Shown: piece by piece, positions 1 through 57,351 of the stretch
How the letters are laid out: every line of letters starts with the position of its first letter
How positions within the stretch are numbered: position 1 is the stretch's first letter
Source: Blautia sp.
GTDB taxonomy: Bacteria; Bacillota; Clostridia; Lachnospirales; Lachnospiraceae
Direction: 5' to 3'
Length of the DNA: 57,351 nt
NCBI GenBank assembly: GCA_017475035.1
Contig: JAFVGK010000148.1
Location: 1 to 57,351, forward strand
Translations under genes and position numbers: made by a program
The notes under the pieces: generated by a model
Database searches by the model: none
Told to the model about the DNA's origin: nothing
The model's input: the letters and a program-made list of their open reading frames with translations, nothing else

Positions 1-6
1 AGCAGC

Positions 7-55
7 CATTTTGCACTATATACACTTGATTTTACAAATCTTTCTGTGCAAAATG
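7..55. repeat. Inverted repeat upstream of uvrA
   Basis: Perfect 10-bp arms CATTTTGCAC (7-16) and GTGCAAAATG (46-55) enclose an AT-rich 29-base loop. No T-run follows directly, so it is not a classical terminator. It may be the end of an upstream gene's 3' region or part of a repeat cut by the window edge. No gene is seen in 1-161. Confidence 0.45.
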
Positions 56-77
56 AGCGTATTCCGAGTGGCTGTAG

Positions 78-160
78 AATCGCGAGAGCAGCTCCGCTGC
101 GAAGCGATTCGTAGAATCAGGCTTTTGTCGATGCAATCATAGCATTGTAAGAGGAGGCAT
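78..160 (+). repeat. R3 palindromic repeat, copy 1, carrying the uvrA ribosome-binding site
   Basis: The core pairs GAATCGC (78-84) with GCGATTC (104-110) around an inner GCAG/CTGC stem. The segment AGCAGCTCCGCTG recurs in the second copy at 27396-27470, and both then read on to TAGAATCAGGC. The element runs into AAGAGGAGG, which is the Shine-Dalgarno sequence of uvrA. Confidence 0.6.
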
Positions 161-161
161 A

Positions 162-3047
162 ATGCCAGAGGCAATAAAAAAACCTTTTATCCGCATTCGC
201 GGCGCAAATGTTAATAATCTGAAAAACCTGAGCGTGGACATCCCCCGTGACAAGCTGGTCGTATTGACCGGCCTGTCCGGTTCCGGGAAGTCCTCGCTTG
301 CTTTTGACACCATTTATGCGGAAGGTCAGCGGCGGTATATGGAGTCTCTTTCCTCGTATGCGAGGCAGTTTCTGGGCCAGATGGAGAAACCGGATGTGGA
401 AAGCATAGACGGACTCCCCCCCGCGATTTCCATAGACCAGAAATCGACAAACCGGAATCCCCGTTCGACTGTCGGAACCGTGACGGAGATTTATGATTAT
501 TTTCGTCTGCTGTTTGCGAGAGTGGGAATTCCGCATTGTCCCAAATGCGGCAGGGAGATCCGGCGCCAATCGGTCGACCAGATTGTGGATCAGGTTATGG
601 CCTTGCCGGAGCGGACGAAGCTGCAGCTTCTTGCCCCGGTGGTGCGGGGGAGAAAAGGAACGCATGCCAAGGTGCTGGAGCAGGCGAGAAAAAGCGGCTA
701 TGTCCGTGCCCAGGTGGACGGAAATGTCTATGAGCTTTCGGAAGACATCACCCTGGACAAAAATATCAAACACAATATAGAAATTATCGTGGATCGTCTG
801 ATCGTAAAAGAGGGGATCGAAAAACGCCTTGCGGATTCCATCGAAACGGTTCTCGGACTTTCGGATGGCCTGGTGATGGTGGATACGATGGACGGAAATG
901 TAATGACCTACAGCCAGAGCTTTTTATGCCCGGACTGCGGGATCAGCATTGCCGAGATCGAGCCGAGAAGCTTTTCCTTCAATAATCCCTTCGGAGCCTG
1001 TCCCGACTGTCTGGGCCTGGGATATAAGATGGAGTTTGACATAGACCTGATGATTCCCGATCCGTCCCTGTCGATTCTGGATGGAGCGATCGTGGTAACC
1101 GGATGGCAGTCCAGCTCGACGCCGGGGAGCTTTTCCCGCGCCATGCTTGACGCCCTTGCGGAAGAATATGGCTTTTCTCTGGATACTCCCTTTGAAGAGT
1201 ATCCGGACAAGATCAAGGATATCCTAATCAACGGAACAGGCGGACACGTTGTAAAGGTCCGTTACCGCGGACAGAGAGGCGAAGGAGTTTATGATGTCGC
1301 CTTTCCGGGTCTGATCAAAAATGTAGAGCAAAGATACAGGGAAACGGCTTCCGAAATGATGAAGGCGGAATACGAGTCTTTCATGCAGATTACACCTTGC
1401 AAAACCTGCGGGGGGCAAAGGCTGAAGAAGGAATCCCTTGCCGTAACGGTGGCAGGAAAAAACATCTACGAATGGACGGACATGCCTGTCGAGAAGCTGG
1501 TTACGTTCCTGGAAGAAATGAAGCTGACGCAGCAGCAGCAGCTGATCGGACGGCAGGTCTTAAAGGAAATCAAAAACCGTGTGGGTTTTCTGTCGGAAGT
1601 GGGACTGGAGTACCTGACCCTTTCCCGGGCGACGGGAACGCTTTCCGGAGGGGAAGCGCAGCGTATCCGCCTGGCAACGCAGATCGGTTCCGGCCTGGTG
1701 GGGGTTGCCTATATTCTGGATGAGCCGAGCATCGGCCTGCATCAAAGGGACAACGATAAACTGCTCAGCGCCTTGAAAAGGCTGCGGGATCTGGGCAACA
1801 GCCTCATTGTGGTTGAGCACGACGAGGATACCATGCGGGCTGCGGACTGTATCGTGGATATCGGGCCTGGCGCAGGCTCCCACGGAGGCGAGCTGGTAGC
1901 GATGGGAACCGTAGAGGATCTGATCAACACGCCTGCCTCCATTACGGGGGATTATCTGGCGGGGAGAAGGTACATCGCGGTTCCGGACAAACGAAGGGAG
2001 CCCAGGGGCTTTCTGACGGTGAAGGGAGCGGCACAGAATAATTTAAAGCATATCGACGTACAGATTCCGCTGGGCGTAATGACCTGCGTAACAGGCGTTT
2101 CCGGATCCGGGAAAAGCTCCCTGATAAATGAAATTCTTTATAAAAAGCTTGCCAGAGTCCTGAACCGCGCCAGGACAATTCCGGGAAAGCATGATGATGT
2201 CATCGGCACGGAGCAGCTGGATAAGGTGATCTGTATCGATCAGTCTCCCATCGGAAGAACGCCCAGGTCAAATCCGGCAACCTATACGGGAGTATTTGAC
2301 CAGATCCGCGACCTTTTTGCCGCAACCGCGGACGCAAAGGCAAAGGGCTATAAAAAAGGACGTTTTTCTTTTAACGTTAAGGGAGGACGTTGTGAAGCCT
2401 GCAGCGGAGACGGCATCATCCGGATTGAAATGCATTTTCTGCCGGATGTATATGTGCCCTGCGAAGTCTGCAAGGGTAAGCGGTATAACCGTGAAACCCT
2501 TGACGTGAAATATAAGGGAAAAAGCATCTTTGACGTGCTGGATATGACGGTGGAAGAGGCACTGACCTTTTTTGACGCGGTTCCTTCGATACGTAATAAG
2601 ATGCAGACCTTATATGATGTGGGACTGTCTTATATCAAACTGGGACAGCCTTCCACGGAGCTGTCCGGAGGAGAAGCGCAGAGAGTAAAACTTGCGACAG
2701 AGCTGGCCCGGCGCAGTACGGGAAAAACGATTTATATTCTGGATGAGCCGACGACGTGTCTGCATTTCGAGGATGTAAACAAGCTGGTTATGATTTTGCG
2801 CCGGCTTGCAGAGGGCGGAAACACGGTGGTTGTGATCGAACATAATCTGGATGTGATCAAAACCGCGGATTATCTGATTGATATGGGACCGGAAGGCGGT
2901 GACGGAGGCGGCCGTGTCGTGACGTGCGGAACGCCCGAGGAGGTAGCGGAAGATCCGGCCTCGTATACGGGGATATACCTGAGGAGACTGCTCTCATCTT
3001 CCGCACCTGCAGCTGGCGAAGCAGCAGGATCGTCATCCGGAATATAG
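162..3047 (+). CDS. uvrA: Excinuclease ABC subunit A (UvrA)
   Basis: Damage-recognition ATPase of nucleotide excision repair; it works as a dimer with UvrB in the cytoplasm. Two ABC ATPase modules are visible: Walker [10 protein letters not shown] at residues 37-45 and GVSGSGKSS near 644-652, with LSGGEAQR signatures near 495 and 832. Zinc-binding CxxC pairs lie near 125, 255-280, 412 and 743-770. ATG 162 follows AAGAGGAGG at a good distance. At 961 residues it is slightly long for the family: the last roughly 20 residues (Ser/Ala/Gly-rich) are encoded by a copy of the R1 repeat that also appears between other genes. uvrB is not in the window and is probably upstream. Confidence 0.98.
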
Positions 3048-3052
3048 AGGAG
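2981..3052 (+). repeat. R1 repeat, copy H, forming the uvrA 3' end
   Basis: It begins GAGGAGACTG like the other R1 copies and retains AGCAGGATCGTCATCCGG, then ends in ATAGAGGAG. It lacks the later third of the element. It encodes the UvrA C-terminal tail and stop codon and lies 36 bases before the mreB-like start. Assignment is by eye comparison with the copies at 10939 and 21311. Confidence 0.65.
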
Positions 3053-3087
3053 ATTTTTGAAAGCTGATCAAGGGAGGAAAACGAACT

Positions 3088-4071
3088 ATGGCAACCGGCG
3101 ACATAGGGATCGATCTGGGAACGCGAAACAGCCTCGTATATACCACGGGGAGAGGAATGATCCTTTCGGAACCTACGGTAGTGGTTTATGACCGGAATGC
3201 TGAGCGGATCAGGATGATCGGAGAAGAGGCAAAGTCCATGGCAGACCATTCCCTTTCCGGGCTTGAACTGGTTTGGCCGATCCGGAACGGCGTTATCATG
3301 GATTATATTGTCCTGGAAAAGCTGTTGAAATATTATATTACAAAGGCAATGGGAAGAAACGCTTTTCGTAAGCCCCGGATCAGCATCTGCGTACCTGCTT
3401 CGATCACGGATATCGGGCGCAAGGCGCTGGAAGAAGCTTCTTACCTTGCGGGAGCCAGAAAGGTGTTTTTCGTCAGATCGCCTTTGGCTGCGGCCCTCGG
3501 TTCGGAACTGGATATATCCAAACCTGCCGGAAACCTGGTTGTTGATATCGGGGCCGGTTCTACGGATGTGGCGGTGCTTACGATGTATGGCATCGCCGTG
3601 CAGGGCTCCGTGCGGGTGGGATCGGATGCGCTGAACAAAGCAATCATTGCTTATGCCCGGAAGACACATAATCTTTTTATCGGAGAAGACCTTGCAGAGC
3701 AGATCAAACTGGGCATCGGAGCGGCTTATGAGGAAAAGACGCCGCGCTCCATGGAGGTCAAGGGGAGAAATGTCATAACAGGACTGTCTAAAGTCGTCAC
3801 AATGACTTCGGAGGATGTAAGGGAGGCAATCGGGGATACGGCAGGGCAGATGATAGGACTGATCCGGCAGATACTGGAAAAAACGCCTCCCGAACTGGCG
3901 TCTGACATTGTGGATCGGGGAATTGTTCTTTCAGGAGGCGGCGCCATGCTTTCCGGAATGGATCGTCTGGTGGAAGAAGCGACAGGGATCAGCACGATGA
4001 CAATGCCGAACCCTATGATCTCGACGGTAATAGGAACAGCCCGTTACGCGCAGATAGCATCGGAGAGGTGA
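3088..4071 (+). CDS. MreB/Mbl-like actin-family protein
   Basis: Actin-fold ATPase of the MreB family, expected to form membrane-bound filaments guiding cell-wall synthesis. Visible motifs are phosphate-1 DLGTRNS (residues 9-15), phosphate-2 DIGAGSTDVAV (about 154-164) and the adenosine motif GIVLSGGGAML (near 276). These differ from the common DLGTANT and DIGGGTTEVAV, so this is probably a divergent paralogue rather than the main MreB. mreC and mreD are absent from its neighbourhood. ATG 3088 follows AAGGGAGG. Length 327 residues is normal. It lies between uvrA and recD2, seven bases from recD2. Confidence 0.88.
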   Translation: MATGDIGIDLGTRNSLVYTTGRGMILSEPTVVVYDRNAERIRMIGEEAKSMADHSLSGLELVWPIRNGVIMDYIVLEKLLKYYITKAMGRNAFRKPRISICVPASITDIGRKALEEASYLAGARKVFFVRSPLAAALGSELDISKPAGNLVVDIGAGSTDVAVLTMYGIAVQGSVRVGSDALNKAIIAYARKTHNLFIGEDLAEQIKLGIGAAYEEKTPRSMEVKGRNVITGLSKVVTMTSEDVREAIGDTAGQMIGLIRQILEKTPPELASDIVDRGIVLSGGGAMLSGMDRLVEEATGISTMTMPNPMISTVIGTARYAQIASER

Positions 4072-4077
4072 CTGGGC

Positions 4078-6312
4078 TTGGCTATGGAAAAGGTTACTGG
4101 ATTGATTGATCACGTTGTATTCCGCAACGAGGAAAACGGATATACGGTGATGGTGATTCGCCTGACGGGAGGCAAAGCCCTGACCTGTGTGGGAACATTT
4201 CCTTCCGTCAGTGTCGGGCTGACGATTGAGGCGGAAGGTGATTATACCGATCACCCGGTATACGGCAGGCAGTTTACGGTCCGAAGCTGTATAGAGCGGA
4301 TGCCGGAGGATCAGGAAGCTGTGGAACGTTATCTCGCGTCCGGGGCTATTAAAGGGATCAAGGCCGCGACTGCCGCGAAAATCGTTCGAAGGTTCGGAAA
4401 CGATACCCTGCGCATTATGGAAGAAGAACCTGTCCGTCTTGCGGAAATAAAGGGGATCAGTGCAAAGAAAGCCAAAGAAATCGGGGAGGAGTTTGCAAAA
4501 AACAGTCAGCTGCGGCAGGCGATGATTTTTCTGCAGAAATATGGAATATCACCGAATCTGAGCGTAAAGATCTGTCAGCGCTATGGGAAGGATGTATATC
4601 AGGTGGTGCAGGAAAACCCGTACCGCCTGGCAGACGAAATACAGGGGGTAGGATTCCTGACGGCGGATGAGATCGCAAAACGCATCGGTATTCATGCGGA
4701 TTCCGATTACAGGATCCGGTGCGGACTGCGTTATGTGCTGAACCAGGCACAGGGAGAGGGCCATATTTACCTGCCGAAAGCCGTTTTGTTTGCGCGTGCC
4801 GGGAAATTGCTCGGTATTGATTCGTCATATCTGGATAAACACCTGATGGATCTGCAGCTGGCGAGAAAGGTTGTGGTCAGACAGAAAGAGGATGAAGAGC
4901 GCGTCTATGACGCCCGCCTGTTCCACCTGGAGCTTGATACGGCAAGGATGCTGCTGGATCTGAAGGTAAGACTTCCCCTCGACGAGACTGTTTTTGAAAG
5001 ACGTCTGGCCGGACTGGAAGCGGACACAGGACTGGTGCTGGATTGCGGACAACGGGATGCCGTCCGCCAGGCCTGCCGGAACGGCCTGTTCATCCTTACC
5101 GGCGGTCCCGGTACAGGAAAGACCACAACCATCAATGCCATGCTGCGGTATTTTGCGGGGGAAAGGCTCAGGCTTGCCCTTGCGGCTCCGACAGGCAGAG
5201 CGGCAAAGCGTATGACAGAGGCAACGGGATTTGAGGCGAAAACGATCCATCGTCTGCTTGAACTGCAGGGCCTGCCGGAAGAGGAGGATGACCGGGCGGA
5301 ACAGCAGATCTGGTTTGCAAGAAATGATGAAAATCCATTGGAAACCGATGTCCTGATCATAGACGAGATGTCCATGGTGGATATTTACCTGATGCATTCT
5401 CTGCTGAAAGCGATACCTCCGGGAACCCGCCTGATCCTGGTGGGCGATGAAAATCAGCTGCCGAGTGTCGGACCCGGCAATGTGCTGGGAGATATCATAG
5501 CCAGCCATGCATTTCCGATCCAGAGGCTTGACCGGATTTTCCGGCAGGCGGAAGAAAGCGATATTGTCGTGAATGCGCATAAGATTCACCGGGGAGAAGA
5601 GGTCAGACTGGATAATAAAAGCCGTGATTTTTTCTTTTTGAAACGCTATGATCCGGATCAGGTGCTGAGGGTTGTTTTATCCCTTGTGAAAGATAAACTG
5701 CCGTCCTATGTGGGAGCGGAAAGCTTCGACATACAGGTTCTGACGCCGATGCGGAAAGGGCAGATGGGAGTGGAACGCCTGAATGTTGTTTTGCAGAGAT
5801 ATCTCAACCCTCCGGCTCCGGATAAGGCGGAATGGGAAATCGCAGACCGGGTCTTCCGGGAGGGAGATAAGGTAATGCAGACCCGCAACAATTATCAGGT
5901 CGAATGGGTGCAAAAAGGCGCAAACGGAGTGATCATAGAAGAAGGCGTAGGCGTATTTAACGGTGATATGGGAATCATCAGAAAAATATCTGCCGAGCTT
6001 TCTCTTGTTACGGTGGAATTTGAAGAAGGCCGGTTTATCGATTATGCCTTAAAACAACTGGATGAGCTGGAGCTGGCTTACGCGGTTACCGTTCATAAAT
6101 CACAGGGCTCTGAATATCCGGCAGTGGTGATGCCCCTCCTTTCCGGTCCCGCCATGCTGCTGAACCGGAACCTTCTTTATACGGCGGTGACGCGGGCAAA
6201 AAAATGCGTGGCTATTGTAGGCGATGAAGAGACTTTTTTGCGGATGGAAGCTAACGTACGGCAGCAAAGAAGGTGCAGCAGCCTGGATGAACGGGTGGAG
6301 GAGCTGTTATAA
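4078..6312 (+). CDS. recD2: ATP-dependent DNA helicase RecD2
   Basis: Superfamily 1B 5'-3' DNA helicase of the RecD2 (YrrC) type found in bacteria whose RecD is not part of RecBCD. The order is an N-terminal OB/helix-hairpin-helix region (about 1-240), Walker A GGPGTGKTT near 342-350, Walker B region DEMSMVD near 429, and the C-terminal 2B/helicase segment with AVTVHKSQGSEYPAVV near 668. Length 744 is typical. The start is TTG 4078, about seven bases after GAGGTG; ATG 4084 is an alternative. It lies close behind the MreB-like gene and 36 bases before comFC, so cotranscription is likely. Confidence 0.95.
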   Translation: MAMEKVTGLIDHVVFRNEENGYTVMVIRLTGGKALTCVGTFPSVSVGLTIEAEGDYTDHPVYGRQFTVRSCIERMPEDQEAVERYLASGAIKGIKAATAAKIVRRFGNDTLRIMEEEPVRLAEIKGISAKKAKEIGEEFAKNSQLRQAMIFLQKYGISPNLSVKICQRYGKDVYQVVQENPYRLADEIQGVGFLTADEIAKRIGIHADSDYRIRCGLRYVLNQAQGEGHIYLPKAVLFARAGKLLGIDSSYLDKHLMDLQLARKVVVRQKEDEERVYDARLFHLELDTARMLLDLKVRLPLDETVFERRLAGLEADTGLVLDCGQRDAVRQACRNGLFILTGGPGTGKTTTINAMLRYFAGERLRLALAAPTGRAAKRMTEATGFEAKTIHRLLELQGLPEEEDDRAEQQIWFARNDENPLETDVLIIDEMSMVDIYLMHSLLKAIPPGTRLILVGDENQLPSVGPGNVLGDIIASHAFPIQRLDRIFRQAEESDIVVNAHKIHRGEEVRLDNKSRDFFFLKRYDPDQVLRVVLSLVKDKLPSYVGAESFDIQVLTPMRKGQMGVERLNVVLQRYLNPPAPDKAEWEIADRVFREGDKVMQTRNNYQVEWVQKGANGVIIEEGVGVFNGDMGIIRKISAELSLVTVEFEEGRFIDYALKQLDELELAYAVTVHKSQGSEYPAVVMPLLSGPAMLLNRNLLYTAVTRAKKCVAIVGDEETFLRMEANVRQQRRCSSLDERVEELL

Positions 6313-6348
6313 TGGCAGGGAGCTTTTTTCGGGGGAGAAAGGTTCTTT

Positions 6349-7050
6349 ATGAAAGATATTCTTCGTTGGCTGTATCCTGACAGATGCGCTTTTTGCGGTG
6401 AGGCTGTTGCGCCCGAAGACAACCATTTGTGTGCCCGGTGCAGAAGCGGGGTGCTTCCGATTGGAAGAAACCGATGTTTTGTCTGCGGGAAGCCTGTGGA
6501 GGAGGGGAGGGAGCTTTGCGCGGATTGCGCGGACCATCCTCATGTTTTTGATGAAGGACGCGGTATTTTTGTGTATGACGCGAAAATGCGTTCTTCCATA
6601 CTGCGTTATAAGGAAAGCGGGCATCGCCGGAATGCACGGGCATACGCGGAAGCAATGGCGGAAAATGCAGGGACAGAGCTGGCCAGATGGCGGCCGGATG
6701 CGCTGATCCCGGTGCCGGTTCACGCTTCGCGGAGAAAAAGCAGGGGCTTTAATCAGGCAGAATGCATTGCTGAGGAGCTGTCGGCCCTTACGGGAATCCC
6801 CTGCATTAACTGGCTTGTTGAGAAGGTAAGGCCTACGGCTTCGCAGAAGACGTTGTCTGCCGCCGCCCGCCGGCAGAATCTGAAGCAAAGCCTGCGTGTG
6901 CGGCAGCGGTTAAGGGGAGGCAGCTTTGTGGTGATCGACGACGTTTATACGACGGGCAGTACCATCGATGCGATGGCTGCGTGTCTGAAGGAAGCCGGAG
7001 CGCAAAGGGTGTACTTCCTGACGGTATGCATCGGGAAACAGGATCGCTGA
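6349..7050 (+). CDS. comFC: ComF family protein (competence-associated phosphoribosyltransferase-like)
   Basis: ComFC-type protein linked to DNA uptake and processing. Two N-terminal zinc-finger pairs are visible (CAFC...CARC and CFVC...CADC, residues 11-60), followed by a type I phosphoribosyltransferase fold with the PRPP loop VVIDDVYTTGSTI near 191-203. Length 233 is normal. ATG 6349 follows GGGGGAG within a short spacer after recD2. The helicase-like partner ComFA is not adjacent. Association with uvrA and recD2 fits a DNA-metabolism operon. Confidence 0.92.
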   Translation: MKDILRWLYPDRCAFCGEAVAPEDNHLCARCRSGVLPIGRNRCFVCGKPVEEGRELCADCADHPHVFDEGRGIFVYDAKMRSSILRYKESGHRRNARAYAEAMAENAGTELARWRPDALIPVPVHASRRKSRGFNQAECIAEELSALTGIPCINWLVEKVRPTASQKTLSAAARRQNLKQSLRVRQRLRGGSFVVIDDVYTTGSTIDAMAACLKEAGAQRVYFLTVCIGKQDR

Positions 7051-7079
7051 AATTCCCTCTTTTATTCAAGAGCGTCTTA

Positions 7080-7088
7080 TGGTACAAT
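7080..7088 (+). promoter_or_regulatory. Candidate extended -10 promoter for the c-di-AMP operon
   Basis: TGG directly followed by TACAAT (7083-7088) makes an extended -10 element; no good -35 is seen at 17 bases. The palindrome AATTGCAATT lies just downstream. It would produce a leader of about 165 nt that contains the R2 repeat. Confidence 0.4.
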
Positions 7089-7134
7089 AATTCTCAATTG
7101 CAATTATCTGATAAAGATCCTTACCACAGCATTG

Positions 7135-7245
7135 TATAGTAAACGAATAAAACGCCTGCATTTTTGATTCGTTTACCGCGCCGGATTTACGCCGCTGCAA
7201 GCGGCATGATTCCGCTGTAAATTCGTGCGCATACTATAAGAGGAG
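7135..7245 (+). repeat. R2 palindromic repeat, copy 1
   Basis: GTAAACGAAT pairs with ATTCGTTTAC, a GCCGC/GCGGC stem follows, and outer TATAGT/ACTATA arms close the element, which then reads into AAGAGGAGG before the 136-residue gene. A second copy lies at 46402-46502; CCTGCATTTT, GTTTAC, GCCGGATTTACGC and GTAAATTCG are shared. It has the form of a MITE-like or BIME-like element. Confidence 0.65.
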
Positions 7246-7259
7246 GTCTCGGGAGGCTC

Positions 7260-7670
7260 ATGTTAAATCCTGAAAAGATTAAGCTGATGAATCAGCTGGC
7301 TATGTATGAGCAGGGGGAAGGAAAGAAGTATCTTCCTATCAGCCGGTATTATCGGAGAGATTATATCGGAGCGGCATTGATACGGAACCTCTTTCTGGTT
7401 GCGGTCGGTTATGTCCTTACACTGGCGGGTGTGGGTGCGTATTTTTCCGAGTACCTGATGAATAATATTCATAAAATGAATCTCACTGCGCTGGGAGTCT
7501 ATTTGCTGCTCGGATTCCTCGCCTTGTTCAGCGTTTATACCGTGCTGACATATATTATTTATTCGGTTAAATACTTTAAGGCCAAAAAGAGTGTCCGACA
7601 TTACTATGATCTGCTGACACAGATGGAAAAGATGTACGGACGCGAGGAGCGAAGGAGTTCGAGGAACTAG
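7260..7670 (+). CDS. Small two-TM membrane protein of the c-di-AMP operon
   Basis: Function unknown. The 136 residues contain a basic/polar N-terminus (1-40), two hydrophobic helices (about 43-65 and 78-103) and a charged C-terminal tail, so it should be an inner-membrane protein. It is preceded by an R2 repeat carrying AAGAGGAGG and by GGGAGG immediately before ATG 7260. It ends nine bases before the next membrane-protein gene, which leads into cdaA and cdaR. The shared operon suggests a role linked to c-di-AMP or envelope homeostasis; this is inference from context only. Confidence 0.8.
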   Translation: MLNPEKIKLMNQLAMYEQGEGKKYLPISRYYRRDYIGAALIRNLFLVAVGYVLTLAGVGAYFSEYLMNNIHKMNLTALGVYLLLGFLALFSVYTVLTYIIYSVKYFKAKKSVRHYYDLLTQMEKMYGREERRSSRN

Positions 7671-7679
7671 GAGGTAGAT

Positions 7680-8729
7680 ATGACGACACTGTTGGAGTTA
7701 AAGCAGAAGGTTAAGTTTTTTTTCGGTACGAATCAGGTTTTTTTCATGCCGATTCTGAAATTTGCGATCGCCTTTCTGCACTTTATCTGGCTGAGCGAAA
7801 GCATGGGTTACTTTCCCATGCTGAATAATCTTCCCTTCCTGGCTGTTCTCGCGGGGATCTGCTGTATTCTGCCCTCACAGGTTACGGTTTTATGCAGCTT
7901 TGTGCTTATGATTCTGCACAGTTATGCGGTGGGACTTGAATGCGCCGGCTTTATGATTGTTTTAATCCTGCTGCTGGCGATCTTTTTTCTGCGGTTTTCA
8001 GGCGGTACAAGCTTTATTACGGTATTGACTCCGATCTCCTTCAGTGTAGGGTTCCCGGTGATGCTGCCGATCGGCAGCGGACTGCTTTTGCCGGCTTCAT
8101 CTGCGATACCGGCAGCCTGCGGTGTAGTCCTGTACTATTTTATCCGGTATCTGAACGCCCATGCGAGCGAATTGTCAAACGTGGATATTGAGCCTGTGGC
8201 AAAGCTGCAGACGATGGCTGACGGCATTATCTATAACTGGGGCATGTGGATTACGGTTGTGACCTTTATCGCGGTGATCCTTATGGTAAATCTGATCCGT
8301 ACCCGCTCCTTTGATTACGCCTGGCGGGTATCCATCATAGTCGGCGGCGTGCTTTACGTGGTTCTGATGATGACGGGCAGTTATTATCTGAATGCAACGG
8401 TTGATGTCAGTTATCTGATTACGAGCACGGTCATTGCCGTAGTTGTGGGAATCGTGATAGAGTTTTTCTTTTTCGGAGGGGACTATTCCCGCACGGAGCG
8501 CCTGGAATACGAGGATGACGAATATTATTATTACGTGAAGGCTGTACCGAAGGCTTCCGTCTCTACCGCAAAACGCAGGATCAAAAAAATTCATGTAGAA
8601 GATCTGCCGCAGAGCGGCAGGAGCGGAGAGGTTTTTAATCCATACGCGCATCCGCTCTTTTCCAGCGATGATCCTGAAGCAGACCTCAACCTTGAGAAAA
8701 AGCTGGAGGAGTCTTTGCGGGATCTCTGA
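7680..8729 (+). CDS. Polytopic membrane protein upstream of cdaA
   Basis: Function not established. About eight hydrophobic segments fill residues 20-275. A cytoplasmic tail follows, with an acidic/Tyr-rich patch (EYEDDEYYYYVKAV, about 278-291), a Lys/Arg-rich segment and an acidic C-terminus. ATG 7680 follows AGGAGG. The tail resembles a conserved partner seen beside cdaA in clostridia, but I can give no reliable family name; it lacks an ABC permease loop that I can see. It is 60 bases upstream of cdaA, so it is probably coexpressed with it. Confidence 0.8.
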   Translation: MTTLLELKQKVKFFFGTNQVFFMPILKFAIAFLHFIWLSESMGYFPMLNNLPFLAVLAGICCILPSQVTVLCSFVLMILHSYAVGLECAGFMIVLILLLAIFFLRFSGGTSFITVLTPISFSVGFPVMLPIGSGLLLPASSAIPAACGVVLYYFIRYLNAHASELSNVDIEPVAKLQTMADGIIYNWGMWITVVTFIAVILMVNLIRTRSFDYAWRVSIIVGGVLYVVLMMTGSYYLNATVDVSYLITSTVIAVVVGIVIEFFFFGGDYSRTERLEYEDDEYYYYVKAVPKASVSTAKRRIKKIHVEDLPQSGRSGEVFNPYAHPLFSSDDPEADLNLEKKLEESLRDL

Positions 8730-8789
8730 AAAAATGCGGATGATGATTGAATCCACCCCGAACCTTTTCCTCAGGAGAAAGGAGATTTC

Positions 8790-9671
8790 ATGCAAGAATT
8801 TCTGGGCTTACTGTCCGGATACCTTTCCAGGCTGACCCTCCCGGGGATTGGCCTGAATGATGTTATTGACATTCTTTTGATTTCTTTCTTTGTTTACCAG
8901 TTTATTGTCTGGGTTAAGACAACAAGAGCTTATTCCCTGCTTAAAGGTATCGTGATCGTTCTGGCATTTCTTTTGTTGTCTTATATTTTGCGGCTGAATA
9001 CGATCCTCTGGATTGTTCGGAATCTGGCAAATCTCCTTATCATGGCTGTGATCGTTATTTTCCAGCCCGAGCTCCGGAAGGTATTGGAATCGCTGGGAAA
9101 ACGAGAGTTTATTTCTTCATTGCTTCTTCCGTTCAATGCCGGCCAGGAGGTTGTGGAACGATTTACGGACAAGACCGTCGCAGAGATCGTGAAGGGCTGC
9201 TTTGATATGGCGGCAGTCAAGACGGGAGCTTTGATTGTGATCGAAAGAGATGTCAGGCTTTCTGAATATGAACGGACAGGGATAAAATTGGACGCAACGG
9301 TTACGAGCCAGCTGCTGATCAATATTTTTGAAAAAAACACACCTTTGCATGACGGCGCTGTCCTTGTGAGGGGAAACCGTATTGTTGCCGCCACCTGTTA
9401 TCTGCCGCTTTCGGATAATATGGAGCTGAGCAAGCAGCTTGGAACCCGGCACAGGGCGGGAATCGGAATCAGTGAAATCAGTGATTCCCTTACGATCATC
9501 GTTTCGGAAGAAACCGGGCATGTATCGATTGCGCGGGAGGGAAGGCTCTCAAGATGTTATGATGCCGCTGAGCTGAAAGAAGCATTGGTAAACGTGCAGA
9601 ACAAAAAGGTGGTTGACGGGAGAAAGCTGCGCGATTTTATCATGGGAAGGGGCAAGCATGCGCAAACATAA
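8790..9671 (+). CDS. cdaA: Diadenylate cyclase CdaA
   Basis: Membrane-bound enzyme that joins two ATP molecules to make cyclic di-AMP, a messenger controlling potassium and osmolyte balance and wall integrity. Three N-terminal transmembrane helices (about 15-85) precede the DAC domain (about 95-265), which carries the catalytic DGA (LHDGAVLV, near 186) and the RHR motif (GTRHRAGIG, near 219). Length 293 is usual. ATG 8790 follows AAAGGAGA. It overlaps cdaR by 14 bases, the classical cdaA-cdaR pair. glmM, the usual third gene, does not follow. Confidence 0.97.
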   Translation: MQEFLGLLSGYLSRLTLPGIGLNDVIDILLISFFVYQFIVWVKTTRAYSLLKGIVIVLAFLLLSYILRLNTILWIVRNLANLLIMAVIVIFQPELRKVLESLGKREFISSLLLPFNAGQEVVERFTDKTVAEIVKGCFDMAAVKTGALIVIERDVRLSEYERTGIKLDATVTSQLLINIFEKNTPLHDGAVLVRGNRIVAATCYLPLSDNMELSKQLGTRHRAGIGISEISDSLTIIVSEETGHVSIAREGRLSRCYDAAELKEALVNVQNKKVVDGRKLRDFIMGRGKHAQT

Positions 9672-10938
9672 GTGGATGGAAAATATTCCGTTAAAAATCG
9701 TATCCCTGGTGATCGGTTTCCTGGTATGGCTCCTGGTAGTAAATATTGACAATCCGACAGAAAACAGAACCTTTGTGGTGACAGGGGACAGGATTTCCCT
9801 GATGAACACCCAGTATGTTGACAGCTACAATAAAATGTGCCTTCTGGATGATGAAAGAGATCCGGTCCGCGTAACGATCACGGGTGAGCGCAAGCTGCTT
9901 CGCAGGATGACGACGTCTGCGATCCGCCTTACGGCCGACCTGCAGCAGGCGGTCAGCCTGGATACCAGCCCTGTTATGGTTCCGATCACGGCTGTCTGTG
10001 ATAATGTAAATCCCTCAAATATAAAAGTAAACCCTCAGTATATGGCGATCCGCCTGGAGGACAAGCTCTCCCAGGAGTATGTCGTTACGGCGTCTTATGG
10101 TGAAAGCAGACCCGGAAAAGGCTACGAGGTCGGAACGCAGACCGTAAGTCCGGAAAAGGTGAAGATCACCGGTCCCAAATCCCTGGTCAGCAAGATTGAC
10201 AAAGTCACGGCGAATGTAAATGTCAGCGGAAAGACAAAGGATGTGTCAGAGGATGTCACTCTGGTTGTGACGGACCGAAATCAGGATACGCTCTCTGATG
10301 CGTATCTTACGATTGATAATAACGGGAGAGCCACGGTTACGACGAAATTCTGGCGTGTGATTTCAGGAGTCCGGTTTTCGGTTTCCACACTTGGAGAGCC
10401 TGCAGAAGGATATCATGTCGAACGGGTAACGACGGTGCCGGATACCGTGAGTGTGGCGGGAAATGAAGAGGCGATTTCCGCTTTGCGGAACGCGGAGCCC
10501 AGAATGGTCATTTCCGGTCCCGTGATTGATATCTCGGGTGTCAGCGACGATGAGGAAGTAAAAGCAAACATGGTGAATTATATGCCGGAAAACCTGCGTC
10601 TGTCCTCCGGGACAAGCGAGGATATCTATATTACCTTCGTGATTCTTCCGGAGAACAGCCATTTGTACTCACTGGCAGGCAACGAGGTTGATTTTCAGAA
10701 TCTGGGAAATGGGCTTGCCGCCAGTATAGATACAGATTCGCTGGCAATCCGTGTGAAAGCGGCAGATACGTATAAGATTGAAGATTTTGACGTTTCAGAT
10801 CTGAAGGCTTCGATTGATCTGCAGGGAATCGGGGAAGGAAGCAGTCTGCTTCCGGTTCATATAGAGCTCCCCAGGGGTTATACTTTGTTAAAAGAGGTGG
10901 AGGCCAATGTGATGGTGACGGAGGTTTCCAATCAGTAG
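9658..10938 (+). CDS. cdaR: CdaR (YbbR-domain regulator of CdaA)
   Basis: Membrane-anchored extracellular protein with YbbR repeats that modulates CdaA. One N-terminal transmembrane helix (about 8-28, KIVSLVIGFLVWLLVVNI) is followed by about 400 residues of beta-rich repeats exposed outside. ATG 9658 is preferred over upstream in-frame starts because it follows GGGAAGGGG and gives a normal N-terminus (MRKHKWMENIPLKI). It overlaps the end of cdaA. Its stop codon is followed immediately by an R1 repeat, so the transcript probably runs into the repeat and the HPr gene. Confidence 0.93.
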   Translation: MRKHKWMENIPLKIVSLVIGFLVWLLVVNIDNPTENRTFVVTGDRISLMNTQYVDSYNKMCLLDDERDPVRVTITGERKLLRRMTTSAIRLTADLQQAVSLDTSPVMVPITAVCDNVNPSNIKVNPQYMAIRLEDKLSQEYVVTASYGESRPGKGYEVGTQTVSPEKVKITGPKSLVSKIDKVTANVNVSGKTKDVSEDVTLVVTDRNQDTLSDAYLTIDNNGRATVTTKFWRVISGVRFSVSTLGEPAEGYHVERVTTVPDTVSVAGNEEAISALRNAEPRMVISGPVIDISGVSDDEEVKANMVNYMPENLRLSSGTSEDIYITFVILPENSHLYSLAGNEVDFQNLGNGLAASIDTDSLAIRVKAADTYKIEDFDVSDLKASIDLQGIGEGSSLLPVHIELPRGYTLLKEVEANVMVTEVSNQ

Positions 10939-11040
10939 AAAGGAGACTGATTTTGTCTTCGGCATCCCAACTGCCGAAGCAGCAAAATCGTCATCCGAAG
11001 ACATGGAGTTAACGTGCTAAAATTTCGTTTCGAGAGGAGA
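10939..11040 (+). repeat. R1 repeat, copy A, upstream of the HPr gene
   Basis: Full-length copy of about 100 bp. It starts AAAGGAGACTG, holds GTCTTCGG (early) and CCGAAGAC (late) as long-range arms with TGCCGAAG as a competing local partner, and ends GAGAGGAGA, the Shine-Dalgarno of the next gene. It fills nearly the whole gap between cdaR and the HPr gene. Confidence 0.85.
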
Positions 11041-11048
11041 ATCGCGAT

Positions 11049-11315
11049 ATGGTGAGCCGTAAAGTGAAAGTGATCAATCCTTCCGGGCTGCACCTGAGTC
11101 CGGCAGGCAGGCTTTGCCAGGAAGCCCTGAAATACCGCTCTTCTGTCTGGCTTTCTTTTGATGGGACAAAAGCAAACGCCAAAAGCGTTCTTTCGGTTCT
11201 GGATGCCTGTGTCAAGTGTTCGGATGAGATCGAGATTATCTGCGATGGGGAAGACGAGGAACAGGCATTGGCTGCCTTGATTGTTGAAATAGAGGAAGGC
11301 TTGGGGGAGTGCTGA
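11049..11315 (+). CDS. HPr-family protein with an atypical active site
   Basis: The 88-residue sequence has the HPr fold: GLHLSPAG around His15, NAKSVLSV around Ser46 and the C-terminal DGEDEEQAL helix. His15 (PTS phosphorylation) and Ser46 (HPr kinase site) are kept, but the Arg17 found in the usual GLHARPA motif is Ser17 here. That residue helps position the phosphohistidine, so phosphotransfer may be weak and the role regulatory. ATG 11049 uses the Shine-Dalgarno at the end of an R1 repeat. No PTS enzyme lies nearby. It ends one base before rfbC. Confidence 0.9.
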   Translation: MVSRKVKVINPSGLHLSPAGRLCQEALKYRSSVWLSFDGTKANAKSVLSVLDACVKCSDEIEIICDGEDEEQALAALIVEIEEGLGEC

Positions 11316-11316
11316 A

Positions 11317-11886
11317 ATGGGACAGATAAAGGTGACAGCCTGCGGAGACATCAAAGGTCTTTGCGTAGTAGAGCCGAAGGTGTTCGGAGATACCAGAGGT
11401 TACTTCATGGAAACCTACAATGAGAAGGATTTTTTTGAAGCAGGCATAAGAGTGAACTTTGTTCAGGACAACCAGTCCGGCTCCTGTTTCGGAGTCCTGA
11501 GGGGACTGCATTTCCAGCGGGAATACCCCCAGGATAAGCTTGTAAGGGTAGTCAGCGGCGAGGTGTTTGATGTTGCTGTAGACCTCAGGGAAGGATCGGA
11601 TACTTTCGGAAAGTGGCATGGCGTGATTTTGTCCGCCGAGAATAAAAAACAGTTTTTTATTCCCCGCGGATTTGCCCATGGTTTTCTTGTGCTTTCGGAA
11701 CATGCGGAATTTACATATAAATGTTCGGATTTCTATCATCCGAATGATGAGGGCGGGATTGCTTTTGACGATCCCGAAATCGGGATTGAATGGCCGATTC
11801 CTGATGGAATGGACCTTGTCATGTCTGAAAAGGATCAGAACTGGGGAAGCTTATCCGATTATGTTCAGAGAAAGGGGCAGGCATGA
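11317..11886 (+). CDS. rfbC: dTDP-4-dehydrorhamnose 3,5-epimerase
   Basis: Converts dTDP-4-keto-6-deoxy-glucose to dTDP-4-keto-rhamnose on the route to dTDP-L-rhamnose. Family motifs are visible: GVLRGLHFQ (residues 62-70), KLVRVVSGEVFDVAVDLR (76-93), FIPRGFAHGFLVLSE and the Tyr-containing EFTYKCSDFYHP. Length 189 is normal. rfbA, rfbB and rfbD are not in this window. Its stop overlaps the ATG of the exporter permease (ATGA), tying rhamnose supply to the polysaccharide cluster. Confidence 0.96.
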   Translation: MGQIKVTACGDIKGLCVVEPKVFGDTRGYFMETYNEKDFFEAGIRVNFVQDNQSGSCFGVLRGLHFQREYPQDKLVRVVSGEVFDVAVDLREGSDTFGKWHGVILSAENKKQFFIPRGFAHGFLVLSEHAEFTYKCSDFYHPNDEGGIAFDDPEIGIEWPIPDGMDLVMSEKDQNWGSLSDYVQRKGQA

Positions 11887-12698
11887 AAAGAGATTTTTTC
11901 TCTTTGCCTGCGGATATTTTAGCTAATAGGCAATTGATTGTGAAGCTGGCGTACAATGACTTCAGGGTCCGGTACGCCGGCTCATATTTTGGGATTTTCT
12001 GGGCTTTTGTCCAGCCTGTCATTACAATCCTTGTTTATTGGTTTGTTTTTTCCGTTGGCTTTCGTCAAAGTATGGCAGGTCTCAATATTCCGTTCGTTCT
12101 CTATCTTGTAGCGGGAATTGTGCCCTGGTTTTTCTTTCAGGACAGTCTTATCGGTGGAACCAATGCTTTGCTGGAATATAATTACCTTGTGAAAAAGGTC
12201 GTCTTCAATATTCGTATCCTTCCGGTAGTAAAGCTGGTTTCGGCAGGTATTGTCCACAGCTTTTTTGTACTGTTTACCCTTCTTTTATATCTCCTGTACG
12301 GTAAATTTCCGGGGCTTTATGCTTTGCAGCTGGTTTATTACAGCGCGTGCTGCTTTGCGTTGTCTCTCAGCGTCTGTTATATGACCTGTGCCGTGGTTCC
12401 TTTTTTTCGGGATCTGACGCAGATGATTCAGATTCTGCTCCAGGTCGGCGTCTGGCTGACGCCCATTATGTGGGTGGCAGATGATGCGCTGGCGGGACAT
12501 CCGGTGATTCACATGATCCTGAAACTGAATCCGGTCTACTATATCGTATCGGGATATCGCGACAGCCTGATCCTGCATCGGCCCTTCTGGGCTGAAACAG
12601 GATGGACTCTCTACTTCTGGAGCTTTACAATCGGGTGTTTTTGCCTCGGCACAGTGATTTTCGCACGGCTGAAGCCTCACTTTGCGGATGTGCTTTGA
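11883..12698 (+). CDS. Polysaccharide ABC transporter permease (Wzm/TagG type)
   Basis: ABC-2 type permease that, with the next gene, exports a lipid-linked polysaccharide across the membrane. The 271 residues have an amphipathic N-terminus (FSLPADILANRQLIVKLAYN), then FRVRYAGSYFGIFWAFVQP leading into the first helix, and about six transmembrane helices in all. This is the standard Wzm/TagG layout. ATG 11883 overlaps the rfbC stop codon. It is 40 bases before the ATPase gene. Confidence 0.94.
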   Translation: MKRDFFSLPADILANRQLIVKLAYNDFRVRYAGSYFGIFWAFVQPVITILVYWFVFSVGFRQSMAGLNIPFVLYLVAGIVPWFFFQDSLIGGTNALLEYNYLVKKVVFNIRILPVVKLVSAGIVHSFFVLFTLLLYLLYGKFPGLYALQLVYYSACCFALSLSVCYMTCAVVPFFRDLTQMIQILLQVGVWLTPIMWVADDALAGHPVIHMILKLNPVYYIVSGYRDSLILHRPFWAETGWTLYFWSFTIGCFCLGTVIFARLKPHFADVL

Positions 12699-12738
12699 GG
12701 GCAGGTCTATTTACTGAAATCATAATTGGAGAATTTCA

Positions 12739-14028
12739 TTGACTGACAAAACCGTAATCAAGGTCGAAGAACTGACCAAATTATATAAGCTTTATGAAAA
12801 GCCGTCTGACCGCCTCCGGGAAGCGCTGGGGCTGTCCCGGAAAAAAAGATACACGGAGCATTATGCGCTGCGCCATGTAAGCTTTTCGGTAAAAGAAGGC
12901 GAATGCGTCGGGATTATCGGAACGAACGGTTCCGGCAAATCCACCCTTCTGAAGATTATCACGGGCGTACTTGCCGCAACGGAGGGTACGGTTGAGGTGG
13001 ATGGACGCATTTCCGCGCTCCTGGAGCTGGGCGCGGGCTTTAACATGGAATATACGGGGATCGAAAACATTCATCTGAACGGGGCAATGCTGGGGTTTTC
13101 TTCCGACGAGATTGAAAAACGACTTCCCGCCATCCTGTCCTTCGCGGACATCGGGGAATTTGTATATCAGCCTGTGAAAACGTATTCCAGCGGCATGTTT
13201 GTCCGGCTTGCTTTTGCGCTGGCGATCAACATTGAGCCGGAGATTCTGATTGTTGACGAAGCCCTTTCCGTCGGTGATGTGTTCTTCCAGGCAAAATGCT
13301 TCCATAAGTTTGAAGAGTTTAAATCCCAGGGCAAGACGATTCTTTTCGTCAGCCATGATCTGAGCAGTGTTTCAAAATACTGTGACCGGGTCATCCTTCT
13401 CGACCGTGGAGTGAAGCGCGGAGAGGGTACGGCAAAGGCTATGGTAGACGCCTACAAGCAGCTGCTGGTCGGCACGGAGATCAGGGAAGCCTCGGAAGAA
13501 GCCGCGGCACCATTGCCGGCGGCGGAAAATACGTTTGTATTGAATCCGGAGGTTCTTTCCTATGGCGAAAAACAGGCGGAAATCATAGATATCCGTGTAC
13601 TGGATGACCACGATCTTCCGACCAATACCATCCAAAAAGGTTCCGTCTTCCATATCCGGGTCACGGTTTGTTTCCATCAGGCAGTGGATGAGCCTATCGT
13701 GGCTTTTACCTTTAAAGATGTGAGAGGAACCGAAATAACCGGGACCAATACGATGTTTGAGAAAAAAGAAAAGATCATCGCGAAGCCGGGAGAGTGCTGT
13801 ACCGTGACGTTTACGCAGAGAATGGATCTCCAGGGAGGAGAATACCTGCTGTCCTTTGGCTGTACGGGATTCCGGGACGGCGAGTTTACCGTGTACCATC
13901 GACTTTATGACGCATGCAATATAACGGTTGTTTCGGAAAAAAATACGGTTGGCTTTTTTGATATGAATTCACAGATCACGATCATCCAGGGGGAGACCTA
14001 TGCAGATTGGAAAAGTAAGAATCGATGA
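12739..14028 (+). CDS. Polysaccharide ABC transporter ATPase with Wzt-type C-terminal domain
   Basis: ATPase partner of the upstream permease. Walker A GTNGSGKST lies at 61-69, signature YSSGMFVRLAFAL near 149-161 and Walker B ILIVDEALSVGD near 170-181, with the ALLELGAGFN stretch typical of this exporter class. Beyond about 270 there is a beta-sandwich region like the Wzt C-terminal domain, which in Gram-negative O9a-type systems binds the modified end of the polymer. The start is TTG 12739 with GGAGAA upstream. It overlaps the following methyltransferase gene by 29 bases, consistent with a functional link between chain capping and export. Confidence 0.94.
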   Translation: MTDKTVIKVEELTKLYKLYEKPSDRLREALGLSRKKRYTEHYALRHVSFSVKEGECVGIIGTNGSGKSTLLKIITGVLAATEGTVEVDGRISALLELGAGFNMEYTGIENIHLNGAMLGFSSDEIEKRLPAILSFADIGEFVYQPVKTYSSGMFVRLAFALAINIEPEILIVDEALSVGDVFFQAKCFHKFEEFKSQGKTILFVSHDLSSVSKYCDRVILLDRGVKRGEGTAKAMVDAYKQLLVGTEIREASEEAAAPLPAAENTFVLNPEVLSYGEKQAEIIDIRVLDDHDLPTNTIQKGSVFHIRVTVCFHQAVDEPIVAFTFKDVRGTEITGTNTMFEKKEKIIAKPGECCTVTFTQRMDLQGGEYLLSFGCTGFRDGEFTVYHRLYDACNITVVSEKNTVGFFDMNSQITIIQGETYADWKSKNR

Positions 14029-16393
14029 TTCCTGCTATCCGGGTGAAGATTTGTATACGGACGGAAGCATCGAAGATGAAATGTTGAAGATGGCAAAGGA
14101 GCTTTCGGAAGACGAACTGCAGAAGCAGATCGCTGTACGGGGAAGCTGGCCGCTGCTCTATCATTTTTCCTCTGTCCGCGGAAATATTGTCCGATGGCTG
14201 CCGTTTACCAGGGCAGATGATGTATTGGAGATCGGCTCAGGCTGCGGAGCGGTTACCGGGACACTTTGCTCGATGGCCGGCAGTGTAGACGCGGTGGATC
14301 TGTCGATGAAGAGAAGCCTGGTGAATGCCTTCCGTAACCAAAACCGGGAAAATCTGACCATTTGGACAGGAAACTTTGAAGATGTGGAAAAAAGCCTTAA
14401 AAAGAGGTATGACTATATTACACTGATCGGCGTATTTGAGTATGCAAGGCTCTATATTCATTCCGACCGGCCCTTTACGGATTTTTTAAAGGTCTGCCGA
14501 AGACACTTAAAACCCGGAGGACAGCTGATTATCGCCATCGAAAACCGTTTTGGCCTGAAATACTGGGCCGGCTGCACGGAGGATCATGACGGGCTCCTGT
14601 TTGACGGGCTGGAAGGTTACCCCTCCGGGACTGAGGTCCGCACATTTACCAGGAAGGAACTGACGGGAATCATAAAGGAAGCCGGAGGGTTTACGGATTC
14701 CTGGTTTTATCCGTTCCCGGATTATAAGCTGGCATTGGAGATTCACTCGGATCGGCGTCTGCCGTTAAAAGGAGAGCTGAATCGGGCGGAATACAATTAC
14801 GACCGCCTGGCACTGAAGCTTTTTGACGAGTCAAGGGTGTTTGATTCGGTTCTGGAAAACGGGCTGTATCCATGGTTCGCAAATTCTTATCTTGTTATTC
14901 TGAAAAACGTGGAGGATTCCATACCGTCCTCCCATAACGAAGCTTTGAACATGGATTCAATGACTTCGGATCATGATTTTACTGCTTCGGCAGATGGACT
15001 GCAGAAGACAAAACCAGTCTCTTTTGCCACGTCATACGTAAAGTTTTCACTGGAAAGGGCGGCTTCGTTCAGACTGATCACGAAAATAGAACCTGCCGCT
15101 CTCCATACAGGCGAAGCTGATAAACAGGAGAATTCTCTGCTTCCTGCTGCCGTCATAAAAGAAGCAGCCGAAGAAGCGGCAGATGCCCATATTGCCGCTT
15201 TGGCCGTGACAGCTGAAGAACTGAGGGAGGCGTACAGACCTGCGGGGCTTCTGACAGCCCCCTGTCAGCTTCAAAAAGCCCGTTCCGGAAGATGCGAGGC
15301 GGTTTATCCCTTTATTGAAGGGAGAAATCTGGAGGAGTATCTGGATGAGCTGATGGACCGCGGGCAGGTGCGGGATGCCGCCGCAGTGCTCCTGGAATAT
15401 GCCGGGAAGCTCCGGATTGTCGGAGATGCGCGTCCCTTTGTGATGACCCCGGATTTTGAGAAGGTCTTCGGAACCCCGATGCTGCCGGATCATCTTTCTT
15501 CGGCAGAAGTAACCAATATTGATGTGGTTCCGTCTAACCTGATGATCCATGAAGACGGCAGGGCGACGGTGCTGGATGTGGAATGGACATTCTCTTTTCC
15601 GGTTCCTTCCGGTTATGTGATCTATCGCTTTCTTCATTATTATATGGAAAGTGACGGAAAACGCTATGCCCTTCATGGGGAAAGCCTGTATGAGAGGGCA
15701 GGGCTGTCAGAAGCGGAGCTTTCCTGTTATCCCGCCATGGAAGAGCATTTTCAGACCTGGCTGTTATCCGGCACAGTTCCGCTGCGGCTCTTATATCCGG
15801 TGATTTCCCCGGGAAGACTGCCGGTTCAGCCTGTTTTTGAACAGGGAGCGGTCCTGCGCGGCAGGGGAGAGCTCCAGGTTTTTTATGACATGGGAGAAGG
15901 ATTCTGTGAAGATCATTCCGAGCTGTTTCCCATTCAGGAGGGAGTCATGGAGATCCCGATTCCCGCCCTTTGCCGTGAGGTACGTATAGACCCCGGAGAA
16001 TATCCCGTGGGGTTTTCCGCCGTCCGTCTGCTGTGGCAGGACGGTGAGCAGGTCAGGTTTCGCACCAACGGCGTCATTGTCGGGGAGGGAGTCTATTTTC
16101 CCATGCCTGACCCACAGCTCCTGATTGATGATATTCCTTCCGGGAAATCAGAATTAAGGCTGGAGCTTGTACCGGATCTTGAGCGGGATGTGATTCGCTA
16201 TGGTGTTGAAGAAATGCGCAGGCAGCTGGAAGAACGCATTGCGGAAACACAGCGGCGTACGAACGAGCTGGAGCTGTGCCGGGAACAGATCCGTCAGATG
16301 GAAAATACAAAGGTGTGGAAATTATACCGGAAATGTAAGTCCGTTCTGGCAGCCTTGAAAACAGGAGGCGGATCGGCGGGGAATACGGTATAA
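14000..16393 (+). CDS. Methyltransferase / kinase-like protein with C-terminal coiled coil (WbdD-like architecture)
   Basis: The 797-residue protein has a class I SAM methyltransferase domain (about 50-300; motif VLEIGSGCGAVTG at 75-87). A second domain (about 345-600) has features of a protein-kinase-like fold: NIDVVPSNLM near 506 with the Asp and Asn spacing of a catalytic loop, and VLDVEW near 524 in the position of DFG. A beta-rich region follows, then a coiled coil (about 731-765) and a WKLYRKCKSVL tail. This order matches WbdD, the methyltransferase-kinase that ends O-antigen chains; kinase activity is inferred. Residues about 313-345 are encoded by an antisense R1 repeat. ATG 14000 follows AGGGGGAGA and overlaps wzt. 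Confidence 0.85.
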   Translation: MQIGKVRIDDSCYPGEDLYTDGSIEDEMLKMAKELSEDELQKQIAVRGSWPLLYHFSSVRGNIVRWLPFTRADDVLEIGSGCGAVTGTLCSMAGSVDAVDLSMKRSLVNAFRNQNRENLTIWTGNFEDVEKSLKKRYDYITLIGVFEYARLYIHSDRPFTDFLKVCRRHLKPGGQLIIAIENRFGLKYWAGCTEDHDGLLFDGLEGYPSGTEVRTFTRKELTGIIKEAGGFTDSWFYPFPDYKLALEIHSDRRLPLKGELNRAEYNYDRLALKLFDESRVFDSVLENGLYPWFANSYLVILKNVEDSIPSSHNEALNMDSMTSDHDFTASADGLQKTKPVSFATSYVKFSLERAASFRLITKIEPAALHTGEADKQENSLLPAAVIKEAAEEAADAHIAALAVTAEELREAYRPAGLLTAPCQLQKARSGRCEAVYPFIEGRNLEEYLDELMDRGQVRDAAAVLLEYAGKLRIVGDARPFVMTPDFEKVFGTPMLPDHLSSAEVTNIDVVPSNLMIHEDGRATVLDVEWTFSFPVPSGYVIYRFLHYYMESDGKRYALHGESLYERAGLSEAELSCYPAMEEHFQTWLLSGTVPLRLLYPVISPGRLPVQPVFEQGAVLRGRGELQVFYDMGEGFCEDHSELFPIQEGVMEIPIPALCREVRIDPGEYPVGFSAVRLLWQDGEQVRFRTNGVIVGEGVYFPMPDPQLLIDDIPSGKSELRLELVPDLERDVIRYGVEEMRRQLEERIAETQRRTNELELCREQIRQMENTKVWKLYRKCKSVLAALKTGGGSAGNTV
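14936..15033 (-). repeat. R1 repeat, copy G, inserted antisense and in-frame in the methyltransferase gene
   Basis: The reverse complement reads GAGACTGGTTTTGTCTTC, then CTGCCGAAGCAG, ATGATCCGAAGTCATTGA and CTTCGTTATG in the same order and spacing as the intergenic copies at 10939 and 21311. It keeps the reading frame open and adds about 33 residues rich in Asp, Ser, Thr and Ala between the methyltransferase and kinase-like domains. Confidence 0.8.
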
Positions 16394-16414
16394 AGCGGTG
16401 AGAGGTTTTTTGAT

Positions 16415-18931
16415 ATGGATAAGGTAATCTATGAGGTCTCAAACGACCGTTTCCATCTGGATGACCCTGATCTTCTGATTTTGCAGGGCAGATGGCCTGA
16501 AGATGCGAAGATCGAAGCATTTGCCGATAAGATGACGCTGGAAGCCCGGACAGAACAGACTGCGGTACTGAGCTCGCAGGATCGATTCCGGGATGACAGA
16601 CGGGACGGAAGCATGGAAGCCGCGGCATATATCCGCCTTCCGAAGCAAGGCGAAAGCTTTCGCACTCTTTCGGTATATTATCGGACAGAAGATGACAGAA
16701 GAGGATTATGGTACCGTGTTTCCCAAAAAGCACTGAATGAAAAAAGAGGGAAACCGCAGTACTTTATTGAACTGGAACAGGTGGAAGGAAATAATCTGGA
16801 AGTACGCGGCTGGGTCATCGCGCATGCAGAGGTGGATATCCGCCTGCTTGGCGCAAACGGACGTCAGCTGGATTGTGAAATCCGGAGATTTGAACGCGCG
16901 GATGTCGGCCAGGCTTTTCGGGAGGCGAAAGAACGGATCGCGGACGCAGGCTTTTATTTTGAGCTTCCCTGTCCGGATGGAAGCTTTCTGTGTGTGGAAT
17001 TTACCTCGGAAGGAAAAACGGTCTGCTATAAAGTACCCTTGACACGCGCCGGAATTTTGAAGGCGAAGTGCAGCCGTCTTGGAAAAAAGGGTGTCCGCTA
17101 TTTAAAGAACAAAGGCGTTTTCGCCCTTCTGGAAAAGACAGTCTCAAAAGCGAAAAGCTATCGTACGCGGCCGCAGACATATCCGGAATGGCTGGCCAGG
17201 CATCTGCCGACACAAAAGGAGCTTGCCCGCCAGAGAAAAACGAAATTCCCTTATGCACCTCTGATTTCCATCATTGTACCGGTTTACAAGACTCCGGAAG
17301 CTTATCTGCGAAGGCTCTTGGAAACGATCGAGGAACAGACTTATTCTAACTGGGAACTGTGTATTTCTGACGGGAGCGGCGGTGATTGGGAGGGAAAGGC
17401 CTTTCTTCAGGATATGGCGGCAAAGGACAGCAGGATCAAGGTTGTCACACAGCCGGAGCCTCTGCGCATTTCCTCCAACACGAACGCAGCGATCGGGATC
17501 GCCGGGGGAGAATATTATGCCTTTGCCGATCACGATGACGAGCTTACGCCGAATGCTTTGTATGAGGTTGTAAAAAAACTCAATGAAGCATATGAAGAGC
17601 AGGCGGTTAAGACTGAAGGAATATCTTCTGCCAAAGCGGATGATAATGGCAGAAAACCCCGCCCGAGACTGATCTATTCCGATGAGGATAAGATCTCCAT
17701 GGATGGGAAAGACTTTTTCATGCCTCATTTTAAACCGGATTTTAACAAACACCTTCTTTGCACAAACAACTATATCTGCCATCTCATGGTGGCGGAAGCG
17801 GTATTGGCGAAAGAGGCAGGACTGCTGCGGGAAGCTTTTGACGGATCTCAGGACTACGATTTTGTTCTGCGATGTACCGAAGCCCTGCAGCCGGATGAGA
17901 TTGCCCATATTCCGAAGGTGTTGTATCATTGGAGAGCGCATAAGGATTCAACCGCGGAAAACCCGGAAAGCAAGATGTATGCTTTTGAAGCCGGCAAAAG
18001 CGCGGTAGAAGATCATTATCGCAGGATCGGGCTTGCCGCGCAGGTATCCCATGGAGAGCGTCTGGGGCTATATCGGACAAAAATGCCGTGTCCTTATGAA
18101 CCGCTGATTTCGATTCTGATTCCGAACAAGGATCATATTGAAGATCTCGCTCAATGTATCGCTTCGATTGATGGACAGTCTGATTATCGTAATTACGAGA
18201 TTATCGTGATCGAAAACAACAGTGAAAAGGAAGAAACCTTTGCCTATTATGATGTCTTGCGGAAGGAAAAACCCCATGTGCGGGTAGTTACCTGGGAGGG
18301 CCCGTTTAATTACGCTGCCATCAATAATTTCGGCATCCGGTTTGCCAAAGGTGAGTATTATCTGCTTTTGAATAATGATACACAGATGATCCGGCCTGAT
18401 TGCCTGAGGGAATTGCTGAGTTTCTGCATGGAAGACGGCGTCGGGGCGGTAGGCGCCAGGCTGTATTATGAAGACGGTACGATTCAGCACGCCGGAGTCG
18501 TGATCGGGATGGGCGGAATCGCCGGGCACTGCTTTGTCATGCAGCCGCCGGGATCAACGGGATATATGAACCGGATAATCTGTGCCTCGGAATACAGTGC
18601 GGTTACCGCAGCGTGTATGATGGTCCGGAAGACGGCATATGAAGAGGTCGGAGGCTTAACCGAAGAACTGGCGGTTGCCTTTAATGACATTGATTTTTGC
18701 CTCAAATTGCGTCAGGCTGGGTATCTCATCGTCTATAATCCTTATGCGGAATTATATCACTTTGAGTCCAAATCAAGGGGGCTGGAGGATACACCGGAAA
18801 AGCTGGCGAGATTTAACCGGGAGATTGCGTTTTTTGAAGAACGGTGGCCCGATATTCTGCGGGACGGAGATCCGTATTATAACCCGAATCTGACCCTGCA
18901 AAGCCAGGATTTTTCGTTACGGAGGCTTTAA
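16415..18931 (+). CDS. Large glycosyltransferase with two GT2 domains
   Basis: Probable polymer-building glycosyltransferase acting at the cytoplasmic membrane face on sugar nucleotides. An N-terminal region of about 280 residues, rich in beta strands (with ELEQVEGNNLEVRGWVIAH near 120), precedes the first GT-A domain (about 283-500; IIVPVYKTPE, and DHDD near 371). The second GT-A domain (about 563-800) has ILIPNKDH and LLLNNDTQ. A short extra segment at about 388-412 (KTEGISSAKADDNG...) is missing in the related gene at 21418. Length 838. ATG 16415 follows GTGAGAGG. Sugar specificity cannot be read from sequence. Confidence 0.93.
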   Translation: MDKVIYEVSNDRFHLDDPDLLILQGRWPEDAKIEAFADKMTLEARTEQTAVLSSQDRFRDDRRDGSMEAAAYIRLPKQGESFRTLSVYYRTEDDRRGLWYRVSQKALNEKRGKPQYFIELEQVEGNNLEVRGWVIAHAEVDIRLLGANGRQLDCEIRRFERADVGQAFREAKERIADAGFYFELPCPDGSFLCVEFTSEGKTVCYKVPLTRAGILKAKCSRLGKKGVRYLKNKGVFALLEKTVSKAKSYRTRPQTYPEWLARHLPTQKELARQRKTKFPYAPLISIIVPVYKTPEAYLRRLLETIEEQTYSNWELCISDGSGGDWEGKAFLQDMAAKDSRIKVVTQPEPLRISSNTNAAIGIAGGEYYAFADHDDELTPNALYEVVKKLNEAYEEQAVKTEGISSAKADDNGRKPRPRLIYSDEDKISMDGKDFFMPHFKPDFNKHLLCTNNYICHLMVAEAVLAKEAGLLREAFDGSQDYDFVLRCTEALQPDEIAHIPKVLYHWRAHKDSTAENPESKMYAFEAGKSAVEDHYRRIGLAAQVSHGERLGLYRTKMPCPYEPLISILIPNKDHIEDLAQCIASIDGQSDYRNYEIIVIENNSEKEETFAYYDVLRKEKPHVRVVTWEGPFNYAAINNFGIRFAKGEYYLLLNNDTQMIRPDCLRELLSFCMEDGVGAVGARLYYEDGTIQHAGVVIGMGGIAGHCFVMQPPGSTGYMNRIICASEYSAVTAACMMVRKTAYEEVGGLTEELAVAFNDIDFCLKLRQAGYLIVYNPYAELYHFESKSRGLEDTPEKLARFNREIAFFEERWPDILRDGDPYYNPNLTLQSQDFSLRRL

Positions 18932-18938
18932 GGACCTG

Positions 18939-19649
18939 ATGCAGATTTCCGTTCTTACCATGTTTCCCGAGATGTTTGGGGATTTCTGCGCAGGACCGAT
19001 TGCATCCCGTGCATCGCAAAAAAACATCGCCCGGATCCAGGTTGTCGATATCAGGAGTTTTGCGCCGGGAAGCTATCGGAGAATAGACGATTCCCCTTAT
19101 GGCGGCGGTGCAGGCATGATCATACGCTGCCAGCCGGTTTTGGATGCTCTGGACTCTGTACGTCGGGAAGGCAGCCATGTCGTGTATTTTACGCCCGCCG
19201 GAAAGACATACACACAAAAGGATGCCCATCGCTTCGCGGAAATGAAAGATCTGATATTTCTGTGCGGACATTACGAGGGAATTGACGCGAGGATCTATTC
19301 CTCTGTTGACGAAATGATCAGCATGGGAGATTATATTCTTTCCGGAGGCGAAATCCCTTGTATGGCGGTCATGGACTCCGTGCTTCGCCTGCTGCCCGGA
19401 TGCCTTCGCGACGAGAGCATCCGGGGGGAGTCCTTCGAAAACGGTCTGTTGGAATATCCCCAATATACCCGTCCCGCGGATTATCGGGGGGAAAGGGTTC
19501 CCGAGGTTCTTCTTTCCGGAAATCATGAAGAAATCAGGCGCTGGAGGCTTTTGCAGTCGCTGCTTTTGACGAGAAAGCTCAGACCTGATTTATTTTCCGC
19601 TCATCAGCTGACGGAGGAAGAAAAAAGACTGCTGGTACAGGAACCTTGA
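18939..19649 (+). CDS. trmD: tRNA (guanine(37)-N1)-methyltransferase TrmD
   Basis: SPOUT methyltransferase that makes m1G37 in tRNAs to prevent frameshifting. Characteristic stretches are ILTMFPEMF-like at the N-terminus, YGGGAGMI near 50, FLCGHYEGIDARI near 109-121 and the trefoil knot segment SMGDYILSGGE near 130-140. Length 236 is normal. ATG 18939 starts seven bases after the glycosyltransferase stop. The position is odd: trmD usually sits with rpsP, rimM and rplS, whereas here it lies within a polysaccharide cluster, as a displaced or second copy. Confidence 0.95.
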   Translation: MQISVLTMFPEMFGDFCAGPIASRASQKNIARIQVVDIRSFAPGSYRRIDDSPYGGGAGMIIRCQPVLDALDSVRREGSHVVYFTPAGKTYTQKDAHRFAEMKDLIFLCGHYEGIDARIYSSVDEMISMGDYILSGGEIPCMAVMDSVLRLLPGCLRDESIRGESFENGLLEYPQYTRPADYRGERVPEVLLSGNHEEIRRWRLLQSLLLTRKLRPDLFSAHQLTEEEKRLLVQEP

Positions 19650-19669
19650 AAAAAGGCCGTAAAAAACCG

Positions 19670-19713
19670 AAAAAGAACGCCTTCAGGTTTTTACGCCTGA
19701 ACGCGTTCTTTTT
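19670..19713. terminator. Bidirectional rho-independent terminator between trmD and the carboxypeptidase gene
   Basis: Arms AAAAAGAACGC (19670-19680) and GCGTTCTTTTT (19703-19713) pair perfectly, with an inner TTCAGG/CCTGAA stem. A-rich and T-rich flanks allow termination of the two converging transcripts. Confidence 0.9.
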
Positions 19714-19744
19714 GATTTATCCCGGAGCCTTTGCCTCTCTCTGC

Positions 19745-20974
19745 CTACCCTTTAACCACCTTAAATACATAAACCAGCAGGAGAATAATCAAAAACAGGG
19801 CGACCCCGCCAATCAGATAATAAGGGACTGTCGATTTTGACGCGGAGAAAGCATACGCGGCTTTCATGTTTTCTTCTCCCCGGGCAATCGCTTCCGTATC
19901 TGTTTCCACGATACGCTTGATCTTAGCCTGTCCCACGTTGATGCCATTATAAGAGTAAGTACGGATCGTGGATTTTCCCGAGGCATAATCCTGGGCGATC
20001 AGAGAGGAGGCGTTTGCGCTGTAAGGAAGAATCACCTCACCGCCGGAGGCAATTTCAAAATCATCGTTCCCCAGATCCAGAAGATAGAACTCATCAAAAC
20101 CATAGTTAAAAAGATCAATGGCATCCTGATCAATCTGGCCGTATACCTCTGACAAGAGGGAGACGACAAGCGTCATATCATCTTTTCTGGCTGCGCACAA
20201 AAGTGTGTTGCCGGAGGTTTCCGTATATCCTTCCTTGCCGCCGATGCAGTCACTGTAATAGTAAGGGCTTGTCGTGTTGCTGAGAGCGAGAGTGTTTGTC
20301 AGCACCCGGCTGCCGCCGGAGACGTTTGTGGCAGGAATTGTATAAGAAGCCGTTTTGGCGATACGGCAGAAATCCTGATTCTGGATCGCGGCCTGCATAA
20401 TCAGAGCCATGTCCCTGGCCGTGGAATGCTGCGCCGGGTCTTCCAGGCCGGTTGGATTGGTAAACACGGAATTGCTGCATCCCAATGAAGCGGCGCGGGC
20501 ATTCATCATCGCGACGAAACCTTCTACCGACTGCCCGATCTGCTCCGCAACCTGCAGGGCAAGATCATTTGCGGAATACAATAAGATGGCGTAGAGGCAT
20601 TGCTCCATTGTAAAAACCTCTCCGAGCTGAGAGGACAGATTGATGCCCCCTTCCGTAACGCCGCCGACGCCCGTCTGCGTCATGGTCACTTCATCGGTAA
20701 GTGAAGAATTTTCCAGCGCCAGAAGGACGGTCAGAATCTTTACGGTACTTCCGGGATCCAGCAGCGCGTCCTGATTTTTGGCATAAAGAACCGTGTCCGT
20801 GGAGCTGTTCAGCAAAACTGCGGCCGCGGAACTGACGTCCGGCCCCTGCGGCCAGCCTTCAATCCAATTTGTCGTGACAGCCGGGCTCATCTCTTCCTCG
20901 GCTGAAATACTGCTCTGAAGTGAAATCATTAAGATGATGCACATCAGAAAGCAAATCATATACCTTTTCTTCAT
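19745..20974 (-). CDS. D-alanyl-D-alanine carboxypeptidase (S11 family, PBP5-like)
   Basis: Secreted membrane-anchored enzyme that trims the terminal D-Ala from peptidoglycan stem peptides. Signal peptide at about 1-25 (KKRYMICFLMCIILMISL). SxxK motif STVK (in DPGSTVKILT), SxN motif SAN (in LYSANDLAL). The third motif, normally KTG, reads KEG (in GGKEGYTETSGN), which may alter activity. A C-terminal TM helix (YYLIGGVALFLIILLLVYVF) replaces the usual amphipathic anchor. ATG 20974 is chosen because AGGGGA lies about nine bases upstream; a GTG at 20983 is the alternative. It is one of only two minus-strand genes. Confidence 0.92.
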   Translation of the reverse strand: MKKRYMICFLMCIILMISLQSSISAEEEMSPAVTTNWIEGWPQGPDVSSAAAVLLNSSTDTVLYAKNQDALLDPGSTVKILTVLLALENSSLTDEVTMTQTGVGGVTEGGINLSSQLGEVFTMEQCLYAILLYSANDLALQVAEQIGQSVEGFVAMMNARAASLGCSNSVFTNPTGLEDPAQHSTARDMALIMQAAIQNQDFCRIAKTASYTIPATNVSGGSRVLTNTLALSNTTSPYYYSDCIGGKEGYTETSGNTLLCAARKDDMTLVVSLLSEVYGQIDQDAIDLFNYGFDEFYLLDLGNDDFEIASGGEVILPYSANASSLIAQDYASGKSTIRTYSYNGINVGQAKIKRIVETDTEAIARGEENMKAAYAFSASKSTVPYYLIGGVALFLIILLLVYVFKVVKG

Positions 20975-21016
20975 TCTCCCCACTTCCCCTCATCTGATCA
21001 AAAGTTTCAAATTTTA

Positions 21017-21022
21017 TTATAT
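21017..21022 (-). promoter_or_regulatory. Candidate -10 element for the carboxypeptidase gene
   Basis: On the minus strand a perfect TATAAT lies about 43 bases before the ATG at 20974. The -35 region at 17-18 bases is weak (TACAGT). Confidence 0.45.
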
Positions 21023-21130
21023 CATATTGCCGGGAGGGTACTGTAAAAATGTATTGCGGAATTGCTGCCAGGTCAGTCCGCAAACAGCAGCTTTTTCTGC
21101 TCTTTTTATCTGACTGTTCCTCAGGCGTTC

Positions 21131-21159
21131 TTGCAAAAAGCATATAAAAATGGTAGAAT
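21131..21159 (+). promoter_or_regulatory. Promoter for the second glycosyltransferase operon
   Basis: TTGCAA (21131-21136), 17-base spacer, TAGAAT (21154-21159) preceded by TGG, an extended -10. It would start a leader of about 250 nt running through a terminator-like hairpin and two R1 copies before the gene at 21418. Confidence 0.6.
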
Positions 21160-21192
21160 ACTTTAAGTAACTGTACCGTGCGGTTCTTCACC

Positions 21193-21242
21193 ATCCGTTT
21201 CCGATATGGTCAGCGTCACGCAAAGGAAACGGATTCTTTTTC
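21193..21242 (+). terminator. Terminator-like hairpin in the leader of the glycosyltransferase operon
   Basis: Perfect 10-bp arms ATCCGTTTCC (21193-21202) and GGAAACGGAT (21225-21234) are followed by TCTTTTTC. It lies about 30 bases after the predicted transcription start and before the R1 pair, so it may act as an attenuator. Confidence 0.55.
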
Positions 21243-21312
21243 GGCATCGAGAAGGCCGAAGCCGCATAATCGTCATCCGTGGTCATTGAGTCAATGTACA
21301 TATTGCGTTATG
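21224..21312 (+). repeat. R1 repeat, copy B', first of a tandem pair
   Basis: A diverged copy with TTCGGC, GGCCGAAG, ATCGTCATCCG and CATTGAGTCAATGTACA. It runs into GGGAGACTGG, where the second copy begins, so the two units share the GGAG junction. Confidence 0.7.
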
Positions 21313-21410
21313 GGAGACTGGTTCTGTCTTCGGCAGCTCAACTGCCGAAACAGCAAAATCGTCATCCGAAGACATTGAGTCAGCGTACAGAACTTCGTTT
21401 TGGGAGGAGG
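21311..21410 (+). repeat. R1 repeat, copy B, upstream of a glycosyltransferase gene
   Basis: Full-length, well-preserved copy with GTCTTCGGCAG, CTGCCGAAA, ATCGTCATCCGAAGACATTG and CTTCGTTTTGGGAGGAGG. The final GGGAGGAGG is the ribosome-binding site of the gene at 21418. Confidence 0.88.
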
Positions 21411-21417
21411 TAGAGGG

Positions 21418-23241
21418 ATGCCGGGTAAAATGGATCTGGGTAGGCTTTTGCGCAAACTCTCCCCATACACGATCAAAAAAGGACTGCTTTATCTGAAACA
21501 TTATGGCCCCCGGGAATTCTGGGTCAGGCTGCAGGAACGGTTTGAACCGGAAGATATCCCCTATGATGACTGGTTCCGCAAAGGCTGTCCCTCCGAAGAA
21601 GAACGATCGGCGCAACGAAGGAAGAAATGGAAGAATCCGTCGATATTCAGCATCGTAGTGCCGGCTTATCATACGGATCCGGTTTATCTTGGCGAAATGA
21701 TAGATTCCGTCCTGTCACAGACATATCCGTATTGGGAGCTTTGTCTGGCCAATGCGAGTCCCTCAGATGAAAAAATGCGGGAAGTGCTTGACCGATATGC
21801 CGGAAAAGAGTCCAGGATCAAAGTCAGAGACCTTCCGGAGAACGAAGGGATATCAGAGAATACAAACGCCGCGATCGAAATGGCAGAGGGAGAATGGATC
21901 TGTTTTCTTGACCACGATGACCTGCTCGCCTGTGATGCTCTGTATGAGATGGCACAGGCAGCAGCCGGCAATCCGGACGCAGATATGATTTATACGGATG
22001 AAGACAAGGTCACCTCAGACTTGTCAGAGCATTTCCAGCCTCATTTCAAGCCGGATTTTAATCTTGATCTTTTGCGGTCCAACAATTATATCTGTCATTT
22101 TCTGGCTGTAAGACGGATTACGGCTGACGAAGCCGGATATCTTTCTTCGGATTATGATGGCGCGCAGGATTATGATTTTATCTTCCGCTGCGCAGAGAAA
22201 GCACGACAGATTGTCCATATACCGAAAATTCTGTATCATTGGAGGACACATCCTGCCTCTACGGCAGATAATCCCGCAAGTAAAGCGTATGCCTACGAGG
22301 CGGGCCGAAGGGCAATCATGGCGCATCTGGAGAGATACGGGACGCGGGGGATCGTCACACAGACGAAGGATCATGGGTTTTACCGGGTGCAGTATCCATT
22401 GCGGGAGAAAAGTCTGATCACCATCATCATTCCAAACAAAGACAACGTGAAGCTGCTGGCAGGATGCCTTGAAGGACTGAGACTGGCGGGCACGTATGAC
22501 CATTACGAGATTCTGATCGTTGAGAACAACAGCACCGAGCCGGAAACATTTGCGTATTATCAGACACTGGATGCCGACCCGAAGATCAGAGTGATTACGT
22601 ACCCCCACCCGTTTAATTATTCCGCAATCAATAATTTTGCGGTCAGCCATGCAAGGGGAGATTATCTTTTATTTCTGAATAATGACGTGACGGCGATTGA
22701 CAGCGGCTGGCTGGAAGAGATGCTGGGCGTATGCCAGAGACCTGAGGTCGCCGCAGTCGGGGCGAAGCTTCTGTACCCGGACAATACGATCCAGCATGCG
22801 GGAATCGTGGTCGGGATGGGAGGCGTCGCCGGAGCGATGTTTGTCGGAATGGACGGGCGTTATGGAGGATATCTCCACAAAGCAAACCTGATGCAGGATA
22901 TGAGCGCCGTTACGGGCGCCTGCATGATGGTTGAGAAGAAAGCATTTCTGGAAGCCGGAGGCTTCACCGAAGAACTGGCTGTTGCTTTCAATGACGTGGA
23001 TCTGTGTCTGAAGATCTCCCGGGAGGATAAACTGATCGTTTATGATCCCTTCGCCATACTGCATCATGCCGAATCTAAAACCAGAGGAGCGGAAGACACA
23101 CCGGAAAAGGTCCGGCGTTTTCAGTCGGAGATCGAGTATATGAGAAGTCATTGGACGGATATTCTCAGAAAGGGAGACCCGTTTTATAATCCCAATCTTT
23201 CTTTGAAAAAATGGAACTATAACCTGCGGCCCCATGAATAG
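21418..23241 (+). CDS. Glycosyltransferase with two GT2 domains
   Basis: Related to the protein at 16415 but without its long N-terminal extension. GT-A domain 1 spans about 75-290 (FSIVVPAYHTDP; DHDD near 169). GT-A domain 2 spans about 333-560 (IIIPNKDN; LFLNND near 419). Both proteins share the phrase TEELAVAFND(I/V)D near the C-terminus. Length 607. ATG 21418 follows GGGAGGAGG, supplied by the R1 repeat; an in-frame upstream extension would translate the ribosome-binding site. Likely an elongating transferase of the surface polysaccharide. Confidence 0.93.
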   Translation: MPGKMDLGRLLRKLSPYTIKKGLLYLKHYGPREFWVRLQERFEPEDIPYDDWFRKGCPSEEERSAQRRKKWKNPSIFSIVVPAYHTDPVYLGEMIDSVLSQTYPYWELCLANASPSDEKMREVLDRYAGKESRIKVRDLPENEGISENTNAAIEMAEGEWICFLDHDDLLACDALYEMAQAAAGNPDADMIYTDEDKVTSDLSEHFQPHFKPDFNLDLLRSNNYICHFLAVRRITADEAGYLSSDYDGAQDYDFIFRCAEKARQIVHIPKILYHWRTHPASTADNPASKAYAYEAGRRAIMAHLERYGTRGIVTQTKDHGFYRVQYPLREKSLITIIIPNKDNVKLLAGCLEGLRLAGTYDHYEILIVENNSTEPETFAYYQTLDADPKIRVITYPHPFNYSAINNFAVSHARGDYLLFLNNDVTAIDSGWLEEMLGVCQRPEVAAVGAKLLYPDNTIQHAGIVVGMGGVAGAMFVGMDGRYGGYLHKANLMQDMSAVTGACMMVEKKAFLEAGGFTEELAVAFNDVDLCLKISREDKLIVYDPFAILHHAESKTRGAEDTPEKVRRFQSEIEYMRSHWTDILRKGDPFYNPNLSLKKWNYNLRPHE

Positions 23242-23255
23242 TGACAGGAGCCAGA

Positions 23256-24215
23256 ATGAACGAAATAACCGTGATCATCCCAAACTTCAATGGGATACAA
23301 TATTTGCCTTGCCTGATGGAAAGCCTCAGCCGGCAGACAGAAAAGAACTTTTCAGTTCTGATTGTGGACAACGGCTCTACGGATGAGAGCCTGGATTACC
23401 TCCGCAGGAACTGGCCAAAGGCTGAGATTCTTCCCCTGGAAAAAAATTATGGTTTCAGTTATGCCGTAAATGCGGGGATTCAGGCGTGTAAGACACCGCT
23501 GGTTGTGCTTTTAAACAATGATATCGAGGCAGAGGAAGGGTTTGTCGAGGCTCTGGCGGCAGCTGTAAGGCGGCATCCGGGAGCTTTTTCCTGTCAGGCG
23601 AAGATGATAGCCTTTTATGACAGGGACAGGCTGGACGGTGCGGGAGATCTTTATTGCGCGCTGGGCTGGGCATACGCCAGAGGAAAAGGAAAACCGGCGC
23701 ATACTTATGAAAAAGAAGAAACGGTTTTTGCCTGCTGTGCCGGAGCCGCGATATACAGAAGAGACCGGCTGACAGAGCTGGGCCTGTTTGACGATGCCCA
23801 TTTTGCTTATCTGGAAGACGTTGATCTGGGGTATCGTGCCAGACTGAAAGGCTATGAGAACTGGTATGTGCCTTCCGCCGCAGTGTACCATGTGGGAAGC
23901 GGGACCAGCGGTACGAGACATAACGCTTTTAAGACCAGGTACTCATCCCGGAATAATGTATATCTGATCTATAAAAATATGCCTTTGCCTCAGATCCTTT
24001 TGAATATTCCGTTTCTGCTTCCGGGCTTTTTGATCAAAGGATTATATTTTATCCTGAAAGGCCTTGGAAAAGAATATTTCGGTGGCCTGAAGGAGGGAAT
24101 CGCCTTATCCGCAAAAAACAGAGGATCGAAAGCGAAAGGCGCGGGATTCCGCGTGTATGCTTCCATACAGACAGAACTGTGGGGAAACATGTTACGTCTG
24201 CTGTTTTCCCGCTAG
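23256..24215 (+). CDS. GT2 family glycosyltransferase, rhamnosyltransferase-like
   Basis: Single GT-A domain enzyme. N-terminal VIIPNFNGIQYLPCLMESL, VDNGSTDESL, LLNNDIE (the metal/nucleotide region near 88-94), and the later acceptor-side motif LEDVDLGYRARLKGY. A basic, hydrophobic C-terminal region (about 245-275) suggests membrane association. Length 319. ATG 23256 follows CAGGAG and is preferred over the in-frame start 15 bases upstream. It begins 14 bases after the previous transferase gene, so the two are probably translated from one message. Confidence 0.92.
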   Translation: MNEITVIIPNFNGIQYLPCLMESLSRQTEKNFSVLIVDNGSTDESLDYLRRNWPKAEILPLEKNYGFSYAVNAGIQACKTPLVVLLNNDIEAEEGFVEALAAAVRRHPGAFSCQAKMIAFYDRDRLDGAGDLYCALGWAYARGKGKPAHTYEKEETVFACCAGAAIYRRDRLTELGLFDDAHFAYLEDVDLGYRARLKGYENWYVPSAAVYHVGSGTSGTRHNAFKTRYSSRNNVYLIYKNMPLPQILLNIPFLLPGFLIKGLYFILKGLGKEYFGGLKEGIALSAKNRGSKAKGAGFRVYASIQTELWGNMLRLLFSR

Positions 24216-24306
24216 CTGTTTGCTGCAGTCAGATTTTCAGTCGGATTTCCGGATATAAATCAAAACACTTTTTTCTTGCAAATGATCGGTTTTTCCTTTA
24301 AGATAG

Positions 24307-24312
24307 TATAAT
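24307..24312 (+). promoter_or_regulatory. Candidate -10 element upstream of the glycosylphosphotransferase gene
   Basis: TATAAT lies within the 198-base gap after the preceding transferase gene. No convincing -35 is found at the right distance, so an internal promoter here is only suggested. Confidence 0.35.
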
Positions 24313-24413
24313 ACTTTGCGAGTCAGGCGATACGGATCGAGTATGGATGATTCCGGCGCGGCGGGCTTTTTGCATCGGGATCATGGATTGAAGCAGGGGG
24401 AGGAAGCGATAGT

Positions 24414-25811
24414 TTGGATAATCAGAAAAACTTTAGCCGGTTATATGTGGTGGTAGATGCTCTGATCATTTCCTTTTCGTATCTGACAGCCTGGGCCCTG
24501 CGTTTTGTGGGGCCGTTTGCTGATTCTGCGGTACGGGCAAGATCCTTTGGCCAGTACATGAGTTATCTCATCGTGCTTGTTCCGATGTTTCTGCTTTTGT
24601 ACCATGCCTTTACATTGTATGTACCGATGCGGATGCAGGGACGGCGGCTGCTTTTATCAAATCTGGTGAAGGCAAATACCCTGGGCGTGCTCGGCATGAC
24701 ATTCATTATGTACATGATCGGAGAAGGATACATCTCAAGATCCATGTACGGTATGTTCTATGTCATCAACATCAGCCTCGGCTGGCTGAGCAGGATGCTG
24801 TATTTCCGGGTTATCCGGGATATGCGCCGCAAAGGGTACAATATCAAGCAGATTTTGCTTGTCGGCTACAGCCGGGCGTGCGAGGAGTATATTGACCGTA
24901 TTCTGGAAAATCCGCAATGGGGCATTGTCGTGCGGGGCATTCTTGACGACGAAGTAGAGGCGGGAACAAGCTATCGTGGAATTAAGGTTCTGGGAGAACT
25001 GGCAAATCTTACAGTCATTCTTCCTACGAACCGGCTGGATGAAATCGCGATCACATTGGGACTGGCGGAATACGACCGTCTGGAAGAAATCGTGGCCATG
25101 TGTGAGAAATCGGGCGTGCATACGAAATTCATTCCCGATTATATGAATATCATTCCGACGAAACCTTACACGGAGGATATTCTTGGACTGCCTGTGATTA
25201 ATATCCGTTACGTTCCTCTGTCCAATACGTTTAACGCTCTGGTGAAACGGATCATGGATATTGCCGGTTCGATCGCAGGCATTATCATTGCCTCTCCGGT
25301 TATGATCATCGCTGCGGTTCTGGTAAAAACAACCAGCAAAGGGCCGCTGATCTATTGCCAGGAGAGAGTAGGACTGCATAATAAGACATTCTGGATGTAT
25401 AAATTCCGATCTATGGAGGTCCAGCCGAAGGAAGAGGAAAAGAAGGCGTGGACGGTAAAAAATGATCCAAGAGTGACCTGGGTGGGTAAAATCATGCGCC
25501 ATACGAGCATTGACGAGCTTCCCCAGCTGTTTAACATTTTAAAGGGTGACATGAGTCTGGTAGGCCCAAGGCCGGAAAGACCGTTTTTTGTAGAAAAATT
25601 CCGTGAAGAAATTCCCAGATATATGGTAAAGCATCAGGTGCGTCCGGGTCTGACCGGATGGGCGCAGGTAAACGGGTATCGCGGGGATACTTCTATCAGA
25701 AAACGTATCGAATATGATTTGTTTTATATTGAAAACTGGACCGTCGGGTTTGATATAAAGATATTGCTGCTGACGATCTTTCGCGGTTTTGTCAATAAGA
25801 ATGCGTATTAG
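24414..25811 (+). CDS. Polyprenyl glycosylphosphotransferase (initiating sugar-phosphate transferase)
   Basis: Transfers a sugar-1-phosphate to undecaprenyl phosphate to start polysaccharide synthesis. Four N-terminal transmembrane helices (about 8-125), a nucleotide-binding-like central domain (about 130-250) and the bacterial sugar transferase domain (about 275-465) are visible. The last has KRIMDIAGS, CQERVGLHNKTFWMYKFRSM, DELPQLFNILKGDMSLVGPR and RPGLTGWAQVNGYRG. Length 465 matches the WcaJ/WbaP-like family. Start is TTG 24414, eight bases after GGGGGAGGAAG. It probably supplies the first sugar for the chain extended by the neighbouring GT2 enzymes. Confidence 0.95.
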   Translation: MDNQKNFSRLYVVVDALIISFSYLTAWALRFVGPFADSAVRARSFGQYMSYLIVLVPMFLLLYHAFTLYVPMRMQGRRLLLSNLVKANTLGVLGMTFIMYMIGEGYISRSMYGMFYVINISLGWLSRMLYFRVIRDMRRKGYNIKQILLVGYSRACEEYIDRILENPQWGIVVRGILDDEVEAGTSYRGIKVLGELANLTVILPTNRLDEIAITLGLAEYDRLEEIVAMCEKSGVHTKFIPDYMNIIPTKPYTEDILGLPVINIRYVPLSNTFNALVKRIMDIAGSIAGIIIASPVMIIAAVLVKTTSKGPLIYCQERVGLHNKTFWMYKFRSMEVQPKEEEKKAWTVKNDPRVTWVGKIMRHTSIDELPQLFNILKGDMSLVGPRPERPFFVEKFREEIPRYMVKHQVRPGLTGWAQVNGYRGDTSIRKRIEYDLFYIENWTVGFDIKILLLTIFRGFVNKNAY

Positions 25812-25855
25812 TTATTAGTTTGGGCGGGGTTTTCTGCCCGTGGGGAAGGATTGAT

Positions 25856-27394
25856 ATGATGAGACGCAGACTCTTCTTTGCGGGAGAGATGATATTACTT
25901 TTTTTCTTTTTAGGCGTACTGTATTTTTACGGACAACTGACCACCAGATTGGAGGAGATTGAGTCTCCTCAGGTGATGGAGCAGGAAGCAGAAGAGATTG
26001 TGGTGAATGAGTCTGCGCCCCGCATGACCGGGTATATGACGATTGCCCTTTTTGGCCTGGATCATCGTTCCTTCAATGAAGATCTGAGCGGAGAAAATTC
26101 AGATACGATCATTATTGCGAGCGTGAATAATGATACAAGGGATGTCAAGCTGGTATCCGTTTACCGCGACAGCCTGCTGAATATCGGAGACGAAACATAC
26201 GCAAAGATAAATGCCGCTTATGCTTACGGCGGACCCTCGCGCGCGGTAAACGCCCTGAATACAAATCTTGATCTTGATATTACGGATTATATTTCCGTAG
26301 ATTTTCAGGCAGTCACAAATCTGGTAGATGCGGTGGGAGGACTGGATATCCCGATGTCATACGCTGAAGTTGTTCATATGAACAACTATTGTGTTGAGAC
26401 TTCGGAGGAAACGGGAAAGGAATATACCCCCATCGAATTGCCCGAGGAAGAGCCGGAGGATCTGGAAGCGGTTATCGGGACATTTCATCTGAACGGAGTG
26501 CAGGCTACCAGTTATTGCCGTATCCGTTATACGGCCAATCTTGATATGGGGAGGACGGAACGGCAGAGACGTGTGATCCAGATGGTGACGCATAAGCTGA
26601 AAACAGCGGGTATAACCAGGATTCTGAAGGTGATGGATGAAGTTTTTCCGTTGGTACATACATCATTGTCCAAGACAAAGATTTTGTCTTTGCTTCCTTC
26701 GATGATAGGCTATAATTTAAATGATACGACCGGGTTCCCGACAAAATATAAATTTTCCGATGTACGGGGAAGTATTATCGTCGCGGATGACCTTACATAC
26801 AATGTGTCAGCCCTCCATGAGTTCCTGTATGGCGCTCATGCGGGATATAAGCCGTCTCAGACCATTCAGCGGATCAGTCAGCAGATTCTGGCGATCGTAG
26901 GAGGAGAAGATGAGCTGCTGGACGAAGCTCCGGCGGCAGGAAATGATGACAACACAGATGTTTTCTGGACTAATTCCGACGGAGAGGACAGCTGGGTTCC
27001 GTCGCAAAGCTTTGCTTACCCGACGGCGACATCTTATCCCGCCGAGGACTATGATACTGCAGCGGATCCGGGAAATGACGTATACTATGAAATCCCTTCG
27101 GCAGAGAACGGCTACACAGGCGGAGACGGCTATACCTATGAGGAAGGTTATGTTCCCGGCCAGGGACGGGAGACCTATGGCGGCTTCGAAGAAGGAGATT
27201 ATCAGGAAGAAGAGCAGAATTACGGTGACTATGAAGACGCCGCCTACGGAGGCTATGATGAAGAAGCCGATTATGAAGGCGGAGGTTCCGTGGTATACGA
27301 GGGTGAAGAGGAAGGAACCTATAACGAAGACGACGGCAGCTATGGAGAGGCGGACTTCACGGATGGTGAAGCTGATTTTACTTCTGGAGAATAG
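25856..27394 (+). CDS. LCP (LytR-CpsA-Psr) family protein with acidic Gly/Tyr-rich tail
   Basis: LCP enzymes transfer lipid-linked glycopolymers onto peptidoglycan outside the cell. One N-terminal TM helix (about 7-25) precedes the LCP domain (about 50-290), with LFGLDHR, SVYRDSLLNI, KINAAYAYGG and YCRIRYTANLDMGRTERQRR, including the conserved Arg residues. From about 365 to the end (512) there is a low-complexity tail rich in Glu, Asp, Gly and Tyr. ATG 25856 is chosen because GGGGAAGGA precedes it. As the last step of the cluster it would attach the exported polymer to the wall. Confidence 0.93.
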   Translation: MMRRRLFFAGEMILLFFFLGVLYFYGQLTTRLEEIESPQVMEQEAEEIVVNESAPRMTGYMTIALFGLDHRSFNEDLSGENSDTIIIASVNNDTRDVKLVSVYRDSLLNIGDETYAKINAAYAYGGPSRAVNALNTNLDLDITDYISVDFQAVTNLVDAVGGLDIPMSYAEVVHMNNYCVETSEETGKEYTPIELPEEEPEDLEAVIGTFHLNGVQATSYCRIRYTANLDMGRTERQRRVIQMVTHKLKTAGITRILKVMDEVFPLVHTSLSKTKILSLLPSMIGYNLNDTTGFPTKYKFSDVRGSIIVADDLTYNVSALHEFLYGAHAGYKPSQTIQRISQQILAIVGGEDELLDEAPAAGNDDNTDVFWTNSDGEDSWVPSQSFAYPTATSYPAEDYDTAADPGNDVYYEIPSAENGYTGGDGYTYEEGYVPGQGRETYGGFEEGDYQEEEQNYGDYEDAAYGGYDEEADYEGGGSVVYEGEEEGTYNEDDGSYGEADFTDGEADFTSGE

Positions 27395-27395
27395 C

Positions 27396-27470
27396 TGATT
27401 CATGATTCGCGGAAGCAGCTCCGCTGTAAAACGATTCATAGAATCAGGCCGCAATCATGATTTATGAATC
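27396..27470 (+). repeat. R3 palindromic repeat, copy 2
   Basis: It contains GATTCGCGGAAGCAGCTCCG and CGATTCATAGAATCAGGC, close to the copy at 78-160. Outer arms GATTCAT and ATGAATC enclose it. The right arm includes ATG 27464, the first possible start of the next gene. Confidence 0.6.
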
Positions 27471-28411
27471 CGGTGCAAAAAATGAGTATAGAGGTGATCA
27501 TTCCGACCTATAAACCGTCGGATGAATTCGAAAAGGTATTAGACATTCTGGATAAGCAGAGTCTCCCGCCGGAAACGGTACAGATCGTAAACACGGAAGA
27601 GCAATTTTGGAATACAGCCTGGGATCTTCGTTATCCCAGGCTTTTGCTGCATCATATAAAAAGAAGCGATTTTGACCACGGAGGAACAAGGAAGGAAGCG
27701 GCTGAAAAATCGGGCGCCGACATTCTTGTCTTCATGACGCAGGATGCGGTTCCGGCAGACAAAAATCTGATACGGGAGCTGGTACGGCCGATACTGGAGG
27801 ATCCTTCGGTAGGCGCATCCTATGCCAGACAGCTGCCAAAGTCGGATTGCAGAGATATTGAGCGATATTACCGATATTTCAGTTATCCAAAGGTTGATGA
27901 CCTCCGGCAGGAATCAGACAAGGAGAAATTAGGCATAAGAACTTATTTTTGCTCGGACGTATGTGCGGCATATCGGAAAAGCGCCTATGAAGCCGCAGGC
28001 GGTTTTCCGCCGCGGGCGATTTTCAATGAGGACATGGTATGTGTGGCAAGGATGCTGCAGAAGGGATATAAAGTTGCCTATAATCCCCGGGCAAAGGTAT
28101 ATCATTCCCATAATTATTCCTGCATGGAACAGCTGCGCCGGAACTTTGATCTTGGCGTATCCCACGTCGTTTTTTCGGATGTTTTCGGGGATCTTCATGC
28201 GGAAGGAGAAGGCATTGCGATGGTGTTTGCCAACGCCAGACATCAGCTCAAGCGCTTTCGCTTTCTGAGCGTGATTTATCTGTTTGCGCAGAGCTTTTTT
28301 AAATATGCCGGATACCGTCTGGGAAGAAGCTATCAGAAGCTGCCCCGATGGATGATACACGCATGTACGATGAATCCGGGTTATTGGAAAGAAGAGGATT
28401 TGACAGAATGA
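27464..28411 (+). CDS. GT2 family glycosyltransferase, rhamnosyltransferase-like
   Basis: GT-A domain with VIIPTYKPSDEF near 10, a typical HHIKRSDFDHGGTRKEAAEKS stretch of rhamnosyltransferase-like GT2 enzymes near 61-80, FMTQDA near 90 as the DxD-equivalent, and NEDMVCVARMLQKGYKVAYNP near 187. Length 315. The start is uncertain: neither ATG 27464 (inside the R3 arm) nor ATG 27482 has a clear Shine-Dalgarno. It belongs to the surface polysaccharide cluster and is its last transferase; its stop overlaps the beginning of the clpX-like gene. Confidence 0.9.
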   Translation: MNPVQKMSIEVIIPTYKPSDEFEKVLDILDKQSLPPETVQIVNTEEQFWNTAWDLRYPRLLLHHIKRSDFDHGGTRKEAAEKSGADILVFMTQDAVPADKNLIRELVRPILEDPSVGASYARQLPKSDCRDIERYYRYFSYPKVDDLRQESDKEKLGIRTYFCSDVCAAYRKSAYEAAGGFPPRAIFNEDMVCVARMLQKGYKVAYNPRAKVYHSHNYSCMEQLRRNFDLGVSHVVFSDVFGDLHAEGEGIAMVFANARHQLKRFRFLSVIYLFAQSFFKYAGYRLGRSYQKLPRWMIHACTMNPGYWKEEDLTE

Positions 28412-29787
28412 GTGAAGAAAAAGACAATAATCGAGATCAAAACCGGTTCTGCTTCTTATGCCATCGGTCAGAAAGGGTTACGGGGAAACTGATTGATCTG
28501 CCAAATAATATCTGCGTCTGCCCTGACTGTATGCAAAAGAGCTTTGATACTGTGAACCGCCAGATGAGCAGCGGGGCTTTTAATCTGCAGGGACTGCTCG
28601 GACAGCTTTCGCCGGGCTTGTTTTCCGGCGACGGTGCTGCTCCCGTTTTCGGGAGGGCGCCGGAGCCGGAAAAAAAGAAAAAAGAATCCGCTCCCAAACC
28701 TGTATTGGACAGGAGAAATATTCTGGCTCCGCATCAGATAAAAGCAAGGCTGGATGAATATGTCGTCGGTCAGGAACACGCAAAAAAGGTGATGTCCGTT
28801 GCGGTATACAATCATTACAAACGCGTTTCCTGCAGGCAGGAGCCAGACGGCGTGGAGATTGAAAAATCCAATATGCTTATGATCGGTCCGACGGGAAGCG
28901 GGAAAACCTATCTGGTACAGACTCTGTCCCGACTGCTCCAGGTGCCGCTGGCAATTGCGGACGCGACATCTCTTACTGAGGCAGGATATATCGGCGATGA
29001 TATTGAAAGTGTACTCTCCAAGCTGCTTGCGGCGGCAGATAATGACGTAGAGCAGGCAGAGCATGGGATTGTATTTATCGATGAAATAGATAAGCTGGCA
29101 AAGAAACGGAATGTAAATCAGAGAGACGTCAGCGGGGAAGCCGTTCAGCAGGGACTCTTAAAGCTCCTGGAGGGCAGTGAGGTCGAGGTTCCGGTGGGGG
29201 CGACCAGCAAAAACGCAATGGTGCCCATGGTAAAAATGAATACAAGCGGGATACTCTTTATCTGCGGAGGCGCATTCCCGGATCTGGATATCATTATTAA
29301 GGAAAGACTGAATAAACAGGCTTCCATTGGGTTTTATGCGGATCTGAAAGACAAATATGACAACGACCCGGATCTTCTGGAAAAGGCTGAAGTAGAAGAC
29401 CTGAGAAAATACGGCATGATTCCGGAATTTCTCGGCCGTCTGCCGATCCTGTTTTCCCTGTCAGGCCTGGATGAAGATATGCTTGTCCGTATTCTGAAAG
29501 AACCAAGAAACGCCATAATCCGTCAATACCAGAAGCTTCTGGCCATGGATGAGGTTGGCCTTCAATTCGAAGATGAAGCGCTGCGCGTGATTGCCCAAAA
29601 AGCTTTGGAAAAGGAAACGGGAGCGAGAGGATTAAGGGCAATCCTCGAAGAGTATATGCTCGATATCATGTTTGAGATTCCAAAAGACGACAATATCGGA
29701 GAAGTCATTATCACGAAAGAGTATCTGGAGGGAACGGGAGCGCCAAAAATCCTTATGCGCGGCATCAAAACACTTCCCGGGGAATGA
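28408..29787 (+). CDS. ClpX-type AAA+ unfoldase, probable paralogue lacking the RKH loop
   Basis: AAA+ unfoldase with N-terminal zinc-binding Cys residues 15, 18, 38 and 41, a Pro/Lys-rich linker (about 60-100), Walker A GPTGSGKTY near 160, pore loop GYIG, Walker B VFIDEID, sensor region RDVSGEAVQQGLLKLLEG and the ClpP-docking tripeptide IGF (in NKQASIGFYA). The segment that normally contains the RKH substrate loop reads VPVGATSKNAMVPM, without Arg-Lys-His. Length 459. ATG 28408 is used, with GAAGAGG upstream. No clpP or tig is adjacent, unlike the usual tig-clpP-clpX order. I infer a ClpX paralogue with altered substrate choice. Confidence 0.88.
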   Translation: MSEEKDNNRDQNRFCFLCHRSERVTGKLIDLPNNICVCPDCMQKSFDTVNRQMSSGAFNLQGLLGQLSPGLFSGDGAAPVFGRAPEPEKKKKESAPKPVLDRRNILAPHQIKARLDEYVVGQEHAKKVMSVAVYNHYKRVSCRQEPDGVEIEKSNMLMIGPTGSGKTYLVQTLSRLLQVPLAIADATSLTEAGYIGDDIESVLSKLLAAADNDVEQAEHGIVFIDEIDKLAKKRNVNQRDVSGEAVQQGLLKLLEGSEVEVPVGATSKNAMVPMVKMNTSGILFICGGAFPDLDIIIKERLNKQASIGFYADLKDKYDNDPDLLEKAEVEDLRKYGMIPEFLGRLPILFSLSGLDEDMLVRILKEPRNAIIRQYQKLLAMDEVGLQFEDEALRVIAQKALEKETGARGLRAILEEYMLDIMFEIPKDDNIGEVIITKEYLEGTGAPKILMRGIKTLPGE

Positions 29788-29820
29788 AAAGCCTATATTA
29801 CACTTTGCTCAACCCAGATG

Positions 29821-29829
29821 TGCTATAGT
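29821..29829 (+). promoter_or_regulatory. Extended -10 promoter for the secreted-protein gene
   Basis: TGC followed by TATAGT, about 60 bases before the ATG. No good -35 at 17 bases (TTGCTC lies 13 bases upstream). Confidence 0.45.
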
Positions 29830-29887
29830 AGCATCAATGAAACGGTGAACGATTAAAACACCGAAAAGCGTTGAAAGGAGGTTGGGC

Positions 29888-31756
29888 ATGCGTACAAAAA
29901 AAGTTCTGTCGTTTGCAGCAGTATTGGTTTTGTTGTGTATGCTGCTGTCAGCTGTTGCTGTGCATGCTGAGGCTGAGGAGCCGGGTGCCTTCACGCTTGA
30001 TGGCGAGTTATATATAGTGGGCTCTTTGGAAGAGGGCGGGGTCTTGTATCCCGAGTTTAGCGGTATTGTTCCTGGCGGACTCGATGGTTATGAGGTGTAT
30101 TACTATTGGTCTCGCTGCGTGGACGGACAGCTGATCGGGGTGAGTCAGGATGATGTCTATATCGTTTCGGCTGAAGACGCCGGCTGTCAGATTGTTCTGA
30201 CGATCACCGGCAAGGAGGACATGGGATATACCGGTTCGCTGTCAGCCTGGACAGATACGGTTTATGGTTACGCAGAAGACGACGGATCTGAGTATGAAGA
30301 AGAATACTGGGATGAAGAAGAAGAGGAAGATCCGGATAAAACCGAGGATACTTTCGTAGAGACCACAGAGCGTGAGAGCGAGATCGTAACCGAGGCACAG
30401 GATATTCCGGTAAGTGAAGATTCTACCGAGGCGCCGTCTGAAGAAGAGACGGCTGCAGAAGACGTGCCGGTACCGGTCACGGAAGCAGCGACGGAAACCA
30501 CGACAGAAGATATATATGTGGCTCCGGCGGTTATTGATGAGGGAGAAGGTTCGGAAACCCGTACCCCTTCTACAGAAGAAACGACGGTTGTCACAACAGA
30601 GGAAACAATATCCTATCACCTTGCGTCAGACTATCTGGATCTGGGCACTTTCTTTGAAGGATATTCTGTTTCCGATGTTACTCCCGTACAGATCGTTGTG
30701 ATCAATGATGGAACTAAGAAACTGAGTTTTGCCGCTCCGGATCTGGAGTATGGCTACCTGGACCTGGGAGGGGCGGAAGGCTTTACCGTACCGGCGGGAG
30801 AGAGCGTTCTGATAAACGTGTATCCTATAGAAGGCCTGGACGCGGATATCTATGATGATACGGTTTTTCTTGTACCACTGGAGGATTCCCTGCCGGAAAG
30901 AGAGGTACATATTGATTTCCGTATCGTTGAAGCGGAAAGCGATTTCGCGGAGCTTCTGAATATCGAAGAGTTTGAGGAAGTATATATTTCCAACGGCACT
31001 CCAAAAACCACAGAGTCCTTTGCCCTTCCCGGTCTGGCGACGATCCAGACGACAAAAGGAGCATATCTGGCAGACGTGTACTGGGACGTCGAGGACTGCG
31101 ATTATGATCCATACGCCGAATACCCACAGTCCTTCACCGTATACGGTGTTGTTGTATTACCGGAAGAAGTGGTAAATCCTGACGAGGTTGACACAAGCAT
31201 TTCGATCCAGGTATATGCAGACGGCCGGGAAGCCTTTTACGCGGATGCGGATTATAATGGGATTTACGGTATCGACGCCGACTATGACGGCTATACGACC
31301 TCGACGAAGATCAGCTTTTCCGCATATGGAGCCGGCATGGACGATACCGAGCCCGTCGCAGGCGACACGAGATATATGCCCACAAGCTGGCAGGTTCTCG
31401 AGACACGAGGCTTTGTAGACGAGAGCTATTCTTCATCCTTCAGGATGGCAGAAGGAGGCGACTTTACCCTCTCGGTTGTGTATCAGCAGCAGGAGTTTGA
31501 TGGTTCATCCTGGCTGAACACCGGAGATGTGGATGTCAAAGAAGTGAACTTCAATGTCGTCCCGGATCCCATAGAAGAGACAGTGGTAGAAGTATCTCCC
31601 GCAACGGTATACGCAAATCAGGTATACGGCACCATCAGCCGCGGCGCAGTACAGACAGCCGACGAGACCCCTCTCGGCTGGTGGATCACCTGGCTGCTGG
31701 CAGGCTTCGCCGTGACGCTGGGAATCACGGTTTTTCAGAAAATCAGAAATAAATAA
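29888..31756 (+). CDS. Secreted, C-terminally membrane-anchored protein with acidic/Thr-rich linker
   Basis: I do not recognise the whole protein. Signal peptide 1-27 (cleavage after AVHA). The first module (about 30-115) is a beta-rich Ig-like region (GAFTLDGELYIVG...SLSAWTDTVYGY). A Glu/Thr/Ser-rich linker follows (about 118-245). A module near 248-345 (LDLGTFFEGYSV...IVVINDGTKKLSF...FTVPAGESV) resembles ASH/choice-of-anchor-D-type beta sandwiches. Further beta-rich sequence follows, then a C-terminal TM helix (about 597-615) and a basic KIRNK tail. No LPxTG motif. Length 622. ATG 29888 lies six bases after AAAGGAGG. Likely a surface or envelope protein. Confidence 0.85.
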   Translation: MRTKKVLSFAAVLVLLCMLLSAVAVHAEAEEPGAFTLDGELYIVGSLEEGGVLYPEFSGIVPGGLDGYEVYYYWSRCVDGQLIGVSQDDVYIVSAEDAGCQIVLTITGKEDMGYTGSLSAWTDTVYGYAEDDGSEYEEEYWDEEEEEDPDKTEDTFVETTERESEIVTEAQDIPVSEDSTEAPSEEETAAEDVPVPVTEAATETTTEDIYVAPAVIDEGEGSETRTPSTEETTVVTTEETISYHLASDYLDLGTFFEGYSVSDVTPVQIVVINDGTKKLSFAAPDLEYGYLDLGGAEGFTVPAGESVLINVYPIEGLDADIYDDTVFLVPLEDSLPEREVHIDFRIVEAESDFAELLNIEEFEEVYISNGTPKTTESFALPGLATIQTTKGAYLADVYWDVEDCDYDPYAEYPQSFTVYGVVVLPEEVVNPDEVDTSISIQVYADGREAFYADADYNGIYGIDADYDGYTTSTKISFSAYGAGMDDTEPVAGDTRYMPTSWQVLETRGFVDESYSSSFRMAEGGDFTLSVVYQQQEFDGSSWLNTGDVDVKEVNFNVVPDPIEETVVEVSPATVYANQVYGTISRGAVQTADETPLGWWITWLLAGFAVTLGITVFQKIRNK

Positions 31757-31770
31757 TTAAGATTCATATA

Positions 31771-31827
31771 AGGCGGACAGACCAGAAGTCGCACAAAGCG
31801 CGGCGGTCTTGTCCGTCCTTTTTTTAT
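31771..31827 (+). terminator. Rho-independent terminator after the secreted-protein gene
   Basis: AGGCGGACAGACC pairs, with one bulge, with GGTCTTGTCCGTCC (31806-31819), followed by a run of T residues. Confidence 0.8.
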
Positions 31828-31852
31828 TCCGGATAAACCTCGACACTTTAGC

Positions 31853-31939
31853 CTCCCACGGGAGATGGCTCGGCTGTTATTTTCATGCCAAGCGAATGTG
31901 ACAATGTTCCGGGAGCCATCGCCAGCCCTGAAGCCGAGC
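31853..31939. repeat. Overlapping inverted repeats able to form alternative hairpins
   Basis: GATGGCTC (31864-31871) pairs with GAGCCATC (31913-31920), while the overlapping GCTCGGCT (31868-31875) pairs with AGCCGAGC (31932-31939). Only one of the two can form at once. A short CTCCC/GGGAG hairpin (31853-31864) overlaps the left side. It lies between a terminator and the htpG CIRCE operator; no gene is seen here. Confidence 0.5.
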
Positions 31940-31985
31940 GTCACGATATACAATACCCTAAGGATTGTCATCTCTATCTCATTTA

Positions 31986-32012
31986 TCAGCACTCAATAAA
32001 CCCGAGTGCTAA
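31986..32012. promoter_or_regulatory. CIRCE operator (HrcA binding site) upstream of htpG
   Basis: TCAGCACTC, nine-base spacer, GAGTGCTAA: a near-perfect match to the CIRCE inverted repeat TTAGCACTC-N9-GAGTGCTAA. It ends seven bases before a TTGACA -35 element, placing htpG under HrcA heat-shock control. Confidence 0.92.
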
Positions 32013-32019
32013 TTTCCCC

Positions 32020-32048
32020 TTGACAATTCCCACAAAACGTATTAAACT
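32020..32048 (+). promoter_or_regulatory. Promoter of htpG
   Basis: TTGACA (32020-32025) and TAAACT (32043-32048) with 17-base spacing, directly downstream of the CIRCE element. The -35 is perfect and the -10 moderate. Confidence 0.6.
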
Positions 32049-32138
32049 ACACCTGAAATTTGAGAAAGCCAGCCAGACCGGCCACCGCCAGATCAGGCCA
32101 GGCTCGGCCGGCGCAGGCTTGAAAGGAGTAGATCATAT

Positions 32139-34247
32139 ATGACAGAGAAACACGGAAATCTATCCATAAACAGTGAAAATATTTTTCCGATCATAAAAAA
32201 ATGGCTGTATTCAGATCATGACATTTTCGCCCGCGAAATGATATCCAACGGCTGTGATGCCATCACAAAACTGAAAAAACTGGACGTCATGGGAGAATAC
32301 TCTCTCCCTGAGGGATACAAGCCGGAAATTCACGTGGTCGTAAACCCGGAAGAAAAATACCTGAAATTCATAGACAACGGACTCGGGATGACAGCCGACG
32401 AAGTAGAAGAATATATTACCCAGATCGCATTTTCCGGAGCAACCGAGTTTCTGGAAAAATATAAAGATAAAACTACCGATGACCAGATGATCGGCCATTT
32501 CGGATTAGGCTTTTATTCCGCGTTCATGGTAGCGGATGAGGTCCACATTGATACACTTTCTTATAAAGAAGGCGCACAGAGCGTACACTGGTCCTGCGAC
32601 GGGGGTACGGAATATGAGATGACAGAAGGCAGCCGGCAGCAGATCGGTACAGAGATCACCCTCTTCTTAAACGATGAAAGCCTGGAATTTGCCAATGAAT
32701 ACAGGATGCGGGAAGTCCTTGAGAAATATTGCTCCTTCATGCCCGTATCGATTTATCTGGAAAAAGAAAATGCGCCGCAGGAATATGAAACGATAGACGA
32801 AGCCGACCTGCGCGAAGATGACGTCATCGTAGAACGGATTCACGAAGAAGCCAAGACAGAAGAAAGAACAAAAGAGAACGGAGAAAAAGAAACCGTTGAG
32901 ATTTCTCCCGCAAGAGACAGGGTCAAAATCAACAGACGTCCGGTTTCCATTTCCGATCCGAATCCCCTCTGGACAAAGCATCCCAACGACTGTACGGATG
33001 AAGAATATAAAGAATTTTACCGGAAAGTATTCCTGGATTATAAAGAGCCTCTGTTCTGGATCCATCTGAATATGGATTATCCGTTTAATCTGAAGGGCAT
33101 TTTGTACTTCCCGAAGATTAATACAGAGTATGATACGATTGAAGGCACCATCAAACTCTATAACAATCAGGTATTTATCGCTGATAATATCAAAGAGGTT
33201 ATCCCGGAATTCCTGCTTCTGTTAAAAGGCGTCATTGACTGCCCGGATCTTCCACTGAACGTTTCCCGTTCCGCTTTGCAGAACGATGGATTTGTACAGA
33301 AAATATCCGAGTATATCACAAAGAAGGTAGCGGACAAGCTGACCGGTATGTGCAAGACAGACCGGGAAGCCTATGAGAAATATTGGGATGACATCAGTCC
33401 CTTCATTAAGTACGGCTTTATCAAAGATGAAAAATTCGCGGACAGACTGCATGACTTTATCCTGTTTAAGAACCTGGACGGCAAATACCTCACACTGAAG
33501 GACTGCATCGAGGAGAATCAAAAAGAGGGAGAAAAGACAGAAGAGACAGAAGAAGCTGCCGGGACAGAGACTGCAGAGCAGACGGAAGAAAAAGCAGAAG
33601 GCGCTGAGGAAACAGCTCAGGACGACGCAGCCGGTGAAGACGCCGATAAAAAAGAAAAAACCACCGTTTTCTATGTTACGGATAAGGTTCAGCAAAGTCA
33701 GTACATCAATCTGTTCCGAGAGTCCGGCAAAGATGCCGTTCTTCTGGAGCACACGATCGACACACCGTTTATCAGCCATCTGGAACAAAAGGATGAAAAT
33801 GTACGCTTTATGCGGATTGACGCTGACCTGACGGAGGAACTTCGCAGCGAAGCCGGTACAGATGAAGAAACAAAAACGACCCTTACGGATCTTTTCCGCA
33901 AAGCCCTTGGCAAGGACGATCTTGAGGTTCGTGTAGAAAACCTGAAAAATGAGAAAATAGCTGCCATGCTGACCTTATCCGAGGAAAGCAGACGTATGCA
34001 GGATATGATGAAGATGTATAATATGTACGGCATGGATCCTGGCATGTTCGGCGGCAAAGAGACTCTGGTATTAAATGCAAGCCATCCTCTGGTGCAGGTT
34101 TTGGTAAAGAATAAAGCAGCGGAGAAAGCTTCGCTTGTATGTGAAGAGCTGTATGACCTGGCGAAACTGAGCCACAGACAGCTGACACCGGAAGAAATGA
34201 CCGGTTTTGTCCAAAGAAGCAATGAGATACTGATTTCACTTTTGTAA
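32139..34247 (+). CDS. htpG: Molecular chaperone HtpG (Hsp90)
   Basis: ATP-dependent cytosolic chaperone. The N-terminal GHKL ATPase domain shows ISNGCDAITKL, DNGLGMTADEV and GHFGLGFYSAFMVAD; the middle domain contains NVSRSALQ. Residues about 461-507 form an acidic Glu/Thr/Ala-rich insert, longer than in E. coli HtpG, before VFYVTDKVQQSQYINLF. Length 702. ATG 32139 follows GAAAGGAGTAG. It is preceded by a CIRCE operator, so HrcA regulation is likely; B. subtilis htpG, by contrast, is not known as a CIRCE gene. Confidence 0.97.
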   Translation: MTEKHGNLSINSENIFPIIKKWLYSDHDIFAREMISNGCDAITKLKKLDVMGEYSLPEGYKPEIHVVVNPEEKYLKFIDNGLGMTADEVEEYITQIAFSGATEFLEKYKDKTTDDQMIGHFGLGFYSAFMVADEVHIDTLSYKEGAQSVHWSCDGGTEYEMTEGSRQQIGTEITLFLNDESLEFANEYRMREVLEKYCSFMPVSIYLEKENAPQEYETIDEADLREDDVIVERIHEEAKTEERTKENGEKETVEISPARDRVKINRRPVSISDPNPLWTKHPNDCTDEEYKEFYRKVFLDYKEPLFWIHLNMDYPFNLKGILYFPKINTEYDTIEGTIKLYNNQVFIADNIKEVIPEFLLLLKGVIDCPDLPLNVSRSALQNDGFVQKISEYITKKVADKLTGMCKTDREAYEKYWDDISPFIKYGFIKDEKFADRLHDFILFKNLDGKYLTLKDCIEENQKEGEKTEETEEAAGTETAEQTEEKAEGAEETAQDDAAGEDADKKEKTTVFYVTDKVQQSQYINLFRESGKDAVLLEHTIDTPFISHLEQKDENVRFMRIDADLTEELRSEAGTDEETKTTLTDLFRKALGKDDLEVRVENLKNEKIAAMLTLSEESRRMQDMMKMYNMYGMDPGMFGGKETLVLNASHPLVQVLVKNKAAEKASLVCEELYDLAKLSHRQLTPEEMTGFVQRSNEILISLL

Positions 34248-34473
34248 TGAGCATGCTTACGGCTTCTGCCGATTCAGATTTTTGCAGCATAATAACTGAT
34301 TTTCTATATACGCGGTCACTAAAAATTTATACTCGATAACATAAATGTCTGCCAATATGATCAGAACGTCCGATGTGTTCAAAATGAAACGGCAGTTCAT
34401 TGCGTTCATGAGTTGGAATGCCTCACGTTTAAGCCGCGGTATATACAAGAGGCGTAGGACACTGCACAGGAAA

Positions 34474-34511
34474 GCGGGTATCAGGGAACAGCCTAATACC
34501 TGCTTTTTTTT
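34474..34511 (+). terminator. Rho-independent terminator downstream of htpG
   Basis: GCGGGTAT (34474-34481) pairs with ATACCTGC (34496-34503), followed by eight T residues. It sits about 230 bases after the htpG stop. The rest of 34248-34801 holds no credible gene: only a GTCACC/GGTGAC hairpin (34535-34550) and the R5 element. Confidence 0.75.
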
Positions 34512-34651
34512 CACAGAGCTGTCCAAAGGGAGCTGTCACCTGCCGGTGACGGACGACGCCGCGCTTTTCTCTATAGGTATATTTTTACGATGTTGGGAGC
34601 AATCGGAAAATAAGGATAGCAGCGAAAATAAACGGAACAAGTCTTACAGGA

Positions 34652-34731
34652 TAAATCACTGTAGGCGAGGCGGAGGAGGAAGCCGATGCGGGCATCGACG
34701 ACCGACGACAACGAAGCATACAGTGATTTAG
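34652..34731. repeat. R5 palindromic element
   Basis: Perfect 11-bp arms AAATCACTGTA (34652-34662) and TACAGTGATTT (about 34719-34729) enclose a GC-rich, purine-rich core with a GATGC/GCATC hairpin. Part of the core (GCATCG...GACAACGAAGCAT) resembles the segment before purD at 48304-48333. Confidence 0.5.
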
Positions 34732-34801
34732 ACGAGAGAGTTGATCCATTTATTTACGTGGCAATCCTGAATAAGGGGAAAGAATATAAAGGAGGCAAGG
34801 T

Positions 34802-35152
34802 ATGGAAGAAATAGATTCTTACAGCGCGTCAGAGGCATGCGGCCAGATGCTGGCGCATATGGGACTGAGCAGTAAATACGAAGGATATCGATGCGTGCTG
34901 ATCATAGTTCAATTCTTTGAAGACCATAAGGAAAGCAGATGGGATGTGAAAATCACGAAGGATCTGTATCCGATGGCAGGCAGGCTTGTCAAGAAAAGCG
35001 CAAATGCCGTAGAACATAGTATACGTGTCGCGATCAGAGTATGCTGGAAAACAAACCCGGAGGCTGTGTGCGATCTGATCAGGAGAAAAACGGACCGACA
35101 GCCTACAAATGCAGAGTTTATTTCTCATCTGCTGGAGCAGGTGCTGCATTAA
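34802..35152 (+). CDS. Stand-alone Spo0A C-terminal (DNA-binding) domain protein
   Basis: The 116 residues align along almost their whole length with the Spo0A effector domain. MGLSSKYEGYRCVLIIVQFF matches the domain's first helices. LYPMAGRLVKKSANAVEHSIRVAI matches the recognition region, where Spo0A has LYPxIAxxYxTTxSRVERAIRxAI. The segment RQPTNAEFISHLLEQVL matches KPTNSEFIAMVADKLR. There is no receiver domain, so no phosphorylation site. ATG 34802 follows AAAGGAGG. Spo0A binds 0A boxes and controls sporulation entry; this protein could compete for or modulate such sites. Homology is by eye; function is inferred. Confidence 0.85.
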   Translation: MEEIDSYSASEACGQMLAHMGLSSKYEGYRCVLIIVQFFEDHKESRWDVKITKDLYPMAGRLVKKSANAVEHSIRVAIRVCWKTNPEAVCDLIRRKTDRQPTNAEFISHLLEQVLH

Positions 35153-35208
35153 AGCGGCCTGACACACTCATTTACCCCGACTGGCTTCTTAAAATTTCAT
35201 TTCATCCC

Positions 35209-35261
35209 TTTTCAAACCTATAATAGTATGATAAAATGAAACATAGTATTCAATACTATGT
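35209..35261 (+). promoter_or_regulatory. Promoter and perfect operator-like palindrome upstream of degV
   Basis: TTTTCA (35209-35214), 17 bases, TAAAAT (35232-35237); a second -10-like TATAAT lies at 35219-35224. Immediately downstream is a perfect 21-bp palindrome, ACATAGTATT-C-AATACTATGT (35241-35261), placed where a repressor would block initiation. Confidence 0.6.
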
Positions 35262-35368
35262 GATGCATTACAACAGCCTTATTATACATTGGCGGTATGA
35301 TGGATTGGCTTTGGATGAATCAAACCCTTGCTTTTTGCGGAAAAACAGAACTTGACGGAGGGGAAGAT

Positions 35369-36208
35369 ATGAGCTTTAAGATTGCTATAGACAGCTGCGG
35401 AGAATTACTTGAGGAGTGGAAGAACGACGCGAGATATGTTTCTGTACCGCTGACCCTGATGGTAGACGGTTATACCATTGTAGACGACGAGACCTTTGAT
35501 CAGGCGGATTTTCTGCGTCGGGTTGCCGAAAGCCCGGAGTGCCCCAGATCAGCCTGCCCTTCTCCGGAGAGTTACATGAAAGCCTTCGAAGGAAATGCGG
35601 ATCATCTGTATGGGGTGACGCTTTCCGCAGAGCTGAGCGGATCTTACAACAGCGCCATGACAGCCCGGAATATGCTTTTGGAAACAGAACCGAAGCGTAA
35701 GATTCATATTTTTAATTCCCGTTCCGCTTCGATCGGCGAGACCCTGATCGGAATGAAGATTACGGAATGTGAAGAAGCGGGGATGTCGTTTGAAAAAGTC
35801 GTGTCCACTGTGGAGAAATATATAGACAGCCAGATTACATACTTTGTATTGGAATCGTTGGAATCCTTAAGAAAAAACGGGAGACTGAGCCGTGTCAAAG
35901 CCTTTGTCGCAACCGCACTGAAAATCAAGCCGGTGATGCAGTCTACCCCTGAGGGAAACATCTGCCAGATTGATCAGGCACGAGGGATCAACAAAGCCCT
36001 GGAACGGATGATTGACCATATTGCGGAAAACACGAAGGATCCCAGAAACAAAATCCTCGCCATTTCACATTGCAACTGTAAAGAACGTGCGTCAGCTTTG
36101 CTTGGGAAAATAAAAGAGCGGCTTTCGCCGGCGAAAATTATCCTTTTGGATACGGCAGGTGTCAGCAGTCTTTACGCCAGCGATGGAGGAATCATTGTCG
36201 TCGTATAA
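35369..36208 (+). CDS. DegV family fatty-acid-binding protein
   Basis: DegV/FakB-type protein that binds a fatty acid; FakB members present it to the kinase FakA. The visible family pattern includes IAIDSCGEL at the N-terminus, SACPSPESYMKAFEG near 70, the lipid-binding loop TLSAELSGSYNSAMTAR near 92, and SLRKNGRLSRVKAFVATALKIKPVM near 168. Length 279. ATG 35369 follows GGAGGGG; upstream in-frame starts lack such a site. No fakA is seen nearby. A palindromic operator candidate lies at 35241-35261. Confidence 0.93.
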   Translation: MSFKIAIDSCGELLEEWKNDARYVSVPLTLMVDGYTIVDDETFDQADFLRRVAESPECPRSACPSPESYMKAFEGNADHLYGVTLSAELSGSYNSAMTARNMLLETEPKRKIHIFNSRSASIGETLIGMKITECEEAGMSFEKVVSTVEKYIDSQITYFVLESLESLRKNGRLSRVKAFVATALKIKPVMQSTPEGNICQIDQARGINKALERMIDHIAENTKDPRNKILAISHCNCKERASALLGKIKERLSPAKIILLDTAGVSSLYASDGGIIVVV

Positions 36209-36251
36209 GGAACAATCCGTAAATAATGCCATGTTTTTACAGACCACCTCT

Positions 36252-36279
36252 TTGCAAACGCGGTTTTTTGTGGTAAAAT
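36252..36279 (+). promoter_or_regulatory. Promoter upstream of the R1 pair and 81-residue gene
   Basis: TTGCAA (36252-36257), 16 bases, TAAAAT (36274-36279) preceded by TGG as extended -10. It resembles the promoter at 21131, which also feeds a tandem R1 pair. Confidence 0.5.
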
Positions 36280-36338
36280 GCTCTCCGAACGCATCCGGAA
36301 GACTCAAACCTTTGTTGATGCAATCAGATATTCAGTAA

Positions 36339-36424
36339 AGAGACCGGTTTTATATTCGGCGGGCCAGGGCTGCCGAAGCGTCATCCGTAAATGATATGTC
36401 AGTATAAAACCGTGTTTTAAGAGG
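36339..36424 (+). repeat. R1 repeat, copy C', first of a tandem pair
   Basis: Diverged copy with TATTCGGC, CTGCCGAAG, CGTCATCCG and the alternative tail TATGTCAGTATAAAAC ending in TTTTAAGAGGAGA. The same alternative tail occurs at 54871 and, in part, at 46512. The preceding TTTGTTGATGCAATCA resembles the right side of the R3 copy before uvrA. Confidence 0.65.
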
Positions 36425-36520
36425 AGACTGATTCTGTCATCGGCAGTCCAACTGCCAAAGCAGCAAAGTCGTCATCCGAAAACATTGAGTCAACGTACAA
36501 TATTTCGTTCTGAGAGGAGA
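36421..36520 (+). repeat. R1 repeat, copy C, upstream of the 81-residue gene
   Basis: GAGGAGACTGATTCTGTC, CAACTGCC, CGTCATCCG, CATTGAGTCAACGTACA and final TGAGAGGAGA, which is the ribosome-binding site. Its long-range arms are partly decayed (GTCATCGG and CCGAAAAC). Confidence 0.85.
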
Positions 36521-36527
36521 AAATGCA

Positions 36528-36773
36528 ATGAGTCAGAAAAAGGTAGATGCTTATAAGCAGGAAAAGGCGAATCGTGAAAAGATAATGAAAAAGGAAAAAG
36601 CAATCCTGCGTCTGGAAAAGTGTATTGCCGCGGTTATCTGCGCTGCTGTTATATGCTGGGTAGGATTTTCGATTTACGATAAAACCGTTTCCGAGCCGGT
36701 CGAAGAGAAACAGGATACACAGATCGATACTACGGCACTCGATGATTATCTTAATGGATTAAACGCTGAATGA
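36528..36773 (+). CDS. Small single-pass membrane protein
   Basis: 81 residues: a Lys/Glu-rich coiled-coil-like N-terminus (1-30), one TM helix (about 31-52, IAAVICAAVICWVGFSIYD) and an acidic extracytoplasmic tail (about 55-81). No family recognised. It is credible as a gene because a strong GAGAGGAGA precedes ATG 36528 and a good terminator follows. The ribosome-binding site belongs to an R1 repeat. An upstream ATG at 36523 would give only a two-residue peptide. Confidence 0.75.
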   Translation: MSQKKVDAYKQEKANREKIMKKEKAILRLEKCIAAVICAAVICWVGFSIYDKTVSEPVEEKQDTQIDTTALDDYLNGLNAE

Positions 36774-36804
36774 TCTGTTTCCGTGAATGAGAAAAGTCAA
36801 TGAA

Positions 36805-36846
36805 GAAAAAAGGCCTGCCTTAATTGAAAAAGGCAGGCCTTTTTAT
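36805..36846 (+). terminator. Rho-independent terminator after the 81-residue gene
   Basis: AAAAAAGGCCTGCC pairs with GGCAGGCCTTTTT, loop about 12 bases, T-run at the end. A-rich left flank makes it potentially bidirectional. Confidence 0.9.
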
Positions 36847-36910
36847 GACAGGGCAGCCGTCAGGAAATAAGGCACCTGGCGGCGGCTCTCTCTGTCCTGC
36901 TGCCGGAAAA

Positions 36911-36949
36911 GAAGCCGGCGAATCTCCCTCAAAGGAAGATGCCGGCTTC
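36911..36949 (-). terminator. Second downstream hairpin for csp transcripts
   Basis: GAAGCCGGC (36911-36919) and GCCGGCTTC (36941-36949) pair perfectly. On the minus strand the stem is followed by TTTTCC, so it may back up the terminator at 36967. Confidence 0.5.
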
Positions 36950-36966
36950 GCACTCATGATATAATC

Positions 36967-37010
36967 GAAAAATAATCCCCCAGATGAGATTCATGCTGGG
37001 GGATTTTTAT
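36967..37010 (-). terminator. Terminator downstream of csp
   Basis: AATCCCCCAG (36974-36983) and CTGGGGGATT (36996-37005) form a 10-bp stem with T-rich sequence on both sides; on the minus strand it lies 27 bases beyond the csp stop codon. Confidence 0.85.
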
Positions 37011-37036
37011 CTGCTTTGGATAAAGGATCAGCGAAA

Positions 37037-37237
37037 TCACAGCTTAGTGACATTTGCTGCCTGCAAACCGCGAGCACCCTCGGTAAGATCGTAAGAGACG
37101 GCCTGACCTTCGTCGAGAGACTTGAATCCTTCACCATTGATTGCGGAAAAATGAACGAAAACTTCCTTGCCGTCATCGCCAGAGATGAAGCCGTATCCTT
37201 TTTCAGCGTTGAACCATTTTACGTGCCCTGTGTTCAT
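37037..37237 (-). CDS. Cold-shock protein (CspA family)
   Basis: 66-residue single OB-fold RNA chaperone. RNP1 KGYGFI and RNP2 VFVHF are intact, and the N-terminal [15 protein letters not shown] is typical. ATG 37237 has GGAGGTATGC upstream on the minus strand. A perfect consensus promoter gives a 5' leader of roughly 105 nt, long enough for the leader control known for csp genes. It faces away from pyrC. Confidence 0.97.
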
Positions 37238-37349
37238 GTTGCATACCTCCGTAATAGATATAAGTTAAAAGCAGAAAAGCGGGATTAAAAACACTGTTGA
37301 TTCGAAAAATGATACCAGCTTTTAGTGCGTAAGAATCCCATGCTCATAA

Positions 37350-37391
37350 ATTATATGTCGCTCGACTCAAAATGTCAAGGTGAACTTGACA
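37350..37391 (-). promoter_or_regulatory. Consensus promoter of csp with overlapping inverted repeat
   Basis: On the minus strand, TTGACA (37378-37373), exactly 17 bases, TATAAT (37355-37350): a perfect housekeeping promoter. The -35 is part of an inverted repeat TGTCAAG-N5-CTTGACA (37373-37391). The rest of 37262-37550 holds no gene; a weak TACAAT (37526-37531) may serve pyrC. Confidence 0.8.
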
Positions 37392-37550
37392 GAATAGAGA
37401 ATAAACATTACACATAAGTAGTTTATGGTTAAATGTCTGACAACGCTTGAGTCAAAAAGAATAGAATACTCTCGACGGACTGAAGATAATTTGCTTTAGG
37501 TCTTTTATTTACAAATATTTTCGTGTACAATATAGGATGATTCAGGCGAC

Positions 37551-38855
37551 ATGTTGGAGGATATGAGATTGGGCATTTTGATTAAAGCCGGCAGGCTGGT
37601 ACGGCCCGGAAAGACGGATCAGCCTTTGGCGGATATTTATATAGAAGGCGGCAGGATCAGCCGTATCGCAGCCGGAATGGTGCCTGCGGCAGGAGATCAG
37701 GTGATTCACGCACAGGGAAAAATGGTTCTTCCCGGACTGGTGGATTTACATGTACATATGAGAGATCCCGGACAGACGCACAAAGAGGATCTGGCAACAG
37801 GCCTTATGGCGGCTGCCGCCGGCGGCGTTACTACGGTGGTGGCGATGCCGAACACCACTCCGGTGGTTGACTGCCCGGAAATTGCGGCAGATATCATGGA
37901 GCGGGCAAAAAAAGAAGGAAAAGCCCGTTTATACCAGGCAGGAGCCATGACGATGCGGGAAGAAGGGAAAGAACTTGCCGATATCGAAGGTATGGCCAGG
38001 GCAGGCGTGAGAGTGCTTTCGGAGGACGGGAAATCCGTTATGAATGCAGCCTTATGCCGGGACGCGTTTCGCCTGGCGGCAAGCTTAAAGCTTCCGATTT
38101 TTGATCATTGTGAGGATCTGACTCTGCGGGGAAACGGCTGCATGAATGATGATGAAAATGCGGTTCGCTTAGGGCTGCCCGGTATTTCCAACAGTGTTGA
38201 GGACACGATCACAGCCAGAGATATTCTTCTGGCACTGGAGACCGGAGCGCGTCTGCATCTTTGCCATGTATCTACCAGAGGCGTTGTCAGCATGCTGCGG
38301 TATCTGCAAAGCCTCGGGATCACACAGATCACGGCTGAAGCCTGTCCGCATCATTTTATTCTGAGCTCGGATGATATACCGGGAGATGATCCGGATTATA
38401 AAATGAATCCGCCTCTGCGGTCAGCCAAAGATACGGAAGCGATCCGCCAGGGCATTATAGATGGCGTGATCAGCGTGATCAGTACGGATCACGCGCCGCA
38501 TGCCCCATGGGAAAAAAGCGGTTCGATGCGCGACGCGGCCTTTGGCATCATCGGGCTGGAGACAAGCCTTGCTTTATCTTATACCACACTGGTAGAAACC
38601 GGCAGTCTGACAATCAACCAGCTGGCAGAGCGTATGAGCTTCAGGCCGGCGCAGATTTTGGGAATCGAGGAAAGAGATCTGAGAGAAGGCTGCCCGGCAG
38701 ACGTGATCGTAGTCGATTTTTCCGAAGAATATCAGATTGACCGCGGCAGCTTCTTCTCGAAAGCGCGGAATACGCCTTTCCATGGCAGGAAAGTAAAAGG
38801 AAAAGTGCACTATACCATCTGCGGCGGAAAGATCGTGTATGAGGCAGGCCGCTGA
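37551..38855 (+). CDS. pyrC: Dihydroorotase
   Basis: Zinc amidohydrolase that cyclises carbamoyl aspartate to dihydroorotate in pyrimidine synthesis. The metal-binding HVHMRDPG lies near 66-73, with DHCED, LCHVSTRG, ACPHHF and STDHAPH following in order, as in class I dihydroorotases. Length up to 434. The outermost ATG is given; GGAGG at 37556-37560 lies inside it and better suits TTG 37569, so the true protein may be four to six residues shorter. It leads pyrC-F-K-D-E. pyrB and carAB are absent. Confidence 0.95.
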   Translation: MLEDMRLGILIKAGRLVRPGKTDQPLADIYIEGGRISRIAAGMVPAAGDQVIHAQGKMVLPGLVDLHVHMRDPGQTHKEDLATGLMAAAAGGVTTVVAMPNTTPVVDCPEIAADIMERAKKEGKARLYQAGAMTMREEGKELADIEGMARAGVRVLSEDGKSVMNAALCRDAFRLAASLKLPIFDHCEDLTLRGNGCMNDDENAVRLGLPGISNSVEDTITARDILLALETGARLHLCHVSTRGVVSMLRYLQSLGITQITAEACPHHFILSSDDIPGDDPDYKMNPPLRSAKDTEAIRQGIIDGVISVISTDHAPHAPWEKSGSMRDAAFGIIGLETSLALSYTTLVETGSLTINQLAERMSFRPAQILGIEERDLREGCPADVIVVDFSEEYQIDRGSFFSKARNTPFHGRKVKGKVHYTICGGKIVYEAGR

Positions 38856-38997
38856 CTGCATATATTACTGTGAAAAAAGGTATTCTGACCACATGTATAC
38901 GGATACCGGCAGGTTACAAAGAAGAGACCTTTATGTAGTACTGTATGATTGGCGGAATATTAAGATATGATTCTGGTGACAAAGGGAGACAGACTTT

Positions 38998-39921
38998 ATG
39001 ATAGACCGATTGGCTGAAAAGATCAGGGAAAAAAACGCTCCGGTTGTGGTGGGGCTGGATCCGATGCCGGCTTATCTGCCGCCTCAGCTTTTGCGGGAAG
39101 CGGTAAAAGAGCACGGCGAGACCCTTAAAGCAGCCGGCGAAGCCATTTATGCATATAATTGCGGACTGATCGATGCGGTACACGATCTGGTTCCGGCTGT
39201 AAAACCGCAGATCGCCATGTACGAGCAGTATGGACTTCCGGGCATCGAAGCTTTTCAAAAGACAATTGCGTACGCGCATAAAAAGGAAATGCTGGTGATC
39301 GGGGACGTCAAGCGCGGGGATATCGGATCGACCTCGAAAGCCTATGCGGCGGCTCATCTCGGGAAGATTGCGGTTGGAGAAAAAACTTTCTGTCCTTTCG
39401 ATGAAGATTTTGCCACGGTAAATCCTTATCTTGGATCGGATGGCGTTTTACCTTTTGTGGACATGTGCAATGAGGAAAAAAAGGGAATTTTTGTTCTCGT
39501 AAAAACATCAAATCCTTCCAGCGGAGAGTTTCAGGACAGGATTGCTGACGGGCGTCCCATGTACGAGTGGGTGGCGGAAAAGGTTGCCGCTTGGGGAGAG
39601 ACTGCCATGGGGCACGGCTTCAGCCGTGTCGGCGCCGTAGCAGGCGCTACCTATCCGGAAATGGGGGTAAGGCTTCGTGCCCTTATGCCGAAAGCGATGA
39701 TTCTGGTGCCGGGGTACGGAGCGCAGGGCGGCACGGCAAAGGATCTGGCAGGTTTCTTTACAAAAGACGGAGAAGGCGCGATTGTGAATTCTTCCCGAGG
39801 CATCATTGCGGCATATAAGCAGGAAAAATACGCCTCATATGGAGCGGAAGGATATGCCGAAGCCGCCAGAGCCGCGGTATCAGATATGCTTGCTGATATT
39901 CGCGGGGTGCTTGGAGGATGA
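38998..39921 (+). CDS. pyrF: Orotidine 5'-phosphate decarboxylase (long type)
   Basis: Decarboxylates OMP to UMP, the last step of the pathway. The catalytic DVKRGDIGST lies near 102-111 and the phosphate-binding loop region VPGYGAQGGT near 238-247. At 307 residues it belongs to the longer subfamily rather than the 230-residue B. subtilis type. ATG 38998 follows AAAGGGAG. It overlaps pyrK by four bases (ATGA). Confidence 0.96.
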   Translation: MIDRLAEKIREKNAPVVVGLDPMPAYLPPQLLREAVKEHGETLKAAGEAIYAYNCGLIDAVHDLVPAVKPQIAMYEQYGLPGIEAFQKTIAYAHKKEMLVIGDVKRGDIGSTSKAYAAAHLGKIAVGEKTFCPFDEDFATVNPYLGSDGVLPFVDMCNEEKKGIFVLVKTSNPSSGEFQDRIADGRPMYEWVAEKVAAWGETAMGHGFSRVGAVAGATYPEMGVRLRALMPKAMILVPGYGAQGGTAKDLAGFFTKDGEGAIVNSSRGIIAAYKQEKYASYGAEGYAEAARAAVSDMLADIRGVLGG

Positions 39922-40694
39922 TCATGAAGAAATGGGAGAAAGGCAGGATCCTTTCCCAGACATCCCTGGCGGAAGGCATCCTGAGCCTTTGGATCAAGGC
40001 CGGGCAGATTGCGGCGGAAGCGGTTCCCGGACAGTTTGTGAATGTGTACAGCCGGGATAAAAGCCGTTTGCTGCCCAGACCGATCAGCCTGTGCCGGATA
40101 GACAAAGAGAACGGAAGGATACGACTGGTATACCGTATAGCCGGAGCGGGGACGACGGAATTTTCGCAGCTGAGAGAAGGGGATGAGCTGGATCTTCTGG
40201 GACCGTTAGGCAACGGTTTTCCTATGGATCAGGCAAGAGGAAAGAAAGTGATCCTGATCGGAGGCGGAATCGGAATCCCTCCGCTTTTGCAGACTGCCAT
40301 GGAAGCAGACGGGGAATGCCGGATTGTGTTAGGCTACCGGGATAAGACCTTCCTGGCTGATGAGTTTTTACCTTATGGGAAGGTTTTTCTTGCAACCGAG
40401 GATGGACGGACAGGAACAAAGGGCACCGTTGTGGATGCCATAAAACGGCAGAAGGTGGAAGGAGATCTGATTTTTGCCTGCGGCCCGGCTCCGATGCTTC
40501 GGGCTGTCGCGGCTTACGCGGAAGAAAAAGACCTGTGCTGTTATGTGTCAATGGAAGAACGGATGGCATGCGGCGTCGGCGCGTGTCTTGGCTGTATCTG
40601 CAAAAGCACGGAGGCGGATGAACATTTTGGCGTATGTTCAAAACGGGTCTGTGCAGACGGTCCGGTTTTCCTTTCCACGGAGGTGGTAATATGA
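39918..40694 (+). CDS. pyrK: Dihydroorotate dehydrogenase electron-transfer subunit
   Basis: FAD and 2Fe-2S subunit that passes electrons from PyrD to NAD+ in class 1B dihydroorotate dehydrogenase. Flavin-binding RPISLCR near 54-60, the NAD-side GGGIGIPPLL near 115 and the iron-sulfur Cys set CGVGACLGC...CSKRVC in the last 50 residues are visible. Length 258. It overlaps pyrF at its start and pyrD by four bases at its end, so the three are translationally coupled. Confidence 0.96.
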   Translation: MIMKKWEKGRILSQTSLAEGILSLWIKAGQIAAEAVPGQFVNVYSRDKSRLLPRPISLCRIDKENGRIRLVYRIAGAGTTEFSQLREGDELDLLGPLGNGFPMDQARGKKVILIGGGIGIPPLLQTAMEADGECRIVLGYRDKTFLADEFLPYGKVFLATEDGRTGTKGTVVDAIKRQKVEGDLIFACGPAPMLRAVAAYAEEKDLCCYVSMEERMACGVGACLGCICKSTEADEHFGVCSKRVCADGPVFLSTEVVI

Positions 40695-41593
40695 GGAAAA
40701 TGTCTGTCAATGTTGCCGGGGCGGCATTGAAAAATCCGATTGTTACGGCGTCCGGTACTTTTGGACAGGGGGAAGAGTACGCCCGGTTTTTCGATCTTTC
40801 CGAATTGGGAGCGGTGGTAACGAAGGGGGTTGCCATGGTTCCCTGGGGAGGAAATCCCGTGCCCAGAGTCTGTGAGACTCCGTCAGGAATGTTGAACGCC
40901 ATTGGCTTACAGAATCCGGGAATAGAGGAGTTCTGCAAAAAGGATCTCCCCTTTTTACGGAATTATGATACAAAAATCATTGTAAATGTCTGCGGACACA
41001 CCGAACGGGAATATGAGGAGGTGGTAGAAAGACTGTCAGAGGAAGCTGTGGATCTTCTGGAAATAAATGTGTCGTGCCCGAATGTGAAGGAAGGAGGCAT
41101 GGCTTTTGGCCAGGATCCCAAAATGCTTTCGAATGTCACGAAGCGGTTAAAGCGCATTGCGAAACAACCGATTATCATGAAGCTGAGCCCGAATGTCACG
41201 AATATTGCCGATATGGCGAAAGCGGCTGAGGAGGCCGGCGCGGACGCGGTTTCCCTGATCAATACTTTGACGGGGATGAAGATTGATATCCGCCGCCGCT
41301 GCTTTTTCCTTGCGAATCGGACAGGAGGCTTATCGGGTCCCGCAATTCATCCTGTGGCAGTACGTATGGTATACGAAGCGGCGCACGCCGTTGACATTCC
41401 CGTAATCGGGATGGGCGGTGTGGTCACGGGAGAAGACGCGATTGAGCTGATGATGGCGGGGGCAAGCGCGGTGGCTGTGGGGACAGCCAGCTTTCGAAAC
41501 CCTTATGCGTGTATCGACATTATCCGTGAAATAGAGGGATTCATGGAAAGAGAGGGTGTGTCGGACATACGGGAACTGATTCGTGTCGTTTAA
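40691..41593 (+). CDS. pyrD: Dihydroorotate dehydrogenase class 1B catalytic subunit
   Basis: FMN enzyme that oxidises dihydroorotate to orotate. The active-site Cys is in NVSCPNVKEGG near 130, with the TASGTFGQGEEY start, SPNVTNI, LINTLTGM and GMGGVVTGEDAIE all typical. Length 300. ATG 40691 is chosen over an earlier in-frame ATG because GGAGGTGG precedes it and it overlaps the pyrK stop codon. Confidence 0.96.
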   Translation: MRKMSVNVAGAALKNPIVTASGTFGQGEEYARFFDLSELGAVVTKGVAMVPWGGNPVPRVCETPSGMLNAIGLQNPGIEEFCKKDLPFLRNYDTKIIVNVCGHTEREYEEVVERLSEEAVDLLEINVSCPNVKEGGMAFGQDPKMLSNVTKRLKRIAKQPIIMKLSPNVTNIADMAKAAEEAGADAVSLINTLTGMKIDIRRRCFFLANRTGGLSGPAIHPVAVRMVYEAAHAVDIPVIGMGGVVTGEDAIELMMAGASAVAVGTASFRNPYACIDIIREIEGFMEREGVSDIRELIRVV

Positions 41594-41611
41594 GATATGA
41601 TCTGCGGTGAA

Positions 41612-41714
41612 ACGGTCGGAAGGGGAAGACCGTGAACCGGATCATTTATCTTCACTTTTCGGGCTGAAGCAGGTACAGGAGCGGACAGGGGATTCCCTGT
41701 GCCGGCTTCAGTCC
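41612..41714 (+). promoter_or_regulatory. Structured leader between pyrD and pyrE
   Basis: Two hairpins: ACGGTC/GACCGT (41612-41633), and a larger one with outer arms GGGCTGAAGC (41661-41670) and GCTTCAGTCC (41705-41714) around an inner ACAGGG/CCCTGT stem (41685-41700). No T-run follows, so it is not a standard terminator; I see no PyrR-type binding loop. Confidence 0.45.
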
Positions 41715-41742
41715 GAAAGGAAAAATAAGGGGGTAATTAAAT

Positions 41743-42417
41743 ATGGAAGGGTACAAAGAAAGATTTATTCAGTTCATGGTTGAGTGCCAGGTGCTTCGTT
41801 TTGGTGACTTTGTGACGAAGTCAGGACGGAGAACCCCGTTTTTTGTGAATACTGGTTTTTATCGGACAGGGTCGCAGCTGATGCAGCTGGGCAGCTTTTA
41901 CGCGCAGGCGATTCGAGAGCATCTTGGCCTTGATTTTGATATCCTGTTTGGCCCTGCTTACAAGGGAATTCCTTTATGTGTCGCGGCCTCTATGGAGATA
42001 GCCAGAGAGTACGGCAAGGATATAGGCTATTGCGCGAACCGTAAGGAAGAGAAGGATCACGGTGATAAAGGGATTCTTCTGGGAACGCCCTTGAAGGACG
42101 GAGACCGGGTCGTCATGATTGAAGATGTGACGACAGCCGGGACCTCTATCAGGGAAACCGTACCGATCCTGAAGGCGCAGGCGGATGTGAAGCTTGCAGG
42201 CCTTGTTGTCAGTGTCGACAGATGTGAGAGGGGAACAGGACAGGTCAGCGCACTGCAGGAGATTTCCGCTGAATACGGAATGCCGGGATTTTCCATTGTC
42301 ACGATGGATGAGGTTGTTTCTTATCTTTATGGGAGAGAGATCGGAGGAAGGGTTCTGATCGACGAAGCGACCAAAGCGGCAATTGACGCGTATTACAGGG
42401 AGTACGGGGTGAAGTAA
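41743..42417 (+). CDS. pyrE: Orotate phosphoribosyltransferase
   Basis: Joins orotate to PRPP to give OMP. The PRPP loop VVMIEDVTTAGTSIRET lies near 122-138, and FGPAYKGIPL near 68 and the N-terminal KSGRRTPFFVNTG are typical. Length 224. ATG 41743 follows AAGGGGG. With pyrC, F, K and D it covers steps 3 to 6 of UMP synthesis; only the carbamoyl-aspartate steps are missing from the window. Two bases after its stop a 52-residue membrane microprotein begins. Confidence 0.96.
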   Translation: MEGYKERFIQFMVECQVLRFGDFVTKSGRRTPFFVNTGFYRTGSQLMQLGSFYAQAIREHLGLDFDILFGPAYKGIPLCVAASMEIAREYGKDIGYCANRKEEKDHGDKGILLGTPLKDGDRVVMIEDVTTAGTSIRETVPILKAQADVKLAGLVVSVDRCERGTGQVSALQEISAEYGMPGFSIVTMDEVVSYLYGREIGGRVLIDEATKAAIDAYYREYGVK

Positions 42418-42419
42418 TC

Positions 42420-42578
42420 ATGAACGATAAAGAAAAGATTTTCGGCATTATGTCAAAATCAGGGACGGTTTCTCTGGTGGTAGGGATCATCTCTGTTGTA
42501 ACGGGTATCGTAACAGGCATACTGATGATTGTACATGGAGCAATGCTTCTGAAAGGGAAAAATGATATTATCTTCTAA
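42420..42578 (+). CDS. 52-residue hydrophobic microprotein
   Basis: An open frame of 52 codons begins two bases after the pyrE stop codon and overlaps the VanZ-like gene by 17 bases. It starts MNDKEKIFGIMSKSGTVSLV, has one hydrophobic stretch (about 18-45, VVGIISVVTGIVTGILMIVHG) and ends KGKNDIIF. Its tight packing between two genes and the plausible single-pass layout support it; a Shine-Dalgarno-like GGGGTGA precedes the start. Function unknown. Confidence 0.65.
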   Translation: MNDKEKIFGIMSKSGTVSLVVGIISVVTGIVTGILMIVHGAMLLKGKNDIIF

Positions 42579-43230
42579 ATGGAGAAGAAAGGTGCGCGGG
42601 GGAGCAGCGCTCCTTTTCTTCCTATACCTTTTTGCGCTTGCTTATGGCTTGTTTTTTGCCGAGATGTATGGCAGAACCGCACCGAGAACCGGAGTATGGC
42701 GCTACAATTTTGTTCCCTTTACAGAGATTCGACGTTTTATCCGCTACCGTAAACTTGTCGGCAACAGAGCTTTTTTCATAAATATTATAGGAAATGTACT
42801 TGGCTTTATGCCATATGGTTTTTTCCTTCCTCTGGTTATTGATGAACGACGCAAAGGCGGAGTGGTCTGTGTATCGGGCTGCCTGATGAGCTTTTGCGTG
42901 GAGTGCATTCAACTGGTAACACAGGTAGGAAGCTTTGATGTCGATGATATTCTGTTAAATTCCCTCGGAACGATTCTGGGATATTGCATTCTGGAATCCG
43001 GACTGGCGGCTTTGCGGCAGATGGTAAGTCTTCGACTGGCAGCGGGAGGTATTTTTCAAAGACCGGATGAGTTTGTGCTGAATGATTTTGTTTTCACGGA
43101 GGAAGAGGAAGAAACCTGGTTTTCCGGACAGGAAAATGCGGCGGCCGTCCCTGAAACGGGACAAGGTATAAGGCGCAGGCAAAAGCGCCATCGCCATAGA
43201 CGGGAAAAACAAAAATGTAATGCGGCATAA
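42562..43230 (+). CDS. VanZ-like family membrane protein
   Basis: VanZ-domain proteins are small integral membrane proteins; the founding member gives low teicoplanin resistance. Helices lie at about 12-33, 68-90, 98-120 and 128-145. The characteristic NFVPF, NIIGNVLGFMPYGFFLP and VECIQLVTQVGSFDVDDILLNSLGTILGY are present. A charged, basic C-terminal extension (about 180-222) is rich in Arg, Lys and Gln. ATG 42562 overlaps the microprotein. No glycopeptide resistance genes are near, so a resistance role is not implied. Confidence 0.88.
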   Translation: MILSSKWRRKVRGGAALLFFLYLFALAYGLFFAEMYGRTAPRTGVWRYNFVPFTEIRRFIRYRKLVGNRAFFINIIGNVLGFMPYGFFLPLVIDERRKGGVVCVSGCLMSFCVECIQLVTQVGSFDVDDILLNSLGTILGYCILESGLAALRQMVSLRLAAGGIFQRPDEFVLNDFVFTEEEEETWFSGQENAAAVPETGQGIRRRQKRHRHRREKQKCNAA

Positions 43231-43253
43231 ATGAAAAAAGGAGACCGATCAAT

Positions 43254-43577
43254 ATGGCAAAACGTTTCCGCTATGCGTTTACAAGAAAGAAAGAAGCCAG
43301 GAACGGGGTATGGTCAGTCATTATGGCAGGACTGTCTGTCTTTTGCTTTCTGGCTTCCGTGGTTTGCGCCTATTGTATGGGAGAAAGCCGCTCATATGTA
43401 GCAGGTACGTTTGCCCTGGCAGGAGTTTTATGCTCTGCTTATGGATTCCTCCTGGGCCTGACCAGCTTCGCCCAGAAGGATGCGGGACATACCTCGAGCA
43501 TCGCAGGCTCGATTGGAAATGGGATTATCGCTGTAATCTGGCTTTGGCTCTACATGAGCGGGATGTCAGCGGTTTGA
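43254..43577 (+). CDS. Small membrane protein with three TM helices
   Basis: 107 residues with a basic N-terminus (AKRFRYAFTRKKEARNG) and hydrophobic helices at about 20-42, 50-70 and 85-105. No assigned function. ATG 43254 follows AAAAGGAGA. It starts 23 bases after the VanZ-like gene and ends 12 bases before the M29 peptidase gene, so it probably shares their transcript. Confidence 0.8.
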   Translation: MAKRFRYAFTRKKEARNGVWSVIMAGLSVFCFLASVVCAYCMGESRSYVAGTFALAGVLCSAYGFLLGLTSFAQKDAGHTSSIAGSIGNGIIAVIWLWLYMSGMSAV

Positions 43578-43589
43578 GAGGAGCGTTTT

Positions 43590-45674
43590 ATGGCAGATAG
43601 GGCAGAATATACCACAGCCCTGAAGGATGAGGAAGCCTGGGTAAAAGAAAGATTTAACCTGGCAAAGGAAAGAATTGGAGAAATTGCGAAAGGAGAAGAG
43701 CTCGCAGCCCCTTTCTCCGATTTTTTCATAAAAGAAGCAAAATGGATATCTTTTGTTCTGGAAGACCTGGAAACGGAAGCTCACATCAGGGACAGCCGGA
43801 CCTTTGAAGCGTGGCGAGAGAGAAATCAGAGGATCTATGAGGATACGGCCGGGGAGAATTATGCCCATAGTTATGGGAATCCCGCGTACGCTGCAGAGAA
43901 GCTTGGAGCATATGGCAAGGCTTTTTCTTTTTTATATGCGGAATTATACGGTCTTCCCTGCTACGCCGCAGAGGAGAGCTATTGGGATATGACTCTGCTG
44001 ATGGAACTGTTTTTAGAGGTTTATTCTTCTTTTTCCGATGATGAGCTGCCTTCCGTCACGACGATAGAAAAAATCCTGATTTCCTATGCGGAAGATTATT
44101 GTCAGGAGATCGTGGAACGACAGGTGCGCTGTGCTGTAGATCCGGATCTGGATTTTGCTCAGAAGCTGATTATGGAATCAGACCTGAAGGATCTGTCTTA
44201 CCTTTTCCGTTTCGGTGAGTATATTTCGAGCAGCGAGATGGAAACAGCCGAATATCTGAATACTCTTTCCCAGGAAGAAATTGACGCTGTGGCGGAAACC
44301 TTTACCCAGGGGTTTTACCGTGGATTTATACAGGGCAGAAAGGATATCCGAAAAAAGAAGACCGTCAATCTGCGGTATCGTCTTGGCTTTGAGCGGGTCA
44401 TGCGCTCCGCTGTTCTGAAGTTCCGCAAAATGGGACTTTCTCCTGTGATCTACCGTCATGCGCTGCATGCGGTAGTTCGTTCTGCCTATGGCAGAGGCGG
44501 CTATGGGGGTGGGGAAGCATCCCGGCAGTTTGAGTATGATCACAGACAGGACAGTGCATTGTTTTTGACGGCGGATTTTGTACAGAAAAAGCTGAGGGCG
44601 ATACAGACCTCTTATGAAAAATATAAGGATCTGGCGAAAGTCCATGCCGGCCCGGCTGTGGTAGAGGCCTTTGGAGCTAAACCTTTCCATCCTGCTGCCT
44701 GTGAAGAGGCTCTTCATTGGAGCGAAGAACAGACAAAGCTTCACAGCAGGATGATGAATGAAACAGCTCAGATTACAAGCCGCTATATACCGTCTGAAGA
44801 GAGAAGCTTTACGATTATTGCTTTCCCGCTTCCCGAAATCGATGAGCGGTATCCCGAAATATTCCGGGAAGTTATGAAGATCAATACCCTGGATAATGAC
44901 CGATATACCAGAATTCAGCAGACGATAATCGATACCCTGGATTCCTGTGAATGGGTGGAGGTCAAAGGCCGGGGAGACAATGAAACAGATCTGATTGTTC
45001 ATCTTCATACACTTACGGATCCGAAAAAGCAGACGAACTTTGAAAACTGCGTTGCGGATGTCAATATTCCCCTGGGTGAGGTTTTTACTTCCCCGATGCT
45101 GGCGGGGACCGGAGGAATTCTGCATGTCAGGGATGTTTATCTGAACGGATTGAAATTTATTGACCTGAAACTGATCTTCGACTGCGGGCAGGTCATTGAT
45201 TATACTTGCGGAAATTTTGAGAAAGAAGAAGATAATCGTCGTTATATCGAGGACAACATCCTCTTTCACCATCCGAAGATTGCCATGGGAGAGTTTGCGA
45301 TCGGAACCAATACGACTGCATATATGATGGCAAAGAAATATCAGATCGAAGACCGGCTGCCGATTCTGATCGCCGAGAAGCTGGGCCCACATTTTGCGGT
45401 GGGAGATACCTGCTACAGCCGTGAAGAGGATCATGCGGTATACAATCCGGATGGGAAAGAAATCATCGCCAGAGATAATGAGATTTCTGAGATGCGTCTG
45501 GATGATCCGGCGCTTGCTTATTTTGGATGCCATACGGATATTACGCTCAGCTATGACGAGCTTGGCAGCCTGAGTGTGATAGATGATGAGGGAGAGACGA
45601 TTCCGATTATCGAAAACGGCCGATATGTTCTTCCCGGAACGGAAGAGCTGAATGAACCTTTCGACTGTAAATGA
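43590..45674 (+). CDS. M29-type aminopeptidase with long N-terminal region
   Basis: The C-terminal half (about 390-694) shows the thermophilic aminopeptidase (M29) pattern: NIPLGEVFTSPMLAGTGG, NILFHHPKIAMGEFAIGTNT, LGPHFAVGDTCYS and YFGCHTDITLS, including the Glu and His residues expected for two metal ions. The first 390 residues are helical and not recognised. Length 694, against about 410 for classical M29 enzymes. ATG 43590 follows GAGAGGAG. No signal peptide, so cytoplasmic peptide turnover is likely. Its stop is immediately followed by R1 sequence. Confidence 0.85.
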   Translation: MADRAEYTTALKDEEAWVKERFNLAKERIGEIAKGEELAAPFSDFFIKEAKWISFVLEDLETEAHIRDSRTFEAWRERNQRIYEDTAGENYAHSYGNPAYAAEKLGAYGKAFSFLYAELYGLPCYAAEESYWDMTLLMELFLEVYSSFSDDELPSVTTIEKILISYAEDYCQEIVERQVRCAVDPDLDFAQKLIMESDLKDLSYLFRFGEYISSSEMETAEYLNTLSQEEIDAVAETFTQGFYRGFIQGRKDIRKKKTVNLRYRLGFERVMRSAVLKFRKMGLSPVIYRHALHAVVRSAYGRGGYGGGEASRQFEYDHRQDSALFLTADFVQKKLRAIQTSYEKYKDLAKVHAGPAVVEAFGAKPFHPAACEEALHWSEEQTKLHSRMMNETAQITSRYIPSEERSFTIIAFPLPEIDERYPEIFREVMKINTLDNDRYTRIQQTIIDTLDSCEWVEVKGRGDNETDLIVHLHTLTDPKKQTNFENCVADVNIPLGEVFTSPMLAGTGGILHVRDVYLNGLKFIDLKLIFDCGQVIDYTCGNFEKEEDNRRYIEDNILFHHPKIAMGEFAIGTNTTAYMMAKKYQIEDRLPILIAEKLGPHFAVGDTCYSREEDHAVYNPDGKEIIARDNEISEMRLDDPALAYFGCHTDITLSYDELGSLSVIDDEGETIPIIENGRYVLPGTEELNEPFDCK

Positions 45675-45727
45675 TAAATCGTTATCCGAAGACATTGAGT
45701 CAACGTCAGAACTGCGTTTAAGAGGAG
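45675..45727 (+). repeat. R1 repeat, copy D1, 3' part only
   Basis: AAATCGTTATCCGAAGACAT, TTGAGTCAACG and CTGCGTTTAAGAGGAGA are present; the left hairpin is missing. It begins at the end of the M29 gene, as if its left part was lost when the gene end formed. Confidence 0.7.
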
Positions 45728-45823
45728 ACATATTTTGCCCAGGGCTGCGTTTTTTGCAGGCGTGACTGCAAAATAGTCATCCGTGATCATTGAGTCAACG
45801 TACAAAACTTCGTTTTGGGAGGA
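45722..45823 (+). repeat. R1 repeat, copy D2, upstream of purE
   Basis: Diverged left hairpin (GGGCTGCG...), then GTCATCCGTGATCATTGAG, AACGTACAAAACTTCG and final GGGAGGAGG, the purE ribosome-binding site. It is tandem with D1, sharing GAGGAGA at the junction. Confidence 0.75.
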
Positions 45824-45833
45824 GGAAAAACAG

Positions 45834-46337
45834 ATGCCGAAGGTGGGGATCGTCATGGGCAGTGATTCGGATATGCCCGTGATGAGCAAGGCCGCAGATG
45901 TCCTTGAGAAATTTGGAATTGATTATGAAATGCGCATTATTTCCGCACACAGAGAACCTGACTTGTTTTTTTCTTATGCAAAGCAGGCCAGAGAGAGGGG
46001 CATCAGATGCCTGATCGCCGGAGCCGGAATGGCAGCTCATCTTCCGGGGATGTGCGCCGCTGTTTTTCCTCTCCCTGTTATTGGGGTACCGATGCATACC
46101 AATTCTTTGGGCGGCAGAGATTCCCTGTACTCCATTGTCCAGATGCCGACGGGTATCCCTGTGGCGACAGTAGCCATTAATGGAGGAGCGAATGCGGCTT
46201 TGCTTGCGGTAAAAATTCTTGCTGTTTCCGATGAAGCATTGCTTGACCGTCTGATCGCTTATTCCGAAGAGCAGGCGCAGCAGGTGATGGCAAAGGATCA
46301 GAAGCTGGCGGAAACCGGATATAAAGCTTACAGATGA
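45834..46337 (+). CDS. purE: N5-carboxyaminoimidazole ribonucleotide mutase
   Basis: Class I PurE rearranges N5-CAIR to CAIR in purine synthesis. GSDSDMPVM near 10, SAHREPD near 38-44 and AGAGMAAHLPGM near 67 are the family signatures. Length 167. ATG 45834 follows GGGAGGAGG supplied by R1; the frame is open upstream through the repeat, but that would translate the ribosome-binding site. A purK is not seen. purC and purF, often next, are missing and a 295-base repeat-filled gap follows. Confidence 0.96.
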   Translation: MPKVGIVMGSDSDMPVMSKAADVLEKFGIDYEMRIISAHREPDLFFSYAKQARERGIRCLIAGAGMAAHLPGMCAAVFPLPVIGVPMHTNSLGGRDSLYSIVQMPTGIPVATVAINGGANAALLAVKILAVSDEALLDRLIAYSEEQAQQVMAKDQKLAETGYKAYR

Positions 46338-46401
46338 TTCTGCCCAAAAATGATTTCCCGGGATTGTTCCGCGCAGAGTGTCCCTGCAAAGTCCCCGGAG
46401 T

Positions 46402-46502
46402 CATACATAAACATAAATGCCTGCATTTTGATTTGTTTACGGTGCCGGATTTACGCTGCGTAAGCGACATTTTTCTGAAGTAAATTCGCGCACATACCAT
46501 AA
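46402..46502 (+). repeat. R2 palindromic repeat, copy 2
   Basis: GCCTGCATTTTGATTTGTTTAC, then GCCGGATTTACGC and GTAAATTCGCGCACATACCATAA match the copy at 7135-7245 in order and spacing. The arms are less perfect here. It is followed by a partial R1-type tail (46508-46536) and an R1 copy. Confidence 0.65.
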
Positions 46503-46530
46503 ATCAATGTTTCCGTATAAAACAATGCAT

Positions 46531-46626
46531 AAGAGGAGACTGAATTTTGTTTTGGGCAGCCCGACTGCCATGGCAGCAGAATCGTCATCCGAAGACATTG
46601 AATCAACATACAGAATAAGAGGAGGA
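46531..46626 (+). repeat. R1 repeat, copy E, upstream of purM
   Basis: AAGAGGAGACTGAATTTTG, CGACTGCC, GCAGAATCGTCATCCGAAG, CATTGAATCAACATACAG and final AAGAGGAGG, which is the purM ribosome-binding site. Part of the usual CTTCGTTTT tail is missing. Confidence 0.85.
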
Positions 46627-46632
46627 CAATAG

Positions 46633-47655
46633 ATGGATTATAAAAGCGCCGGAGTGGATATCGAAGCCGGGTATCGGAGTGTAGAGCTGATAAAAAGCCA
46701 TGTCGCCAGGACCATGAGACCGGAAGTGCTTGGCGGGATCGGCGGCTTTTCCGGAGCTTTCTCTCTTAAGGGATATGCCGGGATGGAAGACCCAGTGCTT
46801 TTGTCTGGCACAGATGGCGTAGGGACGAAGCTGAAGCTTGCTTTTGCGATGGATAAACATGACACGGTTGGGATCGACTGTGTTGCAATGTGTGTCAACG
46901 ATATCGCATGTGCAGGCGGAGAACCTCTTTTTTTCCTCGATTACATTGCATGTGGAAAAAATATCCCCGAACGGATTGCCCTGCTGGTAGACGGCGTAGC
47001 CAAAGGCTGTGAACAATCCGGAGCCGCGCTGATCGGTGGGGAAACTGCGGAGATGCCTGGATTTTATCCGGAAGATGAGTATGATCTGGCCGGTTTTGCG
47101 GTTGGCATAGCGGACCGTAAGGATATGATTACGGGAGAGGAATTAAAACCGCAGGATGTGCTGATTGGAATCGCTTCCTCCGGCGTGCATTCCAATGGCT
47201 TTTCCCTTGTGAGGAAAGTATTTGCGGAAGAAGGGGATCTTTTCAGGGTCTGGGATGGTTTTGACCGTCCGCTGGGCGAAATTCTTCTGGAGCCAACAAA
47301 GATTTATGTAAAGGCTTTACGTACGGTGAAGGATGCCGGTGTGAAGATCCATGCCTGCAGCCATATTACGGGAGGCGGCTTTTATGAGAATGTTCCCCGT
47401 ATGCTGAAGGAAGGAACCCGTGCCGTGATTCATAAAGACAGTTATCCGGTGCCGGAGATCTTTTCCTTACTGGCAAAAAAAGGAGAGATCGAGGAGAGGG
47501 TGATGTATAATACCTTCAATATGGGGCTGGGCATGATTATTGCCGTCGCAAAGGAAGATCTGGAAAAAACCATGGAAGCCGTGCGTCAATCAGGCGAACA
47601 GGCATATGTCGTGGGCGAGATTGTTTCCGGAGATAAGGGGGTAACCCTATGCTGA
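46633..47655 (+). CDS. purM: Phosphoribosylformylglycinamidine cyclo-ligase (AIR synthetase)
   Basis: Closes the imidazole ring of AIR using ATP. Signatures include DPVLLSGTDGVGTKLKLAF near 56-74, the Asp-rich GIDCVAMCVNDIACAGGEPLFFLDY near 80, GGETAEMPGFY near 136 and ITGGGFYENVPR near 252. Length 340. ATG 46633 follows AAGAGGAGG from the R1 repeat. It overlaps purN by seven bases. Confidence 0.97.
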   Translation: MDYKSAGVDIEAGYRSVELIKSHVARTMRPEVLGGIGGFSGAFSLKGYAGMEDPVLLSGTDGVGTKLKLAFAMDKHDTVGIDCVAMCVNDIACAGGEPLFFLDYIACGKNIPERIALLVDGVAKGCEQSGAALIGGETAEMPGFYPEDEYDLAGFAVGIADRKDMITGEELKPQDVLIGIASSGVHSNGFSLVRKVFAEEGDLFRVWDGFDRPLGEILLEPTKIYVKALRTVKDAGVKIHACSHITGGGFYENVPRMLKEGTRAVIHKDSYPVPEIFSLLAKKGEIEERVMYNTFNMGLGMIIAVAKEDLEKTMEAVRQSGEQAYVVGEIVSGDKGVTLC

Positions 47656-48296
47656 GAGTTGTGGTGCTGGTATCCGGCGGTGGAACCAATCTGGCTGCCA
47701 TCCTCGACGCGATCGAACGGGGCGGGATTTCCGACACAGAAGTCAGCCTTGTTTTGAGCAATAATGCCGGTGCTTACGCCTTGACCAGGGCCAGGGAAAG
47801 GGGAATTCCGGCCGAATGTCTCTCTCCCGGAGCCTATGATACAAGGGAAGCGTTTCATAAGGCGCTGTATCAGCGGCTTAAAGAAGCCTCGCCGGATCTG
47901 ATTGTTCTGGCAGGATATCTGGTGGCGATTCCGCCCGAAATTGTGGAAGCCTTCCCGAATCAGATCATCAATATACATCCGTCTTTGATTCCCTCTTTCT
48001 GCGGAACAGGATATTATGGCCTGAAAGTACATGAAGCGGCATTGGCCAGAGGCGTACGTATCACGGGCGCCACGGTTCACTTTGTCGACGCCGGTACCGA
48101 CACGGGACCGATTCTTTTGCAGAAAGCCGTAGAGGTGCAGGAGGGTGATACACCTAAAAGCCTCCAGCGCAGAGTGATGGAAGAAGCGGAATGGAAGATT
48201 CTTCCGGCTGCGATAGACAGGATTGCAAGAGGTCTGGTTAAAGTAGAAAACGGTAAAGTCCGTCTTCTGGACGAGTGCACGGAAGATGCGCAATAA
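47649..48296 (+). CDS. purN: Phosphoribosylglycinamide formyltransferase (GART)
   Basis: Transfers a formyl group from 10-formyl-THF to GAR. VLVSGGGTNLAAILDAI at the N-terminus, LAGYLVAIPPEIVEAFPNQIINIHPSLIPSFCGTGYYG near 94-130 with the catalytic Asn-His pair, and HFVDAGTDTGPI near 145 are typical. Length 215. It begins inside the 3' end of purM, indicating translational coupling. Confidence 0.96.
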   Translation: MLRVVVLVSGGGTNLAAILDAIERGGISDTEVSLVLSNNAGAYALTRARERGIPAECLSPGAYDTREAFHKALYQRLKEASPDLIVLAGYLVAIPPEIVEAFPNQIINIHPSLIPSFCGTGYYGLKVHEAALARGVRITGATVHFVDAGTDTGPILLQKAVEVQEGDTPKSLQRRVMEEAEWKILPAAIDRIARGLVKVENGKVRLLDECTEDAQ

Positions 48297-48303
48297 CAGA
48301 AAC

Positions 48304-48360
48304 GGCGCATCGGAGACGGATGACAGCGAAGCATCGCTTGAAACCTTGTGTATAAGAGGT
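48304..48360 (+). repeat. R5-like segment upstream of purD
   Basis: GGCGCATCG...GGATGACAGCGAAGCAT resembles the core of the R5 element at 34690-34718, and reads on to TATAAGAGGTGAG, the purD ribosome-binding site. Similarity is modest and judged by eye. Confidence 0.35.
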
Positions 48361-48368
48361 GAGAAAAT

Positions 48369-49643
48369 ATGAAAGTACTGGTGATCGGCGGAGGGGGCAG
48401 AGAGCACGCCATATGTGAAAGCGTGCGCAGGAATCCTTCCGTTGAGAAAATATACTGCGCGCCGGGAAATGCCGGCATTGGGGAGATTGCCCAGTGTGTG
48501 GATATCGGCCCGATGGAATTTACCGCTCTCGCGGATTTTGCCGGGAAACAAAAGATCGATCTGACCATTGTGGGGATGGATGATCCCCTGGTGGGCGGAA
48601 TCGTGGACGAATTCGAGAAACGGGGGCTTCGGGCTTTCGGTCCGCGCAGGAACGCCGCGATTCTGGAAGGCTCCAAAGCTTTCTCCAAAGATCTGATGAA
48701 AAAATACGGGATCCCTACAGCGGCGTATGAAACATTTACAGACGCTGATGAAGCGCTTTCCTATCTTCGTACAAAAGCAAAGTTCCCGATTGTTCTGAAG
48801 GCTGACGGGCTTGCACTGGGAAAGGGAGTTTTAATCTGCAGTGAGCTTGCGGAAGCGGAAGACGGGGTCCGGCAGATTATGCTGGATAAGAAATTCGGAA
48901 GTGCCGGCAACGCAATGGTAGTTGAGGAATTCATGACGGGACGTGAGGTATCCGTGCTTGCTTTTACTGACGGCAAAACCATTCGCCCCATGACCTCCGC
49001 TCAGGATCACAAAAGAGCTTATGACCAGGATCTGGGACCAAATACCGGCGGAATGGGGACCTTTTCTCCAAGTCCGTTTTACACGCCGGAGATTGCGGAA
49101 TATTGCCGGGAACATATTTATGAGCCTACGGTAAAGGCGATGTCAAGCGAAGGCCGTCCTTTTGTCGGCATCATCTTTTTCGGCCTGATGCTTACACAGG
49201 ACGGACCGAAGGTTCTGGAATACAATGCCCGTTTCGGGGATCCGGAAGCGCAGGTCGTGCTTCCGAGGATGAAGACAGATCTTGTCCAGGTTGTCTGTGC
49301 CTGCCTGGAAGGAAAACTTGACCAGATCGAGCTCTCCTTTGAGGACAATGCGGCCGTTTGTGTTGTGCTGGCCAGTGAAGGCTATCCGATTCACTATGAG
49401 AAGGGAATCCCCATTTATGGACTGGAAGCTTTTTCCGGTAAAGAGGATGTGTACTGTTATCATGCGGGAACAAAGCTGGCAGACGGACGGATTGTGACGA
49501 ACGGCGGCAGAGTCATGGGGATCACCGCCCTGGGCAGGAATCTGCAGGAAGCCAGACGCAAGGCTTACGAAGCGACAGAGTGGGTTGACTTCGCAAATAA
49601 ATATATGCGTCATGATATCGGCAAAGCGATCGATGAGGCGTAA
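48369..49643 (+). CDS. purD: Phosphoribosylamine-glycine ligase (GAR synthetase)
   Basis: ATP-grasp enzyme joining phosphoribosylamine and glycine. VIGGGGREHAICE at the N-terminus, LKADGLALGKGV near 140, the EYNARFGDPEAQVVLPRM segment near 285-302 and GRVMGITALGRNLQEAR near the end are typical. Length 424. ATG 48369 follows AAGAGGTGAG. purH, often just upstream, is absent. Confidence 0.97.
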   Translation: MKVLVIGGGGREHAICESVRRNPSVEKIYCAPGNAGIGEIAQCVDIGPMEFTALADFAGKQKIDLTIVGMDDPLVGGIVDEFEKRGLRAFGPRRNAAILEGSKAFSKDLMKKYGIPTAAYETFTDADEALSYLRTKAKFPIVLKADGLALGKGVLICSELAEAEDGVRQIMLDKKFGSAGNAMVVEEFMTGREVSVLAFTDGKTIRPMTSAQDHKRAYDQDLGPNTGGMGTFSPSPFYTPEIAEYCREHIYEPTVKAMSSEGRPFVGIIFFGLMLTQDGPKVLEYNARFGDPEAQVVLPRMKTDLVQVVCACLEGKLDQIELSFEDNAAVCVVLASEGYPIHYEKGIPIYGLEAFSGKEDVYCYHAGTKLADGRIVTNGGRVMGITALGRNLQEARRKAYEATEWVDFANKYMRHDIGKAIDEA

Positions 49644-49653
49644 ATCTGGAGCG

Positions 49654-49682
49654 GCCCGTGTCCGGCATAGCCGGGCACGGGC
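49654..49682 (+). terminator. Strong GC-rich hairpin after purD
   Basis: GCCCGTGTCCGGC pairs with CCGGGCACGGGC around a four-base loop. Only a weak T-rich stretch follows, so termination may be partial. Confidence 0.55.
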
Positions 49683-49720
49683 TTATGTCAATAAAATCAT
49701 TTTATGAAAGAGGAATCAGA

Positions 49721-50914
49721 ATGCATAATGTAAGAAAAGTAACAGAAGATGTGTATTATGTTGGAGCCAGTGACCGCCGACTGAACCTGTTTGAGAATAT
49801 TTATCCGATTCCGAACGGAATATCCTATAATTCCTATCTTGTCCTGGATGAGAAAACTGTTCTTCTGGATACCATCGATCATTCGGTCAGCAGACAGTTT
49901 CTGGAAAATGTAGAGTACGTTCTTGGGGAAAGAACATTGGATTACCTGATTGTGAACCATATGGAGCCTGATCACTGTGCGACGATCGGGGACATCGTTC
50001 TTCGCTATCCCGATGTGACGATCGTAGGAAACGCAAAGACCTTTACGATGATGAAACAGTTTTTCGGCTTTGATGTGGATGGTCACAGCAAGGTAATAAA
50101 AGAAGGGGAAACATTAAATACCGGACGTCATACCTTTGCGTTCGCCATGATCCCCATGGTTCATTGGCCGGAGTGCATGGTGACCTATGATGCTGCGGAT
50201 AAAATCTTATTCTCCGCGGATGCATTCGGAACCTTTGGCGCTTTGAACGGAAACATTTTTGCCGATGAGGTGGACTTCGAGAAGGAATGGCTGGCTGAAG
50301 CCAGAAGATATCTGGCAAACATTGTAGGCAAGTATGGGACACAGGTTCTTGGCGCGTTGAAAAAAGCGGCTGCACTGGATATTCGGATGATCTGCCCGCT
50401 TCACGGTCCTGTATGGAGGGAAAATCTGGGCTGGTTTATCGAAAAATATCAAACCTGGGCAAACTATACGCCGGAGGACCATACGGTTCTGATCCTTTAC
50501 GCATCAATTTACGGAAACACGGAAAACGCGGTCAATGCTCTGGCCGGAAAGCTGGCCGATGCCGGAGAACGTAAGATTGCGATGTACGATGTGTCCGTGA
50601 CGGATCCGTCTTATCTGCTCGCTGAAGCTTTCCGCTGTGATCGTATTGTATTTGCCTGCCCTACGTATAATGCCGGAATATTCCCTAAAATGGAAACACT
50701 GTTGGCGGAGCTTGCGGCCCATAACTTCCAGAAGAGAAAGATTGTTATCATAGAAAACGGAACATGGGCTATTTCTTCCGGTAAGCAGATGCGCGAAATC
50801 CTGTCCTCTTTAAAAGGAATGGAAATAATGGAAAGCACGCTGACCGTAAAGTCTTCACTAAAAGATGAACAGCTTCCGAGCCTTGATGAGATCGTGAATT
50901 TCCTTACAGCTTAA
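49721..50914 (+). CDS. A-type flavodiiron protein (FprA family)
   Basis: Reduces O2 or NO to protect anaerobes. A metallo-beta-lactamase-like diiron domain (about 1-250) holds NHMEPDHCATIGD near 79-91 (iron ligands), HWPECMVTYD near 148, SADAFGTFG near 165 and LHGPVWR near 227. A flavodoxin domain (about 253-395) has the FMN loop LYASIYGNTENA. Length 397, with no fused rubredoxin. ATG 49721 follows AAAGAGGAAT; an upstream in-frame start would cross the purD terminator hairpin. Confidence 0.95.
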   Translation: MHNVRKVTEDVYYVGASDRRLNLFENIYPIPNGISYNSYLVLDEKTVLLDTIDHSVSRQFLENVEYVLGERTLDYLIVNHMEPDHCATIGDIVLRYPDVTIVGNAKTFTMMKQFFGFDVDGHSKVIKEGETLNTGRHTFAFAMIPMVHWPECMVTYDAADKILFSADAFGTFGALNGNIFADEVDFEKEWLAEARRYLANIVGKYGTQVLGALKKAAALDIRMICPLHGPVWRENLGWFIEKYQTWANYTPEDHTVLILYASIYGNTENAVNALAGKLADAGERKIAMYDVSVTDPSYLLAEAFRCDRIVFACPTYNAGIFPKMETLLAELAAHNFQKRKIVIIENGTWAISSGKQMREILSSLKGMEIMESTLTVKSSLKDEQLPSLDEIVNFLTA

Positions 50915-50924
50915 GGAGGCTTCA

Positions 50925-51734
50925 ATGACCAGAGAAGAAATACTGAAAAAACTGAAAGAGACGGAATACCTTTATGCAGCCTATTCCATGGCGACAAAGC
51001 TTCCCTATATTTATTGCGATGAAGAAAGCTATAATGATCAGGCCTTTGTTTTTTTTGACGAAGCGGATCTGAAGAACTTTGTTTTCGCAAAACAAAAGGA
51101 AAAGATTCCGCTCATGGGAATGCGCCATGAACAAAAGGGGCTGACTTTTCTGTGGTTTCAGTTTTACTCACTGTCGATCAATTCCGTTGTGGTAACAGCG
51201 GAGGGAGAGACCCTGGAAATCGAACTCTCCAGTCTGTCGAAGATGCCGGATTTCAGCAAGCTTCCTCCGCAGAATCAGCCGGTTTTAAATCCTGCCCTCC
51301 AATTGTGCGGCTTATATTTCATGCAGGAATTACGCCGTCCGGTTCAGCCCCAGGAACGCAAAAATCTTCGCGCATTGGAAGAAGAGCTGGTAGTGAATCT
51401 GCGCAAATCCAAATATCTGATGCCGTTCCAGACACAGGACGATGATCCGAAAAAAACCGGGATTCCGCTTTTGAAAGCAAAAAACGGAGACTCTTTGCAG
51501 CCGATTTTCTCGGATACGTTAGAGCTTGGAAAGCTGTTTAAAGGAAAAAAGTACAAATATCGGCTGGTGCCTTTTGAACAGCTTCCGGTATTTCTGGCTC
51601 CGCAGGCAAAGGCGTTCCTTTTAAATCCCGGCGGTATTTCGCTTCCTTTGGATCGCGAACAATTAAAGAGAATGGGCGCGGTATTCAAAGAGGAGGGAAC
51701 GGCAAAGCCCGCGGAAGGAGAAACACAAGTCTGA
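50925..51734 (+). CDS. SseB-like protein
   Basis: 269 residues without signal peptide or TM helices. The N-terminal part (LYAAYSMATKLPYIYCDEESYNDQAFVFFDE) and a C-terminal part (LVPFEQLPVFLAPQAKAFLLNPGGISLPLDREQL) resemble the SseB N-terminal domain, which has two such modules with a buried hydrophobic strand and a conserved NPG. Assignment is moderate and no biochemical role is established. ATG 50925 follows AAGGAGG, ten bases after the flavodiiron gene. It ends nine bases before the clpC-like gene. Confidence 0.6.
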   Translation: MTREEILKKLKETEYLYAAYSMATKLPYIYCDEESYNDQAFVFFDEADLKNFVFAKQKEKIPLMGMRHEQKGLTFLWFQFYSLSINSVVVTAEGETLEIELSSLSKMPDFSKLPPQNQPVLNPALQLCGLYFMQELRRPVQPQERKNLRALEEELVVNLRKSKYLMPFQTQDDDPKKTGIPLLKAKNGDSLQPIFSDTLELGKLFKGKKYKYRLVPFEQLPVFLAPQAKAFLLNPGGISLPLDREQLKRMGAVFKEEGTAKPAEGETQV

Positions 51735-51743
51735 GAGGGGGAA

Positions 51744-54700
51744 ATGGAATACATGCAGGAAAGATGGACACCGGAAGCCGAACGCGTGTTGGATATGGCA
51801 GTCTTGACAGCTGCATCCTTACATCATAATTATGTAGGTACGGAACATCTGCTTGCCGGACTTTTGGCGGTGAAGGATACGGTTGCGGAAAAGACCTTAC
51901 GCGGTTTTTCCGTGGAACCGGCAAAGCTTCTGGAATTGATCAGAAAGCTGATAGCGCCGCAGGAAGAGACCAAGGAGGAAAAGGAAACGTCTGACTCGGA
52001 CAGGACAGACGGATCAGATCAGAAACCTGTAGATGAAAAGGATGCGGAAATCATTGAGGATCAGGCAGACGGGAAATCCGCTGAAGAGACGCCGCAGGAT
52101 TCACAAAACGAGGGTACGCCTGAGGAAGGAACGAATGAGGCAGGAGATCAGACCATAGCTGTGCAGGAGAAGCCTGTACAGGATGATGAAACGGGAACCG
52201 CAAAATTATCCCGGGAAGGCTCCGGAAAGAATGAAGCCGCGTTTTCTTTAGAGGCTTCCCTGGTATCGACGATTAAAGAACTATTGTTCGGAAGCTCACT
52301 GACCGGCGAAGAAGAGCGGAAAAAGGCTTTCAGAGATGAAAAAAAAGAGTCGTCTTCACAAAATGAAACTTCCATGAAAGAGAAAGACGAGGAGGTTAAG
52401 GCGGAAAAAACCGGGCCGGAAGAAACCGGAACGGAAGAAACCGGGCCGGAAGAAACCAGAACCGAAGAAGCTTCCGGATTGCAGGAAGGCACAGGCCTGG
52501 ATCTGATTCCCCAGTCTGTGGAGGATTTTGTCCTGTCTGTAAAAGAAATGGGAACAGAGCCGCGCAACAGTCCCCGCCTGGAATTTGTTCTGGAGGAAGC
52601 TCTCGCAGACGCACAGGCGAGGAGGGATGACGCGGCCGGAACGGCACATCTGCTGCTCGCGATGCTGAGACAGACGGATTGCGTGGCTACCAGGCTTCTG
52701 ATAACGATGGATGTCAATATTCAGCAGTTATATTCTTCTGTCCTGACATCGATGGGGCTTGACAAACAATCCGTCATGCGTGAAGTACGGGAGCTGGGAG
52801 GAGAAGAAGGTACGTCACTGACACCGACTCTGGATAAGTTTTCCAGGGACCTTACGGTGCTGGCGGCGGAAGGACGCATGGATCCGATTATCGGGCGAGA
52901 AAAAGAGATTTCACGCCTGATCCAGGTTTTAAGCCGCCGCACTAAGAATAATCCATGTCTGGTGGGGGAACCGGGAGTCGGAAAAACTGCTATCGTGGAA
53001 GGGCTGGCGCAGCGGATCGTCAAAGGACAGGTTCCTGAATCCATGCTGGACCGCAGGGTTGTGATGCTGGATATGTCCGGTATGGTAGCCGGCACCAAAT
53101 ATCGCGGCGAGTTTGAAGAGAGAATTCATCGTGTCATCGAAGAGGTGTGTGATCATCCGGGTATTCTGCTCTTTCTGGATGAACTGCATACAATTATAGG
53201 AGCCGGCGGAGCGGAGGGATCCCTGGACGCCGCCAATATTTTGAAGCCGGCGTTATCCCGGGGAGAATTGCAGGTCATTGGAGCCACAACCCTGGAAGAA
53301 TACCGAAAATATATCGAAAAGGACGCCGCGCTGGAGCGGAGATTTGCCCCTGTGACGGTGGAAGAGCCAAGCCAGGAGGAAACAGTCAGCATTCTGAAGG
53401 GACTGCGGCCTATGTATGAAGAGCATCATGGCGTGCAGATTCTGGATGAAGCGCTGGAGGCTGCGGTGGCAATGTCTGTCAGGTATATCAGTGACAGATT
53501 TCTGCCGGACAAGGCGATTGATGTAATGGATGAGGCAGCTGCCAGAACGCGGTTATATCATAATAATGAAGAAAATACCGCGGCTGACGGTTTTCTGGAA
53601 AAGAACAGGGAGAAGGAAGAGGAGCTGGAGGAGGCTCTCCGGCAGGGCGATATAAAACTGGCTTACAGTATCCGGCTGGAGCAGACGGAAGCAAGGAAGG
53701 CTTTTGAAGAGGAGAGAAACGAACACCTCCAGACAGAGACGGAAGACAGGAGGGTTGTCGGAGAGACGGAAATTGCTGCTGTCATTTCCGATTGGACCAA
53801 GGTTCCTGTACAGCAGCTTACGGAAAAAGAGTCTGAGAGGCTGGCTCATCTGGAAGAAGAGCTTCATAAGAGGGTGATCGGTCAGGAGGATGCCGTCAAA
53901 GCTGTGGCGCTGGCTGTCAAGCGAGGCAGAGTGGGCTTGAAAGACCCGCGCCGTCCTATCGGTTCATTTCTGTTTCTCGGACCAACCGGCGTGGGAAAGA
54001 CAGAATTGTCCAAGGCTTTGGCGGAAGCCGTTTTCGGCAGTGAGCAGAATATGATCCGGGTGGATATGTCCGAATATATGGAGAAGCATTCCGTGTCTAA
54101 GCTGATCGGTTCTCCTCCGGGATATGTGGGTTTTGACGAGGGCGGCCAGCTGAGCGAAAAGGTTCGGCGCAATCCATACAGTGTCATCTTGTTTGATGAG
54201 ATTGAAAAGGCTCATCCCGATGTCTTTAATATCCTTTTGCAGGTTTTGGACGATGGACACATTACGGATGCGCATGGAAGAAAAGTTAATTTTAAGCAGA
54301 CAATCATTATCATGACTTCCAATGCCGGAGCTGCCTCAATCGTAGAGCCAAAGAGGCTTGGTTTTGTGTCGGGATCAGATGAGAAGCAGGATTACGAACG
54401 CATGAAATCCGGAGTGATGGAAGAAGTGAAAAGGATTTTCCGACCGGAATTTCTGAACCGTATCGATGAAATCATGGTATTCCATATGCTGAATGAGGAC
54501 GAGATCCGGGCGATCGTGAACCTGATGTTCAAAGAACTGACAGATCGGTGCGAGAAGCAGATGCGGATACATCTTGAGATTGCGCCGGAGGTTTGTGACG
54601 AGATTGCGAAGGCAGGCTTTGATCCTAAATACGGAGCCCGTCCGCTGCGCCGACAGATTCAGACAAGAATTGAGGATCTGCTTGCGACACAGCTTCTTGA

Positions 54701-54773
54701 GGGAAAGGTACACACGCAGGATAAGGTCCGGATTGAACTGAAAGACGGTGAAATAGAGATGAATGTCGTCTGA
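51744..54773 (+). CDS. clpC: ClpC-type AAA+ unfoldase with a large acidic insert in the N-domain
   Basis: Hexameric unfoldase that feeds ClpP. Two ClpN repeats (about 8-75 and 270-340) are separated by about 190 residues rich in Glu, Asp, Thr, Gly, with near-repeats such as [18 protein letters not shown]1 Walker [10 protein letters not shown] at 409-417; a short UVR-like middle segment near 620-660; NBD2 Walker [10 protein letters not shown] near 746; pore loop GYVGFDEGG; ClpP-docking LGF in KRLGFVSG. Length 1009 against about 815 for B. subtilis ClpC. ctsR, mcsA and mcsB are not adjacent. ATG 51744 follows GAGAGGGGG. Its stop codon lies in R1 sequence. Confidence 0.94.
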
Positions 54774-54804
54774 GTCAGCGAACAGAATTTCGTTTCGGGA
54801 GGAG
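54771..54804 (+). repeat. R1 repeat, copy F1, 3' fragment containing the clpC stop codon
   Basis: TGAGTCAGCGAACAGAATTT and CGTTTCGGGAGGAG match the right third of R1. The TGA is the stop codon of the clpC-like gene. Confidence 0.7.
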
Positions 54805-54899
54805 ATTGATTTTGCCTTTTGCAGCTTTGGCAGCCGAGGCGGCAGAATTTTTATCCGAAAACAGTATGTCAGTATAAAACTGCGTTTTAAGAAGAGAAG
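54799..54899 (+). repeat. R1 repeat, copy F2, upstream of the 139-residue gene
   Basis: GGAGGAGATTGATTTTGCC, a GGCAGCCGAGGCGGCAG hairpin region, TTATCCGAAAACAG and the alternative tail TATGTCAGTATAAAAC, ending AAGAAGAGAAGG, the ribosome-binding site of the next gene. Diverged but collinear. Confidence 0.75.
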
Positions 54900-54904
54900 G
54901 TCAA

Positions 54905-55324
54905 ATGGCAGTGATAAAAGAAATTCTCCGTACCAACGAGGACGGAAGTATCAGCTTCGGAAATTATGAGCTGGAAGAAAAGACAAAGCTTTCTGATCAT
55001 CCGTTCCGGGGAGATATGTATAAGGTCAAAACATTTCGGGAGATTACAAAGCTGGAAAGAAATGAAATGTTTGTGTACGAGTCAGTCCCGGGAACAGCGG
55101 TTTTTGATCTTTTACAGGATGAAAACGGGATTTCGTTTTGCGTTGAGGGAAATGCGGATGCTCAGATTACCGTGGGCCTGAAAGCGGAAACGGAGTATGA
55201 AGTGATGATTGACGGCGACAGTACCGGGACTATGACGACAAACCTGGGCGGTAAGCTTTCATTTTCTGTGGAACTGGAAAAAAAGGACAGTAAGGTGGAA
55301 GTCGTGATTCGAAGAGTCGGATGA
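54905..55324 (+). CDS. Conserved hypothetical protein, 139 residues
   Basis: No domain recognised. Predicted mostly beta-stranded and acidic, with no signal peptide or TM helix. The C-terminal half (ITVGLKAETEYEVMIDGDSTGTMTTNLGGKLSFSVELEKKDSKVEVVI) reads like a small beta-sandwich with a fibronectin-like pattern. ATG 54905 follows GAAGAGAAGG from R1. It sits between clpC and radA. Function unknown. Confidence 0.8.
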   Translation: MAVIKEILRTNEDGSISFGNYELEEKTKLSDHPFRGDMYKVKTFREITKLERNEMFVYESVPGTAVFDLLQDENGISFCVEGNADAQITVGLKAETEYEVMIDGDSTGTMTTNLGGKLSFSVELEKKDSKVEVVIRRVG

Positions 55325-55326
55325 AG

Positions 55327-55418
55327 AATTTCCGGAGAAAGATTTCCGTATAAAGGATTCCCGGTATAAAGGATTCCGGAATAAAGGGTCCTCAGATAAA
55401 GGAGTCTTTGGATAGAGG
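55327..55418 (+). repeat. Tandem degenerate repeats with Shine-Dalgarno-like units before radA
   Basis: About five to six units of 15-17 bases, each containing a form of ATTCC-(C/G)-GTATAAAGG, fill the gap between the 139-residue gene and radA. ATAAAGG occurs four times, and the last unit gives GATAGAGG before ATG 55423. Confidence 0.75.
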
Positions 55419-55422
55419 ATAA

Positions 55423-56817
55423 ATGATGGCAAAAGCAAAGAAGGCAGGTTATTTCTGCAAGGAATGTGGATTTGAGTCTCCGAAATGGCTTGGCCAATGT
55501 CCGGCCTGTAAAGAGTGGAACACTTTCGTGGAGGAACCGGCTGCATCCAACAAATCGTCATCCGGATCGTCCATGCGCAGCCTGAAAGGCCGGGCGGAAC
55601 CAAAACGCCTGAAGGAGATCGATTCAGCCGCGGAGGCAAGGCTCTCTTCGGGAATCGGGGAATTGGACCGGGTGCTCGGCGGCGGGATTGTTCCCGGCTC
55701 TCTGGTACTTGTAGGAGGAGATCCCGGTATCGGAAAGTCTACTTTGCTTTTGCAGGTTTGCCGGAATCTGGCAGCACAAAAGGAGAAGGTTTTGTATATT
55801 TCGGGAGAGGAGTCGCTTCGTCAGATTAAACTGCGGGCGGAGCGCCTTGGTGAGTTTTCCGATGACCTTTCCCTTTTGTGCGAAACAGACCTCGGATCCA
55901 TTCGGGAGACAATGGAGGAACAAAAACCGCGAATCGCGGTAATAGATTCGATCCAGACAATGTATGATGAGGAGATCGCTTCAGCGCCGGGCAGCGTTTC
56001 ACAAGTAAGAGAATCGACAAACGTTTTGATGCAGATCGCAAAAGGTCTGGGCATCATGATTTTTATTGTAGGACATGTGACGAAGGAAGGAAGCGTTGCC
56101 GGACCGAGAGTTCTGGAGCATATGGTTGACACGGTTTTATATTTTGAAGGGGACCGGTTTGCATCCTATCGGATTCTGAGAGCGGTAAAAAACAGATTTG
56201 GTTCGACGAATGAGATCGGCGTTTTTGAAATGAAGCAGGATGGCCTCAGCGAAGTGAAAAATCCGTCTGAATATATGCTGGACGGAAAACCGACAGGTAC
56301 ATCCGGGTCCGTGGTAACCTGTGCAATGGAGGGAACAAGACCTTTGCTTGTCGAAGTACAGGCTTTAGTCTGCCGGTCTAATTTCGGTCTTCCCAGAAGA
56401 ACGGCTGTCGGGACGGATTTTAATCGCGTGAACCTGCTGATGGCTGTTCTGGAAAAAAAGGCAGGGCTGCATCTTTCGGAATCAGATGCTTACGTGAATA
56501 TTGCCGGTGGGATCCGTATGAATGAGCCGGCAATTGATTTGGGGATTGTTCTTGCGGTTGTGTCCAGCTTTCGGGATGTAGTGATACCGGACAGTATGCT
56601 TGCTTTTGGTGAAGTAGGACTGAGCGGGGAGGTGCGTTCTGTCAGTATGGCGGGACAGCGGGTAGCGGAAGCAAAAAAGCTTGGATTTACAACTATTATT
56701 TTGCCTGCGGTTTGCAAAAGAGCGGTGGGGAAACCGGACGGAGTGCAGCTTATATTTGTGAGCTGGGTTTCGGAGGCGATCAGAGCGGTGCTTGCGGGCG
56801 TTCCTATGATGACTTGA
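55423..56817 (+). CDS. radA: DNA repair protein RadA
   Basis: RecA-like ATPase and DnaB-type helicase acting on recombination intermediates. N-terminal zinc finger CKECGFESPKWLGQCPAC (residues 13-30), Walker A GDPGIGKST near 97-105, the RadA motif KNRFGSTNE near 250 and a Lon-protease-like C-terminal domain (about 285-460). Length 464. ATG 55423 lies six bases after GATAGAGG; ATG 55426 is also possible. The linker at about 43-55 is Ser-rich and its DNA contains AAATCGTCATCCGG, matching the R1 core over 13 bases. Confidence 0.96.
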   Translation: MMAKAKKAGYFCKECGFESPKWLGQCPACKEWNTFVEEPAASNKSSSGSSMRSLKGRAEPKRLKEIDSAAEARLSSGIGELDRVLGGGIVPGSLVLVGGDPGIGKSTLLLQVCRNLAAQKEKVLYISGEESLRQIKLRAERLGEFSDDLSLLCETDLGSIRETMEEQKPRIAVIDSIQTMYDEEIASAPGSVSQVRESTNVLMQIAKGLGIMIFIVGHVTKEGSVAGPRVLEHMVDTVLYFEGDRFASYRILRAVKNRFGSTNEIGVFEMKQDGLSEVKNPSEYMLDGKPTGTSGSVVTCAMEGTRPLLVEVQALVCRSNFGLPRRTAVGTDFNRVNLLMAVLEKKAGLHLSESDAYVNIAGGIRMNEPAIDLGIVLAVVSSFRDVVIPDSMLAFGEVGLSGEVRSVSMAGQRVAEAKKLGFTTIILPAVCKRAVGKPDGVQLIFVSWVSEAIRAVLAGVPMMT

Positions 56818-56821
56818 CGAT

Positions 56822-57038
56822 TTGACGCTCAGCTTCAGGGATTGCGCAGGCTGCCGGATCGATGTCACATTCGCTCAGCTGTTCTTTTTCTGATGCGTCG
56901 TTTATTGTGACATCGATCCGGCAGCCTTTCAACGTGGTGAGCCGAGCTGTGCTGTGAGAGCCGGGGGTTATGGTGAAGACGATTGGCTGACGCCCGGCTT
57001 CGGGGATTGCGCAGGCTGCCGGATCGATGTTATATTCG
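56822..57038. repeat. R4 direct/inverted repeat next to the rRNA operon
   Basis: Direct copies at about 56822-56873 and 56987-57038 share GATTGCGCAGGCTGCCGGAT and flanks. The first also pairs with an inverted copy: 21-bp perfect arms at 56849-56869 and 56906-56926 around a 36-base loop. The 56818-57084 interval otherwise shows no gene on either strand. Confidence 0.8.
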
Positions 57039-57084
57039 CATCGATGTGCAGGATAAAAGATTTTAAAAAAAATAAAAAAAGTTG

Positions 57085-57118
57085 TTGACAAAGGATAGGC
57101 ACTGTGGTAATCTAATAT
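57085..57118 (+). promoter_or_regulatory. rRNA operon promoter
   Basis: Perfect TTGACA (57085-57090) after an A/T-rich upstream tract (57061-57080, UP-like). The -10 region is TAATCT at 17-base spacing (57108-57113), overlapping better-matching TCTAAT and TAATAT at longer spacing. It precedes the 16S start by about 205 bases. Confidence 0.7.
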
Positions 57119-57166
57119 AGCTGTCGCTGATACAGGTAATTAAAAGGGATTATGTTCAGCGGCTTC

Positions 57167-57178
57167 GTACTTTGACAA
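57167..57178 (+). promoter_or_regulatory. Candidate boxA antitermination element in the rRNA leader
   Basis: GTACTTTGACAA resembles the boxA consensus of rRNA leaders (GCTCTTTNACAA) and lies between the promoter and 16S. Confidence 0.4.
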
Positions 57179-57322
57179 TCGAACAGTGAAACACATACGA
57201 TTCTCGAAAAATTCTTTACATGATTCTTGCGATATCTGTTCAGTCCTGGCTGGCTGGAACGGATGTCCACAAAAACAGTAATGACGAGAGACAGCCAAGT
57301 AGTTGTCTTGAGTGATCATACT

Positions 57323-57351
57323 TTTACAGAGAGTTTGATCCTGGCTCAGGA
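57323..57351 (+). rRNA. rrs: 16S ribosomal RNA, 5' end only
   Basis: AGAGTTTGATCCTGGCTCAG at 57330-57349 is the universal 16S 5' sequence (E. coli positions 8-27), so the mature 5' end is set at about 57323. The gene is cut by the window edge. It marks the start of an rRNA operon read in the same direction as most genes here. Confidence 0.97.

Follow-up and report, generated by a model that had tools for sequence, protein, structure and literature searches.

The closest described systems are the REP, RPE and PARCEL repeats and the IS200/IS605 elements. REPs are high-copy hairpins of 20–40 bp with GTAG or CGTC tags at the hairpin foot, which occur predominantly as head-to-head dimers and are in some cases intragenic (PMC3733652). 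RPEs (Rickettsia palindromic elements) are described as repeats of ~150 bp that lie in frame within unrelated genes (PMC10969869). PARCEL is a palindromic repeat that may be coding and may occur in tandem; the intragenic repeat has a length of 25 residues and is often found in proteins targeted to membranes (PMC2996958). IS200/IS605 elements have a palindrome near each end, insert as single strands in a strand-specific manner and pick the cleavage site by guide pairing (PMC8266576).

The repeat analysed here, R1, shares features with each of them. R1 and REPs both form hairpins in high copy number, with a tetranucleotide at the foot, and both have some intragenic copies, but R1 has a length of ~90–97 nt, two unlike hairpins, GGAG and a head-to-tail arrangement, and no RAYT bracketed by R1 was found in the genomes searched. 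The GTAG type of REP was rejected because the R1 edge is AAAGGAG on a unit of ~90–97 nt and not GTAG beside a hairpin of 20–40 bp. The CGTC type (8–9 bp stem, 4–5 nt loop) was rejected as well, since the stem of R1 is far longer and the CGTC/AGTC on its 3′ side is inconstant. With RPEs, R1 has in common the in-frame residence in unrelated coding genes (16 sense copies in called genes, 13 of them in one frame, with TrpE as an example). Compared by description, it is shorter, lies mostly at Shine-Dalgarno sequences (SDs) in gene orientation and has an SD-like end, whereas RPEs have, to our knowledge, no link to SDs. PARCEL resembles R1 in being palindromic repeat DNA with coding and tandem copies and differs in being intragenic, while R1 is an intergenic SD-linked unit. 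Miniature derivatives of IS200/IS605 have a hairpin near both ends, as has R1. We know of no terminal inverted repeats in IS200/IS605 elements; R1 differs from them in the similar GGAG at both edges, and a transposase with R1-like ends was not found in the genomes searched. A classical MITE was rejected because the 5′ GGAGACTGATTTTG and the 3′ GTTTTGGGAGGAG of R1 are not inverted copies of each other (consensus, by eye).

The original prediction had regarded the strict orientation and position of R1 as unusual for REP, BOX or MITE elements. R1 lacks the tags and the size of REPs and the inverted ends of MITEs. No Rfam match in the window reached the gathering score, and a named Rfam RNA was rejected; between 10900 and 11070, one sub-threshold miRNA match was obtained (E 0.29). 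A repeat targeting SDs was not recognised among the papers listed in the literature searches. R1 is thus REP/RPE-like in habit and IS200/IS605-end-like in anatomy and agrees in full with none of the named families compared. Special to R1 is that it apparently lands beside GGAG and gives GGAG back to the gene, which links repeats of the REP/RPE type to translation initiation.

R1 copies in the window

The window is the whole stretch of DNA that was analysed, contig C128 with 57,351 nt. All twelve places originally listed as R1 matched an iterated nucleotide profile, including the antisense copy, and are therefore real copies. They are given below together with the parts of the copy before the HPr gene.

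2981–3080, plus strand: degenerate R1 copy (39.9 bits) that holds the end of the gene called uvrA and precedes mreB (3088; PF06723)
10939–10945, plus strand: SD-like 5′ edge AAAGGAG of R1, from the sequence and the AAAGGAG profile of 72 first or single copies
10940–11041, plus strand: profile match of the R1 copy before the HPr gene (profile 93.0 bits, model 110.3 bits)
10942–10996, plus strand: long 5′ hairpin of R1 with the closing stem GGAGAC...GTCATCC (whole-copy fold z −3.48; family pair counts)
10946–11039, plus strand: R1 unit of ~94 nt before the HPr gene, which begins with the AC next to the 5′ GGAG and ends with GAGGAG
11034–11039, plus strand: terminal GAGGAG of R1, placed as SD of the HPr gene that starts at 11049
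11049–11315, plus strand: PTS HPr gene downstream of R1 (Pfam PF00381)
14927–15024, minus strand: R1 copy inside a methyltransferase-domain gene (14000–16393; Pfam), antisense to the gene, with an open frame (83.6 bits)
21223–21316 and 21312–21412, plus strand: head-to-tail R1 pair (63.2 and 104.7 bits) before a glycosyltransferase gene (21418; PF00535)
36338–36426 and 36421–36521, plus strand: head-to-tail R1 pair, C type then A type (43.6 and 93.8 bits), before a gene for 81 aa (36528)
45675–45721 and 45722–45827, plus strand: truncated A-type R1, then a B-type copy (32.9 and 81.3 bits), between a peptidase-like gene (PF02073) and purE (45834; PF00731)
46533–46625 (profile match to 46615), plus strand: R1 copy between purE and purM (46633) with the terminal GAGGAGG as SD (67.5 bits)
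54771–54805, plus strand: truncated R1 copy with the stop codon of a Clp-type ATPase gene (18.0 bits; Clp domains)
54800–54899, plus strand: C-type R1 copy before a gene at 54905 (62.3 bits)

Three of the twelve, at 2981, 45675 and 54771, have degenerated or lost part of the unit. The gene upstream of mreB is presumably uvrA, and neither the 81-aa protein at 36528 nor the protein encoded after the Clp-type ATPase gene had a Pfam match. Given the diversity of the downstream genes (mreB, HPr, glycosyltransferase, purE, purM and others), R1 is not an operon-specific leader. Judged by its letters, the AAAGGAG at 10939–10945 is the putative original target of the copy before the HPr gene.

Unit anatomy and folding

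R1 is a unit of ~90–97 nt with a long 5′ hairpin after AAAGGAG and a short 3′ hairpin before GGAGGAG. The 5′ hairpin is closed by GGAGAC with GTCATCC, and the 3′ hairpin has the form CAAAAC-TTC-GTTTTG and is followed by GGAGGAG. The common start that had been proposed for all copies could be refined to an edge of AAAGGAG and then AC in the 72 first or single copies, with no conservation upstream; some R1 5′ edges deviate from GGAG. Tandem neighbours have one GGAG in common.

The structure alignment contained 68 of the 143 copies and leans to the consensus, because the better-scoring full copies were chosen. Over these copies, pairing was found in 87.1% of the cells compared to 32–53% for slid structures, and 65 cells had double changes compared to 24.9 in shuffles and 19–37 in slid structures. 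Counted by pairs, 15 had any double change compared to 12–17 in slid controls, and 32 of 500 shuffles reached 15. RNAalifold gave only six pairs with −0.77 kcal/mol on the raw alignment; the fuller hairpin was named from single folds and its pairs were counted afterwards. Folds of five single copies had z values of −3.5, −1.5, −2.0, −6.5 and −3.2. When the 5′ arm was instead paired with the downstream CCGAAGAC, 27 double-change cells were counted (11.7 in shuffles), and 5 pairs had double changes compared to 4.8 in shuffles.

Copy number across the genome

The genome is a 5.08-Mb draft of 200 contigs with 93.6% completeness. The profile detected 143 R1 copies, 99 of them full length, in the 819 kb read, a set in which 17 loci are single stretches, nearly all chosen around matches. 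A 29-nt core pattern (≤3 mismatches) had 146 matches in the genome and its reversed control none; the R1 family is therefore not a product of chance. The model search yielded at least 150 matches. Three contigs (427 kb) that came from the match list and were read whole or nearly so contained 58 copies, from which simple scaling would give ~690 copies per genome. On the same contigs, 35 arrays were in SD position and 342 genes were called, so element sequence may underlie about a tenth of the translation starts on them.

The copies form 121 arrays, of which 102 are single, 16 double and 3 triple; full units follow each other head to tail at a spacing of 83–104 nt. The mean pairwise identity was 70% for 60 copies of type A and 75% for 15 of type B; as the copies have diverged, present activity is unproven. 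A contig of MAG RUG12788 (L159) was 99% identical over 2.7 kb to C132:162258–164963 of the own genome, so it stems from the same species or from contamination.

Orientation and Shine-Dalgarno position

With gene calls from a simple in-house caller, the next gene was on the same strand for 116 of the 143 copies and on the opposite strand for seven, while 19 copies were in genes (16 sense, 3 antisense) and one at a stretch end. The strict orientation that had been proposed holds for all eleven plus-strand copies of the window, each upstream of a plus-strand gene, and is a strong trend but not a rule among the 143 copies. SD spacing was taken to mean that a start codon followed the motif by 2–14 nt and opened an ORF of ≥60 aa. 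It was found for 81 of the 112 arrays with intact 3′ end, compared to 7 of 112 on the antisense side, and among the 31 others, several are apparently genuine sites that the motif rule overlooked. The observation of R1 as a palindromic repeat in SD position before unrelated genes was confirmed.

Outside genes (110 arrays), a same-strand gene came next in 100 cases, an opposite-strand gene in nine and none in one, and 71 of 95 were in SD position. The same start-codon rule was applied to intergenic motifs outside R1, with a slightly laxer anchor for R1 (last purine motif near the 3′ end). SDs were found at 276 of 876 GGAG, 150 of 305 AGGAG, 83 of 123 AGGAGG and 44 of 75 AAAGGAG sites. The fraction for R1 was higher than for GGAG (p = 4e-16), AGGAG (p = 1e-5) and AAAGGAG (p = 0.03), but not than for AGGAGG (p = 0.29). 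Most of the orientation and position is attributable to a strong SD-like target and to the loss of insertions that do harm, and a small extra preference for SDs beyond target choice is possible. Nine arrays contain the stop codon of the upstream gene.

The original prediction had also offered a shared translational control module. This was not supported: the downstream genes are unrelated, and the predicted SD accessibility was 0.476 for 83 R1-led genes and 0.453 for 146 ordinary genes (p = 0.33). Neither the downstream gene themes nor the predicted accessibility, a weak test of regulation, gave a sign of a shared switch.

Evidence for insertion into genes and spacers

TrpE contains an in-frame R1 insert of ~30 aa that is absent from 26 of 29 same-genus TrpE proteins, while the other three carry unrelated inserts. 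At the place of the R1 peptide, the stretch between the aligned blocks is 35 residues shorter in a solved TrpE, and the search matches of many relatives break there. The unrelated inserts in same-genus TrpE (L266, L267 and L268) are of low complexity and lie at the loop that R1 entered.

Four orthologous spacers were compared, of which only the one between purE and purM was clearly longer here, with 295 nt compared to 14–175 nt in 40 rows from 38 relatives. R1 is absent at two orthologous places, purE–purM and trpE. With the own rows included, the spacers between uvrA and mreB (40 nt, median of relatives 99), between the peptidase-like gene and purE (159 nt, median 106) and between the Clp gene and its neighbour (131 nt, median 127) were not clearly longer, and R1 seems to have replaced spacer at these three places. 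The near-identical records L145 and L186 had no site of R1 presence and absence.

The frame bias of the sense copies in genes (13 of 16) may be accounted for by the codon context of GGAG without selection. A general coding role of R1 was rejected, since neither open frames nor a length divisible by three are constant across copies and genomes. The TrpE insert and the end of the presumed UvrA illustrate that repeats become protein parts. As regards the suggested insertion into SD sites with duplication, the GGAG edges, the stacking and the purE–purM and trpE places argue for insertion at SD-like sites, and GGAG at both edges fits a target-site duplication and an element-borne GGAG end alike.

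R1-like families in other genomes

A model search with strict filters and up to 66 candidates per genome in 60 same-genus genomes matched five, namely G000, G062 (at least 32), G073 (at least 26), G032 (at least 6) and G018 (at least 1); the matches listed from this strict search included no R1 for the other 55. The core pattern with two mismatches found G000 and one weak match in G032 among 61 genomes. A two-arm pattern found G000 only among 392 genomes of the order, a draw with six other same-genus genomes and none of G062, G073, G032 and G018. The viral collection gave no R1 match.

A scan of named genomes detected at least 87 stretches with an R1-like pattern. Record titles among the matches listed name goat jejunum, sheep duodenum and dairy-cattle duodenum and include other Lachnospiraceae/Clostridia; RUG in record names presumably stands for rumen. 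The other genomes have their own stem sequences and keep the R1-type ends. Among the 87 matches listed, the terminal motif was in range in 82, with an ATG 7–20 nt after the motif start in 56 of these.

For the same matches listed, the 3′ hairpin exceeded all 200 shuffles in three of six groups. The mean stem score was 5.0 in the goat-gut group JAFRHH compared to 2.1 for shuffled sequences (n = 29), followed by 4.0 compared to 2.7 in CAMOSC (n = 30) and 3.9 compared to 2.9 in the group of others (n = 12). The scores of OMVU (4.9 and 3.1, n = 4), CAMOXU (3.3 and 3.1, n = 6) and JAFWGA (n = 1) were within the shuffles. JAFRHH has GTGAAC/GTTCAC in place of the CAAAAC/GTTTTG found here, so that the hairpin is kept and its sequence changed.

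Search for a mobilising enzyme

Y1 genes were searched with PF01797 in the own genome and ten others (nine with R1-like copies, plus G447), all incomplete. The own genome contained one Y1 fragment at a contig edge, which was rejected as mobiliser given that its ends differ from those of R1 and the locus has no R1 match. The ten other genomes had 14 Y1 matches in six genomes, and none of the 14 had R1 on both sides within flanks of up to 1.5 kb that were often ended by contig ends. Longer Y1 genes, which we take to be RAYTs, were present in G032, G447 and G449. Those of G032 and G447 were rejected because they adjoin other repeats, as seen by eye, and the Y1 loci of G451 and G452 because an R1 match was absent.

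The repeats beside the longer Y1 genes are GGTTCCCTGGTTCA-like at L253 (G032) and GGTGCCTGACACC-like at L254 (G447) by eye, and they may be distinct REP systems of this genus. G449, a goat-gut genome, has an R1 copy (L255:1695–1793) ~150 nt upstream of the one Y1 gene detected there, on one side only. We regard this gene as a lead only in the search for the R1 mobiliser.

Origin and spread of R1

That R1 spread by mobile insertion is very probable in our view. We also consider it probable that R1 is, as a whole, a non-autonomous miniature mobile element which inserts 3′ of GGAG and regenerates the SD that it entered. R1 would enter one strand immediately 3′ of a purine-rich GGAG or AAAGGAG, and the inserted unit would start with AC, continue with the long 5′ and the short 3′ hairpin and end with GGAGGAG. 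In an SD, the old GGAG would stay at the 5′ edge and the new GGAG would be placed before the start codon with its spacing preserved, so that translation would survive. The new GGAG could then be hit again, by which units would stack head to tail, and insertions in genes would persist only if in frame. The target motif and the loss of harmful insertions would thus lead to the orientation and position observed. If so, R1 suggests a low-cost route to high copy number, namely landing on a near-universal gene signal and restoring it. A single-strand enzyme (Y1/HUH, IS200/IS605-like) may move R1, and we propose this route tentatively. More doubtful is the idea that R1 homes to the SD as such and finds it by base pairing between GGAG and the conserved GTCATCC of the element, which would perpetuate its own target while about a tenth of the genes initiate on element sequence.

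The position of R1 before start codons could also be expected from a shared control module whose hairpins sense a signal and gate the terminal SD and which selection retains. The double-change cells of the pairing between the 5′ arm and CCGAAGAC and the SD fraction above that of intergenic AGGAG and AAAGGAG fit such a module, too. It is nevertheless quite improbable, as the downstream genes have no common theme, predicted SD accessibility is that of ordinary genes, the SD fraction does not exceed that of AGGAGG, and the alternative pairs with double changes are at shuffle level. Copies within coding sequences, the 55 of 60 same-genus genomes without a match among those listed in the strict search and the absence of an Rfam match at gathering score argue against it as well.

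We find it unlikely that R1 is an RPE/REP-type repeat which spreads by an unspecified route with loose targeting and whose link to SDs is a residue of purifying selection. In-frame copies inside genes are in line with this reading, and most intergenic AGGAGG sites are SDs anyway, but the AAAGGAG edge of first copies and the stacks that share GGAG speak for a genuine target motif. Spread by template switching or recombination from one GGAG to another would need no transposase and would agree with the PF01797 search in the own genome and ten others, in which a mobiliser was not found; slippage could moreover produce tandem arrays. Many dispersed copies with constant edges in different flanks and the single unit-length insertion in trpE make it the least credible of these explanations, with a very low probability.

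Other repeats in the window

A second, unrelated hairpin-like repeat of 46 nt was found at 77–122 and 27404–27449 (85% identical), just 5′ of genes called at 162 and 27482. Another repeat of ~52 nt occurs at 31891–31943, 56823–56875 and 56988–57039, with one of the three inverted (83%) and the others direct (90%). Within the Clp-type ATPase gene, a tandem repeat with a 15-nt unit spans 52402–52461.
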